Below, one piece after another: positions 1 to 51,878 of a stretch of DNA of 51,878 nucleotides. Position 1 is the stretch's first letter. The number at the start of each line of letters is the position of its first letter. The DNA lies in NCBI GenBank assembly GCA_024277895.1, contig JAJRUH010000002.1:1-51878 (forward strand), read 5' to 3'. The position numbers and the translations under genes are program-made. The notes below the pieces were generated by a model. It saw only the letters and a list, made by a program, of their open reading frames with translations. It ran no database searches and was not told the DNA's origin. This stretch comes from Bacteroidota bacterium (GTDB lineage Bacteria > Bacteroidota > Bacteroidia > Bacteroidales > JAADGE01).

Positions 1-518
1 AAATTATTATTTTCGGGAAAGAAGGACACGCCGAAGTGATAGGTCTTTTAGGGCATACCGATAATCGCGGAATAGTTATTTCAGAAGAAAAAGACTTGGA
101 TAAAATTGATTTTTCCAAACCTATAAATATTTTTTCGCAAACAACAAAAAGCCGTTCAAGCTATCATAAAATTATTGAAAAAATAAAAGACCGAATGGTT
201 GAAGAAACCGGGAATAACGAAATAAATTTTATTATTAACGATTCTACCTGCCGTGCAGTTTCAAACAGAGATGTTTTTCTTAAAGATTTTGCAAAAAAAC
301 ACGATACAATAATTTTTGTAAGCGGGAAAAAAAGTTCTAACGGAAAAGTGCTTTACGAAGTTTGTAAAAAACAAAATATGCGTTCTTATTTTGTCAGCGA
401 AACCGACGAATTGAAAAAAGAATGGTTTAAGCCCGAAGATTCCGTAGGAATTTGCGGTGCAACCTCAACCCCCGAATGGCTTATGAAAAAAGTAAAGAAC
501 AAAATTGAAACTTTTTGA
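1..518 (+). CDS. ispH: 4-hydroxy-3-methylbut-2-enyl diphosphate reductase, C-terminal part
   Basis: The gene enters from outside the window; the first full codon is at base 3 and it ends with TGA, leaving about 171 residues of a family usually near 290. IspH is the 4Fe-4S enzyme of the last step of the MEP pathway, making IPP and DMAPP. Visible family marks are the GHAEVIG stretch, whose His lines up with the substrate-binding His of E. coli IspH, the cluster Cys in STCRAVSNR (Cys codon at 249-251), and the late GICGATSTPEW segment. The GTG at base 36 is internal, because the conserved reading continues upstream of it. It converges with the ferredoxin reductase gene. The identification is firm; only the N-terminal part, with the other two cluster cysteines, is outside the window. 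Confidence 0.95.
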   Translation, partial: IIIFGKEGHAEVIGLLGHTDNRGIVISEEKDLDKIDFSKPINIFSQTTKSRSSYHKIIEKIKDRMVEETGNNEINFIINDSTCRAVSNRDVFLKDFAKKHDTIIFVSGKKSSNGKVLYEVCKKQNMRSYFVSETDELKKEWFKPEDSVGICGATSTPEWLMKKVKNKIETF

Positions 519-521
519 TAT

Positions 522-551
522 AAAAAAAGGAGGCAATGCATCCTCTGTTTT
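522..551. terminator. Weak hairpin between convergent genes
   Basis: A run of seven A, then GGAGG (529-533), loop CAATGCAT, then CCTCT (542-546) and a T-rich tail. The stem is only five pairs, one of them G-U. It fills the 33-base gap between the convergent ispH and fpr genes, so it could serve both strands. Confidence 0.4.
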
Positions 552-1364
552 CTATCCCCAGCTTTCAATATGAATTTCACCCGGTTCTTTACGTTTATGT
601 TCTTTAAAACCGTCTTTAGCCAATAATTCAAACATACTTTCTACCATTTTAGGATTTCCGCAAAGGAAAACATGTGTATTATCGGGCATAGGTTTTATGC
701 CCCAAGCTTTTTCAACAACACCGTCTGCCCACATATCTTGAACAAATCGAGTATCTCCGTTCCAAGCAGCAGGTTCATTTTTACTGTCAAGAATTGTAGG
801 GATATATGTAAATCTGTCCGATAAATTTTCTAAAAGCATTAATTCGGAACTGTAACCTAAATCCCAAGAATTTGCAGCACCATGAATAACGATAATTTTA
901 CGCTTTCCTCCGCCGAGAATATTAGAACGCAGCATACTCACATACGGAGCAACTCCCGTACCGGTAGCCACCAAAACAATGTTATGATCTTCAGGTACTT
1001 GTTCCAAAGTAAACATTCCGACCATTTTCTTTCCGAGTTCAATTTTGTCTCCTATTTCCAAAGCAAAAAGTCTCGGAGTTAAAGCACCGGATCGTACCAG
1101 GGAAATGTAAAATTCTATAAATTGTTTTGATTTTGATGAAGAAGCAATTGAATACACACGCTTAATCATTTTATCAGGATCAAAGTCTTTCGGATTAGGT
1201 GTTGCATCAGCTACTCTGGATGCCGAACCGGGAAGTGCCAAAGCCGTAAATTGTCCGGGTTCAAAATCAGGAAGTTCCCATCCGTCAGGCGCAATTCTGA
1301 AAATTTTCATTGACGGTGACACCTGAATAATTTGTGTTACAACTGCATTAAATTTATTTTCCAT
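552..1364 (-). CDS. fpr: Ferredoxin/flavodoxin-NADP+ reductase
   Basis: This 270-residue flavoenzyme of the FNR superfamily moves electrons between NADPH and ferredoxin or flavodoxin in the cytoplasm. The FAD-binding RVYS motif is at residues 69-72, the NADP pyrophosphate motif GTGVAP at 135-140, and the CGNPKM nicotinamide-site motif at 235-240. The chain ends in ESWG, so an aromatic residue lies near the C terminus. Length is close to bacterial Fpr proteins. It lies 24 bases downstream of the dihydroorotate-dehydrogenase-like gene on the same strand, so the two are probably co-transcribed. That suggests, but does not show, that it supplies or accepts electrons for its neighbour. Confidence 0.88.
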   Translation of the reverse strand: MENKFNAVVTQIIQVSPSMKIFRIAPDGWELPDFEPGQFTALALPGSASRVADATPNPKDFDPDKMIKRVYSIASSSKSKQFIEFYISLVRSGALTPRLFALEIGDKIELGKKMVGMFTLEQVPEDHNIVLVATGTGVAPYVSMLRSNILGGGKRKIIVIHGAANSWDLGYSSELMLLENLSDRFTYIPTILDSKNEPAAWNGDTRFVQDMWADGVVEKAWGIKPMPDNTHVFLCGNPKMVESMFELLAKDGFKEHKRKEPGEIHIESWG

Positions 1365-1388
1365 TCTGTTAAATCTTATATTATTTTA

Positions 1389-2369
1389 TTAAGAAATTCC
1401 TCCGAAATATTTCATAAACTGAATTCTTTCGTAAGCTCTGTTGTTTTTTATATTATGAAAACTTAATTGTCCTTTCATCTCATCAATATTATTGAATCCG
1501 TGTTTACTCATTACGCTTTCAAATTCTTTCAAAATTGTTCCGATATATTCGAGTCCGTGCTTATAAAGTATCGAAACAATATGTACTGCAGATGCACCTG
1601 CTAATACTTGTTTTGCCATACTTATTCCGTCATGAATACCCGTTGTTGCAGCCATATCAGCATCAATTTTTTCCGATAACAATGCAATCCATCGCAAAGG
1701 TAAAATATATTCATCCGGTGTACTGAAAACATTTGAAGATACAATTTCTAAGGTATTGATATCAATATCAGGATTATAAAAACGATTAAACAAGGTAATT
1801 CCGTCAACATTTTTTGATGCACTCAAATTATAAATGAGTTTTGCCAATCCTGCAGAATAATAACTCATTTTTAATGAAATAGGTATTGAAATTGATTTAT
1901 TAACCTTTTCCGTTATCTTAAAATACATCTTTTCTGTTTCTTCAGCATCTGTAAAAGGATCTGACGGTAATAAAGAAATATTCAGTTCCAAGGCATCGGC
2001 TCCTGCATTTTCAATCTCTTTTGCAAAAGAAGTCCATTCGGTATCATTCACACAATTAATACTGGCTATAACAGGAATATCAACGGCAGATTTTGCATCT
2101 TTAATTAAATTCAAGTAATCCGTAATTGTTTTATCTCTTGTATATTCCTGAATATATTCATAAGCTTCGGGGTAATCATTAGATCCGCTGTAAACAGTTT
2201 TATTAATTTCAGCATTAATCTGTTCTTCAAATAAAGATTTTATAACTACTGCTCCGGCATTATTCGCCTCTGCACTCTTAATTTTATCAACCTTATCTGT
2301 CAACCCGGAACTCCCGACTATCAACGGATTTTTTAATTCCAGCCCCAAATATTTTGTTCTTAAATCCAT
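1389..2369 (-). CDS. Dihydroorotate-dehydrogenase-like flavoprotein
   Basis: A 326-residue TIM-barrel protein of the dihydroorotate dehydrogenase (PyrD) superfamily. It shows the N-terminal LGLELKNPLIVGSSGLT segment and the barrel strand ALELN (126-130). In class 1 PyrD that strand is followed by S-C-P-N, where Cys (Ser in class 2) is the catalytic base. Here the sequence is ELNISLLPSDP, so the base position is Leu133 and no nearby Cys replaces it. Ser132 and the flavin-barrel layout are kept. A normal role in pyrimidine synthesis is therefore doubtful; another flavin-dependent oxidoreductase role is more likely. First gene of a two-gene unit with fpr, with a promoter-like box 27 bases before the start. 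Confidence 0.75.
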   Translation of the reverse strand: MDLRTKYLGLELKNPLIVGSSGLTDKVDKIKSAEANNAGAVVIKSLFEEQINAEINKTVYSGSNDYPEAYEYIQEYTRDKTITDYLNLIKDAKSAVDIPVIASINCVNDTEWTSFAKEIENAGADALELNISLLPSDPFTDAEETEKMYFKITEKVNKSISIPISLKMSYYSAGLAKLIYNLSASKNVDGITLFNRFYNPDIDINTLEIVSSNVFSTPDEYILPLRWIALLSEKIDADMAATTGIHDGISMAKQVLAGASAVHIVSILYKHGLEYIGTILKEFESVMSKHGFNNIDEMKGQLSFHNIKNNRAYERIQFMKYFGGIS

Positions 2370-2395
2370 GTTACAACAGTATAATTAATGACTTA

Positions 2396-2403
2396 CAAAA
2401 ATA
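2396..2403 (-). promoter_or_regulatory. -7 promoter box for the PyrD-like/fpr unit
   Basis: On the minus strand this reads TATTTTTG, a full match to the Bacteroidota -7 consensus TAnnTTTG. Transcription would begin near 2389, about 20 bases before the start codon. No clear -33 TTG is present. Confidence 0.5.
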
Positions 2404-2510
2404 GATAATTTTTCCTTTTATCCTAAGATTAAACAAAAAAGATTTCTATACCTTAAAATTTGAATAAGATAAATTATTCACAAAAAAACAAACTTATTAT
2501 TTTTTAAAGA

Positions 2511-2524
2511 TTGATAATTCTCAA
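2511..2524. promoter_or_regulatory. FNR/CRP-like palindrome upstream of cbb3 cluster
   Basis: TTGATAATTCTCAA matches the FNR consensus TTGAT-N4-ATCAA except at one base. It lies 198 bases before ccoS and about 165 before the proposed -7 box, which is far for a classical activator site. Oxygen control of cbb3 operons by FNR-type proteins is well known in other phyla; that this site does so here is inference. Confidence 0.35.
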
Positions 2525-2687
2525 TAAAAAAATTAACCGAACAAATTAGAACAATTCTAAATTGGAAGGTTAAACACTATTTTTAAATAAAGTGTGAAAC
2601 CTTTAAACTAAAGAAATAACAACAAAAATAATGAATATTAAATGATATAAAGACTTAAAAATATTTTACTCTTTTTAATTTTATTTC

Positions 2688-2695
2688 TATTTTCG
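2688..2695 (+). promoter_or_regulatory. -7-like box for the cbb3 cluster
   Basis: TATTTTCG differs from TAnnTTTG only by C for T at the seventh base. The start codon of ccoS follows 27 bases later. The POT transporter gene has the same TTCG variant (28786-28793). Confidence 0.4.
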
Positions 2696-2721
2696 TAGCT
2701 ATTAATAATTAACAACATTAA

Positions 2722-2973
2722 ATGATCGTAATTTTCATCTTAATAGGTTTTAGTCTTATTGTTGCATTAATATTTTTATTCCTGTATATCTGGTCTGTAA
2801 AAGACGGTCAATTTGATGATGATTACACACCTTCCGTAAGAATGTTGTTTGACGATAACAAGCCGGGCATAAAAAACAACGAAGAAAAAGAACTTGAAGA
2901 ATCTGATAATACAAATCAAAATAATACTGAAACTCAAAATAATACTGAAACCAATAAAATTAAAGATGTATGA
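2722..2973 (+). CDS. ccoS: cbb3 oxidase maturation protein CcoS
   Basis: An 83-residue membrane protein with one N-terminal helix (about residues 3-24) followed by the family signature WSVKDGQFDD. The C-terminal tail is rich in Asn, Glu and Thr, including a short repeat of NNTET. CcoS is needed for heme and copper insertion into the CcoN subunit of cbb3 oxidases. It is the first gene of the cluster, and its TGA overlaps the ATG of ccoNO in the sequence ATGA, so translation is probably coupled. The copper ATPase gene ccoI, often next to ccoS, is not present here. Confidence 0.9.
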   Translation: MIVIFILIGFSLIVALIFLFLYIWSVKDGQFDDDYTPSVRMLFDDNKPGIKNNEEKELEESDNTNQNNTETQNNTETNKIKDV

Positions 2974-5456
2974 CACAAGAAAAATTTTATTATGACAACA
3001 AAATCGTAAAATTGTTTGCCTATGCCACCATTTTTTGGGGAATTGTAGGAATGTTAGTCGGTCTGTGGGCTGCGACAGAACTTGCATTTCCTTCGTGGAA
3101 TTTAAATTTATCTTTTTTAACATTCGGCAGATTAAGACCTTTACACACAAATGCTATTGTCTTTGCCTTTACGGGTAATGCCATTTTCACAGGTTCATAT
3201 TATGTCGTTCAGCGATTATTAAAAGCAAGAATGTTCAGTGATTTTCTGAGCAAGTTTAACTTTTGGGGCTGGCAACTTATTATTGTTCTCGCTGCAATAA
3301 CTTTACCTCTCGGTATTACGGTAAGTAAAGAATATGCTGAATTAGAATGGCCTATTGATATTTTAATTGCTGTTGTATGGGTATCATACGGATGGAACCT
3401 GATCGGAACTTTATTAAAAAGACGTGTTCAACATATTTATGTTGCAATTTGGTTCTTTTTAGCAAGTTTTGTAGCTGTTGCTGTTTTACATATTGGTAAT
3501 TCAATCGAAATACCTGTTAATTTCTTTAAAAGTTATACTGTTTATGCGGGTGTTCAAGATGCTGTTGTTCAATGGTGGTACGGCCATAATGCCGTTGCTT
3601 TCTTTTTAACTACCCCTTTTCTCGGGTTAATGTACTATTTTTTACCAAAAGCTGCTAATCGACCTATTTATTCATACAGATTATCTATCATACATTTTTG
3701 GTCTTTAATATTTATATATATGTGGGCTGGTCCGCACCATTTATTATATCAGGCGTTACCGGATTGGGCACAAACTTTAGGAGTTGTGTTCTCAATAATG
3801 TTGCTCGCACCTTCTTGGGGAGGAATGATAAACGGTTTGTTAACATTAAGAGGTGCATGGGACAAAGTAAGAGAAAGTGCCGTACTTAAATTCTTTGTTG
3901 TGGCAGTAACCGCATACGGTATGTCAACTTTTGAAGGTCCGATGCTTTCTATTAAAACGGTCAATTCATTTACGCATTTTACCGATTGGACTATTGCACA
4001 TGTTCACATCGGCGGAATGGGATGGAACGGATTTATGACTTTCGGTATGCTTTACTGGTTAATACCAAGATTATTTAATACAAAATTACATTCGGAAAAA
4101 TCGGCTAATACACATTTCTGGATAGGAACATTAGGGATGTTAGCATACTCAATACCGTTATATTGGGCAGCTTTTACACAAACATTAATGTGGAAAGAAT
4201 TTACAGATGCCGGTTATTTGGCATATCCCGAATTTTTAGATACCGTAACGCAAATAATTCCTATGTACATAACACGTGTATTCGGCGGAATTTTATATAT
4301 TACCGGTATAATAATTATGTTACCAAATTTAATAAAAACAATTAAATCAGGACATATTATTGAAAACGAAGAAACTTATGCAGCTCCGAGAGAAAAACTC
4401 GCAAAAAAACGTCTTGCAGGTGAAACTCCTCACAGATGGATTGAAAGAAAAGCTGTACATTTTACAATTTGGGTTCTTATTGCGATTATTGTCGGCGGTC
4501 TTGTTGAAATTATTCCGATGATTACCGTCAAATCAAATATCCCGACAATTGCAGCCGTAAAACCTTATACTCCGCTTGAACTCGAAGGACGTGATTTATA
4601 TATAAAAGAAGGTTGCTATACTTGCCACTCTCAAAGTATCAGACCGTTTCGTTCTGAAACAGAGCGTTACGGCGAATACTCCAAACAAGGTGAATTTGTT
4701 TATGATCATCCCTTCCAGTGGGGTTCAAAAAGAACAGGACCGGATTTGGCTCGTTCCGGGTACAGAGGCGGTAAAATGTTCCGTCCTGCAGTGTGGCATT
4801 ACGAACATTTTAAAGATCCTCAAAAATTTATTGAAGGGTCAATTATGCCTGCCTATCCTTGGTTTTTTGAAAATGATTTGGATTACAGCTCAATTAAACG
4901 CAAAATTGAAGTTATGCAAATGCTGGGAGTTCCGTATCCTGCAGGATATGCAGACAAAGCTGAAGCAGATTTAAAAAAACAAGCAGAAGGAATTGCAGCC
5001 GAACTGAAAAAAGCAGGAAAAGATATCGCTTGGAATAAACAAATAATTGCTATGATTGCATATCTGCATAAACTCGGAAAGGATATTTCTTTGGCAACAG
5101 CTGACAATAAATCAAATGCTGAAGGTGAAAAAACTAAAATCCTTAACTTTACGGCATCATCAAATCCTGAAGATTTAAAGTCAGGTGCTGAAATTTTTAA
5201 AAGTACTTGTGCTGCTTGTCACGGAGCAAACGGTGAAGGTGTTATCGGTCCTAATTTGGGAGACAATTTCACTTTGCACGGAAGTAATGCAAAAGATATT
5301 TTCAAGGTTATTTCTGACGGAGCCGGAATTATGACAGGCTACAAGTTTCAATTTGACCAAAAAAAATTAGGACAAGTTGCAAGTTATGTATATTCACTTT
5401 TAGGAACAAACCCGAAAAACGGACAAGATCCGGAAGGGGAAAAAATTCAAAAATAA
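2970..5456 (+). CDS. ccoNO: cbb3 cytochrome c oxidase, fused CcoN-CcoO with extra cytochrome c domain
   Basis: An 828-residue inner-membrane subunit. Residues 1 to about 470 are the CcoN oxygen-reducing core, with histidines in LHTNAIVFAF, WWYGHNAV, WAGPHHLL and IAHVHIGG that match the heme b, heme b3 and CuB ligands. After a helix at about 495-515 comes a CcoO-type monoheme cytochrome, with CYTCH at 549-553 and the SIMPAYPWF Met ligand. A third, class I cytochrome c domain follows, with CAACH at 747-751 and a Met in GIMTGY. CcoN-CcoO fusions are common in this phylum; the extra heme domain makes the chain longer than a simple fusion. It uses cytochrome c to reduce oxygen with high affinity and pumps protons. 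It overlaps ccoS and is followed after 7 bases by the ccoQ-like gene. Confidence 0.95.
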   Translation: MTQEKFYYDNKIVKLFAYATIFWGIVGMLVGLWAATELAFPSWNLNLSFLTFGRLRPLHTNAIVFAFTGNAIFTGSYYVVQRLLKARMFSDFLSKFNFWGWQLIIVLAAITLPLGITVSKEYAELEWPIDILIAVVWVSYGWNLIGTLLKRRVQHIYVAIWFFLASFVAVAVLHIGNSIEIPVNFFKSYTVYAGVQDAVVQWWYGHNAVAFFLTTPFLGLMYYFLPKAANRPIYSYRLSIIHFWSLIFIYMWAGPHHLLYQALPDWAQTLGVVFSIMLLAPSWGGMINGLLTLRGAWDKVRESAVLKFFVVAVTAYGMSTFEGPMLSIKTVNSFTHFTDWTIAHVHIGGMGWNGFMTFGMLYWLIPRLFNTKLHSEKSANTHFWIGTLGMLAYSIPLYWAAFTQTLMWKEFTDAGYLAYPEFLDTVTQIIPMYITRVFGGILYITGIIIMLPNLIKTIKSGHIIENEETYAAPREKLAKKRLAGETPHRWIERKAVHFTIWVLIAIIVGGLVEIIPMITVKSNIPTIAAVKPYTPLELEGRDLYIKEGCYTCHSQSIRPFRSETERYGEYSKQGEFVYDHPFQWGSKRTGPDLARSGYRGGKMFRPAVWHYEHFKDPQKFIEGSIMPAYPWFFENDLDYSSIKRKIEVMQMLGVPYPAGYADKAEADLKKQAEGIAAELKKAGKDIAWNKQIIAMIAYLHKLGKDISLATADNKSNAEGEKTKILNFTASSNPEDLKSGAEIFKSTCAACHGANGEGVIGPNLGDNFTLHGSNAKDIFKVISDGAGIMTGYKFQFDQKKLGQVASYVYSLLGTNPKNGQDPEGEKIQK

Positions 5457-5463
5457 AGTACTT

Positions 5464-5661
5464 ATGTTGGGAGATAAATTAAAATATTTAGAAGACCATA
5501 AATGGGCAACTATTTGGCCGAACATATCTGTTGTACTATTTACACTTTTATTCATCATCATTATAATTATAGTCATAAAATATAAAAAATCCGATGTAAA
5601 AAAATGGGAAGCAATGCCCTTAGATGATGACGAAAGTAATAATTCTGCACAGAATAATTAA
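5464..5661 (+). CDS. ccoQ: CcoQ-like small cbb3 subunit
   Basis: A 65-residue protein with one strongly hydrophobic helix (about residues 21-40) and a charged tail, KYKKSDVKKWEAMPLDDDES. Size, topology and place between ccoNO and ccoP fit CcoQ, a small subunit that stabilises the assembled oxidase. The sequence has little else to identify it, so the name rests mainly on position. Confidence 0.7.
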   Translation: MLGDKLKYLEDHKWATIWPNISVVLFTLLFIIIIIIVIKYKKSDVKKWEAMPLDDDESNNSAQNN

Positions 5662-5693
5662 AAGTAACAGTTCATTTTTAAAACTGAAATAAA

Positions 5694-6281
5694 ATGGAAA
5701 ATAAAAATACAAATCCGAAAGAAATTTTTGAAGGATACAATGAAAAATATGATCAAAAATTAATGATTGAACATGATTATGACGGCATCAGAGAATTGGA
5801 TAATCCTCCGCCTCCTTGGTTAATGTGGTTATTTTACCTCACTGTTTTTTGGGCTTTGGGCTACGCAGCCTACTTTCATTTTTTCCATATCGGACCTTTA
5901 CAAGCCGAAGAATATAAAATTGAAATGGCAGAAGCAGCAAAGAAGTATAAAAAATCCGATGCAGAGACAAAACAAATTGTATTATTAACTGATGAAACTT
6001 CCTTGAACGCCGGTGCTGCCGTTTATGCAAAATCTTGTGCTGCATGCCACGGACCTAAAGGAAAAGGAGGTATCGGAGTTAATTTAACCGATAACAAATG
6101 GATTTACGGAAATTCACCTGAGAATGTTTTTAAAACGATTAAAAACGGAACAACTAAAGGAATGGCATCTTTCAGTTCATTACCCGATAAAAAACTAATT
6201 CAGGTAACTTCTTTTATATTACTAAAACTTCAACCACAAAAAGCAACTGATACAGAGAGCAATACTAATTCAGATAATTAA
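5694..6281 (+). CDS. ccoP: cbb3 oxidase cytochrome c subunit CcoP, single heme
   Basis: A 195-residue membrane-anchored cytochrome c. The N-terminal part carries the CcoP anchor signature YDGIRELDNPPPPWLMW followed by one helix (about 42-64). A class I cytochrome domain has CAACH at 115-119 and a probable Met ligand in GMASF. Proteobacterial CcoP usually holds two c hemes; this chain holds one. The missing one may be replaced by the extra cytochrome domain at the end of ccoNO. The gene is followed by a clear terminator, so ccoS-ccoNO-ccoQ-ccoP looks like the structural unit. Confidence 0.92.
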   Translation: MENKNTNPKEIFEGYNEKYDQKLMIEHDYDGIRELDNPPPPWLMWLFYLTVFWALGYAAYFHFFHIGPLQAEEYKIEMAEAAKKYKKSDAETKQIVLLTDETSLNAGAAVYAKSCAACHGPKGKGGIGVNLTDNKWIYGNSPENVFKTIKNGTTKGMASFSSLPDKKLIQVTSFILLKLQPQKATDTESNTNSDN

Positions 6282-6303
6282 AATAACTGTATATTTTTCT
6301 TGC

Positions 6304-6336
6304 AAACTACAAGCTGAATTTCGGCTTGTAGTTTTT
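6304..6336 (+). terminator. Intrinsic terminator after ccoP
   Basis: An 11-base perfect stem, AAACTACAAGC with GCTTGTAGTTT, around a 9-base loop, ending in five T. It sits 23 bases after the ccoP stop and separates the structural genes from ccoG. Confidence 0.82.
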
Positions 6337-6401
6337 AAATAAGTCTGATAATTAATTGTCTTTATGTTTTCTCTGCATTATCAACATAAATTACAACAGA
6401 T

Positions 6402-7811
6402 ATGAAACTTGATGAAAATCACGAAATAACATTCCGAGATACCATATCAACAGTTGATGAAAAAGGAAAAAGAAATTGGGTTTATGCAAAAAAACCTAAA
6501 GGCAGAATTTATAATTACAGAAAATTTTTTGCATATTCATTATTAGCATTTCTTTTTATTGTTCCTTTTATAAAAATCCACGGAGAACCTTTATTGCTTT
6601 TCAATGTAATTAAACGTAAATTCATTATTTTCGGTGTTATATTTTGGCCTCAGGATTCATTTTTATTTTATTTAATGATGTTGTCCTTCATTCTGTTTAT
6701 TGTCTTATTCACAGTAGTTTACGGAAGACTGTTCTGTGGTTGGGCATGTCCGCAAACTATATTTTTGGAATTTGTCTTTCGCCCTGTTGAATGGTTAATT
6801 GACGGAACACCCGCAAAGCAAAAAAAATTAAAAGCTCAGGCTTGGAATTTAGAAAAAATATTCAAAAGAGCATTGAAACATACCGTATTCTGGATTTTAT
6901 CTTTTTTAACAGTCTCGGCACTTCTTTCATTCATTCTCGGAATTGAAGTTGTTTTGAATTTCTTAAAACATCCGTTCCCCGAACATAAATCCGGGTTTAT
7001 TGCTTTAATTATTTTCACTTCGGCATTTTATTTTATTTACGCTTGGTTCAGAGAACAAGTTTGTTCTTTAATGTGCCCGTACGGTCGGCTTCAGAGTGTT
7101 TTGGTTGACCCGAATACCATCATTGTTTCATATGATTATTTAAGAGGCGAACCGAGAGGACTCTCAAAAAAAACAAATACTGAAACTGTCGAAAATATCG
7201 GAGACTGCATCGATTGCAAACAGTGCGTTCATGTTTGTCCGACAAATATTGACATTCGTAACGGAACACAATTAGAATGTGTAAATTGTACCGCCTGTAT
7301 TGATGCCTGCAACGCAACAATGAAAAAAACAGGGAAACCGAAAGGATTAATTCGATTTGCTTCCGAAAACGGTATTAAAACCGGAAAAGATTTTAAATTA
7401 ACAACTCGAAATATTGCTTATACTGTTGTGTTAACCGGAATCGTCATTTTCTTTTTAACAATGTTAATGACCCGACCCGATGTAGAAGCAAATATAATAA
7501 GAGACAGAAATATTTTACCGCAAATTCAAAACGACACGATTATTAATGTATATAATGTAAAAATTTTGAATAAAACCCATAATAATCTTAATTTAGAAAT
7601 TAAACCAAATAATTTTAAAGGAATCTTGAAATTTTTCGGAGATAAATTAGAAGTTAAAAGCGGTGAAAAGACAGAACCTAAAATGCTTATTTACATCCCT
7701 AAATCTGAATTAAAGCAAAAAAGCCGAATCTTAAAATTTGATATCTTTTCAAAAGGGAAACTCATAGAAACTGCTGAAACAAACTTTACAAATCCGGATA
7801 TTAATAATTAA
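6402..7811 (+). CDS. ccoG: cbb3 oxidase assembly protein CcoG
   Basis: A 469-residue membrane ferredoxin of the CcoG/FixG/RdxA family, which reduces Cu(II) for the oxidase copper centre. It has membrane segments around 42-62, 84-107, 160-182 and 198-215, the FCGWACPQT motif at 111-119 and CSLMCPYGR at 221-229. A ferredoxin part has cysteines 269, 272, 275 and 279, and 293, 296, 299 and 303, enough for two 4Fe-4S clusters. A further helix (about 336-356) precedes a C-terminal Ig-like domain. It starts 120 bases after ccoP, beyond the terminator, and leads a second unit with fixH and the SafE-like gene. Confidence 0.93.
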   Translation: MKLDENHEITFRDTISTVDEKGKRNWVYAKKPKGRIYNYRKFFAYSLLAFLFIVPFIKIHGEPLLLFNVIKRKFIIFGVIFWPQDSFLFYLMMLSFILFIVLFTVVYGRLFCGWACPQTIFLEFVFRPVEWLIDGTPAKQKKLKAQAWNLEKIFKRALKHTVFWILSFLTVSALLSFILGIEVVLNFLKHPFPEHKSGFIALIIFTSAFYFIYAWFREQVCSLMCPYGRLQSVLVDPNTIIVSYDYLRGEPRGLSKKTNTETVENIGDCIDCKQCVHVCPTNIDIRNGTQLECVNCTACIDACNATMKKTGKPKGLIRFASENGIKTGKDFKLTTRNIAYTVVLTGIVIFFLTMLMTRPDVEANIIRDRNILPQIQNDTIINVYNVKILNKTHNNLNLEIKPNNFKGILKFFGDKLEVKSGEKTEPKMLIYIPKSELKQKSRILKFDIFSKGKLIETAETNFTNPDINN

Positions 7812-7822
7812 AAAATAAAAGA

Positions 7823-8275
7823 ATGAAATTTAAATTTACATGGGGAACCGGAATATTACTGACAATTATTTTATTTGTAAGTTTCTTTATCAGTTTTGTC
7901 ATTTTCAGTTTCACTAAAGATGTTAACTTAGTTACCGAAGATTATTTCCCGGATGAAATTGCCTATGATTTAAAAATTGATAAAATAAAAAATACTAATG
8001 CTTTAAAAGAAAAAATAAATTTTCATACAAAAAATAATATACTGAAAATCACTTTTCCTTCTTTTATTTCTCATCGAAAAAAAATTAAAGGTACAATTTT
8101 GTTATATTATATTAAAAGTTATAAAAATGATAAAATTTTCAATATAAAACCTGACAAAGAAAAGTCCCAATATATTAATATCAGTACATTTCCTAAAGGC
8201 AGATATTCTGTTAAAGTTGATTGGTCATACAATAATAAAGCTTATTTTCAGGAAAAAATAATTGAAGTCAAATAA
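7823..8275 (+). CDS. fixH: FixH family protein
   Basis: A 150-residue protein with one N-terminal membrane helix (about 8-31), then VTEDYFPDEIAYDLKIDK, which resembles the conserved YYE region of FixH/CcoH proteins, and a lysine-rich beta domain outside the membrane. CcoH is involved in cbb3 assembly. It starts 11 bases after ccoG and is followed almost directly by the SafE-like gene, so the three are probably one operon. Confidence 0.8.
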   Translation: MKFKFTWGTGILLTIILFVSFFISFVIFSFTKDVNLVTEDYFPDEIAYDLKIDKIKNTNALKEKINFHTKNNILKITFPSFISHRKKIKGTILLYYIKSYKNDKIFNIKPDKEKSQYINISTFPKGRYSVKVDWSYNNKAYFQEKIIEVK

Positions 8276-8276
8276 T

Positions 8277-9038
8277 ATGGATATTGAAATATTGACATCA
8301 GCCCTTATTCTCGGACTTGTAACAGGCTTTCATTGTATAGGAATGTGCGGTCCTGTTGCCGTTGCTTTACCGCTTAAAAAAGAAAGCAGGACTTCAAAAA
8401 TCAGCAGTGCAGCACTTTACAATATCGGCAGAACAGTTACTTATTCTGCAATGGGATTATTTTTCGGTTTCTTCGGTCAAAGTTTTGCAATGGCAGGATT
8501 TCAAAAATGGGTTTCATTAACAATGGGCATTTTAATGATTTTGTATGTTATTTTCCCTGCTGTTTTTAAAAATCACTTGAACTTTGACAAATATGCCTTC
8601 AAATATGTTGGAAAATTACGTTTTCAATTGAGAAAATTATTCGGAAAAAGAACCTATTCAAGATTATTTTTAATCGGACTCTTAAACGGACTGTTGCCCT
8701 GCGGTCCCGTATATGCAGCTTTAGCAGGAGCTATTGCTGCGGGCGGAGCAATTTCAGGCTCTTTATTTATGTTTCTTTTCGGTATCGGAACAATACCTGT
8801 TATGCTTTCCGTTTCTTTATTAGGAAGCAAAATCAGTTTAAAATCAAAGAAAAAATTATCAAAATTAATTCCGTTAACAATTATTTTAATAGGTTTTTTA
8901 TTTATAATGAGAGGCTTGGGTCTCGGAATACCGTTTTTGAGTCCGCCTGATAAAATGCTGAAACCTCATAAAAAAGAAATGATGATGCATACACAATCAT
9001 CTGAGAACATCCCTCAAAATTATCAACAATTTTTTTAG
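8277..9038 (+). CDS. SafE/DsbD-like membrane transporter of the cbb3 cluster
   Basis: A 253-residue protein with about six membrane helices, in the DsbD_2/TauE-SafE-like group. Two Cys-Gly-Pro motifs stand out: GFHCIGMCGP (residues 17-26) and LLPCGP (139-144), in the positions where CcdA/DsbD-type carriers have their reactive cysteines. Members of this group are routinely found in cbb3 clusters and are suspected of handling copper or reducing equivalents; the exact substrate is not settled. I take the ATG at 8277, two bases after the fixH stop, rather than an in-frame TTG at 8262 inside fixH. The C terminus is rich in Met, His and Lys (KEMMMHTQSS), which would suit metal binding. Confidence 0.78.
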   Translation: MDIEILTSALILGLVTGFHCIGMCGPVAVALPLKKESRTSKISSAALYNIGRTVTYSAMGLFFGFFGQSFAMAGFQKWVSLTMGILMILYVIFPAVFKNHLNFDKYAFKYVGKLRFQLRKLFGKRTYSRLFLIGLLNGLLPCGPVYAALAGAIAAGGAISGSLFMFLFGIGTIPVMLSVSLLGSKISLKSKKKLSKLIPLTIILIGFLFIMRGLGLGIPFLSPPDKMLKPHKKEMMMHTQSSENIPQNYQQFF

Positions 9039-9084
9039 AATAAAATTTTCATTAAAAATTAATTATTGAAGCCTTTTATATTCT

Positions 9085-9329
9085 TATTTAGGGCTTACTG
9101 AAAAACGCTAATATATTTGTGTTTCAGTTACTTATAAGGTTATTTACATATACAAGTGCAAGGTTTTTAATTCATTTCACTCTATTTCCCTGCATTTGTG
9201 TAAAATATTTTAGCTGCCTACAGGCACATCATCTTTCAAATTTCTCTTATTTCGCAGTATTTATATACGACTTCAAACGAGAAACTTGAAATCTAATGCA
9301 CCTGTGAGCTTTTCAGCAAGCCCTATTTA
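9085..9329. mobile_element. Miniature inverted-repeat element, copy A
   Basis: The body is 9091-9323 (233 bases). It begins GGGCTTACTGAAAAACGC and ends GAGCTTTTCAGCAAGCCC, which are inverted repeats of each other with few mismatches. Both sides are flanked by TATTTA (9085-9090 and 9324-9329), a likely 6-base target duplication. An inner hairpin pairs 9152-9163 with 9188-9199. It has no coding capacity. It lies between the convergent SafE-like and GT39 genes and is about 90 percent identical (by eye) to the left half of copy C. It fills most of the gene-free stretch 9039-9341. Confidence 0.75.
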
Positions 9330-9341
9330 TCGACAGACATT

Positions 9342-10967
9342 TCACGGCTCTCTCCTAAAAAATACATATCCGTTTTTATTTTGAACAAGCTTAAATTCAG
9401 GAAATTGTTTTATAAATTCATTTTTTTTCGTTATTCTGCACATCACATAAACGGGTTTTGTAATTTTACCGCTGAGCATCTGACTGCCGGAAATATCATC
9501 TGCCTGCATTTTTTTTGCATAAAAATACGGCGCATAACTTTTCATTCCGTAGGTAATAAAATATACATCTTCTTTTTGGTGCGAAACAAAAAAATCTATT
9601 GCCGCTTTTTGAGATATTTTTTCTGCTTGCGGGACAATAATTATTTGAGTTAAATTAGTAAAAATCATACTGAAAATAAATACAAGTAAAATTCCCTTTA
9701 AATAATTTTTTTGTACATATTTCAATGCAAAAATAATTCCGCCGAACAAAAATATTCCGAGCAAAAATTCAAAACCGGTAAATGATGTAATCGCTTCAAG
9801 ATTAGCATTTGCAAAAGCATCTTTTATTATTCCCGATTTAATTATTTTTTCGTGATTCATTCCGATATATTGCAAAACAAAAACAGCCGTCATATAAAAA
9901 AATGCAATGAATAACAAAATTCCCGATAAAAATTTAGATTTTTTAAATTCTGCTTTTTCCGTTTTATAAATTGCAAAAGCGGCTAAAAATGTCAAAGGAA
10001 AATATGCCATTGAGGAATAATGTACAATTTTAGTTTTTACAATACTGAATAAAATCAAAACCACCCAAAATAAAATCATCATCCATTCTTTCAGCATTTT
10101 TTTATCGCCTGTTTCATTTTTTTCTTTACGGAAAGATTTCAAAGCAAAAACCGATGCCGGAAAAACACCGAAAAATAACACTACAAAATGATACCCGAAA
10201 AAACCTCTGTGTCCTGCAACATCACTATTGAAAAGTTGGATTTGATATTGAATAAAATCCTGAATTATTGTAAAATTCCCGTTTAAAATTTGAAGAAAAA
10301 ACCAAAACCCGCCTGTAAAAGCATATATAAGAATGTATAATGCTATATCTTTAAATGTAATCCGCATTTTAAACCTATGCAAAACCAAATACACAAAACC
10401 GCTTAATAAAAATAACAGCAATGCAACCGGACCTTTAGTTAATGTCCCCAAACCGACAAAACCGGCAGACAGCAAAATGAATTTCGTTCTCTTCGTATCT
10501 TCAAGCAAATACCTGATAAAGAAATAAATACCGAGAAAAATAAAAAAATTAAACCAAGGGTCAATAATGCCCGATTTAAAATAAAATTGCGGCAGCAAAG
10601 AACCTGCATAGGCAAAAATCCAAATAATACCGAACGTTTCACCAAAATGTTTTTTCCCGATATTAAATAACACAAGCAAAGTGATAATTCCTGCAAGAGC
10701 ATTCGGAAAGCGTGCGGCAAATTCGTTAATTCCGAAAACTTTCATTGAGAGTACCTGCATCCAAATAAATAAAGGCGGTTTTTCCCAAAAAAGATTAAAG
10801 TTAATTTTTACATTAAGATAATCACCCGTAACAATCATTTCTCTTGCCGATTCGGCAAAATTAATTTCATCCCAATCAAATAAATGCACATTCCCCAAAA
10901 ACGGAATAAACAATAAAGACGAAACTAAAACAATTAACAAATTAATATTTAATACGCTCTTTTGCAC
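9342..10967 (-). CDS. GT39/ArnT-like membrane glycosyltransferase
   Basis: A 541-residue polytopic membrane protein of the GT39/PMT_2 (ArnT-like) group, which moves sugars from polyprenyl-phosphate carriers outside the cytoplasmic membrane. The first outer loop has the catalytic-type acidic pair in DWDEINFAESAREM (Asp33-Glu34) and WEKPPLFIW (61-69), both hallmarks of the group. About a dozen hydrophobic helices and a soluble C-terminal domain follow. The start is GTG. It lies 39 bases downstream of the CBS-domain gene on the same strand, across a short ACTTT-rich array. The acceptor (lipid A, glycan or protein) cannot be told from sequence. Confidence 0.85.
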   Translation of the reverse strand: MQKSVLNINLLIVLVSSLLFIPFLGNVHLFDWDEINFAESAREMIVTGDYLNVKINFNLFWEKPPLFIWMQVLSMKVFGINEFAARFPNALAGIITLLVLFNIGKKHFGETFGIIWIFAYAGSLLPQFYFKSGIIDPWFNFFIFLGIYFFIRYLLEDTKRTKFILLSAGFVGLGTLTKGPVALLLFLLSGFVYLVLHRFKMRITFKDIALYILIYAFTGGFWFFLQILNGNFTIIQDFIQYQIQLFNSDVAGHRGFFGYHFVVLFFGVFPASVFALKSFRKEKNETGDKKMLKEWMMILFWVVLILFSIVKTKIVHYSSMAYFPLTFLAAFAIYKTEKAEFKKSKFLSGILLFIAFFYMTAVFVLQYIGMNHEKIIKSGIIKDAFANANLEAITSFTGFEFLLGIFLFGGIIFALKYVQKNYLKGILLVFIFSMIFTNLTQIIIVPQAEKISQKAAIDFFVSHQKEDVYFITYGMKSYAPYFYAKKMQADDISGSQMLSGKITKPVYVMCRITKKNEFIKQFPEFKLVQNKNGYVFFRREP

Positions 10968-10973
10968 ACCTCT

Positions 10974-11006
10974 AAACTTTAGACTTTCAACTTTTCACTT
11001 TCAACT
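10974..11006. repeat. Degenerate ACTTT heptamer array
   Basis: On the plus strand the short gap reads as consecutive units of about seven bases ending in ACTTT: AAACTTT, AGACTTT, CAACTTT, then TCACTTT. It fills almost all the space between the CBS gene stop and the GT39 start, so the mRNA leader is a purine-rich AAAGT array. A similar array lies at 38842-38884. Confidence 0.55.
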
Positions 11007-11675
11007 CTAAATATTCAAATAATTCATAAATTCATCAAACCGCTCTTCCAAAAGTTCGTTTATTTTGTCGTCTTCATTGTAAGCTGCTTTAATTTTATAG
11101 TCATAACGTTCAAAAGTTTGCCTTACAGAAGAAAAATCAGTTGTATTTAATTTAACGGTAACTTCCAATTTTGTAGAATTTTTAGGAGAACTTACATATA
11201 AACTTAAAATTTTTGCATCGTTGCTTTCAACAATTTGAGCAATTTGCGAAAGAGAATAACTATGAAAATCCAATTCCAAAATAAAAATAGTCCCCGGATT
11301 ATCAGAAGCAGTAAGCGTTGCCAAATGTACTATTAAATCATGAAAACAAATTGCACCCACATATTTTTCGCGGTCATTTAATACCGGTACAACGGAAATA
11401 TTCATTTTTGCAAAAAGATTTATAACAGAATATATATGCTGATTACAGATAACATAAGGTCTTGCAAGAACATTTTTGTAAGAAGAAAACGCTTTTTCCA
11501 CCAAATCAAAATCATAAATTTCATTTTCGGAAATCAGTCCGAAATAATTTCCGTCAGAATCCGTTAAAGGAATATGAGAGATTTTAAAAAAATCCATTCT
11601 GACAAGGGCTTTTTCACCTTTATCATTTATATTCACAGCGGGAAAAATATCTGATATTAACTCTTTTGCCTGCAT
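11007..11675 (-). CDS. CBS-pair protein with ACT-like C-terminal domain
   Basis: I choose the ATG at 11675 (MQAKELISDIFP, 222 residues). A longer reading to 11732 adds a hydrophobic stretch that does not resemble the family. Two CBS repeats occupy about residues 6-60 and 68-125, ending in the typical YVGAICFHDLI. Residues about 130-205 (GTIFILELDF, KILSLYVSS) look like an ACT-type beta-alpha-beta domain. CBS pairs bind adenosyl nucleotides and ACT domains bind small ligands, so this is probably a regulatory sensor; its target is unknown. It is divergent from pdxJ and upstream of the GT39 gene, and ends in TAG. Confidence 0.72.
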   Translation of the reverse strand: MQAKELISDIFPAVNINDKGEKALVRMDFFKISHIPLTDSDGNYFGLISENEIYDFDLVEKAFSSYKNVLARPYVICNQHIYSVINLFAKMNISVVPVLNDREKYVGAICFHDLIVHLATLTASDNPGTIFILELDFHSYSLSQIAQIVESNDAKILSLYVSSPKNSTKLEVTVKLNTTDFSSVRQTFERYDYKIKAAYNEDDKINELLEERFDEFMNYLNI

Positions 11676-11737
11676 AAAAATTATTGAAATAAAATTGAAA
11701 CTTTTATAAAACAGCCCTGAAATATAAATCAATTTTA

Positions 11738-11745
11738 TATTTTTG
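11738..11745 (+). promoter_or_regulatory. -7 promoter box for pdxJ
   Basis: TATTTTTG fully matches TAnnTTTG. Transcription would start near 11752, leaving a leader of about 46 bases before the pdxJ ATG. Confidence 0.5.
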
Positions 11746-11797
11746 CTGTCTGTTAAAACATCAAAAATATTATTTAATTATTTCAGAACAAAAGAAA

Positions 11798-12511
11798 ATG
11801 ACACGATTAAGTGTAAATATTAATAAAATTGCCACATTACGAAATGCACGAGGAGGAAATAATCCGGATGTGATAAAAGCGGCTGTTGATTGTGAAAATT
11901 TCGGAGCACAAGGAATAACCGTGCATCCGCGCCCTGATGAACGACATATTCGGTATGATGATGTTTACAAATTAAAAGAAGTTGTAAAAACGGAACTTAA
12001 TATTGAAGGAAATCCGAATAAAAAATTTATTGATCTTGTTTTGGAAATTAAACCTGAACAAGTTACTTTGGTTCCGGATTCTCCGGATATTTTAACTTCA
12101 AATGCCGGTTGGGATACCGTAAAAAACAAAAATTTTCTTACAGAAATTATTTCAGAATTCAAAAATAACGGAATCCGAACTTCAATTTTTATTGAAACTG
12201 ATACAAGAATGGTTGAAAATGCAAAACTTTGCGGAACAGACAGAGTAGAATTATATACCGAACCCTATGCTGCAAATTTTCATAAAAACAAGAAAAAAGC
12301 CGTCGCACCTTTTATTTTAGCTGCAGAAGCAGCTTTAAAAAACGATTTGGATTTAAATGCCGGACACGATTTGGATTTAGATAATCTAAAATATTTTAAT
12401 GAACAAATAAACGGGCTGTCTGAAGTTTCAATAGGACATGCCTTAATTTGTGATGCTTTATATTACGGTTTGCACAATACCGTTCAAATGTATTTACGAC
12501 AATTAAAATAA
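11798..12511 (+). CDS. pdxJ: Pyridoxine 5'-phosphate synthase
   Basis: PdxJ condenses 1-deoxyxylulose 5-phosphate with 3-amino-1-hydroxyacetone 1-phosphate in the last ring-forming step of vitamin B6 synthesis. The 237-residue length is normal for the family. Visible marks are the N-terminal [16 protein letters not shown], the catalytic-type His43 in [10 protein letters not shown], Glu70 in NIEGNP, the [10 protein letters not shown] loop with His190, and EVSIGHALI (209-217). It is alone on the plus strand, divergent from the CBS gene, and 42 bases ahead of the coiled-coil protein gene. Confidence 0.96.
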
Positions 12512-12553
12512 TAAACATCTTTCAGGAAAATTAGAAACCATAAACATAAAAAA

Positions 12554-13432
12554 ATGAACTCAACATCAAAAATATTAATCGTAATAATTATTATTGAAAC
12601 TTTACTTATAGGATGGTTGCTTTATGACAAATTTCAGCAACAAAAAGTAAACAAAGAAATCGGGCATGAACTGGTTCAGGTAAAAAGCGATAAAGCCGCT
12701 ATTGAAGAAGAATTAACAAGTATTTCTAAAAGATATGACGAATTAAAGACAAACAACAAAGAAATGAATGAAAAGTTAGAAGTACAAAAGACAAAAATTG
12801 CAGAAACTCTCGAACAACTGAAACATGTAAAAAATACAGATCGCTATAAAATTAAACAGTTGCAGGATGAAACCGAAACTTTAAAAAGCATTATGAAAGA
12901 TTTTGTAAAACAAATTGATGCTTTGAATACCGAAAATAAAAAACTGCATATCGAAAACAGCCAAATAAAAGAAAATTACAATAATGCTGTTGCTCAAACG
13001 GAAACTTTAACTTATTTAAAAGACAGTTTATCGGCACAAGTAAGAATTGCAAAAGAATTAAAAGCAGAAAATATTACTGTATCACCGCTGAACAAGAGAG
13101 ACCACTCTACAAGCAGAGCTTCAAAATTTTACAAAGTAAAAGTTTGTTTTACAATTGATGATAATGTTTTAGCACGCTCCGGAACAAGATTTGCATATAT
13201 CAGAATTGCTGCTCCTGACGGAATCATTCTTCTAAATTCAGAATCGGGAATGTTCAATTTTCACGACAGAGAAATTGCTTATTCTTCAAAAAGAGAAATA
13301 ACTTATAACGGAAAAAAAACCGACGCTTGTACATATTTCATAGCAAATACTGAAATTGTTCCCGGAAATTATGATGTCGATATTTTTATGGACGGCGGTC
13401 AAATAGGTGAAACAACATTCAGTTTAAAATAG
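12554..13432 (+). CDS. Membrane-anchored coiled-coil protein of unknown function
   Basis: I do not recognise this 292-residue protein. It has one N-terminal membrane helix (about 7-24) and a long charged coiled coil (about 30-165) rich in Glu, Lys and Leu heptads. A compact C-terminal domain (about 190-292) of alternating strands includes KFYKVKVCFTIDDN, FAYIRIAAPDG and PGNYDVDIFMDGG, resembling an Ig-like or beta-sandwich fold. The layout suggests an anchored spacer holding a beta domain in the periplasm. It may be read with pdxJ (42-base gap), though a shared function is not evident. Ends in TAG. Confidence 0.75.
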   Translation: MNSTSKILIVIIIIETLLIGWLLYDKFQQQKVNKEIGHELVQVKSDKAAIEEELTSISKRYDELKTNNKEMNEKLEVQKTKIAETLEQLKHVKNTDRYKIKQLQDETETLKSIMKDFVKQIDALNTENKKLHIENSQIKENYNNAVAQTETLTYLKDSLSAQVRIAKELKAENITVSPLNKRDHSTSRASKFYKVKVCFTIDDNVLARSGTRFAYIRIAAPDGIILLNSESGMFNFHDREIAYSSKREITYNGKKTDACTYFIANTEIVPGNYDVDIFMDGGQIGETTFSLK

Positions 13433-13589
13433 GGCAACAGCCTTCAAAATTATAAAGTATTAATTTTCAATTTATTAAAAAATATCGAACAAAAAAATAA
13501 ATTGTTCCCGTAAAAAAATATTAAACTTTCGTATCGAAGAATTTGCATATCTGCTGCAGAACACATATATTAGCAAAAAAAATCTTGAT

Positions 13590-16500
13590 ATGCAAAAAAA
13601 AATCTACTCATTATTACTCATTTTATTTATTTCATTAAATGTATTCGGGCAAAATAATTTACCTTATCCCGTTATTTTTGTTAACGGTTTAGCAGGCAGC
13701 GATAAAAGTTTTGCCGAAACAATGACATATTTACGAGACCATGATAATCTCGGAAACATTAATGTCTTTGATATTGTTCTTAATGCAGATAACAATACAA
13801 GCAGTTCTAAAATGTGGGAAGATGTTAAATGGACAGATTTCTACTACAACGGCGATTACATTAATGTAGGAAGAAGAAGCTATAACTCTGACAGAGATGA
13901 CTTTACCGACGGTTGGACAGGTTCAAATATTTTTGCAATAAATTTTCAGGAAGAACGAATAAGAGGTGCTTGGGGTTTTTGGAACGATTATTTTGATAAA
14001 AGCAACGAAGCGGGAATTTTCAAACAAGGATACGCACTCGGCAAAATGATTCAAGAAGTTTTGAACTATACAGGTGCCGAAAAAGTTATATTAGTCGGTC
14101 ATTCAATGGGCGGACTTTGCATAAGAGAATATCTGCAAAGAACAAATTCAAGCGGAGTACATACAAATTGGGTTGACCCATACTCGCCTGACGGACATAA
14201 AGTTGCAAGAGTTGCAACATACGGAACACCACATCTCGGTTCCAACACATCCCCCGACCCGACAAAAGCCCATACAAATAATAAAGATGACAAATCTACC
14301 GTTCCGGATATAAACGGAGACTCCGAAGCCAACAGAGATTTACTGTGGGAATATGACGATTATACAAATTGCGGAGGACTTCCGAAAGGAATTTATATGT
14401 TCGGGGGAAACGAATATTGCATAAAAAGTGTCTGGTATAATTCAACTTTTGATAATGTTGATATTAACTGCAACGGAAGCCAAAGTGATGATATTGTCGG
14501 TATTAACGAAAGTTATTATTCTTACGATTATAATCCGGCAATGCCTTTACCTTTAAATATAAAATACACCTACATGACCTCTATATGGGCAGATTGGGGC
14601 GGAAATTTAGTCGGTGACGGTGCAGTGAATATCCACAGACAGTGGCTGCACAATTCAAGCAATACTCCTACGCCGGCAGGTCTTGCAGACACAACTTTAA
14701 ATAACATTTTTCATACAAGTGAAGAATCTGATTATTATAACATTATTCGCGGTATTGATGAACCGAAACGATTTGATTTAGCCTATAAATTAAAATACAA
14801 CAGACCCGTTATCGGATACATAACATTTCAGCAAAATTTGAATACGGCAGATGTTGATGTTTTTAAAGTTGATGCAACGGGAAAAAATGCTGTTGCGATA
14901 ACTATTGACGGTTCTTTATCCGGAGTTCACACAATTGGTTTTTATGATGCTTCGGGAAATATGTTATGTTCAAAACCGGTTACAAGTTTTCCGAATAAAT
15001 TATATGTAAATGTTCCGAACGGAGCAAATGAAATTTATATAAAAATATCCGGAACTGCAACTTCCGAAACTTGGAAACATCCTTATACATTGAATGTTAT
15101 CGAAGGTTCTTGGACGGGTGTTGTTTCCTCCGACTGGAATACTTCCGGTAACTGGACAAAAGGAGTTGCCGACATTTACGATGATGTTTACATCCCCGAA
15201 ACTGCAACATATATGCCTGATGTTAATGCAAATATTGACTGTAATAAAATGCAAATTCCGGCAAATTCCAAACTTACAGTAAATCCGACGGCTTCCGTAA
15301 ACATACACAATAATATGATTTTAAACGGAAAGATTATTTTGAAATCAGATTTTGTTAATACGGCTTCATATCTTGACAACGGAAACATTTCAGGAAACGG
15401 AACAGTAATACTCGAAAGAAATTTGAAAAGCGGAGGTTATCATTATTTATCTTCCCACGTAAGCAACGGAAACAGCGATGCTTTTACTCAACTGAACAAC
15501 GGTTATACCAATCCGAATTTTTATTTTTACGATGAGACAGTAAATAATTCTGATTGGTTATACGGATGGACACAAGCAAGCGGAATTATGCAACAGGCAA
15601 AAGGATATGCTTACTTTGGTCCTTATGAACAAAGTGATTTTGAACTTTCGGGAAAACCAAATACAGGAAATATAAATATTCCTGTTACAAATTCCGGTTT
15701 CGGAATAACTTCCGACGGTTGGAATTTAATAGGAAATCCGTATCCTTCGGCAATTTCGGCAATTAATTTTATTAATTCAAACAATTCCGGAACAATAAAC
15801 GGCTCTGTTTATTTGTGGGATGATGATTATTCACAAAATTATTCTTCGGAAGACTACGAAGTATTTAATCTGTCGGGATATGTGTCCGGAACAGGCGGCG
15901 GAAAATTATTTAACGGCTATATTGCACCCGGACAAGGTTTCTTCGTTAAAGCTAATTCAAACGGAAGCGTATATTTCAATAATTCAATACGTTCAATAAA
16001 TAATTCTGTTTTCTTCAAAAAAAGTACTCAGTCAATAGTTAAGCGTGTATATGTTAATTTATCCGGAGAAAATTTTAATAATAATATACTTCTTGCTTTT
16101 ACAGATAAAGCAACTTCCGGCTTTGACAATTTTTACGATGCCGAAAGAATGAAAATAAAACACGATTTTTCTTTTTATTCTGTATGTGAAGATAAGGATT
16201 TAATAATTCAGGCTTTACCGAATTTAAATTCTTCGGAAACAATAATTCCGTTAGGAACAGATATAAGCATTGCAGGAAATTACACTTTTAAATTTGACAG
16301 TTTGGAGAATATTCCGAAAGAGATAAATATTTTTCTTAAAGACAATTTATCCGGGAAATATTATAATCTGAGAAAAGATAATATAGCCCAATCATATCTG
16401 TATCAAGGAATTAACAAAAATCGTTTTTCAGTTATTTTTACAAAAGAAGCGTTACCAGTAAATTCATTAACTGAAAATAATATATCAGTTTATGCTTCCG

Positions 16501-16694
16501 GAAAAATGCTTTACTTCAATGCTCCGAATAAATTTTACTACACTATTTATAACATAAACGGAAAAATCTTAAAAACAGGAACTGTAAATGACGGAAAAGA
16601 AATTATTAGTTTAAACAAACTGACTTCAGGTATTTATTTCGTAAAAATACTTTCCGACGGAGATGTTAAAATAAAGAAATTTTTATTGAATTAA
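13590..16694 (+). CDS. Secreted lipase-like alpha/beta hydrolase with T9SS sorting domain
   Basis: A 1034-residue exported protein. The signal peptide is MQKKIYSLLLILFISLNVFG, with cleavage probably near residue 20. An alpha/beta hydrolase domain starts at YPVIFVNGLAGSD; its nucleophile elbow GHSMGG has Ser172 in the middle, and the surrounding layout (GAEKVILVGHSMGGLCIREYL, ATYGTPHLGS) is that of PGAP1/LipA-type lipases. After about residue 400 come beta-rich domains with repeated NGN and NGTV motifs. The last 70 residues (NGKILKTG, SGIYFVKI, KIKKFLLN) form a type A T9SS C-terminal sorting domain. It is likely secreted or surface-attached; the substrate (lipid ester or other) is not known. 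Stands alone, convergent with hisS. Confidence 0.82.
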   Translation: MQKKIYSLLLILFISLNVFGQNNLPYPVIFVNGLAGSDKSFAETMTYLRDHDNLGNINVFDIVLNADNNTSSSKMWEDVKWTDFYYNGDYINVGRRSYNSDRDDFTDGWTGSNIFAINFQEERIRGAWGFWNDYFDKSNEAGIFKQGYALGKMIQEVLNYTGAEKVILVGHSMGGLCIREYLQRTNSSGVHTNWVDPYSPDGHKVARVATYGTPHLGSNTSPDPTKAHTNNKDDKSTVPDINGDSEANRDLLWEYDDYTNCGGLPKGIYMFGGNEYCIKSVWYNSTFDNVDINCNGSQSDDIVGINESYYSYDYNPAMPLPLNIKYTYMTSIWADWGGNLVGDGAVNIHRQWLHNSSNTPTPAGLADTTLNNIFHTSEESDYYNIIRGIDEPKRFDLAYKLKYNRPVIGYITFQQNLNTADVDVFKVDATGKNAVAITIDGSLSGVHTIGFYDASGNMLCSKPVTSFPNKLYVNVPNGANEIYIKISGTATSETWKHPYTLNVIEGSWTGVVSSDWNTSGNWTKGVADIYDDVYIPETATYMPDVNANIDCNKMQIPANSKLTVNPTASVNIHNNMILNGKIILKSDFVNTASYLDNGNISGNGTVILERNLKSGGYHYLSSHVSNGNSDAFTQLNNGYTNPNFYFYDETVNNSDWLYGWTQASGIMQQAKGYAYFGPYEQSDFELSGKPNTGNINIPVTNSGFGITSDGWNLIGNPYPSAISAINFINSNNSGTINGSVYLWDDDYSQNYSSEDYEVFNLSGYVSGTGGGKLFNGYIAPGQGFFVKANSNGSVYFNNSIRSINNSVFFKKSTQSIVKRVYVNLSGENFNNNILLAFTDKATSGFDNFYDAERMKIKHDFSFYSVCEDKDLIIQALPNLNSSETIIPLGTDISIAGNYTFKFDSLENIPKEINIFLKDNLSGKYYNLRKDNIAQSYLYQGINKNRFSVIFTKEALPVNSLTENNISVYASGKMLYFNAPNKFYYTIYNINGKILKTGTVNDGKEIISLNKLTSGIYFVKILSDGDVKIKKFLLN

Positions 16695-16700
16695 AAAATA

Positions 16701-16916
16701 ATTGCCGAAGTTGAACTATACTAATATTTAGGGCTTGCTGAAAAGCGCTAAATATGGTGTAATTCAGCATTTTATACTTGTATTTTTGTGATAAAGTGCA
16801 AGGTTTTTGAATGAAACATCTTGAAATCCTTGCACTTTTTTTGATAAAACTATTAAATTTTTGCTGCTCAACTGCACATCTGAGCTTTTCAACAAGCCCT
16901 ATTTAACTTCGGCAAT
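16701..16916. terminator. Two-way terminator split by an inserted element
   Basis: Two perfect 12-base arms, ATTGCCGAAGTT (16701-16712) and AACTTCGGCAAT (16905-16916), now lie about 190 bases apart. Removing element copy B together with one TATTTA restores a compact hairpin with a 17-base loop between the lipase and hisS stops, with A/T-rich flanks on both sides. This reads as an original terminator for both convergent genes. Confidence 0.65.
16725..16905. mobile_element. Miniature inverted-repeat element, copy B
   Basis: The body is 16731-16899 (169 bases), from GGGCTTGCTGAAAAGCGC to GAGCTTTTCAACAAGCCC, flanked by TATTTA on both sides (16725-16730, 16900-16905). An inner hairpin pairs AAAGTGCAAGG (16793-16803) with CCTTGCACTTT (16828-16838) and runs into a row of T, so it could itself stop transcription on the plus strand. 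Shorter than copies A and C and different in the middle. It has no coding capacity. Confidence 0.8.
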
Positions 16917-16919
16917 ATT

Positions 16920-18284
16920 TTATTCAGACAAAATATTAATCATTTGATTTGCAGAAACTAATTCTTGAGTTCCGGTTTGCATATTTTTTAATGTAAATTT
17001 ATTTTCACGTATTTCATTTTCGCCGGCAATAGCAACATAAGGGATATTATTGCTGTTTGCATATTTCATTTGTTTTTTCATTTTTACCGAATCAGAATAA
17101 ATTTCGGCATTTATATCGGCATTTCTTATTTTTTGCAAAACAGGCAAACAATATTTTTCTTCTTTTGCTCCGAAGTTTACAAACATTAATTTTACATTAC
17201 TGATAACATTTTCCGGAAAACGATTAAGATTTTCCAAAACATCATAGATTCTGTCTGCACCGAAAGAAATTCCTACGCCGGACATTCCTTTTAAACCGAA
17301 AACTCCGGTTAAATCGTCATATCTTCCTCCGCCGCAAACACTTCCGATTTGCACCTCATCGGAAACAACTTCGAAAATTGCCCCGGTATAATAATTCAGT
17401 CCTCTTGCCAAAGTTAAGTCCAACTGAATGTTGTTATTAAAACTAAACAGGGAGATATAATCAAAAAGTTTTTGAATTTCTTGAATTCCGGTAATTCCGC
17501 TTTCGGTTTCGCCCAAAAATTTTTCGATACACTGCATTTGATCATCAAAACTTCCGCCGATATTTAAAATCGGTTCCAATAAATTTACGGCATCTTCAGA
17601 AATTCCGGCTTGTATTAATTCTTCATAAACTTTTTCAAGACCTATTTTATCCAATTTATCAATTGCAACGGTCATTTCCGTAAATTTTTCCGGAAACCCT
17701 ATTCGTTCGGCAATACCGGCAAGCAATTTTCTGTTATTAATTTTTACGGTAATTTTTAAATTCAATTTTGTAAAAATCTCATCAATCATTTGAACAATTT
17801 CCAATTCATTAATAAGCGAATTACTGCCTATAATATCGGCATCACATTGATAAAACTCTCGGTATCTGCCTTTTTGCGGTCTGTCGGCACGCCAAACAGG
17901 TTGAATTTGGAAGCGTTTAAAAGGAAATATTATTTCATTTTGATGTTGTACAACGTAACGGGCAAAAGGAACTGTTAAATCATAACGTAATCCTTTTTCG
18001 GCAACAAGATGTGCTAATTTTGCAGTATTTCGTTCACATAACTCGTTATCGCTTACTTTTTTAAGAAAATTTCCGGAATTTAAAATCTTGAATAATAATT
18101 TATCTCCTTCTTCGCCGTATTTTCCGGTTAAAGTTGATAAATTTTCCATTGCCGGTGTTTCTAACTGACGGTAGGCAAATCTTCTAAATACATCTTTAAT
18201 TGTATCAAAAATATAATTTCTTTTTGCTGATATTTCAGGAGAAAAATCTCTTGTACCTTTAGGTATTGACGGTAAATTTGCCAT
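16920..18284 (-). CDS. hisS: Histidyl-tRNA synthetase
   Basis: A 454-residue class II aminoacyl-tRNA synthetase that charges tRNA-His. It shows the N-terminal GTRDFSPE, motif 2 in [15 protein letters not shown], the histidine-binding [19 protein letters not shown] and the motif 3 region [17 protein letters not shown]-terminal anticodon-binding domain covers about the last 95 residues. The ATG start fits the family. It lies 72 bases after infB on the same strand; that gap has a terminator and a promoter-like box, so hisS is probably expressed on its own. Confidence 0.97.
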
Positions 18285-18308
18285 ATTTTATATTATAAAT
18301 TTCAAAAA

Positions 18309-18336
18309 AAATGCCCTGCAAAGATACAGAGCATTT
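18309..18336 (-). terminator. Intrinsic terminator after infB
   Basis: On the minus strand the stem AAATGCTCTG pairs with CAGGGCATTT (one G-U pair) around an 8-base loop, followed directly by a long T run. It starts about 20 bases after the infB stop. Confidence 0.7.
18319..18326 (-). promoter_or_regulatory. -7 box for hisS inside the terminator loop
   Basis: The terminator loop reads TATCTTTG on the minus strand, an exact TAnnTTTG match followed by CAGG. Transcription would start near 18312, about 28 bases before the hisS ATG. No good -33 TTG is visible. Confidence 0.45.
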
Positions 18337-18356
18337 CAGTATTGTAAAAATCTTTA

Positions 18357-21251
18357 TTAAAGTGTCCGTGCTGTTTCGGTTTCGCGATATGCTTCCACAA
18401 TATCTCCGACTTTAATATCATTAAAATTCTCAATATTCAATCCGCATTCCATTCCGGTTACAACTTCTTTAACATCATCTTTATAGCGTTTTAAAGAACC
18501 GAGTTCACCGTCATATTTAACAATTCCGTCTCTGATTAGTCTTACTTTGTCAGTCCTGGAAATTTTTCCGTCAAGGACAAAACATCCTGCGACTTTTCCT
18601 ACTTTGGTAATTTTAAATACCTCACGAATTTCAACAGTTGCCGTAATTTCTTCTTTAATTTCAGGAGACAACATACCTTCCATTGCAGCCCTAAGCTCTT
18701 CAATTGCTTGATATATAATAGAATACAAGCGGATGTCAATTTCCTCTTTTTCTGCTAATTTTTTAGCTGCTAAAGCGAGTCGCACTTGAAAACCTATAAT
18801 AATTGCATCGGATGCGGCAGCTAACATAACATCGGCTTCTGATATTTGCCCTACTCCTTTATGTATTACATTTACTTGAATTTCTTCGTTTCCGAGTTTA
18901 ATTAATGAATCCGCAACAGCTTCTACCGAACCGATAACATCACCTTTAATAATAATATTAATTTCCTGAAAGTTACCAAGTTGCAATCTTCTTCCGATTT
19001 CATCCAGTGTAATATGCTTATGAGTCCTGAGTGTTTGCTCTCTTTGAATACGCTTGTTTTTATCGGCAATATCGCGAGCTTCTTTTTCATTCTTCATAAC
19101 ATAAAAATTTTCACCCGCATGAGGTGCACCGTCCAAACCTAATATTTGAACAGGAGTAGAAGGTCCTGCAATTTTTATACGTTTGTTTCTTTCGTCGAAC
19201 ATTGCTTTCACTTTACCGGAATAGGCTCCGGCTAATATAATATCTCCCACTTTTAATGTTCCGGTTGCGACTAAAATTGTTGATAAATATCCTCTTCCTT
19301 TGTCTAATTCGGCTTCAATAACTGTTCCTTTGGCAGGTCTGTCAGGATTTGCTTTAAGTTCAAGCATTTCTGCCGCTAAAACTACTTCTTCTAATAATGC
19401 GTCTATATTTTCTCCTTTCTTAGCTGAAATATCTACTGATTGATATTTTCCTCCCCAAGTTTCAATCAATAAATTCTTCTCGGCTAATTCTTGTTTTATT
19501 CTTTCAGGATCGGCACCGGGTTTATCAATTTTATTTATTGCGAATATAATAGGAACGTCAGCTGCTTTAGCATGACTGATTGCTTCTTCTGTTTGCGGCA
19601 TGATATTATCGTCTGCGGCAATAATAATAATTACAATATCTGTTACTTTTGCACCTCTGGCACGCATAGCCGTAAATGCTTCGTGACCGGGAGTATCTAA
19701 AAATGTAACTATTTTTCCGCTTTTCAATTTCACGCTGTAAGCACCGATATGCTGAGTTATTCCTCCGGCTTCTCCGGCAATTACATTTGCATCTCGGATA
19801 TAGTCAAGCAATGAAGTTTTACCATGATCAACATGTCCCATAACAGTAACAATAGGCGGACGTGCAAGTAAATCTTCTTCTTCATCTGTAATTTCTTCAA
19901 TAAAATCTGTTTCAGTCGCAGAAATAAATTGGATTTCAAAACCGTATTCCTCTGCAATAATTGCAATTAATTCAGCATCTAATCTCGAATTAATCGTAAC
20001 CATTTTACCCAAGTCAAAACTTGTTTTAATAATGTCCGTTACATTAATGTCCATTAATTTTGCCAATTCATTGGCTGAGATATACTCGGTTACTTTAAGA
20101 ATTGATTTTTCTTTTTCCTGTAAATCAAGTTGATCTTGAATTTGTTGTTGCTTTTCTTCTCTTTTTTGTTTCCTGTGAACAACACCGGTTTTTTTTGTTT
20201 TATTGGTCAGTTTTGCCAGTGTTTCTCTTACTTGTTTTTGAACATCTTCCGGACTGACTTCAGGTCTTTTATGAAATTTTTTAGTGTGTGTTTTCTTATT
20301 GTTATTGTTTGTGCCCGGGACTATTTTTTTATTTGCAGGTGTAACAGGTTTCCTGATTCTTTTTCTTCTTCTTTTTTTACCTGCTTCAGAATTATTTTCG
20401 TGTTTTTTTTGAGTTTTTCCTTTTTTATCTTTCGTTTCTTCTTTAATTTCAATTTTACCGACAACTTTCGGTTTCTTTAATTCTTGAACTTCTGTTTTAA
20501 TAAAATTATCTTCGATTTCCTTTTTTTGTTTCGCTGCTTTAGCTTCTTTTTCTTCTTCAATTTTTTTCTCTTCTTCTTTTTTCTTTCTTACAATTTCCTT
20601 TTCGCGTTCTTCTTTCGCTTTTACAACGGCTTTTTCAGATGCTTTTTTTAGTTTTTTCTTTTCTTCGGCTTTTTCTTTTTTTGTTTTCGGATCCGGTTTT
20701 GTTTTTGTATTAATTGAATTCAGATCTATTTTACCTATAACCTTCGGCTTATTCGAATCTTCTTTCTTAACAATTTTTTCAGAACTTTCTTTCTTGGTTT
20801 TCTTTACCGGTTCTTCTTTTATTATTACAGTTTCATCTTTTTCTTTTTCTTTTTTTACTTCCGGAACTGTTTCTGTAACGACTTTCTCTGTATCACCTTT
20901 AACTTCAGCAATCTCATCTTTTTTATCTTCTGCAGGTTTCTCTTCAGTAACTGCGGGAACATTTGTTTCTTTAATCGGAATTTCTTTTTTATTCTCAGTT
21001 TCCGGAAGGATTTCATTTTCAATTTCCGATTCTCGCTTTTGTTGAATAATTTTATTCGATTCTTCTTTTACCTTCTTATCAGAGCTGAACTTATCTAAAA
21101 GCAATGTATATCCTTCCGCAGAAACTTTTCCATTAGGTCTGGCATCTATCTCAATATTATTATTCTTAAGATATTCAATTAGATGCGGAATTCCCACATT
21201 AAGTTCTCTGGCAATTTGTGCCAGTCTTTTATTTTTTTTAATTTCTGCCAT
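18357..21251 (-). CDS. infB: Translation initiation factor IF-2
   Basis: A 964-residue GTPase that places initiator tRNA on the ribosome. The IF2_N-like start ([20 protein letters not shown]) is followed by a long Lys/Glu/Pro-rich, probably disordered region to about residue 400, then a second IF2_N-type segment. The G domain begins near residue 470 with GHVDHGKTS, then DTPGHEAF near 517 and NKID near 577; the beta-barrel and C-terminal domains follow. The low-complexity N-terminal half creates misleading open frames on the other strand. Third gene of rimP-nusA-infB, 96 bases after nusA. Confidence 0.98.
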
Positions 21252-21347
21252 ATATTGTACAAATATTTAACAATTCTTTTAATCTGTTACGGATACAAAA
21301 TCAGCACTGTAGTGCAATATTAATATTATTTTTTCTGTATCAAAACT

Positions 21348-22601
21348 TTATTCTTTGTTATCTTCAAACTCACTTTTAAGAATTTCGATAACATTGTCAA
21401 TGGTTTCTTCTTCAAGATCGGTTCTTTTTATTAAATCTTCTCTCGGAATATTTAACACACTTTTAGCTGTATCACAGCCGATATTTTTAAGTGTTTCAAG
21501 TACCCATTCATCAATTTCATCATTGAATTCCATAATATCAACATCATCTTCAACCTCAGTTTCTTCTATATCTCGGAAAACATCAATTTCATATCCCACA
21601 AGCTTCCCTGCCAATTTAATATTCAATCCGCCTTTACCGATAGCTTTAGAAACTTCTTCGGGATCAAGATAAACTTCGGCTTTTTTATCTTCTTCAAAAA
21701 TTTTAATATTTTTTATTTTTGCGGGACTTAATGCTCTTTGAATATATAATTTTAAATTTTCGGAATAATTAATAACATCAATATTTTCATTTCGTAATTC
21801 TCTTACTATACCATGTATTCTGGCACCTTTCATACCGACACATGCACCAACGGGATCAATTCTGTCATCATAAGATTCAACGGCAACTTTTGCTCTCTCA
21901 CCTGCTACTCTGACAATTTTTTTAATTGTAATTAACCCGTCATAAATTTCGGGAACTTCTAACTCAAACAGGCGTTCTAAAAATTTAGAAGATGTTCTTG
22001 AAATAATAATCAAAGGTGTGTTGTTTTTCATTTCAACACGCTCAATAACAGCTCTCATAGTATCTCCTTTCCGAAAAAAATCAGATGGTATTTGTTCGCT
22101 TCTCGGCAAAATCATTTCATTATCTTCATCATCAAGTATCAACATTTCTTTTTTCCACACCTGATATACTTCACCTGTAACAATATCACCTACTTTATCT
22201 TTATATTTTTCATAAACATGTTCTCTCTCTAATTGTAATATTTTAGAGGATAAGTTTTGACGTAATGACAAGATACTTCTTCTGCCGAAATCTTCTAATT
22301 TTACTTCATCGGCAAACTCTTCACCTATTTCATAATCGTCATCTATTTTGTGAACATCACTGATTGCAACCTGAAGGTTCGAATCTTCAACTTCACCGTC
22401 GGCAACTACAATTCGGTTTCTCCATATTTCAAAATCGCCTTTATCAATATTAATAATAAAGTCGAAATTTTCGGAAGTTCCGAATTGTTTTTCGAACATA
22501 CTGCGAAAAACTTCTTCAAGAACTCCCATCATGGTTACTCTGTCTATGTCTTTATTTTCTTTAAAACTTGAAAAAGTTTCTATTAAATTTAAATTATCCA
22601 T
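21348..22601 (-). CDS. nusA: Transcription factor NusA
   Basis: A 417-residue factor that binds RNA polymerase and controls pausing, termination and antitermination. The N-terminal polymerase-binding domain (about 1-125) is followed by an S1 domain (GDIVTGEVYQVWKKEMLIL, about 135-200) and two KH domains (about 205-345) with VGACVGMKGARI and SKAIGKGGLNIKLA. A single acidic C-terminal helix-hairpin-helix unit ends the chain, shorter than the two repeats of E. coli NusA and usual for this phylum. It starts 11 bases after rimP, so the two are surely co-transcribed. Confidence 0.97.
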   Translation of the reverse strand: MDNLNLIETFSSFKENKDIDRVTMMGVLEEVFRSMFEKQFGTSENFDFIINIDKGDFEIWRNRIVVADGEVEDSNLQVAISDVHKIDDDYEIGEEFADEVKLEDFGRRSILSLRQNLSSKILQLEREHVYEKYKDKVGDIVTGEVYQVWKKEMLILDDEDNEMILPRSEQIPSDFFRKGDTMRAVIERVEMKNNTPLIIISRTSSKFLERLFELEVPEIYDGLITIKKIVRVAGERAKVAVESYDDRIDPVGACVGMKGARIHGIVRELRNENIDVINYSENLKLYIQRALSPAKIKNIKIFEEDKKAEVYLDPEEVSKAIGKGGLNIKLAGKLVGYEIDVFRDIEETEVEDDVDIMEFNDEIDEWVLETLKNIGCDTAKSVLNIPREDLIKRTDLEEETIDNVIEILKSEFEDNKE

Positions 22602-22612
22602 TACACTGTATA

Positions 22613-23098
22613 TTAAAACGTTATAACAACTTTTACTTCTTTAATCAAATTCATTGCCATATTTATATTTTCTTCTTTATTTAATGTTTTTAATTTATTT
22701 TTTTTTGTTTTTTTAATTTCAGGTTCAATTTCTATTTCATTTTTTGTTACGGAGATTAATTTGCCTTTTAGTTTTTCACCGTCAACAGTCAGCAGTTTTA
22801 TTAATTTTCCGATATTCTTCTCGTATTGTTTTAAAACTTTAAAAGCATTATCCAAACCTGCAGAAGAAACAAGCAATTCAAAATCTTCATTTTCTCGATC
22901 AAGTTTTCCTTCAATTTTTTTACTTAATAATGCACAATCTTTAACTTTTATGCCTTCAAAGCTGTCAATTGAAACTGTTATTCTGTTATCATTCGAAATT
23001 TTAACATCAGTAATAAAAATATCATTATTCGTAAAATCTTCCGATTCCGATTTCAGAATATCTTCTGCCATTTTCAGAATAGTTTCTTTTGAATACAT
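22613..23098 (-). CDS. rimP: Ribosome maturation factor RimP
   Basis: A 161-residue protein needed for 30S subunit maturation. The N-terminal alpha/beta domain carries ISNDNRITVSID, the KKIEGKLDRENEDFEL region and LLVSSAGLDNAFK, equivalent to the family's EVSSPGLDRPL motif; a small Sm-like domain follows (KLIKLLTVDGEKLKGKLISV). The family is divergent, and the order rimP-nusA-infB confirms the call. First gene of the operon, with a strong promoter and a leader hairpin just upstream. Confidence 0.92.
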   Translation of the reverse strand: MYSKETILKMAEDILKSESEDFTNNDIFITDVKISNDNRITVSIDSFEGIKVKDCALLSKKIEGKLDRENEDFELLVSSAGLDNAFKVLKQYEKNIGKLIKLLTVDGEKLKGKLISVTKNEIEIEPEIKKTKKNKLKTLNKEENINMAMNLIKEVKVVITF

Positions 23099-23116
23099 AA
23101 TATTTTTTCAATAAAC

Positions 23117-23137
23117 GAGGGGACTTTTTGTCCCCTC
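23117..23137 (-). promoter_or_regulatory. GC-rich hairpin in the rimP leader
   Basis: GAGGGGAC and GTCCCCTC form a perfect 8-pair stem around five bases, in otherwise AT-rich DNA. It lies between the promoter and the rimP ATG, ending 18 bases before it. No T run follows on the minus strand, so it is more likely a leader structure than a terminator. Confidence 0.6.
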
Positions 23138-23165
23138 AATTTCTTCTTATCTTCAAATTAGGCTG

Positions 23166-23196
23166 CAAAGTTAAGTAATAAGTTTTAATAAACAAA
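23166..23196 (-). promoter_or_regulatory. Promoter of rimP-nusA-infB
   Basis: On the minus strand a -33 TTTG (23193-23196) stands 19 bases before a -7 TAACTTTG (23166-23173), the full Bacteroidota consensus. Transcription should start near 23159, giving a leader of about 60 bases. Confidence 0.75.
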
Positions 23197-23208
23197 GCTT
23201 ATTAAGGA

Positions 23209-24318
23209 TTAATTAGTTTTATTATACTTGACTTTAAGTGATTTTACACTGTTCAGAAAATTATTACATCCTTTGTTTGAAAAGATTTTAAAATCAGATT
23301 TCAGTTTTTTTAATTCATTGACTGACTCAATTAAATTAAAGTTATGTTGTTTTTTAAAAATAAATAAATCTTTATTCTTCAAATGTTTTGCTAAATATTC
23401 CTGTTCCGTTTGGCCGGGAGTAGGAATTAATATTGCTTTTTTTTGTAAACTGATTAAATCCATAATCGTTGTGTATCCGGCTCTGCTGATTATTATTTCT
23501 GAATTCAGCAAAACATATCTCATATTATCTCTTGAAACATGGCTTAGTATTGTTAAATTAGCGGTTTGTTTACTGAAAGACAAATCCGGCAAACCGGAAA
23601 TTAGAACTGCTCTTTTTTTGGTTTTAAGAACCTGTGTAATGACTGTTTTTTCAAAAATACTTCTTTGCGGTTCAGGACCTGAAACTATAATTGCTATATC
23701 ATATTTATATTTTTTAATTTTTTGTTCCGAAAATTGAAATTGCGACAAAATACCGATAAACGAATACATCTCGGGAAGGAAAAAGCCGTGTGATAACGTT
23801 CCGCTTAAATTTAGGGTATTATCAGCATAATCGGGGATGAAACATTTATCAAATTTTCGTATTATTGATTTATGAATATTTAAGATCAGCTTCTCAAAAA
23901 ATTTCAAATACTTAGGCAATTTCAGCGAAATTTGGTGGGTAATAAAGATTGATGGTATTTTATCAGAATATAATCCGTAACGATTATCTGAAATAATTAC
24001 ATCAATATCATATTCCTTAATGATTTGCTGTGCTTGTTTATGTTCAAGTTTAATGCCTCTTATAACAGCAGGAATTTGGAATAACAGTTTTAAAAAAAAG
24101 AAACTGTTTTTCGGATATTTTATTGAAAAAGAAGGCAAATCTACATATTGCAAGTTCGGAAATTCTTTCTTTAATAAGATACCGGATTTACCTTCGCCTG
24201 CAATCAAAACATCATAATTATTTTTTAATAATATATGAATCAAGGGGATATCTCTGACAGCATGCCCGAGCCCCCAATTCAACGGAGAAATTAATATCTT
24301 CTTTCCCCGACTATCCAA
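23209..24318 (-). CDS. GT-B glycosyltransferase, MurG/UGT-like
   Basis: A 369-residue GT-B-fold glycosyltransferase. The N-terminal glycine motif ISPLNWGLGHAVRD and the C-terminal donor-binding region SRAGYTTIMDL with PGQTEQEYLA are typical of UDP-sugar enzymes of the MurG/UGT kind. It has no signal peptide, so it probably acts on the cytoplasmic membrane face. The start appears to be TTG at 24318, two bases after the symporter stop; no other Met lies before the first conserved motif. Acceptor and sugar are unknown. Confidence 0.75.
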   Translation of the reverse strand: MDSRGKKILISPLNWGLGHAVRDIPLIHILLKNNYDVLIAGEGKSGILLKKEFPNLQYVDLPSFSIKYPKNSFFFLKLLFQIPAVIRGIKLEHKQAQQIIKEYDIDVIISDNRYGLYSDKIPSIFITHQISLKLPKYLKFFEKLILNIHKSIIRKFDKCFIPDYADNTLNLSGTLSHGFFLPEMYSFIGILSQFQFSEQKIKKYKYDIAIIVSGPEPQRSIFEKTVITQVLKTKKRAVLISGLPDLSFSKQTANLTILSHVSRDNMRYVLLNSEIIISRAGYTTIMDLISLQKKAILIPTPGQTEQEYLAKHLKNKDLFIFKKQHNFNLIESVNELKKLKSDFKIFSNKGCNNFLNSVKSLKVKYNKTN

Positions 24319-24320
24319 AT

Positions 24321-26141
24321 TTAACTGTTTGACAATTCATTTTTTGACAAATTATATGAAATAAGTATGCCTGTAAGAATTGAGATTCCTATAAAAATAA
24401 ATCCGCTGTAATATTCTGCAAAAATAATTTTTCCGATACCGAACAAAGCAAACATTACCATAAGGCTTCCTGCAAACCAATTGAAAAATAATCTGCCGTA
24501 TCCCGTATCACCTCTAACTTCAGGCATTTCGACCGAAATTTTACGCCACCCGATACCGCCGGGATGTATTGTTTTATAAAATGACCTCAGTTTTTCTTCT
24601 TTTTCGGGTTTTGTCAGAAAGGTAACCGTAAGCCAAACAGTTGTTGACCATATTACAATGATAATCAGACTTAATTCAAAATCACCCTTTAAAACATCTA
24701 ATTTAAAACCGTATCGCAATACAGGATATATAATATAAGGTGCAATCATTGCAGAAATTTCAGACCATGCATTTATTCTCCACCAGAACCACCTGAGTAA
24801 TAATACTAATCCGATACCGCCGCTCATTGTCAAAACAAATTTCCATGCATCACTTATTCTGTCAAATTGCGTAGTAATAATTATTGCAAAAAACATTAAG
24901 ATAAAAGTTGTTATTCTGGAAATTTTAACGTATTGTATTTCTGTAGCTTTTGTATTAATGAAAGGTTTATAAAAATCATTTACAATATAAGAGGTACCCC
25001 AAACAGTTTGTGAAGCAACAGTTGACATATATGCAGCTAAAAATGCAGCTAACAGCAAACCAAGTAATCCGGAAGGCAATAAATCCCTTATTAACATAAC
25101 ATAAGTTGCACCTTTATCACTAACGTCAGGATACAAAATTAATGCAGCAAAAGCAGCAATAATCCAGGGCCAAGGGCGTAAAGCATAATGAGCAATTTGA
25201 AACCAGAGAGTTGCAAGCACCGAATGTTTTTCATTTTTTGCAGACATCATACGCTGAGCAATATAACCTCCGCCGCCCGGTTCGGCACCCGGATACCAAC
25301 TCGACCACCATTGCACACCGAGATATGCTATAAATGCAGTAACACTCATCTTCAAAATACCGGAAGCTCCGATTCCTCCCGTTTCTTTACCTGCATTCCC
25401 TATCTTGGGAAAGAAATCAAAACTCCACTCGGGAAGTTTTTCTTTCAAGCCTTGAATACCGCCGACATCAACATTTCTTACAGCAAAAACCGCTAAAATA
25501 ATGCTACCCGTCATTGCTATAATAAACTGAAAACTGTCGGTTAAAGAAACGCCCCATAATCCGGATAAAGCAGAATAAAAAGTCGTAAATAACATTAAAC
25601 CTGCAACGGCAACCAATTGAGAACTAAATTCAATTCCAAAAAAATGAAAAGCAGAATGACCGAAAATTGTTAAATTCGGAAACATCACCGAAAATATTTT
25701 AACCATTGCAAGATTAACCCATGCGATAACAATTGTATTCATAAAAATACCGATATAGATTGCTCTGAAACCTCTTAAAAAGCGAGAAGGTTTTCCGGAA
25801 TATCTGATATTTACGAACTCAGCATCAGTTATGATGCCCGCACGTCTCCAAAGTTTTGCAAAAAAGAAAACAGTCAGCATACCTCCGAAAAGCATATTCC
25901 ACCAAAGCCAATTTCCTGCAATCCCGTGTTCAGAAACTAATTCGGTAACTGCAAGCGGAGTATCTGCAGCAAAAGTTGTAGCGACCATACTTGTTCCGGC
26001 AATATACCAAGGCAATTTTCTGCCGCTTAAAAAAAAGTCATTCATCCCTTTTCCGGCACGCTTCGACATTATTAATCCGATACTTAAACTAATTAAAAAA
26101 TAAACGCCGATTATCAGCCAATCAATAGTTGTAATGTGCAT
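24321..26141 (-). CDS. Sodium:solute symporter (SSS family)
   Basis: A 606-residue inner-membrane transporter with roughly 13-15 helices. It begins with the SSS pattern IDWLIIGVYFLISLSIG and FFLSGRKLPWYIAGTSMVAT, the latter matching the conserved helix near the sodium site; the later FLAAYMSTVASQTVWG segment is also typical. The family couples sodium entry to uptake of sugars, amino acids or other solutes. The substrate cannot be told here. The next gene, a glycosyltransferase, is only two bases away, so they form an operon. Confidence 0.88.
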   Translation of the reverse strand: MHITTIDWLIIGVYFLISLSIGLIMSKRAGKGMNDFFLSGRKLPWYIAGTSMVATTFAADTPLAVTELVSEHGIAGNWLWWNMLFGGMLTVFFFAKLWRRAGIITDAEFVNIRYSGKPSRFLRGFRAIYIGIFMNTIVIAWVNLAMVKIFSVMFPNLTIFGHSAFHFFGIEFSSQLVAVAGLMLFTTFYSALSGLWGVSLTDSFQFIIAMTGSIILAVFAVRNVDVGGIQGLKEKLPEWSFDFFPKIGNAGKETGGIGASGILKMSVTAFIAYLGVQWWSSWYPGAEPGGGGYIAQRMMSAKNEKHSVLATLWFQIAHYALRPWPWIIAAFAALILYPDVSDKGATYVMLIRDLLPSGLLGLLLAAFLAAYMSTVASQTVWGTSYIVNDFYKPFINTKATEIQYVKISRITTFILMFFAIIITTQFDRISDAWKFVLTMSGGIGLVLLLRWFWWRINAWSEISAMIAPYIIYPVLRYGFKLDVLKGDFELSLIIIVIWSTTVWLTVTFLTKPEKEEKLRSFYKTIHPGGIGWRKISVEMPEVRGDTGYGRLFFNWFAGSLMVMFALFGIGKIIFAEYYSGFIFIGISILTGILISYNLSKNELSNS

Positions 26142-26164
26142 ATCAGTATTTTATGAAATTTACA

Positions 26165-26172
26165 CAAAAATA
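26165..26172 (-). promoter_or_regulatory. -7 promoter box for the symporter unit
   Basis: Minus strand TATTTTTG, an exact TAnnTTTG, with the symporter ATG 24 bases downstream. Confidence 0.5.
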
Positions 26173-26267
26173 AAAATAAATATTGAGTTTAATCATTAAA
26201 CCTTATAAATCATATTCTTTGAAAACCTTAAAATGTGTTAAAAAACATTTAATTTCCGGAGAGTTAT

Positions 26268-26275
26268 TATATTTG
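26268..26275 (+). promoter_or_regulatory. -7 promoter box for fabI
   Basis: TATATTTG is an exact TAnnTTTG, with the fabI ATG 26 bases downstream. No clear -33 TTG. Confidence 0.5.
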
Positions 26276-26300
26276 CGACATAAATATAAAACAGAAAAAT

Positions 26301-27149
26301 ATGTATAATTTATTGAAAGGAAAAAAAGGATTGATTTTCGGTGCATTAAACGACAAATCTCTTGCTTGGAAAGTTGCTGAAAAAGCTTATGAAGAAGGAG
26401 CTGAATTTGTATTGACCAATACACCGGTTTCAATGCGTTTCGGAGAGATTCATGAACTTGCTGCAAAATGCAATACAATTGTTGTTCCGGCAGATGCCAC
26501 AAACGTAAAAGATTTAGAAAATTTACTTGATAAAACTATGGAACATTTCGGCGGCAAAATTGATTTTATACTTCATTCGGTGGCAATGTCTTTAAACGTA
26601 CGAAAAGGAAGAAATTATGATAATTTAGATTACGGATATTTAAATAAAACATTGGATATTTCAGCAATTTCATTTCATAAATTATTACAAGCTGCCAAGA
26701 AAAAAGATGCTATCAATAAATGGGGTTCGGTAGTTGCTTTATCTTATGTTGCTGCACAAAAAACCTTATATCGATATAACGATATGGCCGACGCAAAAGC
26801 TATGCTCGAATCAATTGCCAGAAGTTTCGGCTATATCTACGGAAGAGAAAAGAAAATAAGAGTTAATACCATTTCACAATCTCCGACAATGACAACTGCA
26901 GGAAGCGGAGTTAAGGGAATTGACGGATTAATGGATTTTACTGAACGTATGTCGCCCCTCGGCAATGCAACTGCCGATGAATTTGCAAATTTTTGCATCA
27001 CTCTGTTTTCCGATTTAACAAAAAAGGTAACAATGCAAAATCTTTATCACGACGGCGGCTTTTCAAGTATGGGAATGAGCTTAAGAGCAATGACAATGTA
27101 TAATCAGGCATTAGACAATCCCGTTGAACCGGAAAATTATGATGACTAA
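26301..27149 (+). CDS. fabI: Enoyl-[acyl-carrier-protein] reductase (NADH), FabI
   Basis: A 282-residue short-chain-dehydrogenase-type enzyme for the last step of each fatty-acid elongation round. Residues 7-23 (GKKGLIFGALNDKSLAW) form the cofactor-binding turn. The catalytic Tyr159 and Lys166 stand in the Y-x6-K spacing of FabI, and Tyr149 matches the second active-site Tyr of E. coli FabI. The tail (residues about 250-282) is slightly longer than in E. coli. Single-gene unit with its own promoter, convergent with the POT transporter. Confidence 0.95.
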   Translation: MYNLLKGKKGLIFGALNDKSLAWKVAEKAYEEGAEFVLTNTPVSMRFGEIHELAAKCNTIVVPADATNVKDLENLLDKTMEHFGGKIDFILHSVAMSLNVRKGRNYDNLDYGYLNKTLDISAISFHKLLQAAKKKDAINKWGSVVALSYVAAQKTLYRYNDMADAKAMLESIARSFGYIYGREKKIRVNTISQSPTMTTAGSGVKGIDGLMDFTERMSPLGNATADEFANFCITLFSDLTKKVTMQNLYHDGGFSSMGMSLRAMTMYNQALDNPVEPENYDD

Positions 27150-27204
27150 TTTAATGCAAAAATACTGGCAAATTTAAAGTTTTATGAGCCTTTATAAACA
27201 AACC

Positions 27205-27236
27205 AAAAGAGACACATTGTGTGTGTCCCTTTTTCA
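27205..27236. terminator. Two-way terminator between fabI and POT transporter
   Basis: AAAAGAGACACA (27205-27216) pairs with TGTGTCCCTTTT (27222-27233) with one A-C mismatch and a 5-base loop. A-rich on the left and T-rich on the right, so it could work for both convergent genes. Confidence 0.6.
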
Positions 27237-27292
27237 TATATTCAAAGGTTTTCAGAAATTAGGTATTTTTATCACAATAATTTTAACTGATT

Positions 27293-28753
27293 TTATTTTT
27301 TGCTTTTCAAAACAAATCTGTCATAAATAAGTAAACCTATTACGGTTACAAGACCTATTGCACTAAAGATATACCAAATATGGTCGGGATGATATGTATC
27401 CCATAAATATTGTGTTAACTCTGTTTTTCCCATGCCCATCTGTTTAGCAGCAGCGTCAAAATATTGATTTTGAGTAAACTCTTTGGAAATTTCTGGTAAT
27501 TGCAAACCTCTTTCGGCAACAGTTCTTTTCAATAAAGATGTTTTATCGGAAATACTTTGATACACACTTCCCGACAGTAAACCTGTAAAAAGATTTCCTG
27601 CTGCTACGGGCAAAAACGAAGTTCCCATATAAAGTGCTTCTTTTCCTTTCGGAGCAATTTTACCTACATATTCCGTAAATTTAGGAGAACTTGCCATTTC
27701 GCCGATTGCAAAAATTACAATACCGAAAATAACATAAAAAGCATTATTTGTTGCAAATGCCAAACCTATACCGATTGCATTAACAATAATACCACTGATA
27801 ATGGCATTTACCGGTTTCAGTCTCATTACAATTGTTGAAATCAGAACCTGAATCAAAACTATCAAACCTGCATCCAAGTTAATAATCATTTCAGGAGCAA
27901 TATCTCCTTTATTAGTTCCGAAAGCATCTGCCAAAGCAGGAGAAATACTGTGTAAAGCATTATAAAGCACTGATGTATCAATCCATTGATCTAAGAAATT
28001 AGGTAAAGTATAAAATAACTGATTAAACATTGTCCAGAATCCGACCATAATAATCAAAAAAATCAATAATTTTTTATCTTGTAAAGCCGTCCAAATATTA
28101 TTTAAAGAATTTCTGATAACTACCGATAATTTTTTATCTGATTTTTCTCTGTCGGGTTCTTTATACAAAAATAAAACTAAAACAAGATTTATCAAAATTG
28201 CAGCCGTTGACATATAAAAAACCAGTTTCCAACTGTTTCCGTCGCCTGAATGTCTTAATTTTGAAGCCATAAAAGGACCTATAAAACCGCCGACATTAAC
28301 AATCATATAAAAAATTCCGAACCCGATTGAAGATGTACTGTCATCAGTAGTTTTTGTAACTGTTGCAGAAATAATCGGTTTAAATAAAGCCGCTCCGAGT
28401 GCTACCCATAAAAATGCGGCAAAAACCGAATAATATTCAGTAAAAATACTCATCATCAAATACCCGGAAGAATATACAACATAAGCAATAATAAGCATTT
28501 TTTTATACCCTACCCTATCGGCAATTGCTCCGGTTATAAGCGGTAAAAGATATAAAATTGCCGTAACAATACCCATCATTAAACCTTTTTGACTTTGCGA
28601 AAAACCCAAAGCACCCTGATCAGTTGAATTTGTAAGATATAATGCAAGAACAGTAAAAAGTCCGTACCATGCAACACGTTCAAACATTTCCATTGAATTC
28701 GCAACCCAAAATGTTCTCGGGAATTTTTTAATTGTTTTTCCGAATTTACTCAT
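27293..28753 (-). CDS. POT/PTR2 family peptide transporter
   Basis: A 486-residue MFS transporter of the proton-dependent oligopeptide group, with about 12-14 helices. The family ExxER motif is in helix 1 (EMFER, Glu22 to Arg26), followed by WYGLFTVLALYLTN. The loop between helices 2 and 3, ITGAIADRVGYKKMLI, matches the MFS signature. It imports di- and tripeptides with protons in well-studied members. An insertion around residues 250-285 between predicted helices is larger than in short POT proteins. Single gene with a TATATTCG box upstream. Confidence 0.85.
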   Translation of the reverse strand: MSKFGKTIKKFPRTFWVANSMEMFERVAWYGLFTVLALYLTNSTDQGALGFSQSQKGLMMGIVTAILYLLPLITGAIADRVGYKKMLIIAYVVYSSGYLMMSIFTEYYSVFAAFLWVALGAALFKPIISATVTKTTDDSTSSIGFGIFYMIVNVGGFIGPFMASKLRHSGDGNSWKLVFYMSTAAILINLVLVLFLYKEPDREKSDKKLSVVIRNSLNNIWTALQDKKLLIFLIIMVGFWTMFNQLFYTLPNFLDQWIDTSVLYNALHSISPALADAFGTNKGDIAPEMIINLDAGLIVLIQVLISTIVMRLKPVNAIISGIIVNAIGIGLAFATNNAFYVIFGIVIFAIGEMASSPKFTEYVGKIAPKGKEALYMGTSFLPVAAGNLFTGLLSGSVYQSISDKTSLLKRTVAERGLQLPEISKEFTQNQYFDAAAKQMGMGKTELTQYLWDTYHPDHIWYIFSAIGLVTVIGLLIYDRFVLKSKK

Positions 28754-28785
28754 CTTATGTATTTTTTGTTTTCAATAATGACCTG

Positions 28786-28793
28786 CGAATATA
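28786..28793 (-). promoter_or_regulatory. -7-like box for POT transporter
   Basis: Minus strand TATATTCG, the TTCG variant of TAnnTTTG also seen before ccoS; the ATG lies 33 bases downstream. Confidence 0.35.
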
Positions 28794-28842
28794 GATTTTA
28801 AACATTAAAAAAAGAAAAATAATTAATTTATCAGGATAATTT

Positions 28843-28850
28843 TATCTTTG
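28843..28850 (+). promoter_or_regulatory. -7 promoter box for acyltransferase
   Basis: TATCTTTG, an exact TAnnTTTG, followed by the acyltransferase ATG 30 bases later. Confidence 0.5.
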
Positions 28851-28879
28851 TAGTCTGTAAAATATACTAAATTGCATCT

Positions 28880-30037
28880 ATGCAAACTATTAAAATAACT
28901 GACTTTTACGACGAATTCAGACCGTATAATGAAACAGAAGCACTTGAAGCCGTTAAACGAATAGCCGAGAACAATCGATTTAAACAAATATTCCGATATT
29001 TTTTTCCGAAATTAACTGACAAAACATTCTTGCAACTGATGAATTCAGTGCATTCAATAAATGATTTTCAAATGAAAATTATGCACCAAATTGCAGATCA
29101 GGTTATTCAAAACACAATTACCGGAATAAAAATCTCGGGATTAGAACATATTGACAAAAGCAAACATTATGTTTTCATTTCAAATCACAGAGATATAATT
29201 TGGGATGCTACATTATTTCAATACCTTTTAGTCGATAACGGTTTTCAAACTACAGAAATAACATTCGGAAATAACTTAATGGAAGACCCTTTGGTTCTTG
29301 ATATCGGAAAAACAAATAAAATGTTTAAAGTTTATCGAAAAGGCACACCCAAAGAACTTTTAAAAAAGACAATACAACTTTCGGAATATATTCGCTATAC
29401 GGTTTTCAATAAAAAACAATCCGTTTGGATTGCTCAACGCGGCGGGAGAACAAAAAACGGAAATGACAAAACACAATCGGGAGTAATTAAAATGCTCAAT
29501 GCGTCCGGCACAAAATCATTTGAAGAAAATATTCGCGAACTGAACATCATTCCTTTATCCGTTTCTTATGAATTTGAACCTAATGACTACCTGAAAGTAA
29601 AAGAACTGTTAAATACACATAACGGAAAATATGAAAAAGCACCCGGTGAAGATATTAACAGTATTATTGACGCAACCTGCAACAAAAAAGGTTATGTGCA
29701 TATTGCTGTCGGGAAATCAATAAATTCAAAACTTCATTTAACCGAAAAAATTTCAAGAACAAATCTTAAAGTCAATAAATTAGCTGAAATTATTGATGCT
29801 GAAATTTACAAAAATTACTATCTCTTTCCTAACAATTATATTGCCTGTGATTTATTAAAACAATCTGAGAAATATTCAGAAAATTACTCAGAAAAACAAA
29901 GAGAAAATTTTATTGCACATAAAAAAAAGCAGCTGAACAAGATAAATAATCATTCGAAAGAAGCGGAAGAATTATTTTTAAAAATTTATGCAAATCCGGT
30001 AATAAATATCAAAAAACTTAATTACACGAAAGATTAA
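28880..30037 (+). CDS. PlsC-like glycerolipid acyltransferase
   Basis: A 385-residue protein of the 1-acyl-glycerol-3-phosphate acyltransferase superfamily, probably acting on membrane lipids. The catalytic block is SNHRDIIWD (101-109). His103 and Asp109 are separated by five residues rather than the usual four, although the alternative pairing with Asp105 is closer; NHRD is a recurring variant. A glycine-rich block QRGGRTKNG replaces the classical FPEGTRS motif. The N-terminal 80 residues are helical and the C terminus is lysine-rich. No membrane helix is obvious. Its last 20 bases overlap the convergent hemerythrin-like gene. Confidence 0.75.
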   Translation: MQTIKITDFYDEFRPYNETEALEAVKRIAENNRFKQIFRYFFPKLTDKTFLQLMNSVHSINDFQMKIMHQIADQVIQNTITGIKISGLEHIDKSKHYVFISNHRDIIWDATLFQYLLVDNGFQTTEITFGNNLMEDPLVLDIGKTNKMFKVYRKGTPKELLKKTIQLSEYIRYTVFNKKQSVWIAQRGGRTKNGNDKTQSGVIKMLNASGTKSFEENIRELNIIPLSVSYEFEPNDYLKVKELLNTHNGKYEKAPGEDINSIIDATCNKKGYVHIAVGKSINSKLHLTEKISRTNLKVNKLAEIIDAEIYKNYYLFPNNYIACDLLKQSEKYSENYSEKQRENFIAHKKKQLNKINNHSKEAEELFLKIYANPVINIKKLNYTKD

Positions 30038-30440
30038 AAACTTCTTTTTTCAGTACTTCTTTAAAATTATTAGTGTTTAAAAGCAGAATATGTTTTAAAA
30101 GCCATTTCCTTAAAAATTCGGCAAATCCGTATAAAGCAATAATATCACTTGATTTATTTTTTTCGGTAAGTTCGTAAATCTTATCTGCTAATAAATTCTC
30201 TATATCAAAATAACGCCGAATAATATCTTCAGAATATATTTTTTTCTCATAATTACAATGAAATTCTGAATAATCTTTCAATTCATTCAAAATACTGATA
30301 ATTTCTTTAGTACCGGGCGCAAAATTTTCAGAAAACAACTCATCATAAAAAGTATTCGCTATTTCAAATAATTTTTTATGTTGTTTATCTATTTCAAAAA
30401 TTCCGGTTTCGTAAGTTTTTTTCCAATTAAAGTGTCTCAT
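30018..30440 (-). CDS. Bacteriohemerythrin-like protein lacking several iron ligands
   Basis: A 140-residue four-helix protein that starts like a bacteriohemerythrin (FNWKKTYETGIFEIDKQHKKLF). Compared with the seven di-iron ligands of the Methylococcus protein, His21, His61, Glu65 and His117 are present, but the two histidines of the third helix are missing (that region reads YFDIENLL) and the final Asp is Asn122. Normal oxygen binding at a di-iron site is therefore unlikely. The frame is intact over the usual length, so it may be kept for another role. It overlaps the end of the acyltransferase gene tail to tail. Confidence 0.78.
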   Translation of the reverse strand: MRHFNWKKTYETGIFEIDKQHKKLFEIANTFYDELFSENFAPGTKEIISILNELKDYSEFHCNYEKKIYSEDIIRRYFDIENLLADKIYELTEKNKSSDIIALYGFAEFLRKWLLKHILLLNTNNFKEVLKKEVFNLSCN

Positions 30441-30507
30441 TTTTTCATTTATTTAAAGACATATTTTTCATATCATAAGTTGCATGAACCGGCATTTTTT
30501 TACAAAA

Positions 30508-30605
30508 CTGACTTTTTGTCTGTATTTTATTACCAATTTTATGCCGATAAAATCATCTGTTATGCCTTTTTTTCATAAAAATGATAAAAAAACCGCTCGG
30601 CATAA
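30508..30605 (+). promoter_or_regulatory. Structured dnaK upstream region
   Basis: An imperfect palindrome CTGACTTTTTGTCTG (30508-30522) is followed by TTATGCCGA (30539-30547) and its exact reverse complement TCGGCATAA (30597-30605). Between these arms a smaller T-rich/A-rich hairpin is possible around 30567-30592. This could be an operator plus leader structure for a heat-shock gene; no CIRCE element is present. Function is inference. Confidence 0.35.
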
Positions 30606-30660
30606 TGATTGATAAAGTAAAACTGACAATCTGAATACTAATTAAAATAATATAAAAAAA

Positions 30661-32598
30661 ATGGGAAAAATAATAGGTATCGATTTAGGAACAACAAATT
30701 CATGCGTTTCAGTAATGGAAGGAAATGAACCTGTTGTTATCCAAAACAGCGAAGGGAAAAGAACAACTCCTTCAATTGTTGCATTTGTCGAAGGAGGAGA
30801 AAGAAAAGTGGGAGATCCGGCAAAACGACAAGCAATTACAAATCCGGAAAAAACAATATTCTCCATAAAACGATTTATGGGAGAAACTTATGACAAAGTA
30901 AGTAAAGAAATCGGAAGAGTTTCATATAAAGTTGTAAAAGGCGAAAATAACACACCGCGTGTTAAAATTGACGACAGGTTATATACTCCGCAAGAAATTT
31001 CGGCAATGGTTCTTCAAAAAATGAAAAAAACTGCAGAAGATTTTCTCGGACAAGAAGTAACGGAAGCTGTTATTACCGTACCCGCTTATTTCAGCGATTC
31101 GCAAAGACAAGCAACCAAAGAAGCCGGAGAAATTGCCGGTTTAACGGTAAAGAGAATTATTAACGAACCTACTGCCGCTGCTTTAGCATACGGCTTAGAT
31201 AAAAAACAAAAAGACGAAACTATTGCTGTTTTCGACCTCGGAGGCGGAACATTTGATATTTCAATTTTGGAACTCGGCGACGGTGTTTTTGAAGTAAAAT
31301 CAACAAACGGTGATACACATCTCGGCGGTGATGATTTTGATCAAATGATAATCAACTGGTTAGCAGAAGAATTTCTAAAAGATGAAAACATTGATTTAAG
31401 AAAAGATCCGATGGCTCTTCAACGATTGAAAGAAGCTGCCGAAAAAGCAAAAATAGAACTGTCAAGTTCAACAAGCACCGAAATTAATCTTCCGTATATT
31501 ATGCCTGTTGACGGAATACCTAAACACTTGGTAAGAACTTTAACAAGAGCAAAATTTGAACAACTGGCAGACAGTTTAATTCAAAAAGTAATTGAACCCT
31601 GTAAAATTGCAATGAAAGATGCCGGAATTTCAAATTCGGATATTGACGAAGTTATTCTTGTCGGCGGTTCAACCAGAATTCCTGCGATTCAAAAAGTTGT
31701 GGAAAATTTCTTCGGAAAAACACCCTCAAAAGGTGTAAATCCGGATGAAGTTGTTGCCGTAGGTGCTGCTATTCAGGGCGGTGTATTATCAGGTGATGTA
31801 AAAGATGTTTTATTGTTGGACGTTACTCCGCTTTCCCTCGGTATTGAAACAATGGGCAGTGTTATGACAAAATTAATCGAGTCTAACACAACCATTCCTA
31901 CAAAAAAATCACAAACTTTTACAACTGCTGTTGACAATCAACCTTCCGTAGAAATTCATGTGTTACAAGGTGAAAGAGCAATGGCTCATGACAATAAATC
32001 TATCGGACGTTTTCATTTAGACAGTATTCCTCCGGCACCGAGAGGTGTTCCGCAAATTGAAGTAACTTTTGATATTGATGCCAACGGTATTTTAAATGTT
32101 TCGGCAAAAGACAAAGGAACAGGTAAAGAACAAAAAATCAGAATTGAAGCATCTTCGGGCTTGTCTGACGAAGAAATTCAAAAAATGAAAGATGAAGCTG
32201 CCGCAAATGCCGATGCCGATAAAAAAGCAAAAGAAAAAATTGATAAAATCAATCAGGCAGATTCTTTAATCTTCCAAACAGAAAAACAACTGAAAGAATT
32301 CGGAGACAAATTACCGGCTGATAAAAAAGGACCGATTGAAGATGCTCTGAAAAAATTGAAAGATGCACACAAAAGTGAAGATTTGGATGCTATTGACAAA
32401 GCTATGAATGAGCTGAATACGGTTTTTCAGGCAGCATCGCAGGAAATGTATAACCAAGGCGCACAAGGCGGTGCACAAGGTGCAAATTTTCAAGATGCAA
32501 ACATCAATAATCCGTATGCTGATCAAGCAGGAACCGATGATGAAAAGAAAAACAATGAAGATGACATTCAAGATGTTGATTATGAAGAAGTGAAATAA
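30661..32598 (+). CDS. dnaK: Chaperone protein DnaK (Hsp70)
   Basis: A 645-residue ATP-driven chaperone. The first phosphate loop [16 protein letters not shown] is at residues 5-20. Further marks are the [13 protein letters not shown] segment, the [13 protein letters not shown] phosphate-2 motif, and [12 protein letters not shown]. The linker [16 protein letters not shown] leads into the substrate-binding domain. The C-terminal lid ends in a Gly/Gln/Asn-rich stretch and the acidic tail DVDYEEVK, as in most bacterial DnaK. No grpE or dnaJ is adjacent. A strong terminator follows. Confidence 0.98.
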
Positions 32599-32621
32599 AC
32601 AAGCAAATAATAATAATTGAT

Positions 32622-32655
32622 TAAGAAAGCCGGCTAATGTCGGCTTTCTTATTTC
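32622..32655 (+). terminator. Intrinsic terminator after dnaK
   Basis: TAAGAAAGCCG pairs perfectly with CGGCTTTCTTA across an 8-base loop (32633-32640), followed by a T-rich stretch. It starts 24 bases after the dnaK stop. Confidence 0.85.
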
Positions 32656-33008
32656 TTCCGTTCCGGTAACCTGAACTTGATATAAGATTTACCTCACAGA
32701 AAAACAAAAATCGATTAGATTTGGGTTGAAAATCGTAAAATTATAACAGTTTATTATGAAAGATTTTCTGTTCAAAGATGATGTGCTTTTGTTTTTCCTT
32801 TTAAAAATTTCAACAATTAACTCCTAAAATTTACCAAACTTTCTTGAATTATCCCGATAATACTGCAAAAATTTGTTTTGTTTAGATGCTAATTAGATAC
32901 TGTGAACAAATATTATATCGAACTCAAGTTATTATTTAAAATTCAAAAAATCCGAACAAAAAAACAGTATTTTAAGATTTAAATAAATTTTAAAACTATT
33001 TTTGTATA
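32656..33008. other. Gene-free AT-rich gap
   Basis: About 350 bases between the dnaK terminator and the DUF2851 gene. I see no coding frame, RNA gene or element repeat, only the -7 box at its right end. Confidence 0.5.
32997..33004 (+). promoter_or_regulatory. -7 box directly before DUF2851 gene
   Basis: TATTTTTG, an exact TAnnTTTG, ends four bases before the ATG at 33009. If it is used, the transcript would be leaderless or nearly so. Confidence 0.35.
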
Positions 33009-34310
33009 ATGCGAGAAAATATAACCATATCCGAAAATTTTTTACACTACATATGGAAAAATAAACTTTTCCGTTCTGAAAATATGACCGACGCTGACGG
33101 CAATCATATTAAAGTTCTCTCGACCGGAACATTAAACACCGATGCCGGACCCGATTTTTTTAATGCAAAAATAAAAATCGGGGATACAATTTGGGCAGGA
33201 AATATTGAAATCCATCTCCGTTCATCCGATTGGTATAAACACAATCATCATAAAGACCATGCATATAATAATGTCATTCTGCACCTTGTTATCGAAAATG
33301 ATAAAGATTGTTATTCTGCTGATAACAAATTAATTACAATAAGTACTTTAAACTATGCCAATAATCTTTTTGAACAATATAAAAATTTAATTAATAACTA
33401 GCAAGAAATTTTATGCAGTAATTTTATACTCAAAATTGACAAATTTTATCTGAACAGTTGGTTATCATCTATACTCATTGAACGAGCCGAACAAAAAACA
33501 GCTTACGCAAAAAGTTTATTCGATTTTAAAACAGCCGATTGGGAAGAAATATTTTATATCCTAACAGCACGAGCTTTCGGATTTAAAGTAAATGCCTTAC
33601 CATTCGAACTGCTGGCAAAATCACTTCCGCTTAAAATGCTTGCTAAGCACAAAAACAACAAATTTCAACTCGAAGCCCTGCTTTTCGGTCAAGCCGGAAT
33701 GTTAAACGATGATGAAATAAATGACGACTATTATCTTCAACTGAAAAAAGAATATCATTTTCTGAAAGCAAAATACAAATTGCAAGCAATTGAAAAGCAT
33801 TTATGGAAATTTTTACGTATCCGACCGTCTAATTTTCCGACAATAAGAATAGCTCAATTTGCCGATTTAATTTTTAAATCTTCACATCTTTTTTCAAAGG
33901 TTTTAGAGATAAAAAAAGTAAAAGAACTTGAAACACTATTCTTTATCGAAGCAGGCAACTATTGGAAAACACATTATAAATTCGGAAAAGAAACACGTTT
34001 TAAAGACAAAAAAATAGGCAAAACAGCCCTGAATTCAATAATAATCAACACCGTTATACCTGTTTTGTTTCTTTACGGAAAAGAAAAAGACAAACCCGAA
34101 ACTATTGAAAAAGCAATTAGTTTTCTTGAAAATATCAAACCCGAGAAAAATAATATCGTAAAAAAATGGGAAAATACAGGTTTAAAAATAAAAAACGCTT
34201 ATTTTTCGCAAGCATTAATTCAACTTTATAACGAATATTGTATTAAAAAAAGATGTTTAGATTGCAGAATAGGACATCTTTACCTTCAAAATAAAAAAGC
34301 AGATGTCTAA
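33009..34310 (+). pseudogene. DUF2851 family gene interrupted by an in-frame TAG
   Basis: The reading frame spans 433 codon positions and is intact except for TAG at 33399-33401 (codon 131). The residues on both sides read on in the same frame: FEQYKNLINN, stop, QEILCSNFILKIDKFYLNSW. The family's SWLSSILIERAEQK segment follows, and the end has the Cys-rich CIKKRCLDCRIGHL. No base is lost or gained. This is a conserved Bacteroidota protein of unknown function. Either it is a recent nonsense mutation, a sequencing error, or TAG is read through; TAG ends several other genes in the window, so it is a normal stop here. A restart at ATG 33636 would give only the C-terminal 224 residues. The last 8 bases overlap the K+ channel gene. 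Confidence 0.82.
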
Positions 34311-35340
34311 AGAATTCAGAAATATATATATTGCCTCAATCTTTCTCCTGTTTATATTTGTATCAGGAGTTTCCGGTTTTATTTTAATTGAAAACTACAC
34401 ATTTACCGAAGCTGTATATATGACAATTTTAACGATGTCAACAGTGGGCTTCGGAGAAATAAAGCCGTTATCAACTCACGGAATGATTTTTACTGTTGTT
34501 CTGATTATTACAAGTTTAGGAATTTTCGGATATTTTTTAACTTCGGTTACCCGAATATTTATTGACGGTGATTACAAAAAAGCAATAAAACATTATTACA
34601 AATTAAAAAAATTAAAGAAATTGAAAAATCATATAATAGTTTGCGGTTTCGGTCGAAACGGAAAAAAAGCCGTCAGCGACCTTTTGGAAATAAACAAAAA
34701 AGTAGTTGTTATTGATAACAATAATAAAGTTATTAGTACTGACACAAACGATAACATTCTTAAAAACAAAAATTTAACAATAATTCACGGTGATGCTGCC
34801 AATGAAGAAACACTTGAAAAAGCAAATATAAAAAATGCAAAGGCAATACTTACAACTTTGCCTAATGATGCTGAAAACCTACTTATTGTATTAACCTCAA
34901 GAGATTTAAATGCAGACTTAACAATTATTTCAAGAGTTTCAGATGAACATTCGTTTAAAAAATTGAAACGTGCCGGAGCCGATAATGTTATAATGCCGGA
35001 TATTGTAGGCGGTGCCAGAATGGCAAAACTCATTACCGAGCCTGATATTGTAGAATTTCTGGAGCAAATTATGTTACGTGAAGGACAGGATGTAAATCTG
35101 GAAGAAATTTCCTGCGATGATTTGGCAGCTTGTTTTGTTAACAGCACCATTGCAAATTTAGATATTCGAAAAAAAACAGGCGCAAACATCATCGGATTAA
35201 AACTAAAAGACGGAACATATCTTTTTAATCCTAACGGTGATATTGAACTCAAAAAAGAAAATAAACTTTTTGTGCTCGGAAGAAATGATCAAACTGACAA
35301 ACTAAAATCATTACTCGAAAGCGGTCATTATTTTGATTAA
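34303..35340 (+). CDS. K+ channel with RCK (TrkA-N/TrkA-C) domain
   Basis: A 345-residue ion channel subunit. Two membrane helices (about 8-30 and 60-84) bracket a pore loop with the filter TVGFGE (47-52), a TVGYGD-type potassium filter. A cytoplasmic RCK domain begins at HIIVCGFGRNG (110-120), with the G-x-G-x-x-G nucleotide-binding glycines and VVVID following; a TrkA-C-type domain ends the chain. RCK domains gate such channels in response to nucleotides or ions. Translation overlaps the end of the DUF2851 gene, so its expression may depend on that broken gene. Confidence 0.9.
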   Translation: MSKEFRNIYIASIFLLFIFVSGVSGFILIENYTFTEAVYMTILTMSTVGFGEIKPLSTHGMIFTVVLIITSLGIFGYFLTSVTRIFIDGDYKKAIKHYYKLKKLKKLKNHIIVCGFGRNGKKAVSDLLEINKKVVVIDNNNKVISTDTNDNILKNKNLTIIHGDAANEETLEKANIKNAKAILTTLPNDAENLLIVLTSRDLNADLTIISRVSDEHSFKKLKRAGADNVIMPDIVGGARMAKLITEPDIVEFLEQIMLREGQDVNLEEISCDDLAACFVNSTIANLDIRKKTGANIIGLKLKDGTYLFNPNGDIELKKENKLFVLGRNDQTDKLKSLLESGHYFD

Positions 35341-35351
35341 TAATATAATAA

Positions 35352-36686
35352 TTATTTTATATTTTTATTTTTTATCAAACTGCGTTTTAACAAAGTCGTA
35401 TAAATAGGTTCATTACCTAATTGAGCCGTAACAACCGAAGCCGTAACAGTTGAAATTATCAAAGGCAGTATCATTTCATAATTCGATGTCATTTCTACGG
35501 CTAAAACCAAACCTGTCAACGGTGCTCTGACAGTTGAGGCAAAAATTGCCGCCATTCCGGCAACGGCAAAAATACCCGCTTGAGAAATAAGTTCCGGGAA
35601 AAAATAATCGGCAATATTTCCGAATAACATTCCGAAAATAACACCGAGTGCAAGCAAAGGAGCAAATATACCGCCGGGAACACCGGTACCGTAACTAAAA
35701 ATCGTAAGCAAAAATCTTCCGATAAATAAAACAATCAAAACTTTAAAACTCAAAGAATTATCCAAAACCATCCGGATTGTTCCGTATCCGCCTCCAATCA
35801 TATCAGGGCTTATAATCCCCGCAACGGTAATTAAAATACCGATAAAAATAATGCTCAAAAATAAATATGTTCTTGATAAACTCCGAAAAAAATTAAGCGT
35901 CAAAATTACTGATTTATTAAATAAATAGCCTATAAAACTGAAGAAAAAACCTAAAAGCAGAAACATCCAAATAAGGGAAATATCGGGTGTAGGAAAAATA
36001 GTCATTCGTATAACCGGATCGGCACCGATTAACAAACGAACTATTAAATCTGCCGTCCCGGAGGCGACCATAATCGCAGCAACCGAAAAAAACGTATGCT
36101 TAAAGTGCCCGTGCATTTCTTCAATAACAAAAATTATTCCCGCAAGCGGTGCATTAAAAGCACTTGCCAAACCGGCTGCCGCACCCGCCGATACCAAAGG
36201 ATTTGTTTCGTCAGCAGGTTGTTTAAAAACATCTTCCGTCATTTTTCCCATATTGGCACCGATTTGAATAGTCGGTCCCTCGCGACCCAATAACATTCCG
36301 CTTCCCAAAGAAAACAATGACGCAAAAAATTTAATCGGCAATACTTTTTTCCAACGCAAAGGTTTAATGCCGTCTAATGCACCTTCAATTTCCTGAACCC
36401 CGCTGCCGGATGTCTCGGGAGCATATTTCTTAACTAAAAACAAAGAAACAGTTATTCCCGTAATCCCGAGAAACAGAGGTAATAACCAACTTACGAAACC
36501 GGAATGTTCGATATTTGCATATAAACCTGTTCTGAAATTATCAATATAGCCCAAAATAAGTCGAAATACAGAACCTGTAATCCCTACGATTATCCCGATT
36601 ATAAATGCAAAAAATATTAATTTAAAATTTTTACTGCCTGCATCCGTAAACCGTTGATCACTTTTCCAAGACTTTAAATATCCCAT
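35352..36686 (-). CDS. clcA: ClC-type chloride channel/antiporter
   Basis: A 444-residue ClC transporter with about 18 membrane segments in the usual count. The anion-site motif is GSGVQEIEG (94-102), a common variant of GSGIP. GREGP (134-138) carries the gating Glu136. FVIEEM (186-191) holds the inner Glu that marks proton-coupled exchangers, and GGIFAPLLALG is the later ion-site motif. It is therefore more likely a Cl-/H+ antiporter than a pure channel. There are no CBS domains. It is convergent with the K+ channel gene, only 11 bases apart. Confidence 0.9.
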   Translation of the reverse strand: MGYLKSWKSDQRFTDAGSKNFKLIFFAFIIGIIVGITGSVFRLILGYIDNFRTGLYANIEHSGFVSWLLPLFLGITGITVSLFLVKKYAPETSGSGVQEIEGALDGIKPLRWKKVLPIKFFASLFSLGSGMLLGREGPTIQIGANMGKMTEDVFKQPADETNPLVSAGAAAGLASAFNAPLAGIIFVIEEMHGHFKHTFFSVAAIMVASGTADLIVRLLIGADPVIRMTIFPTPDISLIWMFLLLGFFFSFIGYLFNKSVILTLNFFRSLSRTYLFLSIIFIGILITVAGIISPDMIGGGYGTIRMVLDNSLSFKVLIVLFIGRFLLTIFSYGTGVPGGIFAPLLALGVIFGMLFGNIADYFFPELISQAGIFAVAGMAAIFASTVRAPLTGLVLAVEMTSNYEMILPLIISTVTASVVTAQLGNEPIYTTLLKRSLIKNKNIK

Positions 36687-36718
36687 TTTCTAATTCCTCT
36701 TTTTTGATTGAAGGTTTG

Positions 36719-36726
36719 CAAAGTTA
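36719..36726 (-). promoter_or_regulatory. -7 promoter box for clcA
   Basis: Minus strand TAACTTTG followed by CA, an exact TAnnTTTG, with the clcA ATG 33 bases downstream. Confidence 0.5.
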
Positions 36727-36796
36727 TTAATTCTTTGCATTCTCTTTGGAAATATCCAAAAGTTTTATCATTTTTACAAACCCTTAATTTAAAAAT

Positions 36797-37696
36797 TTGA
36801 AAAAAAAACTCATCATAATTGCAGGACCTACAGGTATCGGAAAAACCGATTTAAGTATTGAACTTGCTCAAATGCTTGATACTTATATAATATCCGCAGA
36901 TTCACGACAAATATACAAAGAATTGAAAATCGGAGTGGCTCGTCCTTCCGAACAAGATTTATCAAAAGTTAAGCACTTTATGATTGCGAATAAATCAGTT
37001 TTCGACTATTACAGTGCCGGAAAATACGAATTAGAAGTCCTTGATATTCTGAAAGATATATTTAAAGAGAAAAATACGGCACTTTTAGTCGGCGGTTCGG
37101 GAATGTATATTGATGCCGTTTGCAAAGGCATTGATGCCCTGCCCGATGCCGACCCGGAAATACGAAAAAAACTGACCGAAAAATACGAAAAAGAAGGTAT
37201 CGAAAGCCTGCGTTTCGACCTTAAACGATTAGACCCCGAGCATTACGAAATCGTAGATTTAAACAATTCGAAAAGACTTTTAAGAGCCGTAGAAGTTTGC
37301 CTGCAAACCGGAAAAACTTACACTTCTTTTCTTACAAAACCGAACAAAGAACGCAACTTTACAATTCTGAAAATCGGTTTAGAAAGGGAAAGAAAAGAAC
37401 TTTACGACAGGATAAATCGCAGGGTTGATTTAATGATTGAAGACGGACTTGTTGAAGAAGCAAAAAAATATTACAAATACAAGCATCTTAATTCTTTAAA
37501 TACCGTGGGATACAAAGAACTTTTTGCTTATTTTAACGGAGAATACAATTTAGAAGAAGCAATACGACTTATAAAACGTAATTCCCGAAGATATGCAAAA
37601 CGCCAAATCACTTGGTTTAAAAGAGATAAAGAAATCAGCCGGTTTCATCCGGATGAAAAACAAAATATTTTAAAGTTTTTTTCGGAGCATACTTAG
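36797..37696 (+). CDS. miaA: tRNA dimethylallyltransferase MiaA
   Basis: A 299-residue enzyme that adds an isopentenyl group to A37 of tRNAs reading UNN codons. The P loop GPTGIGKTDLS is at residues 9-19, ISADSRQIYKEL follows, and LVGGSGMYIDAV and the C-terminal RRYAKRQITWFKRD are all family blocks. The start is TTG at 36797: a TAA lies in frame four codons upstream and no ATG is available. The TAG stop coincides with the left edge of element copy C, so insertion of that element may have set the C terminus. Confidence 0.95.
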   Translation: MKKKLIIIAGPTGIGKTDLSIELAQMLDTYIISADSRQIYKELKIGVARPSEQDLSKVKHFMIANKSVFDYYSAGKYELEVLDILKDIFKEKNTALLVGGSGMYIDAVCKGIDALPDADPEIRKKLTEKYEKEGIESLRFDLKRLDPEHYEIVDLNNSKRLLRAVEVCLQTGKTYTSFLTKPNKERNFTILKIGLERERKELYDRINRRVDLMIEDGLVEEAKKYYKYKHLNSLNTVGYKELFAYFNGEYNLEEAIRLIKRNSRRYAKRQITWFKRDKEISRFHPDEKQNILKFFSEHT

Positions 37697-37959
37697 AGTT
37701 TGCTGAAAAACGCTAATATATCTGTGTTTCAGTTACTTGTAAGATTACTTACAAATACAAGTGCAAGGTTTTTAATTCATTTCACCCTATTTCCTTGCAT
37801 TTGTGTAAAATGTTGATAGTCATCGTATCACTATTTCAATTTAAGTGAAACAGGCTTAAGTTTAACAGGCTGTTTGTTAACACATTGATACGATGACTTG
37901 CGGATTTAAGGTATTTAGATACTGTGTTAAAATTTTACCGAAATATTTGCAGCAAACCA
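37696..37959. mobile_element. Miniature inverted-repeat element, copy C (diverged, with nested unit)
   Basis: The left part, from GAGTTTGCTGAAAAACGC, matches copy A almost base for base for over 100 bases. The inner hairpin is kept: ACAAGTGCAAGG (37757-37768) with CCTTGCATTTGT (37793-37804). The right end TTTGCAGCAAACC is a degraded version of the terminal repeat. No flanking TATTTA pair remains. It carries the nested inverted repeat at 37818-37898. It exactly fills the gap between the convergent miaA and nadK genes and encodes nothing. Confidence 0.7.
37818..37898. repeat. 81-base inverted-repeat unit nested in copy C
   Basis: Perfect 13-base arms AGTCATCGTATCA (37818-37830) and TGATACGATGACT (37886-37898) enclose 55 bases. 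Inside are two copies of AACAGGCT and two TTAAG motifs. This stretch has no counterpart in copies A and B. Confidence 0.65.
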
Positions 37960-38841
37960 TCAATTCCTTTTATCAAAACCCCACATCAATTTATCACGAA
38001 TATTATCAAAAAAAGTATTACCTTCAATTCTTACGGTTTTGATTTTAAAATCTGCGGCTTTTATGCAAATTTTTGTATTTTTTTCAACAACAACCGATTG
38101 CGAATCAATTGAAAGCAAATAATTTTCGGCTCTGCCGGAAACTTTTATGGTAATATCGTAATTATCGGGCAGCACAATAGGACGAACGGTAAGGTTATGC
38201 GGAGCAATCGGAGTGATAATAAAATTGCTTGAACCCGGAACAACAATAGGTCCGCCCAAACTCAAAGAATATGCCGTAGAACCGGTAGGTGTTGCAAGTA
38301 TCAGTCCGTCAGCCCAGTAGGTATTCAGATATTCACCGTTTACATAAACTTTAATCGTAATCATAGAGCCCGAATCACGCTTCAAAACCGTAACTTCATT
38401 CAATGCAAAATTAAAATCTTTAAAATATTTCTTATCGGTTTTTACCTCCAGCAAAGTCCTGTCTTCCGTAATATACCTGTTTTCAAAAATTGCTTTTAAT
38501 GCTTGCGGAATTTCTTCTTTTGAAATATTTGCCAAAAAACCCAATCTGCCGCTGTTAATCCCCACAATGGGGACTTCGGTATTTCTGACAAACGAAACGG
38601 CATCTAAAAAAGTTCCGTCGCCGCCTATGCTGAAAACAATATCCGGCAAATTATTTTCGGAAAATGCTTCGCTGAACAACGAATGAACAGCAGGAATATC
38701 TGTGCAATTTTTTGAAATAAAACGAAAATACGGCTCATAAATAACAATCTCAGCATTGTTTTCTTTCAGAATTTTAAAAAAGTTGCTTAAAACACTTTTA
38801 AAATCATCATTAAAATTTTTACCGAATATTGCTGCTCTCAT
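37960..38841 (-). CDS. nadK: NAD kinase
   Basis: A 293-residue enzyme that phosphorylates NAD to NADP. The family motif GGDGTFLDA is at residues 73-81 with Asp75 as the catalytic residue. The later NEVTVLKRDSGSMI and WADGLILATPTGSTAYSLSLGGPIV blocks make up the NAD-binding site. The ATG start gives the usual length. Downstream of the LuxR gene across a 55-base gap filled by an ACTTT-type array; convergent with miaA. Confidence 0.96.
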   Translation of the reverse strand: MRAAIFGKNFNDDFKSVLSNFFKILKENNAEIVIYEPYFRFISKNCTDIPAVHSLFSEAFSENNLPDIVFSIGGDGTFLDAVSFVRNTEVPIVGINSGRLGFLANISKEEIPQALKAIFENRYITEDRTLLEVKTDKKYFKDFNFALNEVTVLKRDSGSMITIKVYVNGEYLNTYWADGLILATPTGSTAYSLSLGGPIVVPGSSNFIITPIAPHNLTVRPIVLPDNYDITIKVSGRAENYLLSIDSQSVVVEKNTKICIKAADFKIKTVRIEGNTFFDNIRDKLMWGFDKRN

Positions 38842-38884
38842 AACTTTATACTTTCAACTTTTCCCATTTAACTTTTAACTTTCT
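38842..38884. repeat. Degenerate ACTTT array before nadK
   Basis: Repeated AACTTT/TACTTT/CAACTTT/AACTTTT units fill most of the gap between the LuxR stop and the nadK start, like the array at 10974-11006. On the minus-strand transcript it is a purine-rich AAAGT leader. Confidence 0.55.
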
Positions 38885-38896
38885 GCTCTACACTCC

Positions 38897-39493
38897 CTAA
38901 ACCGCCTCTTCAATTTTAATTAAATTATTCAAAATAGCATAAACGGTAAGCCCTGAAACTGTTTTTATTCCTAATTTCTTTGTAATATTTTTTCGATGTG
39001 TTATTACCGTATGCGGGCTTATAAACAAAGTTTCGCCTATTTCTTTATTTGTTTTTCCCAAAGCAATTTGTTTTACGACTTCTTTTTCCCGTTCAGATAA
39101 ATTTTCCGACAAGTTATCATCTTTTTTCGGTTTTATTTCATTTATTAAAGATTGTATTTTTTCAACAATCAAAGACTTCGGTTCATCAACGGAAATTTTT
39201 AAATCAAAAACGGAAAAATTATCTGCTTCTCGCCTTGTTCCTACAAAGACTATCAATTTTAGATCTTTAAACTTTTTCCTTATGTCCAAAATAAGTTCGG
39301 GAACAGCATCAATTAATTTTGCATTGATAATTAAAACATCCGGTTTTATTCCCGATATATTTTTCAATAAATTTTCAACATTATGCAGCTCATTAACAAC
39401 TCCTGTTTCATAGAAATTACTGATAATTTGCATTAAACCCGAACGAATAATATACGACTTCTCAACAATAAGAAATGAAAGTTTTGCTGCCAT
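38897..39493 (-). CDS. LuxR-type regulator with degenerate receiver domain
   Basis: A 198-residue transcription regulator of the NarL/FixJ shape. The C-terminal HTH (about 130-195) shows LSEREKEVVKQIALGKTNKEI and SPHTVITHRKNITKKLGI, a clear LuxR/GerE domain. The N-terminal part has the receiver-like layout, but the phosphorylation-site region reads PDVLIINAKL, with Asn where the acceptor Asp is expected, and the acidic pair at the start is missing (LIVEKSY). It is thus probably not controlled by phosphorylation. Its start overlaps the stop of the RIC-like hemerythrin gene by one base, so the two act together. Confidence 0.83.
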   Translation of the reverse strand: MAAKLSFLIVEKSYIIRSGLMQIISNFYETGVVNELHNVENLLKNISGIKPDVLIINAKLIDAVPELILDIRKKFKDLKLIVFVGTRREADNFSVFDLKISVDEPKSLIVEKIQSLINEIKPKKDDNLSENLSEREKEVVKQIALGKTNKEIGETLFISPHTVITHRKNITKKLGIKTVSGLTVYAILNNLIKIEEAV

Positions 39494-40224
39494 TAATTTC
39501 TGTTTTTTAGTTCTGTTTCCATTCTTTCGGCAACAGGTATAACAACATTATTCTCTAACTCGGTATGGTCGGTCAAATCTTTTTCCAACTTGAATATTTC
39601 AATAAGTATCTGCTCCGTAACATCCTGATTTTTCGCTGGTTGCAAATACTTTATTATTATATTTTTTAAATCAAGCAAAGATGAATTTAACTCATCATGT
39701 GTTTCTGCATAATCTTTTATCGATTTTGTTTTTAATTTTTCAAGAAGTGAAGATGCTGTTTTTCCGGTATTATTATAATTTTGTTCCAATTCCAAAACAT
39801 AAGGATATATTTCTGTCTCTTCATTTGCCGTATGTTCAGTAACTTCTTTTCTGTATTGACTGAAAAATTTCTTTAATACATTCTTATTTTTCACATTATC
39901 CTCTTCTTCCCACTCTAACGAATCAATTAAATTCTCAATAAACGGAAGTTTCACTTTATTATAATAATAATGAGACTTCAACAAATAGCTAACAGTCAGA
40001 GATAAAGACATATTCCTAAGCTTTTCATAGGGATTATAATCCTTATCATTAAAAGCGTTAACTATTTCGAGAAAAAAATCAGTATGAATGCCGTATTGTT
40101 TACATATTTGCTCTACATTCTTGTCTCCGAAGCCAAATTTTATTCCGAAACGAGAAATAATCGGTATCAAATGATAATTTTGAAGAATAACATCTGCCGG
40201 TTTTATATTTTTTGTAATAAGCAT
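39493..40224 (-). CDS. RIC/ScdA-like di-iron hemerythrin protein
   Basis: A 243-residue protein. Residues about 8-58 resemble the ScdA N-terminal domain, with FGIKFGFGD in place of the Cys-Cys segment of Staphylococcus ScdA. The remainder is a four-helix hemerythrin domain with a complete ligand set matching E. coli YtfE in order and spacing: His85, His131-x3-Glu135, His176, His220-x3-Glu224. YtfE/RIC proteins repair iron-sulfur centres and handle nitric oxide. Here it is translationally coupled to a LuxR regulator, so a sensor role for O2, NO or redox is possible. Confidence 0.85.
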   Translation of the reverse strand: MLITKNIKPADVILQNYHLIPIISRFGIKFGFGDKNVEQICKQYGIHTDFFLEIVNAFNDKDYNPYEKLRNMSLSLTVSYLLKSHYYYNKVKLPFIENLIDSLEWEEEDNVKNKNVLKKFFSQYRKEVTEHTANEETEIYPYVLELEQNYNNTGKTASSLLEKLKTKSIKDYAETHDELNSSLLDLKNIIIKYLQPAKNQDVTEQILIEIFKLEKDLTDHTELENNVVIPVAERMETELKNRN

Positions 40225-40231
40225 TTTTTTA

Positions 40232-40239
40232 CAAATTTA
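40232..40239 (-). promoter_or_regulatory. -7 box close to RIC-like gene start
   Basis: Minus strand TAAATTTG, an exact TAnnTTTG, ending seven bases before the ATG at 40224; a transcript from it would have almost no leader. Confidence 0.35.
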
Positions 40240-40285
40240 GTTTTAATTTTAAATCCTTGACTTTTTACTTTATAAATTTCCAATT

Positions 40286-41803
40286 CTAATGAGCCCAATC
40301 CGGAAAAATATTAATATCAATTCCAAAAATATGTTGTCCCCAAAAATATACAGTTGCACTCACAATTAACACACCGACCATATTCAATATAAAACCTGTT
40401 TTCATCATTTCTTAAATACGAATTTTATTTGTTCCGAAAATAATGGCATTCGGCGGAGTTGCTACAGGCAGCATAAATGCTAACGATGCGGCAAGCGTTC
40501 CGGTAATCATCAGCAGTAAAGGGTTCATTTTTAAAGAGATAGACAAACTTGCAAGTATCGGCAAAATCATTTGTGTTGAAGCCGTATTTGAAGTTAATTC
40601 GGTTAAAAAGGACATAAATAAAGCCACAATAATAATTATAACAAACGGATGAACTCCGGAAAGTACAGTTAACAATTCTCCGAGCCGGTCAGTTAAACCG
40701 GAAACTTTAAACCCCTTTGCCAAAGCAAAACCGCCGCCGAAAAGCAAAATTATATGCCAAGGCAGTTTTGCAAAAATTTCATTATCTAAAATACGTTTTT
40801 TCTCCTTTGATTTTGACGGAATCAGAAATAATACAGAAGCAACGAATATTGCAACGGTTCCGTCATTCAAATATTCGGGATTTTTAAATAAAGAAGCCCA
40901 GCCAGGAATATGAATTCCGAAATTAAACCCGTTTCTGAAAATCCATAAAAAAGCCAGAACTATAAAAGCCGTAAAAACAACTTTTTCTTCATAGCTTGCT
41001 TTTCCTAATGCTGCGTATTGATCTTTAAAAACAGTATTCCCTTTAACTTTTTCCTTTTCGGAAGGTTTATATTTAAAATATAATATCAGCCAAACCGCAA
41101 TCAGCATAATAAAAGATACAGGCAATGCAAATACAAACCATTGTGAAAAAGATATTTCCGGGGCACCGGGGAAATTTAACGCAAAAATCTTTGTAAAAGC
41201 CAAATTCGGCGGTGTACCTATTAATGTTGCTATTCCGCCTACCGATGCTCCGTAAGCAATACTCAAAAGCAAACCGATTGAAATTTTCTTTGCATCCTCA
41301 GGGTTTAGATATTCGGCAAATTTGTATATCAGCGACATAGCAACCGGCACCATCATCATTGCCGTTGCCGTGTTCGACATCCACATTGACAGAAAGGCAG
41401 TTGCAAACATAAATCCAAAAAGAATTTTTCCGAAACCGCTGCCGGAAACGGATAATATTTTTAAAGCAATTCTTTTGTGTAAATTATGTTTTTCCATTGC
41501 AAGTGCAACCAAAAAACCGCCGACAAATAAAAAAATTATACTGTTAAAATATTCCGACGAAACCGCTTTGCCGTTCATAATACCGAAAGCAGGGAACAAA
41601 ACAACCGGTAAAAGTGCCGTTACGGCTACCGGAACAGCTTCCGTAATCCACCAAACAGCCATCCAAACGGCTATTGCAAGCGTTGAAGTTACTTCCGGCT
41701 TACCGGGTTCTAAATCAACAAAAAGTAAAATTAAAACAGCAGATAAAACACCGGTAATCAGTCCTATTTGTTTACTGACAGTATTTTTGTTTTCTTTCGG
41801 CAT
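40286..41803 (-). pseudogene. DASS/SLC13 Na+-coupled anion transporter with in-frame TAA near the end
   Basis: Residues 1-463 form most of a divalent-anion:sodium symporter with about 11 helices. Both sodium-site SNT motifs are present (MSNTATAMM and LTSNTASTQMIL), plus GTPPNLAF and VATPPNAIIFG. The frame then meets TAA (40412-40414) and continues without shift for 41 more codons: EMMKTGFILNMVGVLIVSA and further to PDWAH, stopping at TAG 40286-40288. Family members normally have a last membrane helix after NAIIFG, and this tail is that helix. So the gene is either truncated by a point mutation, or the last helix is made separately from the ATGATG just after the stop. Substrate (dicarboxylate, sulfate or phosphate type) unknown. 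Confidence 0.8.
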
Positions 41804-41824
41804 TTATTTATTAAAACTTAAATA

Positions 41825-41832
41825 CAAATTTA
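41825..41832 (-). promoter_or_regulatory. -7 promoter box for DASS transporter
   Basis: Minus strand TAAATTTG, exact TAnnTTTG, 21 bases before the ATG. Confidence 0.5.
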
Positions 41833-41912
41833 ATATAAAGTTATTAGTATTTTTAATTTTTCACAGTAAAAATTGTTATGTAAAGTAAAATACAGATTCA
41901 CATAAAAATAAT

Positions 41913-41920
41913 TACTTTTG
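41913..41920 (+). promoter_or_regulatory. -7 promoter box for small outer-membrane protein
   Basis: TACTTTTG, exact TAnnTTTG, 18 bases before the ATG at 41939. It overlaps a TTG at 41918, which argues against that codon as the start. Confidence 0.5.
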
Positions 41921-41938
41921 CTTAAATATCTTATTTTA

Positions 41939-42535
41939 ATGAAAACACATATTTTAATTTTAGTTTTTTTTCTTTCTGCAGGATCGGTTTTTTCACAAAG
42001 CAGTTTATCGGTTCGTTTATTAACGATATCTGCGCATCCTTTTGCAAAACAGAATTTACCCTTACATCAAAATAAAATTGACAATAAAGGATACTTCACT
42101 TTTGAACCGGGACTAATATTTTCATACGACCGTTTTATTGCAAAAAAATTGTCTTTCAGAATATCAACTTCCGTAATGAACGACAGATATAACACACTCG
42201 CCGGATACAGCCAAATAATGTTAAAATATAAAGTTTTAAAATATTACAAACATTCATTTTATATAGGTTTCGGTCCTGCAATTCATTACGAAACTGATAA
42301 AACCGGAACGGAAGGCTGGGTAAATGAAGCAAATTACAAACAATCAGGAAATACTTTATATAAAGTTTCGTGGTTGAGCGGTATGGCTGAATACAATTAT
42401 TATTTAACAAAAAAAATTGACTTAGCCGTAACTTTAAATCACACACATTCACGTTCTTTAGGTTTAAGTATCGGTGTCCGTTTCGATATTCCCGATCCGA
42501 ACGGAAAAGGTTGTGATTGTCCGAGCTTCAGATAG
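41939..42535 (+). CDS. Small exported beta-barrel-like protein
   Basis: From ATG 41939 this is a 198-residue protein with signal peptide MKTHILILVFFLSAGSVFSQ. The mature part alternates hydrophobic and polar residues in strands ending in aromatics (YFTFEPGLIFSYDRF, HSFYIGFGPAIHY, LGLSIGVRFDI), as in small outer-membrane barrels. The C terminus has a Cys pair, GCDCPSF. I do not recognise a named family; an outer-membrane or periplasmic role is inferred. Ends in TAG and is followed by a large perfect hairpin. Confidence 0.72.
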   Translation: MKTHILILVFFLSAGSVFSQSSLSVRLLTISAHPFAKQNLPLHQNKIDNKGYFTFEPGLIFSYDRFIAKKLSFRISTSVMNDRYNTLAGYSQIMLKYKVLKYYKHSFYIGFGPAIHYETDKTGTEGWVNEANYKQSGNTLYKVSWLSGMAEYNYYLTKKIDLAVTLNHTHSRSLGLSIGVRFDIPDPNGKGCDCPSFR

Positions 42536-42548
42536 CAGCTTGCGTAAA

Positions 42549-42591
42549 ATAATATTCATCCGATGACTTAGAGTCATCGGATGAATATTAT
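42549..42591. terminator. Perfect 20-base-pair hairpin
   Basis: The arms 42549-42568 and 42572-42591 are exact reverse complements around a 3-base loop TAG; the stem contains CATCCGATGACT. There is no long T run after it, only an AT-rich stretch. It lies 13 bases after the small OMP gene, so a terminator or mRNA-end stabiliser is likely, for both strands. Confidence 0.6.
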
Positions 42592-42616
42592 AATAATTCT
42601 TTATTATCTTTAAAAG

Positions 42617-44560
42617 ATGAAAAAAGCAATACTCATAATTTTAATAATTTTTATAAATAATACTGTTTTTTCTCAAACTTTATCTACAAAAAACAAAAGA
42701 GCAATTGAATATTTTAACAAAGCATTAAAATATTACAACTCTTATAATTATAAAGAAGCCGTTTATTGGTCGGAAGCGGCATTAGATAAAGATAAAAAAT
42801 TTATTGAAGTATATTATTTATTATCTGACATTTACGGAGAAAACAAACTTTATGATAAAAAAATACTTGCCCTTAAAAAAGCAATCAGCATAAAACCTCA
42901 AAAAAGTGCTTTGGCTTATTTTACACTTGCAAAAACCGAACTTTCAATCGGAAGATATGAAGATGCAAAACAAGATTTTGAACTGCTGAAAAAATATGAT
43001 GTGCAAAAACGGTATTTAAAAAGTATCAATAAATACGTAACAAAATGTAATTTCGGAATTGAAGCAATGAAGCATCCGGTAAATTTCAAGCCTGTTAACC
43101 TCGGGAAAAATATCAATTCGCAATATGACGAATATCTGCCCAGTCTCACCGCCGATGAGCAAACCTTAATATTTACTCGCCTGATACCTTCCGGAAAAAT
43201 TTCTTATGACGGGACTGTTGAGAAACAAGAAGATTTTTATTTTTCAAAAAAAGTAAACGGTATTTTTTCAAAAGCAAAAGCTTTAGGCTCACCCTTAAAC
43301 ACTTTAGGAAACGAAGGAGCACAATCAATTTCGGCAGACGGCAAATTGTTATTTTTTACATCCTGCGAATACGACAGGGGAAAGTCTTATCACGGACTTA
43401 CATTCGGAAGTTGCGATATTTTCGTATCGCATAAAACAGGCAAAAAATGGAGCAAACCGAAAAATCTCGGCAAACCCGTAAACAGCAAATATTGGGAATC
43501 ACAACCCTCATTCTCCTCCGACGGAAAAACATTGTATTTTGCATCAAATCGCCCCGGCGGAAAAGGCGGTATTGATATTTGGAAAACCGTAATGAAAAAA
43601 GACAGCAGTTGGTCGCAACCCGTAAATCTCGGAGATACAATTAATACTTCCGGACACGAACAATCGCCTTTTATTCACTACGATAATAAAACATTATATT
43701 TTGCTTCGAACGGACACCCCGGAATGGGAAAATCCGACTTATTTTTAAGCCGAAAAGACAGCACAGGACATTGGGAAAAACCACAAAACCTCGGTTACCC
43801 GATTAATACTTTCGACGAAGAAGTCAGTTTGGTATTAAACGCAAAAGGCGATAAAGCTTATTTTGCATCCTCAAAAAAATCGGAATTCGGAGGTATTGAT
43901 TTATACACTTTTGAAATGACAAAAGAAAATAAACCGCAACAAGTTACTTATATTCAAGGAGTTGTTTACGACAAAGAAACTTCTAAAAGATTATCTTCCG
44001 TTATAAAACTGATAAATCTTAAAACTCAAAAAGAGGTTGCTCTTGCTTCTTCAGATGAGCTGACAGGCAGATATTTAGTATGCCTTCCTGCCGGAGAAAA
44101 TTTTGCATTCACCGTTTCAAAATCGGGGTATTTATTTTTTTCGGAGAATTTCAGTGTGCAAAAAAACGATGACAGTTTAAAAACTTATCATTTCGACATT
44201 CCTTTATCGCCCGTTAAAAAAGGAGAAAAAACTATACTGAAAAACATATTTTTTGATACCGATTCTTACGAGCTAAAAAAAATATCTTTTATCGAACTCG
44301 ATAATCTTGTTAAATTTATGAGGAACAACCCTAAAGTAAAAATTGAAATAGGCGGACATACCGACAATACCGGAAACGAGCAACACAACAGAGAATTATC
44401 TCTGAAAAGAGCAAAATCGGTTTATAACTACCTGATTAAAAGGAATATAGAAAAAGCAAGATTAACATATAAAGGTTACGGAAGCAAATATCCGGTTGAA
44501 AAAAATGATACGGAAGAAGGCAAACAAAAAAACAGGAGAACGGAAATTAAGGTTTTATAA
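42617..44560 (+). CDS. PorE-like TPR/beta-propeller/OmpA protein
   Basis: A 647-residue exported protein with signal peptide (cleavage near FSQ, residue 20). The domains in order are TPR repeats (about 25-150), a PD40-type propeller (about 155-435) with repeated motifs such as GKTLYFASNRPGGKGGIDIW, a carboxypeptidase-regulatory-like domain (about 445-530) and a C-terminal OmpA domain with GHTDNTGNEQHNRELSLKRA from residue 580. This is the architecture of PorE, the T9SS protein that ties the secretion machine to peptidoglycan. Unlike PorE there is no lipobox Cys after the signal peptide. Many paralogues of this layout exist, so the role in T9SS is a guess. Confidence 0.85.
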   Translation: MKKAILIILIIFINNTVFSQTLSTKNKRAIEYFNKALKYYNSYNYKEAVYWSEAALDKDKKFIEVYYLLSDIYGENKLYDKKILALKKAISIKPQKSALAYFTLAKTELSIGRYEDAKQDFELLKKYDVQKRYLKSINKYVTKCNFGIEAMKHPVNFKPVNLGKNINSQYDEYLPSLTADEQTLIFTRLIPSGKISYDGTVEKQEDFYFSKKVNGIFSKAKALGSPLNTLGNEGAQSISADGKLLFFTSCEYDRGKSYHGLTFGSCDIFVSHKTGKKWSKPKNLGKPVNSKYWESQPSFSSDGKTLYFASNRPGGKGGIDIWKTVMKKDSSWSQPVNLGDTINTSGHEQSPFIHYDNKTLYFASNGHPGMGKSDLFLSRKDSTGHWEKPQNLGYPINTFDEEVSLVLNAKGDKAYFASSKKSEFGGIDLYTFEMTKENKPQQVTYIQGVVYDKETSKRLSSVIKLINLKTQKEVALASSDELTGRYLVCLPAGENFAFTVSKSGYLFFSENFSVQKNDDSLKTYHFDIPLSPVKKGEKTILKNIFFDTDSYELKKISFIELDNLVKFMRNNPKVKIEIGGHTDNTGNEQHNRELSLKRAKSVYNYLIKRNIEKARLTYKGYGSKYPVEKNDTEEGKQKNRRTEIKVL

Positions 44561-44621
44561 TCTGATACAGCATATAATTTATATAAAAACCGGAGAAAAT
44601 TTTGTTTTCTGAAAAAATAAA

Positions 44622-44655
44622 TGTAATTTTACAGTATTAAAAATGTAATTTTACA
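44622..44655. promoter_or_regulatory. Tandem palindromes before the toxin-antitoxin genes
   Basis: TGTAATTTTACA occurs twice (44622-44633 and 44644-44655), as two TGTAA-N2-TTACA inverted repeats inside a 15-base direct repeat. They are 22 bases apart, two helical turns, and the second ends four bases before the antitoxin ATG. This is the arrangement expected of a self-repressing antitoxin operator overlapping the promoter. Confidence 0.6.
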
Positions 44656-44659
44656 TACT

Positions 44660-45133
44660 ATGAAAAAATACAAACAAACAATCCATGAAAAAACTATAAC
44701 TGAAGAATCATCAGTTGCATACTATCCTAAAAGCAAAACCGAACAAGTTGCATATAAAAAAAATAAAATTTTAGAGGAAATCAACAAGCACGAAGAATCT
44801 TATAAAATATTAGATAATATATTTAAAATCACAAATTTGCCCAACAATAAGCTTGCAAAATACATCTACGAAATGACACCGAAAACACTAGCTTCATATA
44901 AGCAAAAAAGAAGATACTTTAGTGCAAAAGTAAATGAAATCAGCATAAAAGTTACTGCTCTTTATAAAAAAGGTATTGATGTTTTTATCACTAAAGAAAA
45001 ATTTAATTCTTGGTTGGGAAAAAACAGTTTCGGTTTAGGGAATGTAAAACCTATAAATCTTCTAAGTACTTCAACCGGAATAGATTTAGTTTATGAAGAG
45101 CTTGTAAGAATTGAGTTTGGAGATAATGCCTGA
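44660..45133 (+). CDS. Xre/MbcA/ParS-type antitoxin
   Basis: A 157-residue antitoxin of the Xre-RES type. The middle (about 45-95) is a helical HTH-like region with LAKYIYEMTPKTLASYKQKRR. The C-terminal toxin-binding domain (about 105-157) has the family pattern: a central helix DVFITKEKFNSWL, then KPINLLSTSTGIDLVYEELVRIE and a final FG. It neutralises the downstream RES toxin and probably represses its own promoter through the tandem palindromes. Its TGA overlaps the toxin ATG by one base (TGATG). Confidence 0.87.
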   Translation: MKKYKQTIHEKTITEESSVAYYPKSKTEQVAYKKNKILEEINKHEESYKILDNIFKITNLPNNKLAKYIYEMTPKTLASYKQKRRYFSAKVNEISIKVTALYKKGIDVFITKEKFNSWLGKNSFGLGNVKPINLLSTSTGIDLVYEELVRIEFGDNA

Positions 45134-45588
45134 TGGAAGTTTTCAGAATTACCAAAGAAAAATTTTCTCATAATCTTTATGCTTCGGGTTATGCCGGCAG
45201 ATGGAACTCTGAGGGAGATTATGTAATTTATTCAGCTTCTTCAAGGTCTTTGGCTGCTCTCGAAAATATTGTTCATATGGGAACCGTTGAATTGATAAGC
45301 TTTTACAGAGTTATGGTAATTTATATTCCCGACGATATTCCGATTGTAAGAATTAATGAAAAAGATATGCCGAAAAATTGGTTTTTAAAAGGCGAAAAAG
45401 GTTTTGAAATTTGCAGAACTATCAGTGATTCTTGGTATAACTCGATAAAATATTTAATAATGCAAGTTCCGTCTGTTATCGTAAAAAATGAATTTAATTA
45501 TATTATAAATACTAAACATCCTGATTTTAAAAAAGTACAACTCATTAACTCTGAACCTTTCTTTTTTGATTACAGAATAAAAGATTAA
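45133..45588 (+). CDS. RES-domain toxin (NAD+ phosphorylase type)
   Basis: A 151-residue RES protein. Studied RES toxins break down NAD+. The named residues are present: Arg in AGRWNSEG, the Ser and Glu in SSRSLAALENIVH, and the later PSVIVKNEFNYIINTKHPDF block containing the conserved Ser and Asn-x-x-x-Asn. The full length and intact motifs suggest an active toxin. Overlaps the antitoxin by one base. Confidence 0.9.
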   Translation: MEVFRITKEKFSHNLYASGYAGRWNSEGDYVIYSASSRSLAALENIVHMGTVELISFYRVMVIYIPDDIPIVRINEKDMPKNWFLKGEKGFEICRTISDSWYNSIKYLIMQVPSVIVKNEFNYIINTKHPDFKKVQLINSEPFFFDYRIKD

Positions 45589-45616
45589 TATTAGTTACAA
45601 AAAAATATTTTATGTT

Positions 45617-47566
45617 ATGTTTAAAAAACAAATAATAATATTAATACTAAATCTTATTGTCGTAAGCAGTGTAAGTGCAACTAATTATAATATTGACAGC
45701 TTATTACGTAAATTAAAAACAGAACAAACAGATACTTCAAAAATAATAATCTTAAATGAATTAAGCCGAGAATATCTAAAATCAGACTTTAATAAAGCTC
45801 TGGAATATGCAAAAAAAGCTTTAAATCTCTCAAAAGAAATTAACAATAAAAAAAGTATTGCACTGTCATACAGCTATATGGCTTATGCACAATATCGCCT
45901 CAATAATTTTGAAGATGCAAAAATAAACATCAACAAAGCCCTTGTTATATATGAAATTTTGAAAGATAAATTGCGTATTTCCAAATGTTATTCTTTTATT
46001 TCTCAAATTCATTACGCACTCCAGGAATACTCAAAAGCTGTTGAATGGGTGAATAAATCAATTCAAATTAAAACAGATAATAATTTATCCGACGAACTTG
46101 AAATTAACTATCTGACACTCGGAGCAATATATCAAAAAAAGGGGAAATATGAACTTGCCCTCGAAAATTTATTTAAAGCGGCGGATTATTATGATAAAAA
46201 CGGAAATCCAAACGGAAAAGCATCAGTTTATAACAACATTGCCGTAACTTACAGAAAATTAAATGATCTTGAAGCGGCAGAAAAATATTACTTAAAATCT
46301 TTAACATTGTATAAAAAGGATAATGAAACGTTCGGAGAACTGAAAATATACAACAATCTTGCTGTTTTATACGAACAAACAAATCGTAAGGATAAAGCAG
46401 TTGAGAATTACAAAAAAGTTTTGCAACTGAGTAAAGAGATGAACTATATGGGCGGTATTGCCATGGCACAAATTAACATGGCAGGTATTTTTATTGAACA
46501 CGGCGGCGATTTGGAAAAAGCATATAAACTACTTTCAGAAGCCGAAAAGATTTGCAAAGAGATAAAAGATAACTATAAACTTGCTTTTACATACGGGCTT
46601 AAGGGACAATACTTTGCAAAAATGGACAACTATACAAATGCTGTATATTATACAAATAAAGCATATAAACTTGCAGTTGAAATAAAGTCTGAAAATGACA
46701 AAGCAGATATGGCTTTACAACTTTCGGAATTTTATCAAAAACAAAATGATTATAAAAATGCTCTGAAATATTTTCAAATTTATCACAACACGAACGACAG
46801 TATTTTCAATATCGAAAAAGCAAGAAAAATTGAAGAACTAAAAACACGTTTTGAATTAGAAAACCAAGAAAAAGAACTTAAAATAAAAGAACAAAAAATA
46901 AAAATCCTCGAAAAAGAACAAAAAATAAACTCCATAAAAAGTTATTTGAGTCTTTTCGGTAAAATTGTAATTTTTGCGGTAATTATTTTTATTATTCTCT
47001 TTTACAGAAAGAAATTAAAGCGACAAAAAGAACTCTCTGAAAAAAATAAAAAATTTGCAGAATCAGAAAAACGTATGTTAAAATTAGAAGTTTTATCAAA
47101 AAAAATTAAAACCGAGCAATTAGAAAAAGAAGTCGAATACAAAAACAAAGAACTTCAAAATTTTGCACACTATATTATTGATAAAAATGAATTTATAATT
47201 AAAATACAAAAAGATTTAAAAAGAATTAAGAAAAATATTTCAGAAAAAAATATCGGCAACAATTTGCAAGCAATCTTAATTGAAATTAACAACAAAATTC
47301 AACTTGTTAGAAACCACGAAGAATTCCTTGCACATGTTGATCAAATTAACGATAATTTCTATTTTAAATTAAAAAATAAATTTCCAGGCATAACAGAACA
47401 CGAACAAAGATTAACATCTCTGTTAAAAATAGGATTATCATCAAAAGAAATTGCTTCTATCCTTCATATCACGTCAAAAAGTGTTGATACAAACAGATAC
47501 CGTTTAAGAAAAAAATTGGGATTAAGCCAAGATGCCAACTTAAACGATTTCTTACAAAATTTTTAA
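45617..47566 (+). CDS. TPR membrane regulator with C-terminal HTH
   Basis: A 649-residue protein. After a signal peptide (to about residue 21) come about eight TPR repeats (about 35-390) with typical YxKALxxY patterns. A coiled stretch, one membrane helix (about 444-463), a second coiled coil, and a C-terminal HTH domain follow, with FPGITEHEQRLTSLLKIG and SSKEIASILHITSKSVDTNR, LuxR/GerE-like. Thus the TPR part faces the periplasm and the DNA-binding part the cytoplasm. Such one-protein regulators are frequent in Bacteroidota. The target is unknown. It begins 28 bases after the toxin gene. Confidence 0.83.
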   Translation: MFKKQIIILILNLIVVSSVSATNYNIDSLLRKLKTEQTDTSKIIILNELSREYLKSDFNKALEYAKKALNLSKEINNKKSIALSYSYMAYAQYRLNNFEDAKININKALVIYEILKDKLRISKCYSFISQIHYALQEYSKAVEWVNKSIQIKTDNNLSDELEINYLTLGAIYQKKGKYELALENLFKAADYYDKNGNPNGKASVYNNIAVTYRKLNDLEAAEKYYLKSLTLYKKDNETFGELKIYNNLAVLYEQTNRKDKAVENYKKVLQLSKEMNYMGGIAMAQINMAGIFIEHGGDLEKAYKLLSEAEKICKEIKDNYKLAFTYGLKGQYFAKMDNYTNAVYYTNKAYKLAVEIKSENDKADMALQLSEFYQKQNDYKNALKYFQIYHNTNDSIFNIEKARKIEELKTRFELENQEKELKIKEQKIKILEKEQKINSIKSYLSLFGKIVIFAVIIFIILFYRKKLKRQKELSEKNKKFAESEKRMLKLEVLSKKIKTEQLEKEVEYKNKELQNFAHYIIDKNEFIIKIQKDLKRIKKNISEKNIGNNLQAILIEINNKIQLVRNHEEFLAHVDQINDNFYFKLKNKFPGITEHEQRLTSLLKIGLSSKEIASILHITSKSVDTNRYRLRKKLGLSQDANLNDFLQNF

Positions 47567-47734
47567 AATTGAGATATCCAGACAGTCAAACTACTTATAA
47601 CAAGCTATATACAAAATTCACTGTAGAGATATAATTTTCAACTATTTTTTTTATGTAGTAATTGTGTTAATATTATTTTTTTGCTTTACACATTTTTTCA
47701 CCTTTTATTTGTAAAAAATTTTCAACAAAAAAAT

Positions 47735-50371
47735 ATGAAAAAAATAGCTTTACTTTCCGTTGTATTATTATTTGCAAGTAATCTTTTTGCAATAAATACA
47801 CCCACACAAAGTTCACCTTACAATAACAGCACAGGTATAAATCCGCAAGTATCTTTATTCCTTAATCACGTTTCCGGTGCAACAGACTATGATTATCAAT
47901 TAGATACAACAGCAACTTTTGATTCGCCCGATTTGCAAACTTTTTCCCATTCAAGCTCTTATTCGGGTTGGACAGTCTCTGACTTAAGATACGAAAAAAA
48001 ATACTTTTGGCGTATAAGAGCAAGAAACTCAACAGACACTTCCGGATGGAGTTCTGTTTGGAATTTTACGACAAAAAATTACGGTGTAACATTACAAAGC
48101 CCTTATAATAACGTTACGAATATAAATCTGCAAGTTTCATTATTTATAAACAGAATAACCGGCTCAGAAAACTATGATTACCAATTAGATACCCTGCCGA
48201 CTTTTGATTCGCCGGATTTACAAACATTTACGCATTCAAATTCTTATTCGGGGTGGACAGTTTCAGATTTACGTTACGGACAAAAATATTATTGGCGTGT
48301 AAGAGGTCGTAATGATACAGATACTTCGGTGTGGACTTCGGCATGGAATTTTACGACAAAAAATTACGGCGTAACATTAAGCAATCCGACAAACGGAGCA
48401 ACCGGTATCTCAACAACAAACTCACTATACATAAATAAGGTTACCGGCTCAGAAAATTACGATTATCAGTTAGATACCGTTCCTGCTTTTAATTCGCCGG
48501 ATTTACAAACATTTACACATTCAGATTCTTATTCGGGGTGGACAGTTTCAAATTTACGTTACGGACAAAAATATTATTGGCGTGTAAGAGGTCGTAATGA
48601 TACAGATACTTCGGCGTGGACTTCAGCGTGGAATTTTACGACTTTAAATAATGTTACACCCGACAGCCCCGCAAATAATTCAACGGGAAAAAATACTTCA
48701 ACGGCAATTATCTGCGACAGAGAAAGCGGAAACACAAGTGCCGACAATTATGAATTTGAAATGGATACAACGGCAAACTTTAACTCTCCGTTACACACAA
48801 TCGAACACGGAAATACATACAGCAGCTATTGGATTTACAAATATAATTCTAATCTGCATTACGGAACAAAATACTATTGGCGAGTTAGAGTAAGAAATGC
48901 CGCTGACACTTCGCAATGGTCGGAAATTTGGAACTTTACGACTTTAAACAGCATAACTCTTAATTATCCGACTGATAATTTAACCGGTGTCAGCATCACG
49001 CATTGGATAGCCTGCGATGAAGAAACTACAAATACAGACCCGTCAAATTATGAATTTGAAATGGATACGGTTTCTACTTTTAACTCTCCTTTATTTGAAC
49101 ACACAACCGGAAACTATCACAGCAGTTCTTGGATTTATAAAACAAATTCGGGTTTACGCTACGGACAAAAATATTATTGGCGTGCAAGAGTCAAAAATGC
49201 AAATGATGTATCCGATTGGTCATCTGTTTGGAATTTTACTACCGATTATGAAATGACAACTCCTCCGGAATTAGTTGCTCCGGCAAATAACAGCACCGAC
49301 ATTCCTTACACTTCATTTTCAATAGATTGGAACGAAATAACCGGAGCAAATCAATATCAATATCAAATAAGCACGACCAATGATTTTTCAACAACTGTAA
49401 TAAACGGAAAAACATCATTAACAGATAGAACTATTTCAAATCTTCAACCCAATACTACATATTTTTGGCGAGTAAGAGGTGAAAACAGCAACGGATATTC
49501 TCCGTGGTCGGAAATTTGGAGTTTTACAACCGAAACAGTTGCTTTAACGGCTCCCGTATTAATCAGCCCGTCAAATAATGCTACAGAAACAGATTATGCT
49601 TCCGTAAATTTTAATTGGCAAGATGTTTTTGGTGCAAATGAATATAATTTTCAAATTTCTCAAGATAATAGTTTTTCAACCGGCGTAACTTCTGTCAGCA
49701 CATCAAATACAACTTATAATTTAATAAATTTGAACAACAGCACAACATATTATTGGCGAGTTTCGGCAACCGACGGCAGCACAACGAGTGATTGGTCAAC
49801 AGTATGGAGTTTTACGACAAAAGATGCTCCGGCTGTGCTTGATGCACCTGTTCTTGTCAGTCCCGACAATTTTGCAAGCGACATATCCACAAATCCGACT
49901 TTGGAATGGAATGCCGTAAGCGGAGCTGTAAGTTATGAATATCAATACAGCACAACAAATACTTTCGACACTTTCGTGAGTAATAACACTGCAAATACAT
50001 CAGCTTCAATCACAAATTTAAACAATAATTTAACGTATTATTGGCGTGTGCAGGCATCAGACGGAACAAACACGTCGGATTGGAGCGATGTTTGGAGTTT
50101 TACGACAGAATCGGACATAAGTAATATTGATAATATACCGGAAAATACCGTAAAAATTTATCCGAATCCGGCTTCCGATTTTATAATCATTAATCAAAAA
50201 AACAATTTTGATGTATTTATTTATGATATAAACGGCAAATTAATATTACAACAAAATAATTCAAAAAACAGAATAAATATCTCAAATTTAGAATCAGGGT
50301 TTTACGTCGTATCGGTAAAAAACAAAAACGGAGACATAAAACGAAGTATTTTTATAAAAAATAAGAATTAG
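47735..50371 (+). CDS. FN3-repeat surface protein with T9SS sorting domain
   Basis: From ATG 47735 this is an 878-residue exported protein with signal peptide MKKIALLSVVLLFASNLFA. I count eight fibronectin type III-like repeats of 90-100 residues, each ending in W-x-x-x-W-x-F-T-T (for example WTSAWNFTT). Repeats 2 and 3 are nearly identical even in DNA. The end (NTVKIYPNPASDFIII, INGKLILQQ, SGFYVVSVKNK) is a type A T9SS sorting domain. There is no enzyme domain, so an adhesin or spacer protein on the surface is likely. A TTG at 47681 would add 18 residues before the signal peptide and is not favoured. Confidence 0.87.
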   Translation: MKKIALLSVVLLFASNLFAINTPTQSSPYNNSTGINPQVSLFLNHVSGATDYDYQLDTTATFDSPDLQTFSHSSSYSGWTVSDLRYEKKYFWRIRARNSTDTSGWSSVWNFTTKNYGVTLQSPYNNVTNINLQVSLFINRITGSENYDYQLDTLPTFDSPDLQTFTHSNSYSGWTVSDLRYGQKYYWRVRGRNDTDTSVWTSAWNFTTKNYGVTLSNPTNGATGISTTNSLYINKVTGSENYDYQLDTVPAFNSPDLQTFTHSDSYSGWTVSNLRYGQKYYWRVRGRNDTDTSAWTSAWNFTTLNNVTPDSPANNSTGKNTSTAIICDRESGNTSADNYEFEMDTTANFNSPLHTIEHGNTYSSYWIYKYNSNLHYGTKYYWRVRVRNAADTSQWSEIWNFTTLNSITLNYPTDNLTGVSITHWIACDEETTNTDPSNYEFEMDTVSTFNSPLFEHTTGNYHSSSWIYKTNSGLRYGQKYYWRARVKNANDVSDWSSVWNFTTDYEMTTPPELVAPANNSTDIPYTSFSIDWNEITGANQYQYQISTTNDFSTTVINGKTSLTDRTISNLQPNTTYFWRVRGENSNGYSPWSEIWSFTTETVALTAPVLISPSNNATETDYASVNFNWQDVFGANEYNFQISQDNSFSTGVTSVSTSNTTYNLINLNNSTTYYWRVSATDGSTTSDWSTVWSFTTKDAPAVLDAPVLVSPDNFASDISTNPTLEWNAVSGAVSYEYQYSTTNTFDTFVSNNTANTSASITNLNNNLTYYWRVQASDGTNTSDWSDVWSFTTESDISNIDNIPENTVKIYPNPASDFIIINQKNNFDVFIYDINGKLILQQNNSKNRINISNLESGFYVVSVKNKNGDIKRSIFIKNKN
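48208..48641 (+). repeat. Near-identical 149-base direct repeat in FN3 gene
   Basis: 48208-48356 and 48493-48641 differ at about six positions by eye, and are 285 bases (95 codons) apart. They encode the second halves of FN3 repeats 2 and 3, and indicate a recent duplication or gene conversion. Confidence 0.8.
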
Positions 50372-50390
50372 CTTAGAAATATAAAATTAA

Positions 50391-50430
50391 AAAATAACCG
50401 GATTGCTTAAAGCGTCCGGTTTTTATTTTT
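50391..50430 (+). terminator. Intrinsic terminator after FN3 gene
   Basis: AACCGGA (50396-50402) pairs with TCCGGTT (50415-50421), and a T-rich tail follows. Located 24 bases after the stop. Confidence 0.8.
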
Positions 50431-50454
50431 ATTTTTGTTTTCAAAACATCGAAC

Positions 50455-51864
50455 GTGCTTTTTAACTCTTTACATTTTATTATCTTTTTGCCCATTGTCG
50501 TTGTTATTTTCTTTTCATTAAAGAAAGTAAAGTATCGGCAAATATTTCTGCTTATTGCAAGCTGGTATTTTTATTCGGTTTGGAAACCGGAGTATATTGT
50601 ACTTTTACTCGCATCCACATCGGTTGATTATTTTGTTTCCCTAAGAATCAACAAAACTTCAGAAAAGAAAAAACGCCTTATTTTACTGTGGTTAAGCATT
50701 ATTATAAATCTCGGAATTTTATTTACTTTCAAATATTTTTATTTTGTGGATAAAAATGTTTATCGCTTTCTGGGTTATCAATTATTTCAGGGTCAAGGTT
50801 TTGAAAATATTCTTTTGCCCGTAGGAATTTCGTTTTATACTTTTCAAACGATGAGTTATACGGTTGATGTTTATAAAGAACGTATTTCCCCTGAAAAGAA
50901 TTTCGTAAAATTTGCCCTTTTTGTATCATTTTTTCCGCAATTGGTTGCCGGACCCATTGAACGAGCCGGACATCTGCTTCATCAATTCGAGAAACTGACA
51001 ACTATTGATTATAAGCGAATTACGAATGGGTTAAAGTTAATGTTTTGGGGATTTTTTCAGAAAATTGTTATTGCCGACACATTATCATTGTTAGTTAATG
51101 AAGTTTATAATCATCCCGGTAAGTATCACGGTTTCGACATTTGGATTGCTACTTTCTTTTTTGCCTTTCAGATTTTTTGTGATTTTTCCGGTTACACCGA
51201 TATTGCCAGAGGAACGGCACAAGTTTTAGGATATCACTTAAGAATTAATTTTAAACTGCCCTATTTTGCAAAATCGTTCGCCGATTTTTGGCATCGTTGG
51301 CATATTTCATTAAGTACTTGGTTCAGAGATTATGTGTATATCCCTCTCGGCGGCAGCAAAACAAGTTCAAAATCTCGTTTTATTTTTAATATCCTGTTTG
51401 TTTTTATTTTAAGCGGATTTTGGCACGGTGCCGGCTGGACATTTATTATTTGGGGAACTTTACACGGAATATATTATCTTGCGGAAAGATTTTTTCCGTT
51501 TACAATATTTAAAAAAACCACCGAACTTACTAAAATAATTAAAATCAGTTTTGTTTTTATTGCCGTAAATTTTGCTTGGATTTTCTTTCGTTCTCAATCT
51601 GTAAGGATTGCCTTAACTTTAATCGAAAACAGTTTTGACTTTTCACATTCATTGCCGGATTTTAATCATTTTTTGTTACTGAAAAGTTTTATTCTTATCG
51701 GAATTGTATTTATTATAAATCTTATTGAACGAAAAAAAGATATTGTTTCGTTTATTTCGGAAAAACCTGCTTTGCTGCGTTGGAGCATTTATTATGCAGC
51801 CGGAATTATTTTAGTTTTTTTCGGCAATTACGGTATTCAGGAGTTTATTTATTTCAGATTTTAA
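50455..51864 (+). CDS. MBOAT family O-acyltransferase
   Basis: A 469-residue polytopic membrane protein of the AlgI/DltB (MBOAT) family, which transfers acyl groups to exported polysaccharides or other acceptors. The start MLFNSLHFIIFLPIVV is the standard one for the family, read from a GTG codon. Key blocks are LLPVGISFYTFQTMSYTVDV, FFPQLVAGPIERA, FADFWHRWHISLSTWFRDYV and FWHGAGWTFIIWG, the last holding the conserved His. The gene ends 14 bases before the window edge; a partner SGNH/AlgJ-like gene often follows but is not visible. Separated from the FN3 gene by a terminator. Confidence 0.92.
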   Translation: MLFNSLHFIIFLPIVVVIFFSLKKVKYRQIFLLIASWYFYSVWKPEYIVLLLASTSVDYFVSLRINKTSEKKKRLILLWLSIIINLGILFTFKYFYFVDKNVYRFLGYQLFQGQGFENILLPVGISFYTFQTMSYTVDVYKERISPEKNFVKFALFVSFFPQLVAGPIERAGHLLHQFEKLTTIDYKRITNGLKLMFWGFFQKIVIADTLSLLVNEVYNHPGKYHGFDIWIATFFFAFQIFCDFSGYTDIARGTAQVLGYHLRINFKLPYFAKSFADFWHRWHISLSTWFRDYVYIPLGGSKTSSKSRFIFNILFVFILSGFWHGAGWTFIIWGTLHGIYYLAERFFPFTIFKKTTELTKIIKISFVFIAVNFAWIFFRSQSVRIALTLIENSFDFSHSLPDFNHFLLLKSFILIGIVFIINLIERKKDIVSFISEKPALLRWSIYYAAGIILVFFGNYGIQEFIYFRF

Positions 51865-51878
51865 AAAAAATAAGTAGG

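Follow-up and report, generated by a model that had tools for sequence, protein, structure and literature searches.

A gene of the DUF2851 family in the draft genome studied here is interrupted by a single in-frame TAG in an otherwise intact reading frame, and we put the probability that this TAG is a single-base error of the draft assembly at roughly 65%. The window, the whole stretch of DNA analysed, is a contig of 51,878 bases (C12) from draft genome G000, which comprises 3.19 Mb in 183 contigs and has a completeness of 95.7% and a contamination of 1.4%. The reading frame begins with an ATG at 33009 and ends with a TAA at 34308-34310, with one TAG between. The interrupted gene and its downstream neighbor are arranged as follows.

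33009..33398, + strand: DUF2851 upstream piece, predicted alpha/beta N domain, 130 codons; PF11013 profile positions 1-123, 172 bits
33399..33401, + strand: in-frame TAG, codon 131, in a predicted interdomain linker
33402..34310, + strand: DUF2851 downstream piece, predicted helical C domain, 302 codons plus TAA; PF11013 profile positions 127-375, 296.5 bits
34303..35340, + strand: K+ channel with TrkA domains (Ion_trans_2, TrkA_N, TrkA_C)

An earlier note on this DNA had described the TAG in an otherwise intact DUF2851 gene, and the letters at 33399-33401 were confirmed, as were the 130 codons before and 302 after. A PF11013 search of the whole genome gave a single match of 483.2 bits along the entire profile (1-375), with one TAG inside; the curated cut-off of this family is 25 bits, and the match is far beyond chance. 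The note's further claims, that the frame is conserved on both sides of the stop and contains no indel, agree with the adjoining profile ranges of the two pieces and with the unbroken alignment of residues 1-433 to the nearest relative, G012. The channel gene does overlap the end of the DUF2851 gene, as claimed, by 8 bases counted from its ATG at 34303. A homologue of the channel adjoins DUF2851 in at least 20 of the 38 relatives' loci examined, several of which are incomplete.

If the TAG is a wrong base, single-base errors would have turned sense codons into stops across the 183-contig genome, the DUF2851 TAG being one of many. In living cells the product would then be an ordinary DUF2851 protein of 433 residues, with nothing special at codon 131. 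What we infer here is that the error lies in the assembled sequence rather than in the cell.

The stop position was compared across 60 genomes, namely G000 and 59 relatives. A main DUF2851 match was found in 53 of the 59, all stop-free inside, and no match was found in the other six. Fifty of the 53 matches span the stop position (three pieces, in G010, G016 and G034, miss the site), and in none of these 50 is there a stop at the site. A second, weak match in G005, below the cut-off, contains TGA and TAA but is not the main gene. The comparison of codon 131 with orthologues that the earlier note had proposed thus yielded no stop in any spanning relative, at a position that is itself variable: in 38 loci the aligned residues were K (9), E (7), T, Q, N, A and R (3 each), D and P (2 each), H and S (1 each), and one gap. 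The stop is private to the G000 assembly among these genomes.

Additional lone stops were sought in 899,472 bp of G000 (the window plus further stretches) with a screen for stops that have coding signal directly before and behind them in one frame. A separate tblastn screen was run with coding ORFs only, because antisense ORFs swamped the one with all ORFs. The 48 candidates were mostly neighboring genes that share a frame. Selection by eye, which was not blind, of junctions at which no new gene begins left eleven in-frame interruptions, and eight of them have the support of homologues that run on past the stop.

Window 33399-33401, + strand, DUF2851: TAG; supported by PF11013 on both sides
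Window 40412-40414, - strand, DASS transporter: TAA; supported, G012 and human SLC13A5 run across
L079 7714, PpiC/SurA-like: TAA; supported by homologue
L079 10454, OstA-like: TAA; no homologue shown across the stop
L083 7227, PD40/SPOR protein: TAA; no homologue shown across the stop
L086 18032, BatA-type vWA: TAA; supported, same Pfam family on both sides
L089 2421 (contig C70), MurF-Alr fusion gene: TAA; supported by homologue
L097 10726, Cas1: TAA; supported, same Pfam family on both sides
L097 9448, unnamed gene: TAA; no homologue shown across the stop
L104 14898, ExbB/TolQ: TAG; supported by homologue
L149 2266 (contig C20), GcvP (glycine dehydrogenase), near the gene start: TAG; supported by the same Pfam family on both sides and by homologue

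Ten of these lie in the first 676,622 bp searched; the GcvP case came from an added 222,850 bp, and it adds to the excess and leaves the odds unmoved. The second stop in the window, which the earlier note does not mention, lies 7 kb from that in DUF2851, in the DASS-family transporter gene:

40289..41803, - strand: DASS-family transporter gene, 463 codons before the TAA and 41 after

Within it, the ORF 40412-41803 gives a Na_sulph_symp match of 238.8 bits on the long piece, with none on the short piece; the 41 residues behind the TAA are conserved. A TGA candidate (L137 1421), neither piece of which matches Pfam, was dropped as antisense-like, and two tblastn candidates in G000 (L109 5563 and 19303) and one in G001 (L167 9819) were dropped for weak flanks.

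The same screen and reading were applied to four relatives as controls, covering 691,124 bp of G012, 400,000 bp of G001, 200,000 bp of G003 and 200,000 bp of G022, 1,491,124 bp in total. Three interruptions were found, one supported and two not; none was left in the 200,000 bp of G022.

L127 13290 (G012): Cu-oxidase_4, supported, same family on both sides
L180 11533 (G003): unsupported, family on one side only
L171 364 (G001): unsupported, no family

The draft thus shows the excess of lone stops expected of base errors in an assembly, with eight supported cases in 899,472 bp against one in 1,491,124 bp. By bases searched, supported cases (8 versus 1) and all cases (11 versus 3) each give p of about 0.002, a value that serves only as a guide because the reading was not blind.

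The kind of lesion was examined by aligning G012 proteins to G000 DNA. Over 137 genes and 46,316 aligned residues, true nonsense was seen at two places, 33399 and 40414, and frameshifts at none; two further positions (L082 6387 and 6384) were dropped, as they lie just before an ATG and the start is likely set too far upstream. The reverse comparison, with 133 genes, gave no convincing nonsense and frameshifts in three genes, in four rows; two rows at L193 in a poor gapped stretch were dropped. The tblastn screen with coding ORFs gave one frameshift row for G012, in L122, and the G012 candidates from both comparisons lie in three genes, at L122 (about 429) and L210 (about 7387, 8255 and 12570). 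One frameshift candidate is known in G000, at L079 near 16050, from comparison with a G001 protein. G000 and G012 thus seem to be drafts with different types of lesion.

One of the interrupted genes deserves separate mention. The alanine racemase C domain has a single match in the whole G000 genome, with a TAA inside, and it was found stop-free in 19 of 20 other genomes, G005 being the one without a match. MurF and alanine racemase have roles in cell-wall synthesis, so it is difficult to believe that the stop in the sole racemase is real. Since lone stops are spread over the assembly and one of them affects the only alanine racemase, a base error is favored over a mutation. More generally, lone stops in several unrelated genes of the same draft make a wrong letter or a very recent mutation likelier than special decoding. 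Thus, of the three options that the earlier note had left, sequencing error and recent mutation stand, whereas site-specific readthrough found no support.

Some observations run against a base error: the completeness and contamination figures do not flag the genome, a frameshift candidate exists in G000, and there is no TGA among the stops. The 11 interruptions comprise eight TAA and three TAG, whereas about 25% TGA would be expected under equal rates of base change; the absence of TGA has p=0.043 for the 11 and p=0.10 for the eight supported cases. It is a weak oddity, not predicted by random error.

Cooley and Wright (2024; PMC11017572) describe internal stops in draft genomes as tracking assembly error, with low-quality reads raising internal stops rather than frameshifts. 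The pattern in G000 is comparable to their spurious internal-stop pseudogenes in having lone stops in intact genes, an excess over relatives and few frameshifts, and by this analogy it fits their picture of assembly error. Their proof came from reassembly and simulated reads, whereas G000 is judged here from its consensus sequence.

The explanation that ranks second, and that we regard as rather unlikely, is a true and very recent nonsense mutation. It would leave a 130-residue N-terminal fragment and a fresh pseudogene, with perhaps less translation of the channel. In its favor, the site varies among relatives, and many sense codons differ from TAG by a single base. With six of the 59 relatives giving no match, DUF2851 is dispensable in some of them, and a real loss in G000 is possible. 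Like a fresh natural nonsense pseudogene, the gene has one stop, a frame that is otherwise intact and no decay. In contrast to such a pseudogene, it lies in a genome with many stops of this kind, and a single mutation in DUF2851 leaves the other ten unexplained, above all that in the single-copy racemase; the lower frequency of frameshifts (none among the 137 genes compared with G012, and the one candidate against the G001 protein) is left unexplained as well.

The time available for such a loss is limited by the lack of decay. Relative to G012, omega was 0.23 before the stop and 0.19 behind it, and both halves of the gene are under purifying selection. In a relative-rate test with G005 as outgroup, private residue changes numbered 27 in G000 and 28 in G012, and those behind the stop 24 and 25, respectively. 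Among the ten outgroups used, significance was reached with two, G011 and G003, in both cases for the upstream piece, and there it was G012 that had changed more. G000 departs from the other eleven proteins at three of the 154 columns that are invariant among them, and the mirror count for G012 was likewise 3 of 154; in an alignment of 10 proteins, 47 of 71 invariant columns fall in the downstream piece. With no decay in either half, the stop is either recent or absent from the cell. If omega goes to 1 at loss, the gene could have died no earlier than about the final 18% of the branch, and a loss within that span is what the relative-rate test permits. An old pseudogene is rejected by the same test, there being no faster protein change behind the stop and one stop only. 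No second assembly of the species was found, the nearest genome being G012. The protein identity between G000 and G012 is 77% for DUF2851, 96% for the channel, 98.8% for DnaK, 78% for ClC and 83% for MiaA. The 77% was considered as a sign of decay and rejected, since the two lineages have changed equally and the nearby ClC and MiaA differ to about the same degree.

Site-specific readthrough of the TAG, which would yield a free N domain together with the full DUF2851 protein, is very improbable. Its appeal lies in the position of the stop. The read-through protein was modelled with a placeholder in the stop position (mean pLDDT 84.7). Inside the chain, pLDDT falls under 50 over three or more consecutive residues only at 131-134, between the N and C domains; modelled alone, the N domain reaches a mean pLDDT of 92.9. 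The base after the TAG is a C, both halves are under purifying selection, and high stop-codon readthrough in E. coli under stress is reported in PMC11126739. By the model, however, the stop falls at a domain boundary, which is where a chance stop most resembles design. A conserved programmed readthrough would keep its stop, and none of the 50 spanning relatives has it. No RNA structure was indicated in the 99 bases behind the stop, for which most shuffled versions gave better folds (z +1.38). Readthrough specific to this site also leaves aside the lone stops, mostly TAA, in unrelated genes of the assembly, which have no shared context. For the first ten stops the +4 base was noted but not used for inference, since coding sequence follows each stop.

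Equally improbable, in our estimate, is suppression of TAA and TAG across the genome, whether through weak release factors or through an ochre-type suppressor tRNA that escaped the search. In its fullest form, which we hold to be no less doubtful, many real lone TAA and TAG codons in conserved and even essential genes would be read through by such a suppressor or by leaky release, with TGA kept strict, and the DUF2851 gene would give a free N domain as well as the full protein. It would account for the lack of TGA among the 11 stops, for the conserved and even single-copy genes affected, and for the absence of decay in DUF2851. Like systems of readthrough and suppressor tRNAs, DUF2851 has an open and conserved frame behind its stop, but G000 is unlike them in that this stop is unconserved, RF1 is present (prfA, 505 bits), and no suppressor tRNA was seen. 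Rfam gave 37 tRNA matches in this 95.7% complete genome, with 150 scored out of 266 first-look candidates, and in none of the 37 was a CTA or TTA anticodon seen; ARAGORN typed 36 of these, and the last, cut by a contig end, has TCT in its anticodon loop. A tRNA with a CTA or TTA anticodon could still lie in the missing part of the genome. TAA and TAG are also ordinary terminators here: together they end 320 of 359 ORFs of more than 300 codons in the sampled genome. In addition, the residues at the stops in homologues differ, being Y in Alr, L in ExbB, K in PpiC, S or A in DASS and L or M in GcvP. No single amino acid was thus found across these five sites, and the DUF2851 site is variable, which argues against recoding to one amino acid.

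General reassignment of TAG, already considered unlikely in the earlier note, is rejected on the presence of RF1, the lack of a matching tRNA among the 37 matches, the differing residues at the stops, and the use of TAG as a common terminator, which ends 7 of the 36 window ORFs listed (including those at 9038, 13432, 42535 and 50371, as had been claimed) and 41 of the 359 long ORFs.

By itself, as one internal stop in a draft with many, the DUF2851 TAG carries little biological weight. It serves as a warning that lone stops should be counted across an assembly, including in single-copy essential genes, before readthrough or a pseudogene is called. If reads proved the stops true, natural suppression of TAA and TAG, a rare trait, would have to be ascribed to the organism, and that would be of great importance.

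The structure model also bears on the function of the protein. Foldseek at E 0.001 gave no match for the whole DUF2851 model or for the N domain, and only two weak matches came out of a profile search against PDB sequences, the better (E 0.0023) to a ribosomal protein. With VIA-align the N domain aligned to 2vld_B (Z 5.2, rmsd 4.3, 92 aligned) and to EndoMS, 5gke_A (Z 5.1, rmsd 3.6, 101 aligned), and among DNA glycosylases the C domain aligned best to 3knt_C (Z 6.0, rmsd 5.8, 168 aligned), all of these scores falling short of the value from which the tool recommends relying on a match. Three invariant cysteines are found near the end of the C domain. In the literature searched, DUF2851 is named in a table row. 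The weak resemblances of the N domain to PD-(D/E)XK nucleases such as EndoMS and of the C domain to DNA glycosylases are hints that DUF2851 may act on DNA, and it is possibly a DNA-repair enzyme.
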